Assembly (NCBI GenBank): GCA_005882775.1
Contig: VBDY01000133.1
Coordinates: 1-33,054 of the forward strand
Reading direction: 5' to 3'
From: Chloroflexota bacterium
GTDB taxonomy: Bacteria > Chloroflexota > Dormibacteria > CF-121
DNA: 33,054 nucleotides
Each line of letters begins with the position of its first letter. The stretch's first letter is position 1. Positions 1 through 33,054 of this stretch are shown here, piece by piece. The notes beneath the pieces were generated by a model. The model was not told where the DNA came from, searched no databases, and was given only the letters and a program-made list of their open reading frames with translations. The position numbers and the translations under genes were made by a program.

Positions 1-1237
1 CCATGGTCACGATCATCGCCATGGTCAGTACTGCAGAGACCATCAGCAGGCGCTGCTCGGCCCGGCCGGCCTTGCCCCAGCTGACCCCGGGCAGCCCGCG
101 CAGATACCAGACGACCGCGGCGATCGCGATCAGCGTATAGGCCATCAGCGCCAGGACCTTCCAGGGGATCATGGCGCCCAGGGGATTGATCAGGCCTCCC
201 TCCCAGAAGGGCTTGTTGAGCCCGGCCGCGACTACCTGGTCGAAGGTGGGTGCGAGGTGATAGGGAAGGGCGGCGAAGAGAGTGACCAGCGTCAACCCCA
301 CCGCCATCAGCCTGAGCAGGCCCGCACCCTTGGCCTGGTCCACCCTTAATCGCCTGGCGAAGTAGAAGGTTGCGGTGAGGAACATCAGCCCGAGCAAGAA
401 GATTTGCCAGAGGAACCACGGGCTCAGTGTCCCGAACATCATCTTGTACCAGCTCCCGTAGGTGTGGAGCTGGATTTCCTTGGCATAGGAGTAGCCGACG
501 ATCGGCTGCAGCAGGGTCATCCCGACGCCCCAGAGCAACCCGAAGCTCCCGGCCCAGTCGTAATAGGATCGATCCTCCGGGGTCTTTGCCCGCAGGTACT
601 TGAAGGCGGCATAGCCGGCCACCACGAACCCGATGTACGCGATGTTGCCCACGGTGCGGTGCACCGTCAGTGGATACGAGGTGGGGTTCAGCGCCATCCG
701 GATCGGGTTGCTCGGATCGACCGGGGTCAGCATGTAGCTGGCCACGATGTCGATCATGTAGACCTGCAGCAAAGACGCGATCGCCAGCAATCCGCCAATG
801 GCCATGTGCAGGCCTTTGAATCCGCGCAAGGGGTCCCAGGTGTAGTACCAGAGGTATGCCAGGCTGACCTGCAAAACGAATGTCCAGGCCTCGACGAACA
901 ACGGCCACCATCCAATCCGCACCATGGTCGTCCAGAAGTGGCCCCACAGGCCAACCAGCAGCACTGTGATCAGAAGGATCGCGACGGTCGAGCTGACGCT
1001 GAAGTAATAGGTCATGAACCGGCCGAGCCCGTGGGCCAGGCGGTCGTAGCTGCGGCGGCCACGCATCCACCCGAGCCATTCGACGGCGGGTCCGAGCTGG
1101 CCGGCGCCGCTGACCAGGCCGGCCAGCAGGATGTGGATCGAGAAGAGTGTGCCGATCACGATCCGAGCCACGGTCAGGTTGCCGCCCTGGGGCGCCTGCG
1201 ATGGCAGGGGGATGGCCAGGATCTGCAGGGTGATCAC
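1..1237 (-). CDS. CydA-like (cytochrome bd superfamily) membrane subunit, 3' end cut by the window
   Basis: A polytopic membrane protein of which 412 residues are visible; the C-terminus lies outside the window. It starts at a GTG that shares the bases GTGA with the cytochrome b stop, so the two are translationally coupled. Segments align by eye with CydA: SIHILLAG in helix 1 (heme ligand His19 of E. coli), WDPLRGFKGLHMAIG (His126 region), SYMLTPVDP and YPLTVHRTVGN (His186, heme b558 ligand). A Glu in PLFVEAW lies near E. coli Glu99, and a Gln replaces Glu107. I could not find a convincing Met393 ligand; the matching stretch reads IPWKVLALM. In canonical bd oxidases CydA oxidises quinol and holds all hemes. 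Here it follows Rieske and cytochrome b genes, so the electron donor may differ. Membership in the bd superfamily is fairly sure, but oxygen-reductase activity is not shown. Confidence 0.82.
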   Translation of the reverse strand, partial: MITLQILAIPLPSQAPQGGNLTVARIVIGTLFSIHILLAGLVSGAGQLGPAVEWLGWMRGRRSYDRLAHGLGRFMTYYFSVSSTVAILLITVLLVGLWGHFWTTMVRIGWWPLFVEAWTFVLQVSLAYLWYYTWDPLRGFKGLHMAIGGLLAIASLLQVYMIDIVASYMLTPVDPSNPIRMALNPTSYPLTVHRTVGNIAYIGFVVAGYAAFKYLRAKTPEDRSYYDWAGSFGLLWGVGMTLLQPIVGYSYAKEIQLHTYGSWYKMMFGTLSPWFLWQIFLLGLMFLTATFYFARRLRVDQAKGAGLLRLMAVGLTLVTLFAALPYHLAPTFDQVVAAGLNKPFWEGGLINPLGAMIPWKVLALMAYTLIAIAAVVWYLRGLPGVSWGKAGRAEQRLLMVSAVLTMAMIVTM

Positions 1238-2400
1238 AGGTTGAACAGCCTTCCCGAGCCGAGCAGGGTAAGGATCAGCATGAAGAGCACCGCGAACACG
1301 CCAGGGATCATGACCGCCGGCCGTTCGAACGGATTGCGCTCGGGGCCGCGGTCGATGAAGGGCAGGGCAAGCAGAAGGAGGACGCCCCCGGCCGGCAGCA
1401 CCAGGACCAGGGGAATCAGCTCGCGGGGGACCAGGACCAGAAGCTGGTCGAGCGGCAGGTAAAACCACTCCGGAACCGGCGTGTAGCTGGTCGTGGAGGG
1501 GTCGGCAGCGGCCTCCAGAGGAGCGCCGATCGCGACGGCCAGCGCGAACACGAGCAGGACCAGCGCGGCCGACACCACACCGTCCTTGAAGGTCTGGTGC
1601 GGATAAAAGTCCTCTGCCTCGAGCGGCGCCGCCCAGAGCTCCTCGGATGGAGCCGCCGGGTAGGGCGGCTCGATCCGTCGCTGTGGGGGCGCCGGGGGAA
1701 CGTCCACGCCCTGGCGGGTTCGGTATGCGCCGCGGTAGTTCACGTAGGAGCCGAACTCCCCGTGCTTGCGCAGGAGGGCCAGGTGGACGCCAATCAAAGG
1801 GAAGAGAATGACCGGCAGCAGCCAGATGTGGATGCCGAAGGTCCGAACCAGCGTGATCGGTCCGACCGCATCACCGCCGCGCCAGAGGGCACGAACGAAC
1901 GAGCCGATCAAAGGTGTGTACGAGGGGATGTTGGTCACGACCACGGCGGTCCAGTAAGCCGCCTGGTCCCAGGGAAGGAAGGCTCCGGTGATTGCCATTC
2001 CGAGCACCAGCACGAAGAGGATGACGCCCGTGACCCAGTTGAGCTCACGCGGACGCTTGTAGGAGCCGGAAAAGAATGTGCGCACCATGTGCAGTCCGAT
2101 GACGAACAGCAGGATGTAGGCGGACCACAGGTGAATCCCGCGCACGATGGAGCCGAACGTGTCGTGCTGCTTGACGTAGTTGAGGCTCTCCCACGCCTCT
2201 TTCACCGACGGTACGTACAGGAGCGTGAGGAAGATGCCGGTGACCAGCTGCAGGATGATCAGGATCAGGGTGGCGCTGCCCAGCGTGTAGAACCACGACC
2301 CTCGGACGGGCACCGCCTCGTAGAGGCCCTTTCGCAGCAGGTTGCGGATGGCGGCTCGCTCGTCGATCCAGTCATATGCGGAGCCGAGCCAGCGAGTCAT
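1234..2400 (-). CDS. Cytochrome b of a bc/b6f-type complex, b6 and subunit IV parts fused
   Basis: A 388-residue diheme cytochrome b that would carry quinol oxidation and transmembrane electron transfer. The ATG at 2400 shares one base with the Rieske stop codon, which excludes the longer upstream reading. The first heme-ligand pair is in GIHLWSAYILLFVIGLH, with the two His 14 apart. The second is in GIHIWLLPVILFPLIGVH, 15 apart, which is the spacing of cytochrome b6 rather than mitochondrial cytochrome b. The Qo-site motif is PEWF instead of the usual PEWY. The C-terminal third supplies the subunit IV-like helices, so this is a fused type. The lack of an adjacent cytochrome c gene and the CydA-like neighbours on both sides of the Rieske/b pair are unusual. 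Family assignment is secure; the terminal acceptor is unknown. Confidence 0.93.
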   Translation of the reverse strand: MTRWLGSAYDWIDERAAIRNLLRKGLYEAVPVRGSWFYTLGSATLILIILQLVTGIFLTLLYVPSVKEAWESLNYVKQHDTFGSIVRGIHLWSAYILLFVIGLHMVRTFFSGSYKRPRELNWVTGVILFVLVLGMAITGAFLPWDQAAYWTAVVVTNIPSYTPLIGSFVRALWRGGDAVGPITLVRTFGIHIWLLPVILFPLIGVHLALLRKHGEFGSYVNYRGAYRTRQGVDVPPAPPQRRIEPPYPAAPSEELWAAPLEAEDFYPHQTFKDGVVSAALVLLVFALAVAIGAPLEAAADPSTTSYTPVPEWFYLPLDQLLVLVPRELIPLVLVLPAGGVLLLLALPFIDRGPERNPFERPAVMIPGVFAVLFMLILTLLGSGRLFNL

Positions 2401-2888
2401 CAGATCGACTCCGTGAACTCGTTCGTCACGTAGAGGATGTTGCCGTCGAGCCGGTGGACGTACTCGGGAAGCGGCTTTGGGGGCGGCCCGCCGTCGTAGC
2501 TCCCGTCCCTCTTGTAGAGCCCGCCGTGACACGGGCAGAGAAACTTTTGCAGTGCATTTTCCCAGCGGACGGGGCACTGCATGTGTGTGCAGACGTTGGA
2601 CAGCACCTTGACGGTGTTTCCGATCCGCACGACGTAGACGGCCGCCTTCACTTCGGGAACGTCCCAGGCGTTCTGCGGAAACGTGACCTCGAACTTCACC
2701 GGGTCGGTCCCAACGCTGCTGATATCGCCCACCCTGCGCTCGGTAAACGCCTGCTTGCGGAATAGCGGCGAAATCAGAAAGCCGATGATCGGGATCCCAA
2801 GCGCCAGGGTAACGATCGCGCCGGCGACCTGCGTGCCGAGGACGGCAAACTGTCGCCGGCTCAGCCGGCGCCGCTCAGGAAGCGCCAT
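2400..2888 (-). CDS. Rieske [2Fe-2S] protein of the cytochrome bc complex
   Basis: A 162-residue Rieske iron-sulfur protein that would pass electrons from quinol at the cytochrome b Qo site to a downstream acceptor. The cluster-binding boxes are CTHMQC and CPCHGG, giving the two Cys and two His ligands plus the two disulfide Cys. The N-terminus has a twin-arginine-like SRRQF motif followed by one hydrophobic helix (about residues 18-42), consistent with a Tat-exported, membrane-anchored protein. The ATG at 2888 lies inside the end of the upstream small membrane gene (14-base overlap), and the stop overlaps the cytochrome b start. The cluster domain is short, with few residues beyond the two boxes. 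Assignment is certain; the redox partner is inferred only from position. Confidence 0.95.
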   Translation of the reverse strand: MALPERRRLSRRQFAVLGTQVAGAIVTLALGIPIIGFLISPLFRKQAFTERRVGDISSVGTDPVKFEVTFPQNAWDVPEVKAAVYVVRIGNTVKVLSNVCTHMQCPVRWENALQKFLCPCHGGLYKRDGSYDGGPPPKPLPEYVHRLDGNILYVTNEFTESI

Positions 2889-3111
2889 ACCGAAGGAAGC
2901 CGTACAGAATGCCGACCGTCCCGCCCACGAAAAAGAGCAGCACCACCACGATCGCTCCGCCGACCAGCCAGAAGGTCAGGGCCGACGGTTGGTCCGTGTG
3001 TCTGAACCACCGGACCAGTCCGGCGATCGCGACCCCCACCAGGATGCCCGCGAGCCCGAGCATGACGACGGCGATCAGTGCCAGGTAAAAAAACGTCTGT
3101 AAGTCCCCCAC
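2875..3111 (-). CDS. Small two-helix membrane protein of the respiratory operon
   Basis: A 78-residue protein starting at GTG. It has two predicted transmembrane helices (about residues 8-33 and 46-71) joined by a short polar loop containing RWFRHTDQPS. I recognise no family. It sits 22 bases downstream of the CydA-like gene and overlaps the Rieske start by 14 bases, so it is almost certainly co-translated with the complex. The size and topology would suit a small structural subunit, like CydX or the small subunits of bc or b6f complexes, but no sequence match to those is claimed. Confidence 0.72.
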   Translation of the reverse strand: MGDLQTFFYLALIAVVMLGLAGILVGVAIAGLVRWFRHTDQPSALTFWLVGGAIVVVLLFFVGGTVGILYGFLRYGAS

Positions 3112-3133
3112 GCTCAGCAGGCCCTGCCCTTGC

Positions 3134-4387
3134 TCACGGATAGAAGTTGTTGCTCGGCGCCTGGAAGACGCCGGTGCTGTCTGATTCTTTGAGCAGGCCG
3201 TAGACGGTGTAATCGGAGCGCGCCGTGGTTCGGATCACGCCCATCAGGAGGAAGAGAAGCATGGCGGTGACGCCGGTCACGGCCAGCGTCACCTGGCTGC
3301 TCCGCCGTAGGTCCTGGGTGACCGTGCGCGCCCGTGGCCGGGACACCAGCCAGTGGACCAGGCTCAGCACTACGGCCAGGGCGAGGGCGACGTAGCGGAT
3401 CCAGAAGAAGCCGGTGGGATAGGCAGCCGCCGGTGTCATGGTGATGAGCGAGGCAAGGATCACGACGGCGGTGAGGAAAAGCGCTGGCGGCGTGGGCCGG
3501 GCCTGCCAGAAGTAGAGGTTGCTGCCGACCAGGAGGATGGCGACGAAGCTGGCCTGCACCAGCCAGAGCCAGGCGAACGGCCCCTGCAGCGAGTACTGGA
3601 AGGCCCCGTAGGAGGAGTTCTTGATGCTCTCCACGAAAACGGCGCCGAGGATTATCTGTGGGACCAGGGTGAGAAAGCCGACCACCAGTGCGGTTCTGGC
3701 GGCCCAGTGGTGGTAGAGGCGGTTCGCCGGGAGCCGGCTGGCGGCGGCATAGACAGCTGCTACCGCGGCGATGAAGAAGGACGCCCAGGACAGGTTGCCA
3801 ATGAACCGGTGGCCCAGCTCAGGCCAGTAGGACGGGTTGAAGAACGCACCCGGTCCCTGGCCCGCACCGGGAGTCAGAAGGTAACTGTCGAGGGCGACGA
3901 TGATGAACAGAAAAATGTGCTCGGTGGCTGCGGTCAGGTAGCCGATGGCGATGTGCAGGCCCTTGCGGTTGACGAACCGGTCCCAGCGCAGGTTGTAGAC
4001 CAGCAAGCCAAGCAGGGTGAGAAACCAGATGCTGAAGGCGACCACCGCCGGCCAGAAGAAGACGGTTATCAGTGAGACGATGAAGCTGGGATAGAGCCCG
4101 ACCAGCACGATCACGGCAAATCCGCCCAGGGTGGCTCCCAGGCTGAAGATCTTCAGGTTGACATTCCCGAGCCCGCGGGCCAGGCGCTCGAACCGGGGGT
4201 CGCGCCGCGCCAGGCCGACCCATTCGAAGCTCGGGCCGAGCACCAGGGCTCCCATCGTGAACGAGCCGAAGATGATGTGGACTAGAAAAAATCCGCCGAC
4301 CATCCATCGGTTGCCGATGATCGGGATGTTGATGTTCGGCTGATTGATGTTGTAGGTCTGTTGCAAAAGGGCCAGCCGGCCGCTCAC
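3134..4387 (-). CDS. Second CydA-like membrane protein, lacking the conserved acidic residues
   Basis: A protein of about 417 residues with roughly nine to ten hydrophobic helices. I chose the GTG at 4387, just after the permease stop; a TTG at 4420 in the same frame would add 11 residues and overlap the permease. It is a paralogue of the protein at 1-1237. Shared landmarks are LVHIIFGS (His19), GPSFEW, WDRFVNRKGLHIAIG (His126), SYLLTP and WPELGHRFIGN (His186). In helix 3 the positions of E. coli Glu99 and Glu107 align by eye with Val and Thr (stretch WPAVVAFSIWFLTLL), and no Met393 equivalent is evident (FWIRYVALA). In bd oxidases these Glu feed protons to the active site, so this subunit may be structural or electron-transferring rather than catalytic, like CydB or archaeal CydA'. 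That role is inference. Confidence 0.82.
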   Translation of the reverse strand: MSGRLALLQQTYNINQPNINIPIIGNRWMVGGFFLVHIIFGSFTMGALVLGPSFEWVGLARRDPRFERLARGLGNVNLKIFSLGATLGGFAVIVLVGLYPSFIVSLITVFFWPAVVAFSIWFLTLLGLLVYNLRWDRFVNRKGLHIAIGYLTAATEHIFLFIIVALDSYLLTPGAGQGPGAFFNPSYWPELGHRFIGNLSWASFFIAAVAAVYAAASRLPANRLYHHWAARTALVVGFLTLVPQIILGAVFVESIKNSSYGAFQYSLQGPFAWLWLVQASFVAILLVGSNLYFWQARPTPPALFLTAVVILASLITMTPAAAYPTGFFWIRYVALALAVVLSLVHWLVSRPRARTVTQDLRRSSQVTLAVTGVTAMLLFLLMGVIRTTARSDYTVYGLLKESDSTGVFQAPSNNFYP

Positions 4388-4391
4388 CTGG

Positions 4392-5117
4392 TCAGTCGGC
4401 CTCGACCACGCGACGCCCAAACAGTCCGATCAATCCACCCGCGCCGACGAGGAAGCCGGCGCCGCCCAGGGCGGTCTCCCAGGGGAAGAGGTTGGGATGC
4501 CCTCCCAGGGCGCCCAGCAGGGACTGGTGCAGGTAGCTGAAGGGCAGCAGTCGTGAGACTGTGAGCAGCACCGGGTCGGAGAAGGGCGTGAACAGGCCGC
4601 TGAGAAAGAAGGCGGGGAGAAGAGGGACAAAGACGAACAGCATCACCTCCCCGGGTGAATCCGAGAGGATGCTGGCCACCGCTCCCAGCAGGTTGCCGAT
4701 GGCGAGGACGGCGGCCACGGTAAGGATCAGCGCCGGCCACCAGGCAAAGCCTGCGGGTGACCGGATCCCGATCAGGATCAGGGCCGGAACAATCTGCAAG
4801 AAGTCGATTGCCGCATTGGTGGCCAGGCGCTCGAACAACAGGCGTCCCGGCCGGACCGGCAGCGTTCGATATCGCAGGGCCAGGCCGGTCGAACGCTCGC
4901 GGCTGAGCACGGCTGCCGAGCCGACCGCTCCGATGACCGCGAACAGCATGGTGAGAGCGGTCGCGGCGGAAAAGAGGGGTGCGCCACCGAGGATGAGCGG
5001 CATCCCGATCAGGAGAGGAAAGCTCAGCTTGATGACCAGAGCCCGCCGCCGCTGAAGAAACTCGACGAGCTCGCGCTGCCAGATGGTCGCCGGCAGCATT
5101 CGGGAGGGTGAGCTCAT
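4392..5117 (-). CDS. ABC transporter permease (ABC-2/CcmB-like type)
   Basis: A 241-residue integral membrane protein with about six hydrophobic segments (residues 28-42, 46-72, 100-118, 125-150, 155-180 and 210-230). Motifs such as LSRERSTGLALRYRTLPVRPGRLLFERL before helix 3 are typical of ABC-2 permeases, which pump lipids, polysaccharides, drugs or heme-type cargo outward. Its ATG overlaps the stop of the ATPase gene as ATGA, making an obligate pair. The substrate cannot be read from sequence. CcmB, the heme-export permease of cytochrome c maturation, has similar size, and the position inside a heme-protein operon makes a maturation role conceivable but unproven. Confidence 0.85.
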   Translation of the reverse strand: MSSPSRMLPATIWQRELVEFLQRRRALVIKLSFPLLIGMPLILGGAPLFSAATALTMLFAVIGAVGSAAVLSRERSTGLALRYRTLPVRPGRLLFERLATNAAIDFLQIVPALILIGIRSPAGFAWWPALILTVAAVLAIGNLLGAVASILSDSPGEVMLFVFVPLLPAFFLSGLFTPFSDPVLLTVSRLLPFSYLHQSLLGALGGHPNLFPWETALGGAGFLVGAGGLIGLFGRRVVEAD

Positions 5118-6034
5118 TCGCCAGCCGGAAGCGCCACGCCGGTCAGTTTGAGAAACAGGTCCCCCAGGTTGGGACGCCTAACCCGCATCGTGCTGACCAG
5201 GTCGGCCGTTCCGTTCAAGACCGCCAGCACCTCGGCCGGATTCGTCCCTCGCGCCAGTACCACGTGGAGGGTATCGCCCTCCACGTTGGCCGCCTCCACG
5301 GAGGGCAGCGCCCGCAGGTTTTCGAGTGGTACCGGGGAGTGCATCTGCAGCTCGACCTCCTTCGAGCCTGCCAGCTCGCTGAGCAGGGTCGGCACATGGC
5401 CCTCGCGGATGATTCGACCCTGGTGTAAAAACAGGACGCGGTCACAGATTCGCTCAGCCAGGTGCACATCGTTCGTAGCCAGGATGACGGCGGCTCCGGT
5501 CAGGCTGACCAGTTGGATGCGCTCGATCAGGTCGAGCTCAGCCCGGTAGTCGAGAGCGAGGGTGGGCTCGTCCAGGAGGAGAATCTCCGGCCGATGCACG
5601 AGGGCCTCGACCAGGCTGAGCTTCCGCTTCATTCCGAGCGAGTACGCACCTGCACGCTGGTCGCGCGCATCCCACAGGCCCGCCCAGCGAAAGAGCTCCT
5701 CGAGGCGTGGGGCCGCCACCTCGCCTGAGAGACCGAGTTGGCCCGCGAAGAACCAGGCGTTCTGATAGCCGGTCATCTGCTCGAAGTGCGCCGGTTGGTC
5801 AAGGACGATTCCCAGGCGGCGGCGCACGGATGGATCGCGGCGATCATTTCTACCGAACCAGGAGACGGTGCCGGCTTGGGGGGCGTCGACGGTCGCCAGT
5901 ACCCGAAGCAAGGTCGACTTTCCTGAGCCGTTTGGGCCCATCAGACCGATGACCTCGCCCGCCTGCAGGTCCAGGCTGACCTCGAACACGCCCTTTCCGC
6001 CGCCGTATCTGCGGCTGACGCCGCTGGCGCTCAG
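5114..6034 (-). CDS. ABC transporter ATP-binding protein
   Basis: A cytoplasmic ATPase that powers the adjoining permease. Walker A is GPNGSGKST, the signature motif is the variant YSLGMKRK, Walker B is ILLLDEP, and the switch His is probably replaced in ILATND. A C-terminal extension of about 70 residues follows the nucleotide-binding domain, as in CcmA/NatA-like exporters. Start choice: the first ATG/GTG/TTG is GTG at 5989, but that drops the N-terminal strand and the aromatic A-loop (RRYGGG) normal in this family. The frame is open upstream, and a CTG at 6034, eight bases after the preceding stop and behind an AGG, restores them. I therefore give the longer form; 5989 is the conservative alternative. 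It shares ATGA with the permease. Confidence 0.85.
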   Translation of the reverse strand: MSASGVSRRYGGGKGVFEVSLDLQAGEVIGLMGPNGSGKSTLLRVLATVDAPQAGTVSWFGRNDRRDPSVRRRLGIVLDQPAHFEQMTGYQNAWFFAGQLGLSGEVAAPRLEELFRWAGLWDARDQRAGAYSLGMKRKLSLVEALVHRPEILLLDEPTLALDYRAELDLIERIQLVSLTGAAVILATNDVHLAERICDRVLFLHQGRIIREGHVPTLLSELAGSKEVELQMHSPVPLENLRALPSVEAANVEGDTLHVVLARGTNPAEVLAVLNGTADLVSTMRVRRPNLGDLFLKLTGVALPAGE

Positions 6035-6041
6035 GACCTGG

Positions 6042-8555
6042 TTATGCGTGGAAGCCGTACTTACCCTCGTGGAAGTCGCCGGTCTCGATCCATTTCTGGA
6101 TGACGCGATCCATCACCGAGGGGGTGACCTGACCTTCGCCCAGCTCGCGCGCGTTTCCCTCGATGGCATGGACGACCTGGCCGCGCACAAAACCCGGCAT
6201 GTTGGTCAGCCTCGCCTGCGCCTCGGGTGCCCAGGGCATGCTCGGTCCTTTGTCCTGGAGCGCTTCCGACACTTCGCCCCACATTTCGAACTTGACGTCC
6301 ATGACCTCGGGCGTGATCACCGGGCCGAGCCCCTTCTTTGCGGCGGTCCACTCCACGCGCCAGCGGCTCAGCTCGCGGCAGTAGGAGGGCAGGCCTTCCA
6401 GCCTGGCCTCCGCTTCCTCGGTCCAGGTGAAGTAGTGCTCGAAGGTCCGGGGACTCAATGGATGGCCGTACCCGATCTTCAAACCGAGCCGTTCCAGGAA
6501 TGCTGCATTGATGGCTTCACTGGTCCGAGCGGCGCGCGATTCCGCGGCGTGGTGAGCCAGCTCACGCGCCCGGGCCGGCTCGAATTTCTCGGTCGCCTGC
6601 ACCTCGACCTCGTTCAGCCGCCGGACCCCATCCTCCGTCCAGCCTGGGGACGGTGTCGGGTGGCCTCCATTCCCCGGTTGGCCGCTGGAGCCGTGCGCCC
6701 GCATTGCCCGCTCGACCTCGTCCGGTGAGTGGGCCTTGAGTGCCTGGTCCATCATCAGCCGGGCGTCGACCAGGCCGCCCTCGGCGACGTCCAGAGTCAC
6801 CCGGTCGGCCATGATCTTTCGGGCGAACTGCTCGACCTTGACCCGCGCCAGCATCCGCATGAACCCCGCCGGGACCCTTTCCATCCGGGCAACGGCTTCG
6901 TCGGTCCAGCTGAGCGCGGCGTCATCCCCGGTCGGCCCGGTGCTATCCCCGACGACCTCGGCCACCGGGGCGTACGCGTCCTCGAGGTTCGCCTCGGCAA
7001 AGTCGCGCGTGATGGTCGGCAGTCGCTGCACTCGGGCGATCTTTTCGATCCTCGCCTTGACCCTCCGCCGCTCGTAGCCTTTGGGAACGCGGTTCAATAC
7101 TTCCTTGGATTCAGCGGTCCACTTGACCTTGAATCCATCGAAGGCTTCTTCCTCGTGTATGTCCCCCTCATGGGCGGCCGCGGCGAGCATCGAGGCCTTG
7201 TCTACCGCCTGGAACTGTGTCCCGCCGCAGACGGGGCACTCCTGAGGACTTCCCGTCCTCGCGGCTCGGCCGCACCGGCGGCAGATCCAGGTTTCCCCGG
7301 CGTCGGAGGCTGCCATGGTGGCGGGTGCCCTGACCGGCGTGACACCCATGGCCCGGGCGGCGTGTTCAGGCATCACCTCGCCAACCGCAAGGTCGATGAT
7401 CGACGAGCTGATGATCGAGTGGCCCCGCTCCATGGCGTAACGGCTGATCGCGGTGCGGGTGATCGATCGGAAGGCTGCGGGCACCTTTTCCATCCGTGCC
7501 TCCGCTTCTTCCGTCCAGACCACGCTGGCCTCCGCCTGGAGGTCGATCGGCGGAACATACGCACGGCTCGAGAGAAGCACGCTGACGGGTGCCAGCCGCA
7601 GCAGGTTATCGCTGTTACTCCCCATGTCCATCTCGGCGGACGAGTGCACGCCGATCCGTCCGACGATAAGGAGCCAGGGCGGATCCTGACGAACATACTG
7701 GAGGACCTTCTTGAAGGCCTTGCCGTCCAGGAGGGTGGTCTTCAGCGTCACCCCCTCCTCCTTCGCAATCGATTCCGCCACCCGGAGGTGCGATTCGTAG
7801 ATCTTGGCCAGGCCGGTGTCGATGATCTCCTCGTGGAGCTGCTCCTGCTCCTTGAATCGGAAGACCTTGGATGCCTCGGCCGAGAGGACGTCGACGATGC
7901 CGTTGAACATCGCGTAGTGCAGATAGGGGTCATACACCGACACCGCTTCGACCTTCTTAGCGAGCGCCTTGCCGAGCGTGAGGGCGGTTCGGAGACCGGC
8001 GAACGATTGCGGGCTACCGTCGATACCACAGACAATCCGGTCGGAGGCGTCGTCCCGAAATGGATGGGGGTCGCGGACCACCAGCGTATCGACTCGAATC
8101 CGGCGGGTCACCCGGTCCGTCACGCTGCCGACCTGGCTGTCCTTGACGGCGCCCATACCGAGTGCGCCCATGACCACCAGGTCATAGTCCGATCCGGCAA
8201 TGTCCTCCACCAGGCACTCCCAGTTCTTGCCATCGAAGGTCTTGTATTCGAACGGCAGGCCGGCCTTCTCGCACGCGGCTTTCATGACGTCCAGGTACGA
8301 GTCGGAAATCAGCTGGAGGCCCCGCGTGATCAGCGAATCGTGGATCTTGCGCTGGCGCTCGAGTTCCTGCTCGTGCTGGTACTCCTCGGGCAGGGTGTAC
8401 TCCATCTGCTTGAAGCGCACGTCGTGCATTCGCGCTGCATAGACGTGACTCCCGGTGAGGCGGGCCTGAAGGGTTTGAGCCAGCCGGATGCCGACGTCGA
8501 TGGCCGCGTTGGAATGGTCGGAGTTATCAACTGGCACATATATCCTCTGATACAC
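6042..8555 (-). CDS. Tandem universal-stress protein fused to rubredoxin-like zinc ribbon and six PCP_red repeats
   Basis: A soluble protein of 837 residues. The GTG at 8555 has AGGAG seven bases upstream; a TTG at 8558 is the alternative. Numbering from the TTG: universal stress domain 1 spans about 3-163 and domain 2 about 172-332, and both keep the ATP-binding pattern G-x2-G-x9-G-S (131-145 and 300-314). A ribbon with Cys 426, 429, 441 and 444 follows the first of six WTEEAEARMEKVP-like units. The units start near residues 348, 480, 551, 640, 712 and 776 and resemble PCP_red, the small C-terminal domain of the BchB/ChlB protochlorophyllide reductase subunit. Repeat 6 (VTPSVMDRVIQKW end) is the closest; repeat 4 is the most diverged. 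No bacteriochlorophyll gene is nearby. As first gene of the respiratory operon it may sense or service the electron-transfer complex; function is unknown. Confidence 0.88.
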   Translation of the reverse strand: MYQRIYVPVDNSDHSNAAIDVGIRLAQTLQARLTGSHVYAARMHDVRFKQMEYTLPEEYQHEQELERQRKIHDSLITRGLQLISDSYLDVMKAACEKAGLPFEYKTFDGKNWECLVEDIAGSDYDLVVMGALGMGAVKDSQVGSVTDRVTRRIRVDTLVVRDPHPFRDDASDRIVCGIDGSPQSFAGLRTALTLGKALAKKVEAVSVYDPYLHYAMFNGIVDVLSAEASKVFRFKEQEQLHEEIIDTGLAKIYESHLRVAESIAKEEGVTLKTTLLDGKAFKKVLQYVRQDPPWLLIVGRIGVHSSAEMDMGSNSDNLLRLAPVSVLLSSRAYVPPIDLQAEASVVWTEEAEARMEKVPAAFRSITRTAISRYAMERGHSIISSSIIDLAVGEVMPEHAARAMGVTPVRAPATMAASDAGETWICRRCGRAARTGSPQECPVCGGTQFQAVDKASMLAAAAHEGDIHEEEAFDGFKVKWTAESKEVLNRVPKGYERRRVKARIEKIARVQRLPTITRDFAEANLEDAYAPVAEVVGDSTGPTGDDAALSWTDEAVARMERVPAGFMRMLARVKVEQFARKIMADRVTLDVAEGGLVDARLMMDQALKAHSPDEVERAMRAHGSSGQPGNGGHPTPSPGWTEDGVRRLNEVEVQATEKFEPARARELAHHAAESRAARTSEAINAAFLERLGLKIGYGHPLSPRTFEHYFTWTEEAEARLEGLPSYCRELSRWRVEWTAAKKGLGPVITPEVMDVKFEMWGEVSEALQDKGPSMPWAPEAQARLTNMPGFVRGQVVHAIEGNARELGEGQVTPSVMDRVIQKWIETGDFHEGKYGFHA

Positions 8556-8562
8556 CAAAGAT

Positions 8563-8567
8563 CTCCT
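8563..8567 (-). promoter_or_regulatory. Ribosome binding site deciding the start of the stress-protein fusion
   Basis: AGGAG on the minus strand, seven bases before the GTG at 8555 and four before the TTG at 8558. The spacing favours GTG. Confidence 0.55.
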
Positions 8568-8605
8568 TCCCGAGGGCCGTCCCTACCGACGACATGAGTG
8601 TCCCG

Positions 8606-8626
8606 AGCACCCGAAAAGGGGGTGCT
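8606..8626 (-). other. Hairpin in the leader of the respiratory operon
   Basis: Seven-base-pair stem AGCACCC/GGGTGCT with a seven-base loop, lying between the epimerase stop and the stress-protein start. No T-run follows on the minus strand, so it is either a weak terminator for the epimerase gene or part of the operon's 5' leader. An AT-rich stretch (TTATATGAT on the minus strand, 8631-8639) just upstream could be a -10 region. That is a guess. Confidence 0.4.
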
Positions 8627-8657
8627 TGACCATCATATAAGGCCAAACGCTGAATTG

Positions 8658-9578
8658 CTAGATCGTGATTCCCCAGCTCGCGGTAAAGGTCTCGTCGGGC
8701 TCCAGGACTCGGAGGCCGTTCCCGGTTCGAAGTGCGTTGGGCGCGCAGGTCATGGGCTCGATGCCAAGGCCGCGCCGCCGCCGGCTGGCGGGGGAAACCG
8801 TGTCACCCGTGAAGATCATCACGTGGCTGTAGGCGGGGCCCATCCACAACCCCAGGCGGAGGGAGCCGTTTGGAGCGCCCAGCTCGATCCGGGTGATGCC
8901 CTCGGTGTCGGGAATCAGGCCCGCATAGGCGGTATCGAGCTTGACGCCACCGACGGGTTGAGCCTTGAGGAAGTCGTAGGGCGTGCCCTCGACCCGCCGA
9001 GCCCGTCCGGTCGGGTTCAGCCTTTCGTCGACCTCGAGCCGAAGCAGCGCTGGCACTCTCAGGAAGGCTTCATCGATCAGCTCGGTGCCTACCCGAAGGT
9101 AGGGATGATGGCCTGCACCGAATGGGAGAGGGCCTGTCCCGCGATTGCGGGCTCGCGTCTCAACCGTGAGTCCATCGGCCGTAAGGCGGTAGTCGATCAG
9201 CAAATCCAGGCTGAAGGGGTACCCAGGCTGTGGGTGCAGGTGCAGCCCCATCTGCACCCGGTCCTCATCGCGCTGCACCGCCCGCCAGTTCATCCAGCGG
9301 GTAAGCCCGTGAATCGCGTTGTGTCGCTCCGGCTCGGTGAGCGCGGTCTGGTATGTGTGGCCCCTGAATTCGTATCGCCCGTCCTCGAGGCGGTTCGGCC
9401 AGGGGAGCAGGGCTGCCCCGCGGGCCGCGCTGCACATCTCGTCCTCGCGGTAGCCGTCGAGGATCTCCCATTCGCCGGACTTGTAGCATCGCAGTCCTGC
9501 CCCCACCTCGGTCACCACTGCTACCTGGCCGCCGAGCGAAATCCGGTGCTGTTCGCCCGAAGGAGGGTGGAGGGCCAT
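8658..9578 (-). CDS. Aldose 1-epimerase (galactose mutarotase family)
   Basis: A 306-residue cytosolic enzyme that interconverts the alpha and beta anomers of an aldose. The expected catalytic elements are visible: HGLTRWMNW (first conserved His), GAGHHPYLRV (second His) and GIEPMTCAPNAL (catalytic Glu near the C-terminus). PWPNRLEDGRYEFRG near residues 60-75 is the classic substrate-loop motif. The open frame extends about 190 codons further upstream, but that part overlaps two plus-strand genes and is compositionally unlike the enzyme, so ATG at 9578 is chosen. This leaves only nine bases to the divergent gene at 9588. The exact sugar is not determinable. It is downstream of nothing related, so it is probably a single-gene unit. 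Confidence 0.9.
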   Translation of the reverse strand: MALHPPSGEQHRISLGGQVAVVTEVGAGLRCYKSGEWEILDGYREDEMCSAARGAALLPWPNRLEDGRYEFRGHTYQTALTEPERHNAIHGLTRWMNWRAVQRDEDRVQMGLHLHPQPGYPFSLDLLIDYRLTADGLTVETRARNRGTGPLPFGAGHHPYLRVGTELIDEAFLRVPALLRLEVDERLNPTGRARRVEGTPYDFLKAQPVGGVKLDTAYAGLIPDTEGITRIELGAPNGSLRLGLWMGPAYSHVMIFTGDTVSPASRRRRGLGIEPMTCAPNALRTGNGLRVLEPDETFTASWGITI

Positions 9579-9587
9579 CGGTGAATA

Positions 9588-9980
9588 ATGAGGCAGATGG
9601 CGACCCTCAAGCTCGGCCTGTTCAAGACGCCCCGCGACGAGCTTGCCGATACGGTCGACGGTGACGTCCCCGAGTGGATCGAGCGCATCTATCAGAGCCA
9701 TGGCACGACCGCCACCAGCGCGCCGGCGAGCGTCTCGGTCCTGGCCCTCTCCGAGTCCCTTGGATTCCGGCTGCGGAAGCTGGCCCTGCTGCTCTCCAAG
9801 ATGGAGGGCCTGGGGTGGTCGATCCGGCCTCGACAGTGGGACCTGTTGGCAACGACAGATCTGGGCGAGGCCGACGCCGCCGCTCAGCTGGAGAATGCGG
9901 GAGTCTGGATCATTGCCCGTGAGCACGCGCCCAGGGACGAGAGAGGCAACGTGCGCTGGTCGCGAGGGCTTTTCCTGTAG
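9588..9980 (+). CDS. Hypothetical protein
   Basis: A 130-residue soluble protein I do not recognise. It has no signal peptide or transmembrane segment, a Leu-rich central helix (about residues 52-75, LALSESLGFRLRKLALLLSK) and a charged C-terminus ending RGLFL. ATG codons at 9588 and 9597 are both possible; the second has GAGG only three bases upstream. The stop is immediately followed by the epimerase-like gene, and the two probably form a short plus-strand operon with pdxH. Codon use and composition look like the neighbours. Confidence 0.6.
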   Translation: MRQMATLKLGLFKTPRDELADTVDGDVPEWIERIYQSHGTTATSAPASVSVLALSESLGFRLRKLALLLSKMEGLGWSIRPRQWDLLATTDLGEADAAAQLENAGVWIIAREHAPRDERGNVRWSRGLFL

Positions 9981-9988
9981 CTGAAGCG

Positions 9989-10867
9989 ATTGCTGTAACC
10001 GGCGCCAGTGGCTTCGTCGGACGTCACGTCGTGCAGCGGCTGGCGCACGCGGGCGCATCCGTCCGGGCTGTTGTCCGCAACCCATCCGGCGATGTGGCGG
10101 GAGCCGCCGTGATTCAAGCCGACCTTCTCGAGGTGGCGACCCTGGCACCAGCGCTGGCCGGTATCAAAAGCTTGATCCACTGCGCCGCCATCACGGCCGA
10201 CCACAAGGAGCCGTTTCCCGGTGCGTATCGGCGGGTCAATGCGGAGGGCACTCGTAACCTGGTCTGGGCCGCCAGGCGTGCCGGGGTCGAGAAGATCGTG
10301 CTTCTGAACGGCCTTGGCACGCGGCGGGGGAGCGACCGAAGCTACATGCGGACCCGATGGGAGATGAGCGAGGCGGTCCGCAACAGCGGCCTGCCCTGGG
10401 TCGCCCTCCAGCCCTCCATCCTCTTCGGAGACCGCGCCCCATATCCCGCGGCGCTGGCGCGCCTCGCGCGGCAATTTCCCGTAATGCCCGTCCTTGGCGG
10501 CAGTCGAAGGCTGCAGCCATTGTGGGTTGAGGACCTGGTCAGCTGTCTGACCATGGCCGCAGGCTCGAGTCAATGGGATGGTCGGTCGATCGACCTTGGC
10601 GGTCCGGACCAGCTGACCTATCGGGAGATGACGAAGCTGGTCATGGACACGATTGGCGTCCACAGGCCCATGGTCCCGCTGCCGCCTTCATTGGCCCGGG
10701 TGCCCGCACGCGTGATGGCGCTCCTGCCGAATCCGCCGCTGGTGCCGGCGACGCTCGAGCTCTTCGACTTCGATAACGTTACCCAGCCGGATGTCGTGGA
10801 AGAGACCTTTGGCTTCCAGCCGCGCCGAATAACCGACCACTTTCTGGCGAACGGTCTCGATGGCTGA
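9989..10867 (+). CDS. NAD(P)-binding epimerase/dehydratase-like protein (atypical SDR, NDUFA9/NmrA-like)
   Basis: A Rossmann-fold protein with the dinucleotide-binding loop TGASGFVG at the very N-terminus, a LIHCAA segment at strand 4, and the later YMRTRWEMSEAVRNSG region where atypical SDRs place the Tyr-x3-Lys pair. The Lys is not evident here, so classical SDR catalysis is doubtful. The first ATG/GTG/TTG in frame is GTG at 10031, which would delete the whole glycine loop. The frame is open back to 9923, so I place the start at ATT 9989; CTG at 9956, with GAGAGG nine bases upstream, is the other option. It overlaps pdxH by eight bases. The relatives are NAD(P)-binding proteins of the complex I accessory or quinone-linked type; the substrate is unknown. 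Confidence 0.8.
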   Translation: MAVTGASGFVGRHVVQRLAHAGASVRAVVRNPSGDVAGAAVIQADLLEVATLAPALAGIKSLIHCAAITADHKEPFPGAYRRVNAEGTRNLVWAARRAGVEKIVLLNGLGTRRGSDRSYMRTRWEMSEAVRNSGLPWVALQPSILFGDRAPYPAALARLARQFPVMPVLGGSRRLQPLWVEDLVSCLTMAAGSSQWDGRSIDLGGPDQLTYREMTKLVMDTIGVHRPMVPLPPSLARVPARVMALLPNPPLVPATLELFDFDNVTQPDVVEETFGFQPRRITDHFLANGLDG

Positions 10868-11468
10868 GTCGGGAGGCCTCTCGGAGCGTGACCTCGACCC
10901 GAGTCCCTTCACCCAGTTCGCCAGCTGGTTCGCTGAGGCGCAGTCCGCACGAGGGCTGCCGGAGGCGATGGCGCTGGCAACCGCCACCCGGTCGGCTGAG
11001 CCATCGGTGCGCATGGTGCTCCTCAAGGGATTCGACGAACGCGGCCTGGTCTTCTACACCAACTACGAGAGCCGCAAGGGTCGTGACCTCGCCGAGAATC
11101 CCCGGGCGGCAGCCCTCCTCTACTGGTGGGAGCTGGGCCGCCAGGTCCGTTTCAGCGGAATGGTCAGCAAGATCTCGGAGGCCGAGTCGGCAGCGTACTT
11201 CCATTCGCGGCCGCTCGACAGCCAGCTGAGCGCCCTGGCCTCCAGGCAGAGCCAGGTCGTACCCTCACGCGAGATGCTGGAAGCGCGCGTCAGGGCGCTC
11301 GCGGCTGAGTCCGCCGGCCGGCCGATCCCGATGCCGGCCTTCTGGGGCGGCTACCGGCTGGCTCCCGATACTTTCGAATTCTGGGTGCATCGCGAGAACC
11401 GGCTGCATGATCGCTTTCGCTACCGGCTCACAGACGGTAGATGGGTGATCGAGCGGCTTTCCCCGTAA
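10860..11468 (+). CDS. pdxH: Pyridoxine/pyridoxamine 5'-phosphate oxidase
   Basis: An FMN-dependent oxidase of 202 residues that makes pyridoxal 5'-phosphate, the active form of vitamin B6, from PNP or PMP. Family motifs are clear in order: RMVLLKGFDERGLVFYTNY, SRKGRDLAENPRAAALLYWW, RQVRFSGMV, SAAYFHSRP, SRQSQV, FWGGYRLAPDTFEFW and the C-terminal RLHDRFRYR that binds substrate and FMN. The length is normal. The ATG lies in the last codons of the upstream gene. It converges on the DUF5666 gene with only two bases between stops and no visible terminator. Confidence 0.96.
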   Translation: MAESGGLSERDLDPSPFTQFASWFAEAQSARGLPEAMALATATRSAEPSVRMVLLKGFDERGLVFYTNYESRKGRDLAENPRAAALLYWWELGRQVRFSGMVSKISEAESAAYFHSRPLDSQLSALASRQSQVVPSREMLEARVRALAAESAGRPIPMPAFWGGYRLAPDTFEFWVHRENRLHDRFRYRLTDGRWVIERLSP

Positions 11469-11470
11469 GC

Positions 11471-12073
11471 TCAGCGCGCGTTCGGTCCCAGGGTGACGAC
11501 AAGGGCGGCGTCGAAGCTGCCGTTCACGTCCCACTTTCCGGTGGCGATCAGCCGATCACCGGCCTGGATGTCTTTCAGCGTGCCGGGCTTGCGGTTCGCC
11601 TTGCGACCTTCAAAGTACCTGGTCTCGCCGGTCACGTTCAGTTTGACGGACTTGCCGTCCTTGTTCGTGATGGTGATCACGTTGCCGTTGACAGCAACGA
11701 CCTTCCCGGCAACATGCGCCCGGCCGAGGTGGATTCGCGCCGCATAGAGTTTGCCGTTGCGCGTTTCGAACCTGACGCTGACATGGCTGTTGACTTCGAT
11801 CTCGGACCAGCTGGCGCGCTCGTTGCGGCCGCGGACGACCTGGGTCTTGTCGGTGCGCACGAACGTTTTGCTCTCTCCATTCATGTTTCGGACCGTCAGC
11901 TGCGTCTCGTTGATGGCGGTCACGGTTCCGCGGAACACATCCCGATGGATCGCCTGTGGCTTTGCATTCGGGCTGGCGGACGGCGAAGCAGCCGGCGCGG
12001 CGAGGGCCCCCGTGGCAAGCGCTCCGGCGAGAACTCCGGCGGCGACGATTCCTCCAAACAGTTTCCTGAACAT
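11471..12073 (-). CDS. Secreted DUF5666-type beta-rich protein
   Basis: A 200-residue exported protein. It has an N-terminal signal peptide (residues 1-25, FGGIVAAGVLAGALATGALA then AxA-type cleavage) and a short Ala/Ser/Pro linker. Repeated OB-like units follow, each with a pattern of G-T-V-x-A-I/V-N-x-x-x-x-T-V/I: FRGTVTAINETQLTVRN near 48-64, and AGKVVAVNGNVITITNKDG near 121-139. This matches the DUF5666 family by pattern; no biochemical function is established that I know of. Start is ATG at 12073 with AGGAGG ten bases upstream. Its upstream neighbour in the same orientation is a sortase, but no LPxTG-like sorting signal is seen in this protein. Confidence 0.8.
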   Translation of the reverse strand: MFRKLFGGIVAAGVLAGALATGALAAPAASPSASPNAKPQAIHRDVFRGTVTAINETQLTVRNMNGESKTFVRTDKTQVVRGRNERASWSEIEVNSHVSVRFETRNGKLYAARIHLGRAHVAGKVVAVNGNVITITNKDGKSVKLNVTGETRYFEGRKANRKPGTLKDIQAGDRLIATGKWDVNGSFDAALVVTLGPNAR

Positions 12074-12083
12074 TTCCGTACGA

Positions 12084-12089
12084 CCTCCT
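12084..12089 (-). promoter_or_regulatory. Strong ribosome binding site before the DUF5666 gene
   Basis: Perfect AGGAGG on the minus strand, ten bases before the ATG at 12073. It supports the chosen start and shows that the organism does use Shine-Dalgarno pairing. Confidence 0.6.
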
Positions 12090-12176
12090 TGGGTCGGATG
12101 ATGTCGACGGTGTTCAGTCTCGCTTGGACGGCTTAGCCGGCCCGCGGTAAATCCTTAACCAGGGCTGAGAGTCCGG

Positions 12177-12878
12177 TCAGCCCTCGACCGCGCGCACGAT
12201 GAAGTCCCGGCTACCGTCCCAGGTCCAGCAGGTCTGGAGGGTGAGAGAGGAGACGCCGGTGGCCCCCAGAGGCCAGATCTGAGTGTTGCTGACGATGGTG
12301 GTGTAGCTGACGTGGTAGGTGTGAACCCGACCGCTTGGGTCGCCGTACTGCACCACGTCTCCGGCACGCAGCCCGAGGATGGGCGTGAAGGTGCCGGGAT
12401 TGTGAGCCATGATGTAGGTGTTGTTGGCCCCGGCGCAGCTCCATCGCCAGGTGCCCCATCTGGGTACGGCGGATCTCCCCAGGCAGTCCCCATACCAACC
12501 GACCGGCTGGCTCAGGCCAAGCCGCGGAATGTAGATCCAGTTCGCTCCGATCCTGCGAGGCGCCGGTGGCGCGGGTGGACGGACCGGCGGGGCCACATGG
12601 GGAGCCGCCGGCGCCCTGGGCGCGGCAACTGCAGCGGACGCCGGCGCCGGCGTGGGGGCGGGGGCCTCGACTCCGATCAGGAGGGCCGGACGGACGACAC
12701 GGCGACTGTGGAGGCTTGCGCCGGCCGCCGATTGCGCAGAAGGCGCCGTGGCCGCCGCCACCGGCCTGAGGGCGCTTGGGTGCGCCGTCAGCAACGGAAA
12801 GCTGAGGAGCCAGATAGCGGCGCCGGCCAGCAGAGGGCTACGCCAGCGGCGAAGCGCCCGGAGCAGATGCGCTGCCAT
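12177..12878 (-). CDS. Sortase family protein
   Basis: A 233-residue membrane-anchored transpeptidase-like protein. An N-terminal signal anchor (residues 15-35) is followed by a low-complexity Ala/Pro linker (about 70-108) and the sortase barrel (110-233). The catalytic triad is recognisable as His159 in IMAHNPG, Cys217 in LTLQTC and Arg224 in GSRDFIVRA. Sortases cleave a C-terminal sorting motif and join the protein to cell-wall peptidoglycan or to pilin subunits. The presence of one points to a single-membrane, thick-wall type envelope. No substrate with LPxTG plus hydrophobic tail is found in the window, so the target is elsewhere. The class is not resolvable by eye (D/E-like). Confidence 0.87.
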   Translation of the reverse strand: MAAHLLRALRRWRSPLLAGAAIWLLSFPLLTAHPSALRPVAAATAPSAQSAAGASLHSRRVVRPALLIGVEAPAPTPAPASAAVAAPRAPAAPHVAPPVRPPAPPAPRRIGANWIYIPRLGLSQPVGWYGDCLGRSAVPRWGTWRWSCAGANNTYIMAHNPGTFTPILGLRAGDVVQYGDPSGRVHTYHVSYTTIVSNTQIWPLGATGVSSLTLQTCWTWDGSRDFIVRAVEG

Positions 12879-12984
12879 CCCTCCCGCAACGGCGGCAACG
12901 CGCCCGGATTTGCGGGCTTTACGAGATCGTCACGCCGCGGTCATCGCGCGCCCGACCCTTCCCTCGGAAGGGGCAGGAAGGCGT

Positions 12985-13374
12985 TTATCCGGCTTTCAGC
13001 AAATCCGGCGGCCCGGCGTAACGCTCGGCGATCGCGACCAGGTCGGCGAGCTCGTAGGGCTTGGTCAGGCACTCGACGCAGCCCGCGGCCAGCGCACTCT
13101 CCCGGTCGCCAACCATCGCGTGCGCGGTGATAGCTACCACCGGGATCGAAGCCAGGGCTGGAACTCCCTTGAGCTCACGGGTTGCTTCCCAGCCGTTCAT
13201 TTCCGGGAGCGACATGTCCATAAGGATCAGTCCAGGCCGTAGCGACGCCGCCAGCGCCACCGCCTGCCGCCCATCTTTGGCAAGCTCGCAGCGGAAGCCA
13301 CGTGACCTCAGGATCTTGAGGGCCATCTTCTGCATCATCACATCGTCCTCTACTACGAGAATCAGCCGACTCAT
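12985..13374 (-). CDS. Single-domain response regulator (CheY-like)
   Basis: A 129-residue receiver domain with no output domain. The acidic pocket is EDD (9-11), the phospho-acceptor is Asp53 in LILMDMSLP, the switch Thr is in AITAHAM and the conserved Lys105 is in CLTKPYE. Its ATG overlaps the stop of the hybrid kinase gene as ATGA, so it is almost surely a phosphorelay partner of that kinase, adding a third receiver to the system. The output is unknown; it could act by protein contact. Confidence 0.94.
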   Translation of the reverse strand: MSRLILVVEDDVMMQKMALKILRSRGFRCELAKDGRQAVALAASLRPGLILMDMSLPEMNGWEATRELKGVPALASIPVVAITAHAMVGDRESALAAGCVECLTKPYELADLVAIAERYAGPPDLLKAG

Positions 13375-16163
13375 GCCGCAGCCTCCTTGATTGGTGCCTG
13401 GCCGATCACCTGGCGTACGGCCGCTACCAGGCCCTCGGGCTCGATCGTTCCTTTTGCGATGAACCGTTGAATATGGCCGTCCAGAGTAAGCACGTCCTCA
13501 GCCGTCAATTCCTTCGCGCTCACGATCACCACCGGGACTGCCGCGCTGCTGGGGTGGGCGCGGATCCGCGCCACCACCTCAAAGCCGCTCATCCCGGGCA
13601 TCATCAGGTCGAGTAGCACCAGGTCAGGGGGCGAGTCTGAAATTTCAGCCATCGCCTCGTCCCCGGTCGATGCTTCGCGGACCTGCGCACCCTCATCTCT
13701 GAGGATCTTCCCCAGCATGCTGCGGGCGTCGGCCTGGTCGTCGACGATCAGCACGCTCCGGCCGGTGAGGTCGGGCAGGAGCCGGTGAACCCTGGTCAGC
13801 AACTGGTTGCGTTCGTACGGCTTGGAAAGGTAGTCGGACGCACCCAGCGCGAAGACCAGTCGCTGGTCCTCCACAATGGTCACCACCAGTACCGGGATGC
13901 TCGAGGTTTCCGGGTCTTCCTTGAGCTTTTCCAGCACCCACCAGCCCGACGCGTCGGGCATCATGATGTCGAGCGTCACGAGCAGTGGCCGGCACTCGCG
14001 CGCCAACTGGAGCGCGTCGGCCGCATTCGACGCCTGCACGGTTTTCCATCCGTCCTGCTCGAGGTGGCGGGCGATCAGCTGGCGCACGCTGGCGTCGTCG
14101 TCGACCACCAGGATGACGCTGCCCGGTAGCGGCTGGGCCGGCCGGACCGTGGCTCGCGGGAGAGGGAGCGGGGCCACCGCCCGGGTCGCGGCTTCCCAGG
14201 CCGGCAGGGTGAACGAGAAGGTGCTGCCCATTCCCGGCTCGCTGATCACGGTGATCGCCCCCCCATGCATCTCCACCAACTTGCGCACAATGCTCAGGCC
14301 CAGGCCGGTTCCGCCGTGGCGGCGGGTACTGCTGCCGTCGCCCTGGACGAACTCCTCGAAGATGACCTTCTGGGACTCGGGCGAGATCCCGATGCCGGTG
14401 TCCTTGACCGAGATGCGCACCATCCGGCCGGATGATTGGGCCCAGACTTCCAGGTGACCCCGGTCCGTGAACTTCACCGCGTTCGAAAGCAGGTTGACCA
14501 GGATCTGCTTGAGACGAACCGGGTCTGCCTCCGCGGGCGGCAGGTCCGGCGCAAACCGGGTCTCCACTCGCAACCCCTTCTCCTGGGCGAGAGGTCGAAT
14601 GCTGTCAGCGACGTCGTCCACCAGTCCGGATAGCTCTACCCGCTCCAGCGACAGGTCCATCTTGCCGGCTTCGATCTTGCTCAGGTCCAGGATCTGGTTG
14701 ATCAGGGTGAGGAGCGACTGTCCGCTCTTGTTGACTTGTTGGATGTCCTGCTGCTGCTCCTCGTTCAGTGGCCCATCGATGCCGTCCAGCAGGATCTGCG
14801 AAAACCCGATGATGGCCGAGAGGGGGGTCCGAAGCTCGTGCGAAACATTGGCCAGGAACTCCGACTTGAGCTTGTTGGCCCGGGCAAGCTCCTGGTTTGC
14901 GGACTGCAGCTCGCCGGTCCGCTGCGCGACCTTCTCCTCCAGGTTCTGGTAGGCGCCGCTGAGCTGGGTCGCCATCTGGTTGAAGGTGCGCGCCAGGATC
15001 AGGATCTCGCGGGTGGCAAAGAGGCGAGTGATCCGAGCCGGCTGCGAGAAATCGCCCTGGGCGATTCTTGCAGCAGCCCGGTTGAGCTCGTCCACAGGTC
15101 GTGACAACCAGAGCGCGGCCAGGAACGCCAGCACCAGGGCCAGGCCCGCCGCGACCATCAGCCACTGGACTGCCCCGATGATCAACGGCATCAACTCCGC
15201 CCTTAGTTCGGACGTGGGCTGGGAGACCCAGACCTTCCATCCAACCAGTGGGACCGTGGCAAAGCCCGCGACGCTGGGGACGTTGCCGTCCAGGTCCGTA
15301 TACCAGGCCACCCCGGTCTGGTGTCCCAGGGACGTCTGAAAGATGCCCTCGCCGGAGAGGTCCTTCGCCTGCAGCCGCCAATCGGCCCGCGGGTGAGCGA
15401 TCACCCGTCCCAGGCCATCGACCACCACCGCCTGCCCCAGCTGCCCCACCCGGCTGTAGTCGGAAAGACGCTGCACCTCGGATAGGTCGACCGTCCCCGC
15501 CAGGTAGCCGACCAGGTTGCGCTGGCGGTCGAACAGTGGCACTGCGATCACCACCGCCGCCACGTCACTGACGCCGCGCGCCCGGAGCACGTCAGAGAAA
15601 GTGGGCTGGGTGTGAAGGGGATTGAGCACTTCCCTCACGTATGTCCAATCGCCGAAGTCCTGGCCCATGCCCGCCGGCGGATCGGCGGCAACCGCTCGAC
15701 CTTTTAGATTTCCAACGTAGACCTGGAGCAATGCGGGGACAGCCGAATGGGCAGCCGCCAGCTCCTGGTTGAGGTGGGCGGGGTTGAGGCCCGCGTCATT
15801 CAAGTGCTTGACACTTCCGTCGGAGTCCGACTCGATCTGTGAGGCCGTGCTCTGCAACGCCGCGGACTGGTCGAGGACGAATCCGTAAACCGCCTGGGCC
15901 AGCGTCTCGGCCAGCCGCTGGTGCTTGTCGCTGATGCTGTCGTTCTGGGCGCTGAAGAGCGCCGAAATCCGCTGGGCTCCGAAAAAGAGGAGTGGCGCCA
16001 CCGCCACTAGTAGAAAGGCCACGCTCATGAACCAGCGCAGTGAGTGGGTCCGGGCCGGATCCGGGTCCCTCAAGAGGCGCCCTGGTTTCCGATGAGGGAG
16101 TCGCGCTCGCAGCCGGGTAAGAGCTGATGAGCCCACACCGCAGTAACGCAGGGTCGAGTTCAA
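13371..16163 (-). CDS. Hybrid sensor histidine kinase with extracytoplasmic Cache-type sensor and two receivers
   Basis: A membrane signalling kinase of 930 residues. Order: helix 1 (about 45-65), extracytoplasmic double-Cache-like sensor (75-320), helix 2 (328-353), HAMP (354-405), dimerisation domain with H-box His442 (SHELRTPLS), ATPase domain with N-box NLLSNAVKF, G1 DTGIGIS and G2 GGTGLGLSI, receiver 1 with Asp732 (TLDIMMP) and receiver 2 with Asp852 (LLDLMMP). There is no histidine phosphotransfer domain, so phosphate probably moves to the receivers and to the CheY-like protein encoded next. The open frame starts at TTG 16163; GTG at 16136 is an alternative and neither has a good ribosome site. 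It is divergent from endonuclease III with 35 bases between. The sensed ligand is unknown. Confidence 0.93.
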   Translation of the reverse strand: MNSTLRYCGVGSSALTRLRARLPHRKPGRLLRDPDPARTHSLRWFMSVAFLLVAVAPLLFFGAQRISALFSAQNDSISDKHQRLAETLAQAVYGFVLDQSAALQSTASQIESDSDGSVKHLNDAGLNPAHLNQELAAAHSAVPALLQVYVGNLKGRAVAADPPAGMGQDFGDWTYVREVLNPLHTQPTFSDVLRARGVSDVAAVVIAVPLFDRQRNLVGYLAGTVDLSEVQRLSDYSRVGQLGQAVVVDGLGRVIAHPRADWRLQAKDLSGEGIFQTSLGHQTGVAWYTDLDGNVPSVAGFATVPLVGWKVWVSQPTSELRAELMPLIIGAVQWLMVAAGLALVLAFLAALWLSRPVDELNRAAARIAQGDFSQPARITRLFATREILILARTFNQMATQLSGAYQNLEEKVAQRTGELQSANQELARANKLKSEFLANVSHELRTPLSAIIGFSQILLDGIDGPLNEEQQQDIQQVNKSGQSLLTLINQILDLSKIEAGKMDLSLERVELSGLVDDVADSIRPLAQEKGLRVETRFAPDLPPAEADPVRLKQILVNLLSNAVKFTDRGHLEVWAQSSGRMVRISVKDTGIGISPESQKVIFEEFVQGDGSSTRRHGGTGLGLSIVRKLVEMHGGAITVISEPGMGSTFSFTLPAWEAATRAVAPLPLPRATVRPAQPLPGSVILVVDDDASVRQLIARHLEQDGWKTVQASNAADALQLARECRPLLVTLDIMMPDASGWWVLEKLKEDPETSSIPVLVVTIVEDQRLVFALGASDYLSKPYERNQLLTRVHRLLPDLTGRSVLIVDDQADARSMLGKILRDEGAQVREASTGDEAMAEISDSPPDLVLLDLMMPGMSGFEVVARIRAHPSSAAVPVVIVSAKELTAEDVLTLDGHIQRFIAKGTIEPEGLVAAVRQVIGQAPIKEAAA

Positions 16164-16198
16164 AACGCGCTCTGTTACGCGGCCGTTACGCTTGACCC

Positions 16199-16876
16199 GT
16201 GGCCCGTCCGACGTTAGGCAAACGCGAGCGAGCCCGGCTTGCCGTGGAGCGGCTGAAAACGCTCTATCCCGCGATTTCGGAGCTGGTCCACCGTAACCCC
16301 TTCGAGATGCTGATCGCCACCATCCTGTCAGCCCAGACGACGGACCGGTCCGTGAACGCGGTCACGCCGCTGCTCTTCAAGCGATACCCGGAACCGCGGG
16401 CCCTGGCCCATGCCGATCCGAAGGCGGTCGAAGCGATCATCAAACCCACCGGGTTTTTCCACGTGAAGGCAAAGACGATCATTGCCTGCAGCGCCGCCCT
16501 GGTTGAGCGCTTCGGCGGTCAGGTGCCGGGCACCATGGAAGAGCTGGTGACCTTGCCCGGCGTCGGCCGCAAGACGGCCAACGTCGTGCTGGGGGTCGCT
16601 TTCGGGCTTCCCGGATTTGCGGTCGACACGCACGTCGCCCGGCTGACGCGGCGTTTGCGCCTGACCGCAAGCCGCGACCCCGTCAAGATCGAAGCCGAAG
16701 TGACTCGCATTGTGCCCACGGAGGAGTGGACCGGCTTCAGCCTGCGACTGATCTTGCACGGACGTCGTGTCTGCCTGGCGCGCGCGCCGCGATGCCCCGA
16801 GTGCGTCATGAACGACTTCTGTCCGTCGTCCACCGTCCGGGCCCGGCTGCGCCGGGCGGCTGCCGCGGGCAGATGA
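16199..16876 (+). CDS. nth: Endonuclease III (DNA glycosylase/AP lyase)
   Basis: A 225-residue base-excision repair enzyme that removes oxidised pyrimidines and nicks abasic sites. Helix-hairpin-helix is LPGVGRKTANVVL, with catalytic Lys125, and the catalytic Asp143 lies in AVDTHVARL. The [4Fe-4S] cluster ligands follow C-x6-C-x2-C-x5-C at 192, 199, 202 and 208. Length is typical. Start is GTG at 16199. The stop overlaps the next ATG as ATGA. Confidence 0.96.
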   Translation: MARPTLGKRERARLAVERLKTLYPAISELVHRNPFEMLIATILSAQTTDRSVNAVTPLLFKRYPEPRALAHADPKAVEAIIKPTGFFHVKAKTIIACSAALVERFGGQVPGTMEELVTLPGVGRKTANVVLGVAFGLPGFAVDTHVARLTRRLRLTASRDPVKIEAEVTRIVPTEEWTGFSLRLILHGRRVCLARAPRCPECVMNDFCPSSTVRARLRRAAAAGR

Positions 16877-17457
16877 CAGCGTCTGTGCCGCATCATGACA
16901 TCATGGCGACTCGCCCGCGGCGAGGCGACACCTTCCTCGGGATCGGCCTGGTGCTGGTCGGCGCCCTGTTCTTGCTCGGCCAGCTGCTCCACCTGGACTT
17001 CAGCCGTTACGGCTGGCCGTTCTTCATCATCCTCCCGGGGTTAGGCCTCTTCCTGGTGGCGGTCACGGCGGCCGGCCGCGTCAGCCAGGGATTGGCGATC
17101 AGCGGCAGCACCTTGGCCATCACCGGGTTGGTTCTTCTGGTTCAGGACCTGACCGATGACTACGAGAGCTGGGCATACGCCTGGGCGCTCGTGTTTCCCG
17201 GGGCGGTAGGTCTGGGGCTCCTTGCGTACGGGCTCCTGGCGGGGCGTCCGCAGCTGGTCCGGCCCGGGATTCGCACATCCGCGACCGGACTTGTGCTGTT
17301 CATGGTTGGAGCGATCTTCTTCGAGGGTGTGGTCGGGATCAGCGGCCGTCAGTTTGGACGCACTACAGGCATCCTCGTCTCCGCGCTGGTGATCGCGATC
17401 GGTGCGGCCATGCTGGCCGCCAACCTGGCCTCCCGCCGCCCAAGCGATTCTCGATAA
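16873..17457 (+). CDS. LiaF/LiaI-like (DUF5668-type) multi-helix membrane protein
   Basis: A 194-residue integral membrane protein with about six short hydrophobic helices (from residue 20 to 185). The first two read like the LiaI/LiaF transmembrane region, FLGIGLVLVGALFLLGQLL followed by WPFFIILPGLGLFLVA. ATG at 16873 overlaps the endonuclease III stop; ATG at 16903 is possible too. LiaF proteins regulate envelope-stress two-component systems, but no LiaR/LiaS is adjacent, so only the membrane architecture is claimed. Fifteen bases separate it from pfkA-like downstream, suggesting a three-gene plus-strand operon. Confidence 0.72.
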   Translation: MTASVPHHDIMATRPRRGDTFLGIGLVLVGALFLLGQLLHLDFSRYGWPFFIILPGLGLFLVAVTAAGRVSQGLAISGSTLAITGLVLLVQDLTDDYESWAYAWALVFPGAVGLGLLAYGLLAGRPQLVRPGIRTSATGLVLFMVGAIFFEGVVGISGRQFGRTTGILVSALVIAIGAAMLAANLASRRPSDSR

Positions 17458-17472
17458 TAAGCAGCGACGCTG

Positions 17473-18519
17473 ATGATGCGGATTGGAATTCTCACCGGTG
17501 GCGGAGATGCCCCCGGACTGAACGCGGCGATTCGCGCCGCGGCCCGGCGGGCGTTCCAGCGTGGGTTCCAGGTGACCGGCATCAAGAATGGCTGGGCCGG
17601 ATGCCTGAACGCCGGCGACTTCGAAAGCCTCACTCCGGCATCGGTTCGCGGCATCCTGCCGCTGGGCGGAACCATCCTGGGCACCTCGCGGACGAACCCG
17701 ATGAAAGAGAAGGACGGCGTCCAGCAGGTGATCTCACTGCTGCGCGGCAACGGGATCGACGGCCTGGTGGCTATCGGCGGCGACGACACGCTCTCGGTCG
17801 CGGCTGCGATGAGCGATGCCGGGTACCTGGTTGTGGGCGTCCCCAAAACCATCGACAACGACCTTTCGGCAACCGAGTTCTGTATCGGCTTCGACACCGC
17901 GGTGGGGGTTGTGGTCGAGGCACTGGATCGGCTCCACACGACCGCATCAGCCCACCATCGGGTGATGGTGGTAGAGGTGATGGGCCGCGACACGGGTTGG
18001 GTCGCGATGATCGGCGGCCTCGCCGGCGGAGCCGACATGATCATCATCCCCGAGTTCCCGGTTTCCCTCGACCAGGTGGTCGAGCACCTGCACCGTCGGC
18101 GCGGTGAGGGCAAGGACTTCAGCATCATCGTGATCGCCGAAGGCGCGAAGATGCAGGCACTGGAACCGGCGATGGCGATCGCCGCCGGGTCCGACAAGCG
18201 CGACGCCTTCGGCCACGTTCAGCTGGCCAAGCAGGGGGTGGGCGACGCCCTCAGCACGCGTATCGAGGATGCCACCGGGTTTGAGACCCGGGTAACCGTC
18301 CTTGGGCACCTGCAGCGAGGAGGGTCACCCTCTCCGGTCGACCGGATCTGGGCCACCCGGCTGGGAGTGGCGGCCACCGATCTCCTGGCTGAGCACCGGG
18401 GCGGATTCATTCCGATCCGGCACAACGGCGAGATCAAGGTAGTCCCGTTGCGCGCCGTGATCGAGGAGCAGCGAAAGGTCCCCAAAGACCTCTATCAGCT
18501 GGCGAACGTATTCGCCTGA
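17473..18519 (+). CDS. 6-phosphofructokinase, predicted pyrophosphate-dependent type
   Basis: A 348-residue glycolytic enzyme phosphorylating fructose 6-phosphate. Motifs: GILTGGGDAPGLNA at the N-terminus, GGDDT (102-106), PKTIDND (124-130, catalytic Asp128), MGRDTGW and HLQRGGSPSP near the C-terminus. In the family, ATP enzymes have GGDGS and PGTIDND. An Asp in the first motif and Lys in the second mark PPi-using enzymes, which work reversibly. Substrate choice is thus a motif-based prediction. Start is ATG 17473 (or the adjacent ATG 17476). Only five bases separate its stop from the convergent GGDEF gene, with no terminator seen. Confidence 0.93.
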   Translation: MMRIGILTGGGDAPGLNAAIRAAARRAFQRGFQVTGIKNGWAGCLNAGDFESLTPASVRGILPLGGTILGTSRTNPMKEKDGVQQVISLLRGNGIDGLVAIGGDDTLSVAAAMSDAGYLVVGVPKTIDNDLSATEFCIGFDTAVGVVVEALDRLHTTASAHHRVMVVEVMGRDTGWVAMIGGLAGGADMIIIPEFPVSLDQVVEHLHRRRGEGKDFSIIVIAEGAKMQALEPAMAIAAGSDKRDAFGHVQLAKQGVGDALSTRIEDATGFETRVTVLGHLQRGGSPSPVDRIWATRLGVAATDLLAEHRGGFIPIRHNGEIKVVPLRAVIEEQRKVPKDLYQLANVFA

Positions 18520-18524
18520 CTAGC

Positions 18525-20942
18525 CTAACCGGCCCGTCGCTTCTGCGCGTAGAGGGTGGCGTCGGCCGCTGCCAGCAGCTCAGCTGTGGTCTGGCCGTGG
18601 TCGGGGTAGGTCGCGATCCCCAGGCTGACCCCAGGAATCGCGATCAGCCGCTGTCCAATCATCACCCGGTGTCGAGCAATGCCCTCCCGAATTCGCTGGG
18701 CGACGACGATGGCCGCCGGGGCCGGGGTGGATGGGAGCAGAACAACGAACTCGTCGCCTCCGTAGCGTGCTACCAGGTCTTCGCCGCGCACCGCGTCGGT
18801 GAGCGCGTTTGCGACTTCGCGCAGGAGCGCATCGCCCGCCAGGTGACCGTAGGTGTCGTTGACATGTTTGAGCTGGTCGACGTCCAGGAAGACGATGGAG
18901 AAGGTGCCCTGGCTACGCCCGGCGGATTCGATCTGCTGTTCGACTCGCTCCAGCAGGAGCCGCCGGTTGACCAGCCGGGTGAGGGCGTCATGGGTAGCCT
19001 CACGCTTCAGGCGGTCGTGGAGCTGCGCCACCTCGAGGCACGAGGCGAGCTGAGACCCGACCGCCGCCATCAAGGCGAGGTCTGCCTCGCCGAAAGCATC
19101 GACCTCCTGACTCTCGGCATCGAGCACCCCGATGACCCGGCCCTGGCTTACCAGAGGGAAGGCCAGCTTGGATCGGACCTGCGGGTCGAGCATGATGTAA
19201 CGAGAGTCGGCCCGCACATCGGGGACAATCTGCGGCGCTCGATGCTGGAATACCCAGCCCGTGATGCCGGTGCCGGCCGGAATCCGCATGCTGCCGATCT
19301 CGCCGCGGCCGGCATGAGCCCCGACCTGCAGCTCGTCAGGGTCCTCGCCCGGAAGCAGCAGCAGCACCAGGTCGTAGTCCATGACCTCCTGAATAATTGA
19401 AACGATTCTCTTGAGCAGGGTTTCGAGATCGAGCACGGCGGCTGTTTCCTGCGCGATCCGGTAGATGATCTGGAGCTCTCGTGAGTCGGCGGCCGTGAAC
19501 GAATCCCGCCGGGGCGCGTTGAGTCCCTGGGAAAACGGCTGCGGCTCACTCAGCTCACGCTCCATCCGCTGATACCAATCGACCTGGGTATCGCGGGCCG
19601 TCCACAGCATCTCGATGAAGGCGTTCACGATGGAGGGGTCCAGGCCTATGCCGCGGAAGCCCTTGACCTCTTCGAGTGCCTCGTCGAGCAGCTCCACCGA
19701 GCGTGACGGGAGATCGAAGGTAACGTTGAAGAACGCGTTTACGACGCTGACCACGCGGGTTTCGATCGGTATCCCGTCTCCCTTGAGCCGATCGGGATAC
19801 CCCTCCCCGTTGAACCATTCGTGGTGGGCTCGGACCAGCGGAGCCAGGGCTGCCAGTGGCCTGAAGCGCTTCAGCAGGTCGGCAGCCAGCACCGGGTGGG
19901 TCATCATCACAGCCCGCTCCTCGGCATTCAGCCGTCGCCGTTTCTTGAGGATGCTCTCGGGGAGCGCAAGCTTGCCGAGGTCCTGCAGGAAAGCGGTGTA
20001 GCGGACCCGCCGGCGGGCCTCCGGATCGAAGCGCAAATGCTGTGCCAGGTGGTCAGCCAGGTCGGCATGCTGGACTGCGCGAGCGGAGACCACCTCCCGC
20101 ATGCTGACGGCTGCGGTCAGAGCGAGCACGGTTGCTTCCTGCAATTCACGTGACTCGGCTAGCAGGCGCGCCGTCTCCATGGCGGCAGCGGTCTGGTTGG
20201 CGAAGGCGGTTAGCGCTGGAAGGTGCGACTCGCGCAGGTCCTCGCCAACCACGTTGATAGCTCCCAGCACTCGATCGCGGGCGACCAGCGGGGCCGAGAT
20301 CGCGGTTCGCATGTGAAGCAGGTTGCCAATTTTCCGCGCGCGCTCCGCGTCCGAACCAAGCAGATGCGTGACCCGCTCTACCAGTAGATTCGTGTCGCCC
20401 AGGTACTGGGCCTGGCGTGTCTGGCAAGCCCGCTTCAAGACGGGGACCTGGTCGAGCGGAATCACGTAGTCGGGTGGTCGCGGCCCGGTCAACTGGCGCA
20501 GCTGCTCGGCAGCCTCGCCCACATTGGCATAGGCAACGGTTAGGCCCTGACCGTCCGGCGTGAGCAGGAAGAAATGGGAGGAGAGGCCAACCTCGGCCAG
20601 CCGCCGCCCCACCGCCTGAAAAATAGACTCGGTGTCGAGCAGTTGCAGCGCCTCAGCCCCAGCCTGGCTCAGCGCCAGGACCAGCCGTTCCGATGCGGCG
20701 TGCGCCCGGTCAGAGGCGTCAGGCGCTACCACCAATGGCCGGAACTGCTCGTGTCCTGCCTCCACCAGCCGCTCGGCGCGAAAGAACCAGCCGCGTCCGA
20801 TCTTCTCGGCGGGTAGCCGGCCGGCGCGAGCCTGACGGCGAACCACCTCGGGGTGCCGGCGGATGGCGCGGGCCACGTCGTCTACCGAAAGCAGGCCGGG
20901 CGCCGGAGCGGTAGCGATGGGTTGTGTGAGACGACGCTGCAC
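18525..20942 (-). CDS. HTH-GAF-degenerate HD-GYP-GAF-GGDEF signalling protein (predicted diguanylate cyclase)
   Basis: A soluble protein of 805 residues from GTG 20942; TTG 20954 is an alternative, and longer readings run into the divergent gene. Domains: excisionase/MerR-like helix-turn-helix (16-62), GAF (101-258), HD-GYP-like (270-447), GAF (503-642), GGDEF (643-803). The cyclase site is intact (YGGDEF, 727-732), and the inhibitory site RGED lies exactly five residues before it, so it probably makes c-di-GMP with product feedback. The HD-GYP part looks dead: the HD pair is Gln320-Asp321, and the metal Asp of the usual VADAFDAMT segment is Asn402 in VVNAFFNVT, although HHEWFNGEGYP remains. 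It may serve as a sensor or dimer module. A DNA-binding-like domain on a cyclase is unusual. It is divergent from the REC-HD-GYP gene. Confidence 0.92.
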   Translation of the reverse strand: MQRRLTQPIATAPAPGLLSVDDVARAIRRHPEVVRRQARAGRLPAEKIGRGWFFRAERLVEAGHEQFRPLVVAPDASDRAHAASERLVLALSQAGAEALQLLDTESIFQAVGRRLAEVGLSSHFFLLTPDGQGLTVAYANVGEAAEQLRQLTGPRPPDYVIPLDQVPVLKRACQTRQAQYLGDTNLLVERVTHLLGSDAERARKIGNLLHMRTAISAPLVARDRVLGAINVVGEDLRESHLPALTAFANQTAAAMETARLLAESRELQEATVLALTAAVSMREVVSARAVQHADLADHLAQHLRFDPEARRRVRYTAFLQDLGKLALPESILKKRRRLNAEERAVMMTHPVLAADLLKRFRPLAALAPLVRAHHEWFNGEGYPDRLKGDGIPIETRVVSVVNAFFNVTFDLPSRSVELLDEALEEVKGFRGIGLDPSIVNAFIEMLWTARDTQVDWYQRMERELSEPQPFSQGLNAPRRDSFTAADSRELQIIYRIAQETAAVLDLETLLKRIVSIIQEVMDYDLVLLLLPGEDPDELQVGAHAGRGEIGSMRIPAGTGITGWVFQHRAPQIVPDVRADSRYIMLDPQVRSKLAFPLVSQGRVIGVLDAESQEVDAFGEADLALMAAVGSQLASCLEVAQLHDRLKREATHDALTRLVNRRLLLERVEQQIESAGRSQGTFSIVFLDVDQLKHVNDTYGHLAGDALLREVANALTDAVRGEDLVARYGGDEFVVLLPSTPAPAAIVVAQRIREGIARHRVMIGQRLIAIPGVSLGIATYPDHGQTTAELLAAADATLYAQKRRAG

Positions 20943-21013
20943 TGGTGCGTGCAACGAAGGAAGCCGCCGCTTCCTACGTCTTACCTCGCGTGGAGCCGGT
21001 GGCTTCGGGACCC

Positions 21014-22003
21014 ATGCCGGAGCGTCGAACGATTCTGGTGGCGGACGACAGCTCCGCCAACCGGGACCTTCTCTCAGGTCAGCTATCGACCCTGGGGTTC
21101 TGGACGGAGGCTGCCACCAACGGCCAGGAGGCAGTGGCCGCCGCCCGCAGGTTGCAACCGGATCTGATCCTGATGGACATCGAGATGCCGGTGATGAATG
21201 GCCACGAAGCCTGCAAGCGCCTGAAGGCTGACCCTGCCACGGCCGAGATCCCCGTCCTGATGATGACCGGCTTCGACCCAAGACCGGAGCGCTCGAAGAT
21301 GGTCGAGGCGGGCGGCGACGACCTGATAGTCAAGCCGATCCCGATGCGGGACCTCCAGGTTCGGGTGCGGGCCTTGCTCAGGTTGAAGGAGCTCCGGCGC
21401 GACCTTCGCAGTACCCAGGAAAGCCTCCGCCAGCTCGTTCAGAGGGAGAACCCAACCGAGTCCAAGGCACCGTTCGACGACCGGGTCGCGCTCACAGCGC
21501 AGGCTCTTGCCCGGCTGATCGGCCTCGACGCCGAGGACCAGGAGGTCGCCTTCCACGCCGGATTGCTGCACGACATCGGCCAGATCGGCCTGCCAGAAGA
21601 GCTGCTCAACCGGCAGGGGAGTCTGACGGCAGAGGAATTCGCGCGCATCCAGCAGCACACCATCCTGGGCGCCGAGCTGGCCGGCCCGTTTCGCCCAGCG
21701 TCTGTGCTGGCGCCCGCCATCCGTCACCACCACGAGCGCTGGGACGGTAACGGTTACCCGGACAAGCTCCAGGGCCCGGCCATCCCGATGATGGCCAGGA
21801 TCGTGTCGGTCGCCGACGCCTTCCACGCCATGATCACCGACCGGCCCTACCGGCCGCGCTTCACCGTTGCCAGGGCGCTCGAGATCCTGGCCCAGGGGTC
21901 GGGGAGCCAGTGGGACCCCCGGCTGGTGGCCGCCTTTGCCACCTCGTCTCTGCCCCAGCGCATCGCGGGCGCCGTCGCAGAAGACCAGGCCAAGATCGCT
22001 TAG
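21014..22003 (+). CDS. REC-HD-GYP response regulator (predicted c-di-GMP phosphodiesterase)
   Basis: A 329-residue response regulator. The receiver (1-125) has phospho-acceptor Asp55 in LILMDIEMP and Lys107 in LIVKPIP. The HD-GYP domain (155-315) keeps HD (186-187, LLHDIGQ), the HHHERWDGNGYP segment (238-248) and SVADAFHAM. The usual HDIGK Lys is Gln190. It should hydrolyse c-di-GMP to pGpG or GMP under phosphorelay control. ATG at 21014 begins exactly at the receiver; an in-frame GTG at 20945 would add an unrelated 23-residue tail and leave only two bases to the divergent gene. Paired with the cyclase next door it would form a make/break switch. The cognate kinase could be the hybrid kinase at 13371-16163, but that is speculation. 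Confidence 0.93.
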   Translation: MPERRTILVADDSSANRDLLSGQLSTLGFWTEAATNGQEAVAAARRLQPDLILMDIEMPVMNGHEACKRLKADPATAEIPVLMMTGFDPRPERSKMVEAGGDDLIVKPIPMRDLQVRVRALLRLKELRRDLRSTQESLRQLVQRENPTESKAPFDDRVALTAQALARLIGLDAEDQEVAFHAGLLHDIGQIGLPEELLNRQGSLTAEEFARIQQHTILGAELAGPFRPASVLAPAIRHHHERWDGNGYPDKLQGPAIPMMARIVSVADAFHAMITDRPYRPRFTVARALEILAQGSGSQWDPRLVAAFATSSLPQRIAGAVAEDQAKIA

Positions 22004-22032
22004 CCTAGTCGCAGAGCCCGAGCTTAGCAGCC

Positions 22033-22146
22033 GCGCGGAGCGCGCTTTAGCTTAGGGCGGGTCGGTCTGCAGGCCCGTGCGAGCAAACGAGCGCACCTGA
22101 GCTTTGGCGCGAGTGCGCCGCGGGCCGTCGCAGACCGCAACCGCCC
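22033..22146. ncRNA. Structured intergenic element: possible regulatory RNA or 3' UTR structure
   Basis: Between the HD-GYP gene and the pilin gene lies a nested fold. Outer stem GGGCGG (22055-22060) pairs with CCGCCC (22141-22146). Then CGGTCTGC (22063-22070) pairs with GCAGACCG (22130-22137), and GGCCCG (22072-22077) with CGGGCC (22121-22126). The inside offers two exclusive hairpins: GTGCG 22077-22081 with CGCAC 22092-22096, or GCGCAC 22091-22096 with GTGCGC 22113-22118. A small hairpin precedes it (GCGCG/CGCGC, 22033-22045). Either strand could carry it, as leader or tail. It matches no riboswitch I can recall. Structure is seen directly; RNA status is inference. Confidence 0.5.
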
Positions 22147-22178
22147 GTCTCGTCCCTTTGCGAAGGCGATAAAGGAAA

Positions 22179-22210
22179 AGCGGCCGGCACGTGCCGGCCG
22201 CTCTTGTTTT
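22179..22210. terminator. Bidirectional intrinsic terminator
   Basis: A perfect 24-base palindrome (22179-22202, arm AGCGGCCGGCAC). It is followed on the plus strand by CTTGTTTTT and on the minus strand by TTTTCCTTT. It sits between convergent ends: the REC-HD-GYP gene (plus) and the pilin gene at the end of the pilus operon (minus). Confidence 0.88.
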
Positions 22211-22223
22211 TAGCGAATGGTTG

Positions 22224-22634
22224 TTAGTTGTATCGGCAGGTGGCGACGTCCGGGACGAGCTGGCCGTGGACGGTGCCGTTCGGAGCGGCGTTGTAGGTGA
22301 ACGCTTCGGTCGCCGGCGGTGCCTGGTGTAGCAGGTTGGCGCCGGTGATCTCGGCAACGTTGACGACCGACGCGCCTGCGGGCGTCGCTGTGTCGCCGCC
22401 TGTCACCGGGTACTTGCCCGTGTTGTTGTAGTAGATGTCCGCGGCGTTCTGAAGGGTGCCGCCGTCGGTCTTCATCGCATTGCAGGCGGCGCTCGCCTGG
22501 ACGCCCGAGATGTTGAAAAGGACGATCGCGGCGAGGATGCCCAGGATGCCGATTACGACGAGCAGCTCGACCAGGGTGAAGCCGTCCTGGCGGCCTGTCC
22601 GGCGTCGGGCTGCTTTGAGTGCTGTGATCAACAT
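22224..22634 (-). CDS. pilA: Type IV major pilin precursor (class III signal)
   Basis: A 136-residue prepilin. The leader MLITALKAARRRTGRQDG ends at the Gly before FTLVELLVVIGILGILAAI, the standard cleavage/methylation site with Glu at +5 and a long hydrophobic helix for fibre assembly. Two Cys (in SAACNAMK and near the end, VATCRYN) could form the C-terminal disulfide loop. As the last gene before a strong terminator and with the largest gap upstream (72 bases), it may also have its own promoter for high expression. The ATG has an AGGAGG, but 15 bases upstream, an unusually long distance; no alternative in-frame start fits. Confidence 0.93.
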   Translation of the reverse strand: MLITALKAARRRTGRQDGFTLVELLVVIGILGILAAIVLFNISGVQASAACNAMKTDGGTLQNAADIYYNNTGKYPVTGGDTATPAGASVVNVAEITGANLLHQAPPATEAFTYNAAPNGTVHGQLVPDVATCRYN

Positions 22635-22649
22635 GTTTGTTTGGTCAAA

Positions 22650-22655
22650 CCTCCT
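22650..22655 (-). promoter_or_regulatory. Ribosome binding site of the pilin gene, unusually far from the start
   Basis: AGGAGG on the minus strand, 15 bases ahead of the pilin ATG at 22634. Typical spacing is 5-9 bases. The gap contains TTTGACCAAACAAAC, whose TTTG/CAAA could fold and shorten the effective distance. Confidence 0.45.
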
Positions 22656-22706
22656 ATGACACGTCGACGGTAGACCTGCAATCTTGCGGATTTTGTGAAA
22701 ACGAGT

Positions 22707-22835
22707 TCACCGAAGTAGCAGATAGGTAACGGCGGCCCCGCAGATGAGTACGAGACTGGCCAGGATGACGAGCACCGGCGCCAGGGTCTGGAACCTTCCG
22801 GGCGGCTTCGGAGGAGCGAAATCCACTGCCACCAT
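22707..22835 (-). CDS. Small single-pass membrane protein between pilM and pilA
   Basis: A 42-residue protein. ATG at 22835 has AGGA ten bases upstream, and the gene begins 16 bases after the pilM stop. A proline-rich cytoplasmic start (DFAPPKPPGRF) precedes one transmembrane helix (about residues 18-39, LAPVLVILASLVLICGAAVT) and a short LLLR tail. In most pilus operons PilN, whose N-terminal cytoplasmic peptide docks on PilM and whose helix crosses the membrane, occupies this place. This protein has the right topology but lacks the periplasmic domain and the usual INLLP motif. A reduced PilN-like linker is an attractive but unproven idea. Confidence 0.6.
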   Translation of the reverse strand: MVAVDFAPPKPPGRFQTLAPVLVILASLVLICGAAVTYLLLR

Positions 22836-22851
22836 GAAGCGGAATTCCTGG

Positions 22852-23763
22852 TCAGGCCGCGACACGGACCTCACCATCCTGTCCCAGGGATAGCCGGTTT
22901 TCCCAGCGGCCCTGACGGGCAAGTCCCAGAGCGGCCAGGTGGAGTGGCCAGGGAAAGTCCGGTGTCCAACCGGGACGCGGGGTCGGCCGGCGGACCGCGA
23001 AGCCAAATCGCTGGTATGCCTGTTCCTCAGCGCCCGGCAATACCAGGAACCGCCCGGCGAGGCTCAGCGGCGTGCTCGGGCCGATCACAAGCCCGGGCCC
23101 TGCGCTTTTCACGAATTTGACCAGGGTGCTGACGCCGGCGGCGATCTCTTCGAGCTGCTGGTCGAGGCTGCCTTCCTGGGCATCAAGCAGGAAGGTGCGG
23201 AAGAACCGGGGTCGGCCCCCGGCCACCAGGACCAGGGTGGCTTCACCCAATCCCCACTCGACTAGCAGGCCATCGACCACCTCGGCACCCCGCGCGAGTG
23301 CCAGCGGTTTGAGGTCGATGTGTTCAACCTGGATCTCGAGCCGGCCCAGTTCGCTGACATAGGCGTCGATCAGCTCACGCCGTGCGGCAACCACGTAGAC
23401 GGCAGTGCCCGCAGCAATCCGGCGGGCGTGCCAGGCATAGTAGACGGTTGCCGGGTCGATGGGTACCAGCCGCTTGGCTTCGTAGGTCACGGCGCTGGCC
23501 AGCTCGGCGGGCGGGATCTTCGGAAGGACAAAGTCGCGTACGGCTATGCCGACGTCGGGGATCGCCAGTCGAAGGAGGCGCCCCTCGATGCCGGCCTGGC
23601 CCAGGGCCTCAACCAGGCAGGGCAGGAACGGACTGCGAGGCAAGCCGTCCTCGATGGCGTTGGCCGGAAGCGGCACTGCGGCCTGACGCGCCAGCAGTTG
23701 CCCTTCGGTCTGCGTTACCTTCAGCTCGCGCAGCCCGACCTCGAGCGTGATCAGGTCGGTCAC
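22852..23763 (-). CDS. pilM: Type IV pilus assembly protein PilM (actin-like ATPase)
   Basis: A 303-residue cytoplasmic protein of the PilM/FtsA fold that links the pilus motor to the membrane subcomplex. The first strand with phosphate loop is DLITLEVGLRELKV, and the second nucleotide motif is GLLVEWGLGEATLVLV. The middle has PPAELASAVTYEAKRLVPID, the typical PilM subdomain hinge. The start is GTG at 23763, overlapping the preceding stop as GTGA; the frame is open further upstream but covers the minor pilin genes. It is somewhat shorter than usual PilM (about 350), mainly near the first lobe. Family assignment rests on pattern and operon position. Confidence 0.86.
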   Translation of the reverse strand: MTDLITLEVGLRELKVTQTEGQLLARQAAVPLPANAIEDGLPRSPFLPCLVEALGQAGIEGRLLRLAIPDVGIAVRDFVLPKIPPAELASAVTYEAKRLVPIDPATVYYAWHARRIAAGTAVYVVAARRELIDAYVSELGRLEIQVEHIDLKPLALARGAEVVDGLLVEWGLGEATLVLVAGGRPRFFRTFLLDAQEGSLDQQLEEIAAGVSTLVKFVKSAGPGLVIGPSTPLSLAGRFLVLPGAEEQAYQRFGFAVRRPTPRPGWTPDFPWPLHLAALGLARQGRWENRLSLGQDGEVRVAA

Positions 23764-24206
23764 TGGTATTGCTCCCAGTTGATCAGCCACGAGCCCTTCT
23801 TGCCGGCGTTGCTCGAATGGATCTGGAGGGAGAGCGACCGGGTGCTGATGGACGCGGGCAACGTTACCTGGACGTCGTAGGTGGGTTTGCTCGGCTTGCA
23901 CCCAGCCGAGGCCGTCACGTCGATCGTGACCGTGATGTTGCCCGTCGAGTAGGGAAGGGTGAACGTCTTGCCCAGGTCGGGGGTGCACCCCAGCGGTTTG
24001 AACTTGTCGTCCTCCAGCTCCACCGCGAACGCGAGGCCGGCGTCGAGAGCATAGGTCGCCCGAGTGTCTTCCCGGACGCTGCTCAGAGCCAGGAATCCGG
24101 AGCTCGAGAGCTTCAGGGCGGCCCAGACCAGCAGCAGGAACGCCGCAACGAAGATCAGCACGAGCAGGAGTGCCTGGCCACGTTGGCCCCGGAGGCGCGC
24201 GTTCAC
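23760..24206 (-). CDS. PilX-like pilus assembly protein
   Basis: About 148 residues. It starts at GTG 24206 (overlapping the preceding stop as GTGA; GTG 24212 would add two residues). The N-terminus RGQRGQALLLVLIFVAAFLLL is the PilX/GspK-type hydrophobic start, lacking the FTLxE prepilin motif and Glu5. The rest is a beta-rich domain with two Cys (GCTPDL and AGCKPS). Such proteins sit at the pilus tip and prime assembly. It lies within the run pilV-like, pilW-like, pilX-like, which is the normal order for minor pilins. Confidence 0.75.
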   Translation of the reverse strand: MNARLRGQRGQALLLVLIFVAAFLLLVWAALKLSSSGFLALSSVREDTRATYALDAGLAFAVELEDDKFKPLGCTPDLGKTFTLPYSTGNITVTIDVTASAGCKPSKPTYDVQVTLPASISTRSLSLQIHSSNAGKKGSWLINWEQYQ

Positions 24207-24691
24207 AGGCACCCGCCTGGTCGATTGCCGACCGTGAGGGTCTGCGCAACGGCCCCGGTGGCCGACGGTTGCAGCGTGACCGTCGCGTAGCAGCTGGCGG
24301 GGGCGGCGGCCACGGTCACGCTGGTCATTCCTCGCGCCGCCACAAATGCCTGCCCGCCCACCGTCCGAATGAGGTTCTGGTTGGCGTCAATCGTGTAGGC
24401 GACGCCGATCGCTACGGAGCCGTAGGTCAAGGAGAGCGAGCCGGCTCCTGAGGTGATGCTGCCGGTCGGGATCGCAGCCGCCGTCTGCAGGTCGCGGGTC
24501 AGCGTCAGTGACGCATCGCTGATCGCGGTGTCGGCGGCGATCGCGCGCGCCTCCCGGCTGATCGCCGTGTACCCGACGAGAAACGTCCCGCCCATGGCGA
24601 TCGTCACCACGGTCACGATTGCCAGGCTCATCAGCATCTCGATCAGGGTGAAGCCCGCTTGCCGGCGCCGGCGGTACAAGCTCGCGGTCAC
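24203..24691 (-). CDS. Minor prepilin, PilW-like
   Basis: A 162-residue prepilin. GTG 24691 overlaps the previous stop (GTGA); the longer reading upstream is inside the preceding gene and has no leader-like features. The basic leader ends in RRRRQAG, followed by FTLIEMLMSLAIVTVVTIAMGG (cleavage after Gly, Glu at +5). The C-terminal half is Thr/Ser/Ala-rich beta with two Cys. It probably forms part of the pilus tip complex with its neighbours. Confidence 0.85.
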   Translation of the reverse strand: MTASLYRRRRQAGFTLIEMLMSLAIVTVVTIAMGGTFLVGYTAISREARAIAADTAISDASLTLTRDLQTAAAIPTGSITSGAGSLSLTYGSVAIGVAYTIDANQNLIRTVGGQAFVAARGMTSVTVAAAPASCYATVTLQPSATGAVAQTLTVGNRPGGCL

Positions 24692-25071
24692 GGCTGCACC
24701 TTCATGAAGTCCAGCGTCTGCTGGCTGCCGTTGGGTCCACTGACCGTAAGCAGGACTTCCTGCAGGCCGAGGTCCGGAAGGACCGCCGTGCAGCTCGCCA
24801 GCACCGGGTCGCAATACACGACCTGGTACGAGAAGGTGTAGCCGGCGGCCGCGATGTTGCCGTAGCCGTTGGCGCCGGCGCTGACCACGTAGGTCTGGCT
24901 CTTGACGAACTCGGCGTCCGACCGGGTCAGCCGGTCGAGGCTGGTCTGCTGCTGGTGGCGGGCCACGGCCAGCGTCGTGGCCGAGAATGCGGAAAGGATG
25001 GTCACGACGATGACCGCCAGCAGAGCCAGAGCAACCATGGTCTCGACCAGGGTGAATCCTCGCCGTCTCAT
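24688..25071 (-). CDS. Minor prepilin, PilV-like
   Basis: A 127-residue prepilin with a very short leader, MRRRG, then FTLVETMVALALLAVIVVTIL (Glu at +5). A coiled helix region (RHQQQTSLDRLTRSDAEFVKSQ) leads into a small beta domain with two Cys. ATG overlaps the pilC stop as ATGA. The type (V versus other) is given by position and the short length. Confidence 0.85.
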   Translation of the reverse strand: MRRRGFTLVETMVALALLAVIVVTILSAFSATTLAVARHQQQTSLDRLTRSDAEFVKSQTYVVSAGANGYGNIAAAGYTFSYQVVYCDPVLASCTAVLPDLGLQEVLLTVSGPNGSQQTLDFMKVQP

Positions 25072-26279
25072 TTGAGCGCCCCCACCAGTCCGTACATGGC
25101 CGAGATCAACGAGATCGCGATGAAGCCGACCACCAGCCCGACCCCGACGGTCATGACGGGTTCGATCAGCGAGGTCATCTGCCGGATGCGGTAGTCGAGC
25201 TCCTCCTCGTAGAAGTCAGCGGCCTGCTCGAGGTATGCGTCGAGCGTCCCGGTTTCCTCACCAACCCGGACCATCTGGGTCAGCATCGGCGGGAACAGAC
25301 CGGTTCGGGAAAGGGGACCGGCAAACCCCTCGCCGCCTGTCATCTGCTCCTTGACAGTGGCCAGTCCCTGCCGGAAAACGCTGTTGCCGGTGCCGGCGAT
25401 CACGGCATCGAATGTCTGGCCCAACGGGACCCCGGCCTTGAGCACCATGGCGAGCGTGCGGGAGAACCGGTTGAGGATGGTGGCCAGCACGATCGGTCCG
25501 AAGATCGGGGCTCTGAGCGAGGCGCGGTCCTTGAAGTTGCGGCCGCGCTCCGTCCGCATCCCGAAGAAAATCCCAGCGCTTACAACCAGAACGGTGCCGC
25601 CGATGACCGCAATGAACCGGCGGGCGCCGTCGACTATGCCGATCAGGATTCGGGTGGTCAGGGGCAGCTCAACCTTGAACTCCGCGAAGATGCGGACAAA
25701 GGCCGGCAGAGCGAAGAAGACCAGCACCAGCACCACCCCGGTGGCAACCACCAGGATCACGGTGGGGTAGATCATGGCGGTGCGCACCCGGCGCAGGGTA
25801 TTCAAGTCGCGGCGCAGGTACACGGAGAGTTGCTTGAGGGTTGCTTCCAGGTTCCCGGTGATTTCCGCCACCCGGACCAGGTCGATGTATAACGCGGGAA
25901 ACACCTGGGGATGCCGGGCGAGCGCGTCGGATAGTTTCTGGCCTCTCTCGAGATCGTCGAGAATGGCCAGGATCACGCGTTTGAATAGTGGCGAACCGGT
26001 TTCCTCCGCGATCACCGCCAGGGCGCGGCTCATCGGGATGCCGGCGCCGACAAAGGTCGCCAGCTGCCGGGTGAAGAGGATCAGGTCCGTTTTCGAGATC
26101 CTGTAGAGCGAGGGAAAGTAATCGGCCATCGTCTTCTTTTGGGGCGCCGGACCGAGCCGGACGATCTTGAGTCCCTCAATCCACAGACTCTGCTCGGCGG
26201 CTGATGTTCCGGCAGCCTCGACCACACCATCACGGCGCCGCCCCTCGGCCGTATAAGCCCGGTAGGCGTAGCTAGGCAT
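25068..26279 (-). CDS. pilC: Type IV pilus inner-membrane platform protein PilC (GspF family)
   Basis: A 403-residue platform protein on which PilB and PilT act. It has the typical two repeated GspF domains: the first with FTRQLATFVGAGIPMSRAL, the second with FSRTLAMVLKAGVPLGQTFD, each followed by helices and a transmembrane stretch (about 170-190, 220-240 and 370-395). The C-terminus has the usual VGEETGTLDAYLEQAADFYEEE. ATG at 26279 has GAGGG five bases upstream and overlaps the end of pilB; the TTG at 26282 is therefore not needed. Confidence 0.95.
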   Translation of the reverse strand: MPSYAYRAYTAEGRRRDGVVEAAGTSAAEQSLWIEGLKIVRLGPAPQKKTMADYFPSLYRISKTDLILFTRQLATFVGAGIPMSRALAVIAEETGSPLFKRVILAILDDLERGQKLSDALARHPQVFPALYIDLVRVAEITGNLEATLKQLSVYLRRDLNTLRRVRTAMIYPTVILVVATGVVLVLVFFALPAFVRIFAEFKVELPLTTRILIGIVDGARRFIAVIGGTVLVVSAGIFFGMRTERGRNFKDRASLRAPIFGPIVLATILNRFSRTLAMVLKAGVPLGQTFDAVIAGTGNSVFRQGLATVKEQMTGGEGFAGPLSRTGLFPPMLTQMVRVGEETGTLDAYLEQAADFYEEELDYRIRQMTSLIEPVMTVGVGLVVGFIAISLISAMYGLVGALK

Positions 26280-28008
26280 CAATTCCCTCGCTCACGTGAA
26301 TCGACCGCATGACCTCGGCGATGGTGGTCAGCCCCTGGTCGACCTTGGCCAGCCCCGCGTCTTTGAGGGTGGTCATGCCCTCTTTCACGGCCTGCTGCCG
26401 CAGCGCGTCGGGGGACGCGTCCCGCACCAGGAGTCTCTTGATCGTGTCGCTCATCTTGAGGACCTCGAAAACCCCGATCCGGTCGCGAAAGCCGGTGTGC
26501 GCGCAGTACGAGCATCCGGTTCCGCGACGAAATCGCGTGGTCATCCCGCCCAGCGCCTTGTAGTACTCGAGTTCTTCAAGTGCCGGCTCGTATTCGACCG
26601 TGCAGCGTGGACAGATCCTGCGTACGAGGCGCTGGGCTTCTACGCCGATCACCGAGGACACCACCATGAAGGGCTCGATCCCCATCTCAAAGAAGCGGTA
26701 CACGGCACCCACCGCATCAGTCGCGTGGAGCGACGACAGGACCAGGTGACCGGTGAGGGCGGATTGCACGGAGATCTCTGCGGTCTCCTTATCCCGGATC
26801 TCACCGACCAGGATCGCGTCCGGGTCCTGCCGGAGAATGGAGCGCAGGCCATTCGCGAACGTGATCCCGGCCAGCCGGTTGATCTGGATCTGGTTGATGT
26901 TCTCGAAGGTGTACTCGACCGGATCCTCGATCGTCATCACGTTCTTCTCCATGCGGTTGAGCTCGTTGAGCCCTGCGTAGAGCGTGGTCGTCTTCCCGCT
27001 GCCTGTCGGCCCTGTCACAAGGATCATTCCGTAGGGGGAGCGGATCAGCTCCATGAAGTTCAGGTGCACCGGTGGCGAGAACCCGAGGGCATCAAGCCGG
27101 AGGATGGAACGCGACCGCTCCAGAAGCCGCAGCACAGCCTTCTCTCCCCAGATGGTCTCGATGGTTCCTACCCGGATGTCCATTGGTCGTGTCTCGACTG
27201 TGGTCTGTATCTGACCGTCCTGGCTGTGATGCTTGTCGACGATGTCAAGGTTGGCAAGCAGCTTGATCCGAGAGATGATCGGCGCCGCCAGGGTGGCCGG
27301 CAGGCTGGTGACATCGTGGAGCACGCCGTCGATCCGAAACCGGATCCGCAACCGGTCCTGCTGTGGTTCGACGTGGATATCAGAGGCTCGTTCCTCGGCA
27401 CCCTGGGCGATTATCAGGTCCACTATCTGAACCACGGGCGCACCCTGCGAAACGTCGGCCAGGCGACGGGCGCCAAGCGGGATGGACGGCTGGAACGTCT
27501 CCTCGAACGATCGCACGTGCCGGCTGACCCCTCCGAGGAGCTTGTATCCCTGGGCGATGGCGGCCTGGATCTCCGAGCGCACACCAAGCACCGGCTTGAT
27601 TCGCTTCCGGGTGAGCACCTTCAGCTCGGCCAGCAGGGTCAGGTCCCCCGGGTCTACGGTCGCCACTTCGAGCTCGTCTTTGGATAGACGAATGGGAAGG
27701 ATGTTGTGCTCGCGCGCATAAGGTTCCGGGATCAGGGCAAGCGCATCTTTCTCGATCCGGGTTCGGTTGAAGTCGGCAAGCGGCACCTTGAAATGCACGC
27801 TCAGCATGGCGGCCAGGGCCTTCTCATCGACTAGCCCCTCGGCCAGTAACAACTGCCCCAGCGGAAGGCGGCGTCGCGTTTGCTGCTCCAGGGCGTGCTC
27901 GAGTTGCTGGGGTGTGAGCAAGCCGTTCTCGATCAGCAGCTCGCCCAGCCGGCGCTCCTGACGCAGCGGAACGGAGCGGCTCTCTTCCCGAGCTTCCATT
28001 GCGCTCAC
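26272..28008 (-). CDS. pilB: Type IV pilus extension ATPase PilB (GspE family)
   Basis: A 578-residue motor ATPase that drives pilin polymerisation. The N-terminal GspE/MshEN domain (residues 15-150, RRLGELLIENGLLTPQQLE and later DPGDLTLLAELKVLT) resembles the MshEN module that binds c-di-GMP in some relatives, which would fit the GGDEF and HD-GYP genes nearby. The core has Walker A GPTGSGKTTT, the Asp box DPVEYTFENINQ, Walker B AILVGEIRD and the His box LSSLHATDA. A zinc tetracysteine is formed by CPRC and CSYC. GTG 28008 overlaps the preceding stop as GTGA. Full length and intact. Confidence 0.96.
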   Translation of the reverse strand: MSAMEAREESRSVPLRQERRLGELLIENGLLTPQQLEHALEQQTRRRLPLGQLLLAEGLVDEKALAAMLSVHFKVPLADFNRTRIEKDALALIPEPYAREHNILPIRLSKDELEVATVDPGDLTLLAELKVLTRKRIKPVLGVRSEIQAAIAQGYKLLGGVSRHVRSFEETFQPSIPLGARRLADVSQGAPVVQIVDLIIAQGAEERASDIHVEPQQDRLRIRFRIDGVLHDVTSLPATLAAPIISRIKLLANLDIVDKHHSQDGQIQTTVETRPMDIRVGTIETIWGEKAVLRLLERSRSILRLDALGFSPPVHLNFMELIRSPYGMILVTGPTGSGKTTTLYAGLNELNRMEKNVMTIEDPVEYTFENINQIQINRLAGITFANGLRSILRQDPDAILVGEIRDKETAEISVQSALTGHLVLSSLHATDAVGAVYRFFEMGIEPFMVVSSVIGVEAQRLVRRICPRCTVEYEPALEELEYYKALGGMTTRFRRGTGCSYCAHTGFRDRIGVFEVLKMSDTIKRLLVRDASPDALRQQAVKEGMTTLKDAGLAKVDQGLTTIAEVMRSIHVSEGIDA

Positions 28009-28193
28009 CCGCCGTTCCCGCTCGCCGTCAGGCGCTGCTTGATCTCCTTGAGCTCGCGGTCCGTGAACCGCAGGTGCCGGCCGGGCGTTCGAAATGCCGG
28101 CTGGATGTCGCCCCGATTGACCGCTCGGATCAGGGTGGACTTGCTGATACCCAGCCGGCGGGCTGCCTCGGCCGTCGAGAGAGCGGGCTTCAT
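28005..28193 (-). CDS. Small excisionase/BldC-like DNA-binding protein
   Basis: A 62-residue winged helix-turn-helix protein, STAEAARRLGISKSTLIRAV followed by GRHLRFTDRELKEI, typical of the MerR-derived BldC/excisionase group. It is inserted between pilT and pilB and co-translated with pilB (GTGA overlap), so a local regulator of pilus genes is likely. BldC proteins in actinobacteria bind DNA as head-to-tail arrays. A related domain begins the c-di-GMP cyclase at 18525-20942. A possible site is the 8-mer ACGTGTCA just upstream of its own start, which recurs inverted upstream of pilA. Confidence 0.85.
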   Translation of the reverse strand: MKPALSTAEAARRLGISKSTLIRAVNRGDIQPAFRTPGRHLRFTDRELKEIKQRLTASGNGG

Positions 28194-28260
28194 GATCGCC
28201 TCGAATGGAGCAAACGTGTCAAAGGACGCAATCCTGCAAGGTCATCGTGCGGAGCCGGGA

Positions 28261-29313
28261 TCAGGCGGCCAGGCGCCTGAGCTCGTCCGGGTACTGCGCC
28301 CGGGCGGCAGCCACGGCGTGGTCGACCACGCCAGCGCGGATCAGCTCGCTGAGGCTTCGCTCCATGGTCAGCATGCCGTCCTTGCCACTGGTCTCCAGCA
28401 CGTTGCGCAGCTGCCGGGTCTTACCTTCCTTGATCAGGTTCTGGACGGCCATGCTGTCGAGCAGTACCTCGAACGCTGCCACCCGGCCGCGACCGTCACG
28501 GCGCGGCAGGAGCTGCTGGTAGATGACTGCGCTCAAAGTGTTCGAGAGCTGGATGCGTACCTGCTGCTGCTGCTCAGCGGGAAAAACGTCGACCATCCGG
28601 TCGACGGCCTGGGCTGTGTCGTTGGTGTGGAGTGTGGCCAGGACCAGGTGGCCGGTCTCGGCTACGGTGATGACCGTCTGGATCGTCTCCAGGTCGCGCA
28701 TCTCGCCGACCAGCAGGACGTCGGGCGTCTGCCGCAGACACCCGCGAAGGGCCTGGGCAAAGGATGGCACGTCGGCGCCCACCTCCCGCTGCTCGACGAT
28801 TCCCAGCTGGTGACGGTAGACATATTCGATTGGGTCCTCGATCGTGATTACGTGGCAGGGTCTTGCGGCCAGGATCTGGTTGACGATCGCGGCCAGTGTC
28901 GAGGACTTCCCCGACCCGGTCGGCCCGGTGACCAGGATCAGGCCCTGGGTGCGGGTGGCCAGGGACCGGATCACGGGCGGGAGCCCGAGCTCGTCGAACG
29001 TCGGGATCCGGTAGGGGATCAGCCTGAGCACCAGGCCCACCGAGCCGCGCTGCCGAAAGGCGCTGATTCGGAATCGGGCACGGCCCTTCCAGTTGAAGGA
29101 AAAATCGAGGTCGCTGCGCTGGCCGAAGACCTCCCAGCGATCATCGGGCAGGACCTCCTGGGCCAGCTTTTCGGTGTGCTCAGGGCGCAACGGCTCGGCG
29201 GCAATCGGAACCAGGGTTCCGTCCTTGCGCATGGTGGGCGGGGCGCCGGCGGTCAGAATCAGGTCCGAGGCGCCCTGCTGCAGCAGGATCTCCAGGTACG
29301 CTTCAATGAGCAT
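28261..29313 (-). CDS. pilT: Type IV pilus retraction ATPase PilT
   Basis: A 350-residue motor ATPase that depolymerises pili. The N-terminus GASDLILTAGAPPTMRKDG is the PilT hallmark (variant of SDLHLxxG, with Ile replacing His). Walker A GPTGSGKSST, Asp box EDPIEYVY, Walker B VLLVGEMRD and His box LATLHTNDTAQAVDR are intact. The C-terminal AFEVLLDSMAVQNLI is present; the AIRNLIREG motif of classical PilT appears as AVQNLIKEG. It is first in the minus-strand pilus operon; the gap of 67 bases to the HTH gene may hold an internal promoter. The start is only two bases from the divergent gene. Confidence 0.95.
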   Translation of the reverse strand: MLIEAYLEILLQQGASDLILTAGAPPTMRKDGTLVPIAAEPLRPEHTEKLAQEVLPDDRWEVFGQRSDLDFSFNWKGRARFRISAFRQRGSVGLVLRLIPYRIPTFDELGLPPVIRSLATRTQGLILVTGPTGSGKSSTLAAIVNQILAARPCHVITIEDPIEYVYRHQLGIVEQREVGADVPSFAQALRGCLRQTPDVLLVGEMRDLETIQTVITVAETGHLVLATLHTNDTAQAVDRMVDVFPAEQQQQVRIQLSNTLSAVIYQQLLPRRDGRGRVAAFEVLLDSMAVQNLIKEGKTRQLRNVLETSGKDGMLTMERSLSELIRAGVVDHAVAAARAQYPDELRRLAA

Positions 29314-29315
29314 TC

Positions 29316-29720
29316 GTGGCTGTCATCCTGTGCAACCTGCTGGGAGCGGCCTTCTTGCTTCCGCTCGGGCTGGCACTCGGCAGCTTTTTTGAGCTGGCGG
29401 CCGACCGCCTGCCTCGCCACGAGTCCCTGCTCTGGCCACCCTCGCACTGTCGCATCTGTGGCCACCGGCTGGAAGTGGGCGACCTGATCCCGGTCCTGAG
29501 CTACCTGGAATTGCACGGCCGTTGCCGTTACTGCGACACGCCGATTGACCGGGGAATCCCTCGGCGAGAGGCCCTCAGCGGCCTTGCCGTGGCTCTGCCC
29601 TGGGGCATCGGCGGGTGTGATCACCCGGTGGGGGCCCTGCTCGTTGGAGCCGGGCTGCTCCTTGCAGGCTGGGCGTACCGCGGGTGGCGTCTCAGCCGCA
29701 ACAATATCCGCAACGCCTAG
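29316..29720 (+). CDS. Stand-alone prepilin peptidase N-terminal (methyltransferase-type) domain, no peptidase domain
   Basis: A 134-residue membrane protein matching only the first half of PilD/GspO. It has the opening helix and GSFFELAADRLPRHESLLWPP, then the zinc-type pair HCRICGHR and GRCRYCDTPI, and RGIPRREALSGLAVALPW. After one last helix it stops. The A24 aspartic-protease half, with its two catalytic Asp (GxGD-like motif), is absent, and the next open frame is an unrelated GGDEF enzyme, so this is not a simple frameshift. In full enzymes this domain N-methylates the new Phe1 of the pilin. A separate peptidase must exist elsewhere, or the gene is a relic. GTG start, divergent from pilT with two bases between. 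Confidence 0.83.
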   Translation: MAVILCNLLGAAFLLPLGLALGSFFELAADRLPRHESLLWPPSHCRICGHRLEVGDLIPVLSYLELHGRCRYCDTPIDRGIPRREALSGLAVALPWGIGGCDHPVGALLVGAGLLLAGWAYRGWRLSRNNIRNA

Positions 29721-29745
29721 GGTTTCCTGCCGTTGCTCAGGTGCC

Positions 29746-30663
29746 GTGTCCCAGCTGTTACCGGATGGCGCATCGCCGAGCTTGCCGGCCTCGCACGATG
29801 AGCCGGCGCGCATTGGCTGGAGCAACCCGCTTGGCTGGAGACGCACCCTGGCGCTCGGAATCCTCCTGACGGCAGTGGCAGCGGTGGCCTATCTAGACAG
29901 GGCAGTCGCCGGCACCTTCGACCTGACCCTTCTCTACTTCACCATCGTTCTCACAGCCGGGATGCTGCTCCCGAGGGCTGTCGCGCTTCCAATCGTTGCG
30001 GCAGTGGGCTTGGTGGATGCCGGCATCAACGTAACCGGCGGGCTCCCCACCTACGTCAACGCCGGCGCCCGCCTTCTGGTGTACGTCTACGCCGCCATCC
30101 TCACCAGCAGCTGGGAGCAGGAACGGCGTCGATTGAAGCGGATCAGTCAGGTGGATGAGCTTACTGGCCTGTACAACCTGCGAGCGCTGCGGGACCAGCT
30201 GCCGATCTGGCTCGGCCCGGCCGCCCGAGCCGGCCGTTCCATGGCCGTCCTGATGCTGGATCTCGATGGTTTCAAGGCCGTCAACGACCGTCTGGGTCAC
30301 CACGCGGGTAACGAGATCCTTCGGCGGGCGGCGGACGTCCTCCGCGTATGCGTGCGGATTGGCGATCCCGTCTACCGGTTCGGGGGTGATGAGTTCGTCG
30401 TCCTGCTGGCGGACACAGCGGGTGATGGTGCCGAGGTGGTCGCCCAGCGGGTGCAACAGGCACTGCACCAGCTACGTCCGACATTCGCCGGGGAGCCCAT
30501 GGCCGTCTCCTTCAGCGTGGGCGTGGCGTTGTATCCGGCAGACGGCGAAACTCCCGAGACGTTGCTGAGTCGCGCCGATGAGGCGCTCTACCGCGCCAAG
30601 GGCAAGGGTGACGGTGCCGTCGTCCACTGGCATACGCCCGAGGGGAAGAGCGAGGCCGCCTGA
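29746..30663 (+). CDS. Membrane-bound diguanylate cyclase (GGDEF)
   Basis: About 305 residues. GTG 29746 is preceded by an AGG; the frame is open further upstream but overlaps the prepilin peptidase gene. The N-terminal half has about four transmembrane helices (residues 30-125) of no named sensor family, then a short coiled linker SSWEQERRRLKRISQ. The cyclase has DELTGLYN, DLDGFKAVND, FGGDEF (GGDEF 213-217) and the inhibitory-site RIGD exactly five residues earlier. It should be an active, feedback-inhibited c-di-GMP synthase. It lies 25 bases after the prepilin-peptidase-like gene and so is tied to the pilus locus. Confidence 0.92.
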   Translation: MSQLLPDGASPSLPASHDEPARIGWSNPLGWRRTLALGILLTAVAAVAYLDRAVAGTFDLTLLYFTIVLTAGMLLPRAVALPIVAAVGLVDAGINVTGGLPTYVNAGARLLVYVYAAILTSSWEQERRRLKRISQVDELTGLYNLRALRDQLPIWLGPAARAGRSMAVLMLDLDGFKAVNDRLGHHAGNEILRRAADVLRVCVRIGDPVYRFGGDEFVVLLADTAGDGAEVVAQRVQQALHQLRPTFAGEPMAVSFSVGVALYPADGETPETLLSRADEALYRAKGKGDGAVVHWHTPEGKSEAA

Positions 30664-30673
30664 CCCGACTGCC

Positions 30674-31624
30674 CTAGGCGCGGCAGGCCAGGGTTTGTGC
30701 GGCTACCGCGTAGCTCGGGCTTGTGAAGACCAGCTGCTCGGTACCATTGGTCGTCGGTGTCAGGCTCGTGGTGAAGGTGTATGAGGTTCTTCCAGCTTTC
30801 ACGATGATCGAGCCGGAAACCGTCCCGCCGTCGTTGACCAGGGCCCCGTTGCTATCGAAATGCCGCCACTGGTAGGTCACCGTGCCGGCCACGCCATTCG
30901 TGGTGAGGTTTCCCTTCGCGCTGACGGTGCCATTCTTGCACTTGTCGGAAGGGTTGCCCGAGAAGGTCAGGGTCTCTGACGCGTTCGTGATCTTCAGGGG
31001 CGTGGGGGTTGGCGTAGGCGTGGGGGTAGGTGTCGGAGTTGGGGTCGGTGTCGGGGTCGGAGTAGGCGTGGGGGTAGGTGTCGGAGTTGGAGTGGGTGTG
31101 GGCGTCGGAGTTGGAGTGGGTGTGGGCGTCGGAGTTGGAGTGGGTGTGGGCGTTGGCGTTGGTGTTGGCGACGGGGATCCGGAGGGTGTGGCTGATGGGG
31201 TCGGCGCCCCCGAGGGGGTCGGCGTCGACGAAGGCGTTGGACTCGCGCCACCCGATGGGCTCACCGATCCGCTCGGCGTCGGGCCCGACGGTGCCGGCGA
31301 GTTCTGGGAGCCGCTCGCCGACGGCCTCAAAGCGACGGGCGGGCGGCTGGCGTTTGGCCTGACCGCGAAAAACCGCGGGGGAAGGTTGAAGGTGGGGACC
31401 AGGAGCCAGAACGGCGCCCTCGGGTCGTCCGCAAAATAGAGGCTGGACGCGGGGTCCGATGCATTTCCGTTGGCGTCGATCCGGAAGGGACCGATCTCCC
31501 AGTCCGCGGGGATGGCCCGAACTGCGATCACGATCAGGAGAAGGGCAAAGAAAAACAGCAGAAAGCCAAAGCGGCGGCGCCGCTTCTCTTCCGTTTCCGG
31601 AGCAGGCGATACTGCCGATTCCAT
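30674..31624 (-). CDS. Membrane-anchored Pro-Thr repeat surface protein
   Basis: A 316-residue protein. A short cytoplasmic tail with a basic KRRRR stop, one transmembrane helix (residues 20-42), a small domain (43-95) and a Ser/Pro/Thr-rich stretch come first. Then follow 28 uninterrupted Pro-Thr pairs and a C-terminal domain of about 105 residues with two Cys and an immunoglobulin-like beta pattern ([20 protein letters not shown]). The PT run is a stiff stalk, probably glycosylated, holding the end domain away from the cell. There is no sorting motif for the sortase. ATG at 31624 is used. A long open frame on the opposite strand is just a repeat artefact. Confidence 0.82.
31001..31168 (-). 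repeat. Hexamer-based minisatellite coding for Pro-Thr repeats
   Basis: A 168-base run of 28 six-base Pro-Thr codon pairs. Within it a 24-base unit (plus strand GTCGGAGTTGGAGTGG then GTGTGGGC) is repeated three times without change at 31080-31103, 31104-31127 and 31128-31151. A separate 29-base stretch at 31014-31042 recurs at 31062-31090. Higher-order identity shows recent duplication, so length probably varies between strains. Confidence 0.92.
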
Positions 31625-31740
31625 CTGGGTTCCACCCTATCGCCATGCCCTTTCGGCGCTGATTGCGTCCGTGGCGCCGCAGGCTCCAACCTGTTACAAA
31701 GTTGAAACGCCCGGTTAAGCTCGGCTCAGCAGGCGGCGGA

Positions 31741-32088
31741 TCATCCCGGGGGCCAGCCCATGGCACGGCCGCCCAGCAGGTGCAGGTGCAGGTGATAGAC
31801 GCTCTGGCCTGCCTGTGGCCCCTTGTTGAAGACCAGCCGGTATCCCTCCCGGCTGATCTGGCGCTCCTCTGCGATCCGGTTGGCCAGCTCGACCATCCGG
31901 TACAGGAGCGCCTGATGCTGGGACTGGACCTCAGCTACCGATGGGACGTGCTCCTTTGGAATCACCAGCACGTGCACCGGGGCGACCGGCCGAATGTCCT
32001 CGAATGCCATCATTTCGGGATCTCGAAAGACTTCCTTCGAGGGAATCTCGCCCGCGAAAATCTTGCAAAACAGGCAGTCTTGCGGCAT
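31741..32088 (-). CDS. HIT-family nucleotide hydrolase (HINT-like)
   Basis: A 115-residue cytosolic protein of the histidine-triad family, with N-terminal CLFCKIFAGEIPS (zinc-type Cys pair), EDIRPVAPVHVLVIPKEH in the middle and the catalytic triad HLHLHLLGGR near the end. HINT proteins hydrolyse nucleoside phosphoramidates and aminoacyl-AMP. Length is normal. It lies five bases after the MtaB stop, so it is probably co-transcribed with it. Confidence 0.95.
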   Translation of the reverse strand: MPQDCLFCKIFAGEIPSKEVFRDPEMMAFEDIRPVAPVHVLVIPKEHVPSVAEVQSQHQALLYRMVELANRIAEERQISREGYRLVFNKGPQAGQSVYHLHLHLLGGRAMGWPPG

Positions 32089-32093
32089 GGGGG

Positions 32094-33054
32094 TCAGCTT
32101 ACGAGAAGGCCATCATCGGTGGCTGCCAGTGGGAGCACCGTGGCCAGGGTTCCCAGCCGCTGTTCCCGGGGTGGCGCGTATACGCTGATGTAATTGTCGC
32201 TCAGTCCGCGCACCCGGTTTGGGAAGCGCCGATCCCAGAGGACCTCGAGCGAACGGTTGATAAACCCAGCCTCGTAGCTGCGCCGCTGCGTTTCGGCCTG
32301 TTCCTTGAGACGGTAGCTGCGCGCCTGGCTCACTGGATCCGCTGCGGGCGGCCCCAGTCGCGGCGCGGCGGTTCCCGCCCTGGGCGAGTAGCGGAAGACG
32401 TGCATCCCGCTGAAGGCCGATTCCGCCGCGACAGCCTGGGTCTCCGCGAAGTCGGCGTCGGTCTCACCCGGAAACCCGACGATCACATCGGTGGTCAGCG
32501 CCATGTCCGGTACCCGGGCACGTAGAGCATGAACCAGGTCCGCGTATCCTCGCCGGCGATAAAGCCGCCCCATCCGCTTGAGCACGTTGTCGCTTCCCGA
32601 CTGCAGGGGAATGTGAAGGTGACGGCAGAAGCGTGGTTCGGCGGCCAGCTCGACGAGCTCAGGGGTAAAGTCGTTCGCATTCACCGAGCTCAGCCGGAGC
32701 CGGGCGGGGGCGATGGCTTCCAGCATTCGGGAAACGAACGGAGCGAAGGCTCCCCCCCGCTCCCGCCCAAATGAGCCCAGGTCGACTCCGGTGAGCACGA
32801 TCTCGCCGTACCCTTCGGCTACTGCCTGACGGGCTCGCTCGAGCAGGGTCTCCTCCTCGCCGCTTCGGGACTCGCCCCGGGTGCGCCAGACAATGCAGTA
32901 GGTACACCGGTGGTTGCACCCGTCCTGCACCTTGAGGAAAAATCGGGACCGGGCGAAGGCGCCCCGCCCGGCGTCCTGGGTGGGGTGGAAGGTCGCAACC
33001 AGGTAATCGAAGATGTCGCCCTTGCGGGCATTGGGAAAGGCCGCGTCCACGTCC
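32094..33054 (-). CDS. mtaB: tRNA t6A37 methylthiotransferase, MtaB-type radical SAM enzyme, 5' end outside the window
   Basis: The last 319 residues of a radical-SAM methylthiotransferase; the N-terminal UPF0004 cluster domain is beyond the window edge. The SAM cluster motif CNHRCTYC is visible, followed by RGESRS, which is closer to MtaB (RGxSRS) than to MiaB (RGRERS). TGVDLGSFG, HIPLQSGSDNVLKRMGR and DVIVGFPGETD are further radical-SAM core motifs. The final roughly 60 residues should be the TRAM RNA-binding domain (SLEVLWDRR onward). The enzyme adds a methylthio group at C2 of t6A37 in tRNA. The exact subfamily needs a tree. Confidence 0.9.
   Translation of the reverse strand, partial: DVDAAFPNARKGDIFDYLVATFHPTQDAGRGAFARSRFFLKVQDGCNHRCTYCIVWRTRGESRSGEEETLLERARQAVAEGYGEIVLTGVDLGSFGRERGGAFAPFVSRMLEAIAPARLRLSSVNANDFTPELVELAAEPRFCRHLHIPLQSGSDNVLKRMGRLYRRRGYADLVHALRARVPDMALTTDVIVGFPGETDADFAETQAVAAESAFSGMHVFRYSPRAGTAAPRLGPPAADPVSQARSYRLKEQAETQRRSYEAGFINRSLEVLWDRRFPNRVRGLSDNYISVYAPPREQRLGTLATVLPLAATDDGLLVS

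Follow-up and report, generated by a model that had tools for sequence, protein, structure and literature searches.

Organization of the Usp-PCP_red locus

The window (the whole 33,054-nucleotide stretch of Chloroflexota DNA analysed here) carries a gene for a protein in which two Usp domains are combined with PCP_red repeats and a rubredoxin-like ribbon (Table 1). The preliminary description had placed this combination at 6042-8555 without naming a strand, and both the domain content, as judged by Pfam and the cysteine pattern, and the coordinates proved correct; the gene lies on the minus strand, with a GTG start at 8555 and a stop codon that ends at 6042. In the Pfam scan of the 837 residues, Usp (PF00582) was matched in two stretches (E 3.1e-34, 119 bits against a cut-off of 24) and PCP_red (PF08369) in five significant ones (E 3.2e-44, 149.2 bits against a cut-off of 32.5), three of the repeats exceeding the PCP_red cut-off unaided when scored singly. 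Most of the repeats are thus recognizable as PCP_red, and of the six copies originally proposed five stand, whereas the sixth, repeat 4, is to judge by its score a decayed copy of which only a remnant is left; the same site reaches 9.6 bits (domain E 4.8e-4) in one relative (G040), as against 1.7 bits here. Conservation among the repeats is as uneven as had been noted, separate scoring of repeats 1 to 6 giving 62.9, 44.6, 44.5, 1.7, 58.6 and 51.8 bits. No NCBIfam model spans the whole protein.

Table 1. Features of the Usp-PCP_red gene and of the genes downstream of it
Feature	Position	Strand	Basis or remark
Usp-Usp-PCP1-ribbon-PCP2-PCP3-(PCP4)-PCP5-PCP6 protein	6042..8555	-	837 aa; Pfam, AlphaFold model
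Usp domain 1	8073..8552	-	residues 2-161; Pfam Usp; Foldseek tandem Usp 3cis, 3ab8
Usp 1 conserved insertion H37-x-YAA-x2-HD-x-RF-x-QME, then H72	8328..8447	-	residues 37-76
Usp 1 ATP motif GALG-x9-GS	residues 130-144	-	motif conserved in relatives
Usp domain 2	7566..8042	-	about residues 172-330; second Pfam Usp stretch; Foldseek
Usp 2 conserved insertion YDPxxH ... QExLHxEIID	7785..7934	-	residues 208-257
Usp 2 ATP motif GRIG-x9-GS	residues 299-313	-	motif conserved in relatives
PCP_red repeat 1	7389..7517	-	40.6 bits; sole repeat retained in minimal relatives
Rubredoxin-like ribbon C425-x2-C428-x11-C440-x2-C443	7227..7283	-	cysteine pattern
PCP_red repeat 2	6993..7121	-	31.5 bits
PCP_red repeat 3	6786..6908	-	41.1 bits
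C-terminal extension (repeats 4-6)	6045..6743	-	separate 2xPCP gene in class relatives
PCP_red repeat 4, degenerate	6486..6641	-	residues ~639-690; 1.7 bits
PCP_red repeat 5	6297..6425	-	31.4 bits
PCP_red repeat 6	6105..6233	-	49.5 bits
ABC transporter ATPase	5114..5989	-	DrrA-like, below cut-off
ABC-2 permease	4392..5117	-	profile search
bd-like CydA no. 1	3134..4387	-	PF01654 E 5.5e-12; Foldseek bd oxidase CydA
Small hydrophobic protein	2876..3112	-	no Pfam match
Rieske protein	2400..2888	-	profile search
Cytochrome b (b6/petD type)	1234..2400	-	profile search
bd-like CydA no. 2	2..1237	-	PF01654 E 7.5e-17; extends beyond window

The AlphaFold model of the protein is fair (mean pLDDT 70.4, pTM 0.46), and Foldseek finds the best matches of its Usp part in the tandem Usp structures Rv2623 and ATP-bound TTHA0350. 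The residues of the GxxG-x9-G(S/T) motif are retained in both Usp domains in 54-56 of 56 sequences; because these motifs are near-universal among relatives and the fold is that of a tandem Usp with ATP, it is plausible that both domains bind ATP. Like the known tandem Usps (Rv2623, TTHA0350, UspE), the window protein has two Usp domains per chain with the ATP-type motif. Unlike them, it adds long conserved insertions that contain His and Met, the PCP_red repeats, the ribbon and a link to a bd-like oxidase, and its match to solved Usps at the sequence level is weak (best 6e-4).

All genes from the ABC transporter ATPase to the second CydA-like gene lie downstream of the Usp-PCP_red gene on the same strand. 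The respiratory neighbours previously reported are indeed present (CydA-like, Rieske, cytochrome b and again CydA-like, with the ABC pair in between), and the statement that the gene begins the operon holds approximately, an aldose-1-epimerase gene of the same orientation preceding it by about 100 bp. The two CydA-like proteins score 61.4 and 45.4 bits against PF01654 (cut-off 26.2), the first has a bd-oxidase CydA fold in Foldseek (E 8.7e-7 to CydA of 5doq), and His37 and His193 are conserved in the alignment of their family. Taken together, the CydA-like pair, the Rieske protein and the cytochrome b look like components of one combined respiratory complex. The order CydA-(small)-Rieske-cytb-CydA, found at 2-4387 (minus strand), recurs in several Chloroflexota families, and a small ORF recurs in relatives at the position of the small hydrophobic protein.

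A conserved core with lineage additions

Relatives of the Usp-PCP_red protein were found in genomes titled Chloroflexi, Rokubacteria/Methylomirabilota, Rhodothermales/Bacteroidota, Acidobacteria and Planctomycetota; a search of plasmids returned none. The commonest relative is a protein of about 635 residues with the order Usp-Usp-PCP-ribbon-PCP-PCP, and other Chloroflexota families have a form of about 400 residues, Usp-Usp-PCP, encoded adjoining or near CydA; one such homologue, at L167 5733-6923, has 396 residues. Every one of the 49 aligned relatives has the Usp domain. Within the insertion of the first Usp domain, H37, H44 and H72 are present in 56/56 sequences and M51 in 55/56; within that of the second, Y208, D209, P210 and H213 are present in 56/56 and H241 in 54/56. 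The minimal form retains the ATP motifs together with H37, H44, H72, H213 and H304. Comparison of these sequences indicates that only Usp-Usp-PCP_red is obligatory; further PCP_red copies and the ribbon were added in particular lineages.

The C-terminal extension of the window protein is a fused 2xPCP gene, its counterparts in class relatives being separate genes (L142 10563-11312, L146 1506-2273, L147 6787-7515). In another genome, G102 (L181 3-2296), three successive ORFs correspond to the end of a Usp-PCP protein, a 2xPCP protein and a radical-SAM-PCP protein, an order that suggests how the fused extension may have arisen. A seeming Usp-radical-SAM fusion in genome G317 was discarded, as it consists of two overlapping ORFs.

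Co-occurrence with the bd-like CydA

In the class of the window's source, 24 of 41 relatives have the Usp-PCP_red protein and 25 the CydA-like one, the sole mismatch being an 82% complete genome. A sample of 301 Chloroflexota, which overlaps the class sample, has the former in 23 genomes and the bd-like CydA in 24, all 23 being common to both; best scores separate the bd-like CydA (above 236 bits) cleanly from the canonical CydA (at most 102 bits). The only CydA-only genome among the 301 (G264, 84% complete) has the split 2xPCP partner gene. Among 248 Bacteroidota, an identical set of six genomes carries both, and the bd-like CydA was found in 20/20 carriers reached through their loci, mostly in other phyla. 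Fisher values of 1.6e-10 and 1.4e-33 overstate independence, since the genomes are related.

The two genes are linked in many families, and their presence is patchy within each of three families (f1, f2 and f3). In a fourth, f4, they reside on separate contigs, so that co-occurrence persists without linkage. General aerobic respiration was considered as the cause and rejected: a generic cytochrome b is present in all 41 genomes of the class sample, and it is therefore the bd-like complex in particular that the protein tracks. Counting against a partnership is the situation in Rokubacteria, where the Usp-PCP_red gene adjoins haem-copper oxidase genes and the bd-like CydA is found elsewhere. All in all, the bd-like complex very probably has the Usp-PCP_red protein as its dedicated partner, and the earlier suggestion that this protein serves the adjoining complex has gained strong support from linkage and from near-perfect co-occurrence in two separately sampled phyla.

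Nitrite oxidisers are among the organisms that have oxidases of the bd-like (CydAA'-type) branch (PMC10839748, PMC8115632). Tandem CydA-like subunits, as in the window, are a feature of the OR-N type CydAA' (PMC10839748), a likeness by description only; unlike that type, the CydA-like pair is here interleaved with the Rieske and cytochrome b genes. The subunit composition of these oxidases is so far unconfirmed. As the partner is present in essentially all sampled genomes with a bd-like CydA and was found in none without it, it offers a first handle on their composition and assembly.

PCP_red and the possible function of the partner

Until now, PCP_red has been known chiefly from protochlorophyllide reductase, where it forms a tail. 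The sequence of the window protein matches the C-terminal PCP_red domain of DPOR subunit B (BchB/ChlB; 2KRU, 2XDQ); that subunit, however, has a single copy, whereas the window protein has several and no nitrogenase-like domain. Pfam gave it no match to the nitrogenase component 1 domain PF00148, and BchB models score 41-94 bits against cut-offs of 490-912. Throughout the source genome, the five repeats of the Usp-PCP_red protein are the only PCP_red matches at E <= 0.01, so there is no PCP_red-bearing bacteriochlorophyll gene in it.

In Rokubacteria, Rhodothermales and some Chloroflexota, the Usp-PCP_red gene adjoins a gene for a radical-SAM/SPASM enzyme that ends in PCP_red. Their best models are those of AhbD, the haem b synthase, and of NirJ2, at 303-345 bits where the cut-offs stand at 500; the window protein differs from these enzymes by having no radical-SAM domain. 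Genes for a Mrp/ApbC-like ATPase and for a zinc-ribbon-PCP_red protein are often found with them, and at two loci (L049 12219-15713 and L067 8188-13316) all three adjoin Usp-PCP_red. Other proteins that bear PCP_red are NIR_SIR/ferredoxin proteins and a nitrogenase-type BchB/BchZ-like subunit; nitrogenase-type subunits are Fe-S enzymes. Three loci (L177 6691-7668, L178 5959-6897, L179 6022-7017) encode an N-terminal PCP_red with a siroheme-reductase-like NIR_SIR domain, and some proteins of this set also carry ferredoxin domains. The enzymes that bear PCP_red act, or by family would be expected to act, on tetrapyrroles, and most are also Fe-S enzymes. Haem biosynthesis through a local AhbD/NirJ2 was rejected for the window's genome, which has no AhbD/NirJ2-like enzyme; the step held in common must therefore be other than the synthesis of haem.

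The company that PCP_red keeps, together with the invariant ATP motifs and histidines, leads us to favour tentatively, with slightly less than even confidence, a reading in which the Usp-PCP_red protein is an ATP-responsive, haem-handling maturation factor for the bd-like complex. It would be a soluble, cytoplasmic protein in physical contact with that complex, which in the source genome would be the one encoded by the CydA-like pair with Rieske and cytochrome b. Its PCP_red modules, the putative site of haem handling, may engage haem or haem-loaded apo-subunits, and ATP bound by the tandem Usp domains would gate haem loading or release.

The chief rival is a regulatory subunit, whose Usp domains would sense ATP/ADP or AMP, and thereby the energy state of the cell, and whose PCP_red modules would dock on the complex and tune its activity or stability. 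The tandem Usp fold with its conserved ATP motifs, the presence of ATP-bound TTHA0350 among the closest solved relatives and the co-occurrence with the bd-like complex are all consistent with it, and Usp proteins of Nitrospira marina, putatively of the same family, flank clusters induced at low O2 (PMC8115632). However, such a subunit leaves unexplained both a docking module common to tetrapyrrole enzymes and the adjoining radical-SAM, Mrp and zinc-ribbon PCP_red genes, and we consider it somewhat unlikely. Distinctly less probable is a hub of Fe-S or metal maturation, in which PCP_red would dock [4Fe-4S] enzymes and the cluster of Mrp/ApbC-like ATPase, ferredoxin and zinc-ribbon-PCP would provide the oxidase or the Rieske protein with Fe-S clusters or metal. 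It could account for the ATPase (up to 257 bits with the MrpORP model, below its cut-off) and ferredoxin in the cluster and for the Fe-S nature of those catalytic enzymes in which PCP_red was seen, but in the window's class the neighbourhood lacks genes for Mrp, ferredoxin and zinc-ribbon proteins, and the carriers at L167, L168 and L170 have a bd-like CydA with no Rieske gene nearby.

An electron carrier or redox sensor working through the ribbon seems improbable. All four ribbon cysteines are kept in 49/49 aligned relatives, and the rubredoxin-like profile PF21349 (RUBY_RBDX, rubrerythrin type) matches 26 of these at E <= 0.001 (best 1.5e-9); in the window protein it gives 16.3 bits, below its cut-off of 26.5. 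Yet 6 of 56 sequences have no ribbon, among them minimal Usp-Usp-PCP_red forms that accompany CydA, for which reason we rejected the ribbon as the core function, and a single C4 ribbon could equally be a structural zinc site. The ATP-gated redox chaperone or sensor first envisaged for this protein accordingly keeps its ATP-binding part, plausible from motifs and fold, whereas its redox part is not supported. A shared ecological or gene-transfer package with no functional contact, which frequent linkage would permit, is very improbable given that co-occurrence holds on different contigs in f4 and in the 20/20 carriers, mostly of other phyla.

To return to the haem-handling factor, a wider version of it would make the family an obligatory ATP-driven haem-insertion factor for the whole bd-like branch and PCP_red a general tetrapyrrole-carrier module of haem, chlorophyll and siroheme enzymes, a generalization we regard as rather unlikely. 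The component parts of the protein all belong to known families; for its architecture and its bd-like link we found no prior description, in an unrelated role or otherwise, in a search of freely accessible journal papers. The partner also offers PCP_red a concrete, testable candidate function beyond the protochlorophyllide reductase tail.

Elsewhere in the window, also on the minus strand, translations read by eye indicate a type IV pilus or type II secretion-like run at 22852-29313 (PilM-, pseudopilin-, PilC-, PilB- and PilT-like), and a protein that carries a very long Thr-Pro repeat and is predicted to be membrane-anchored is encoded at 30674-31624.
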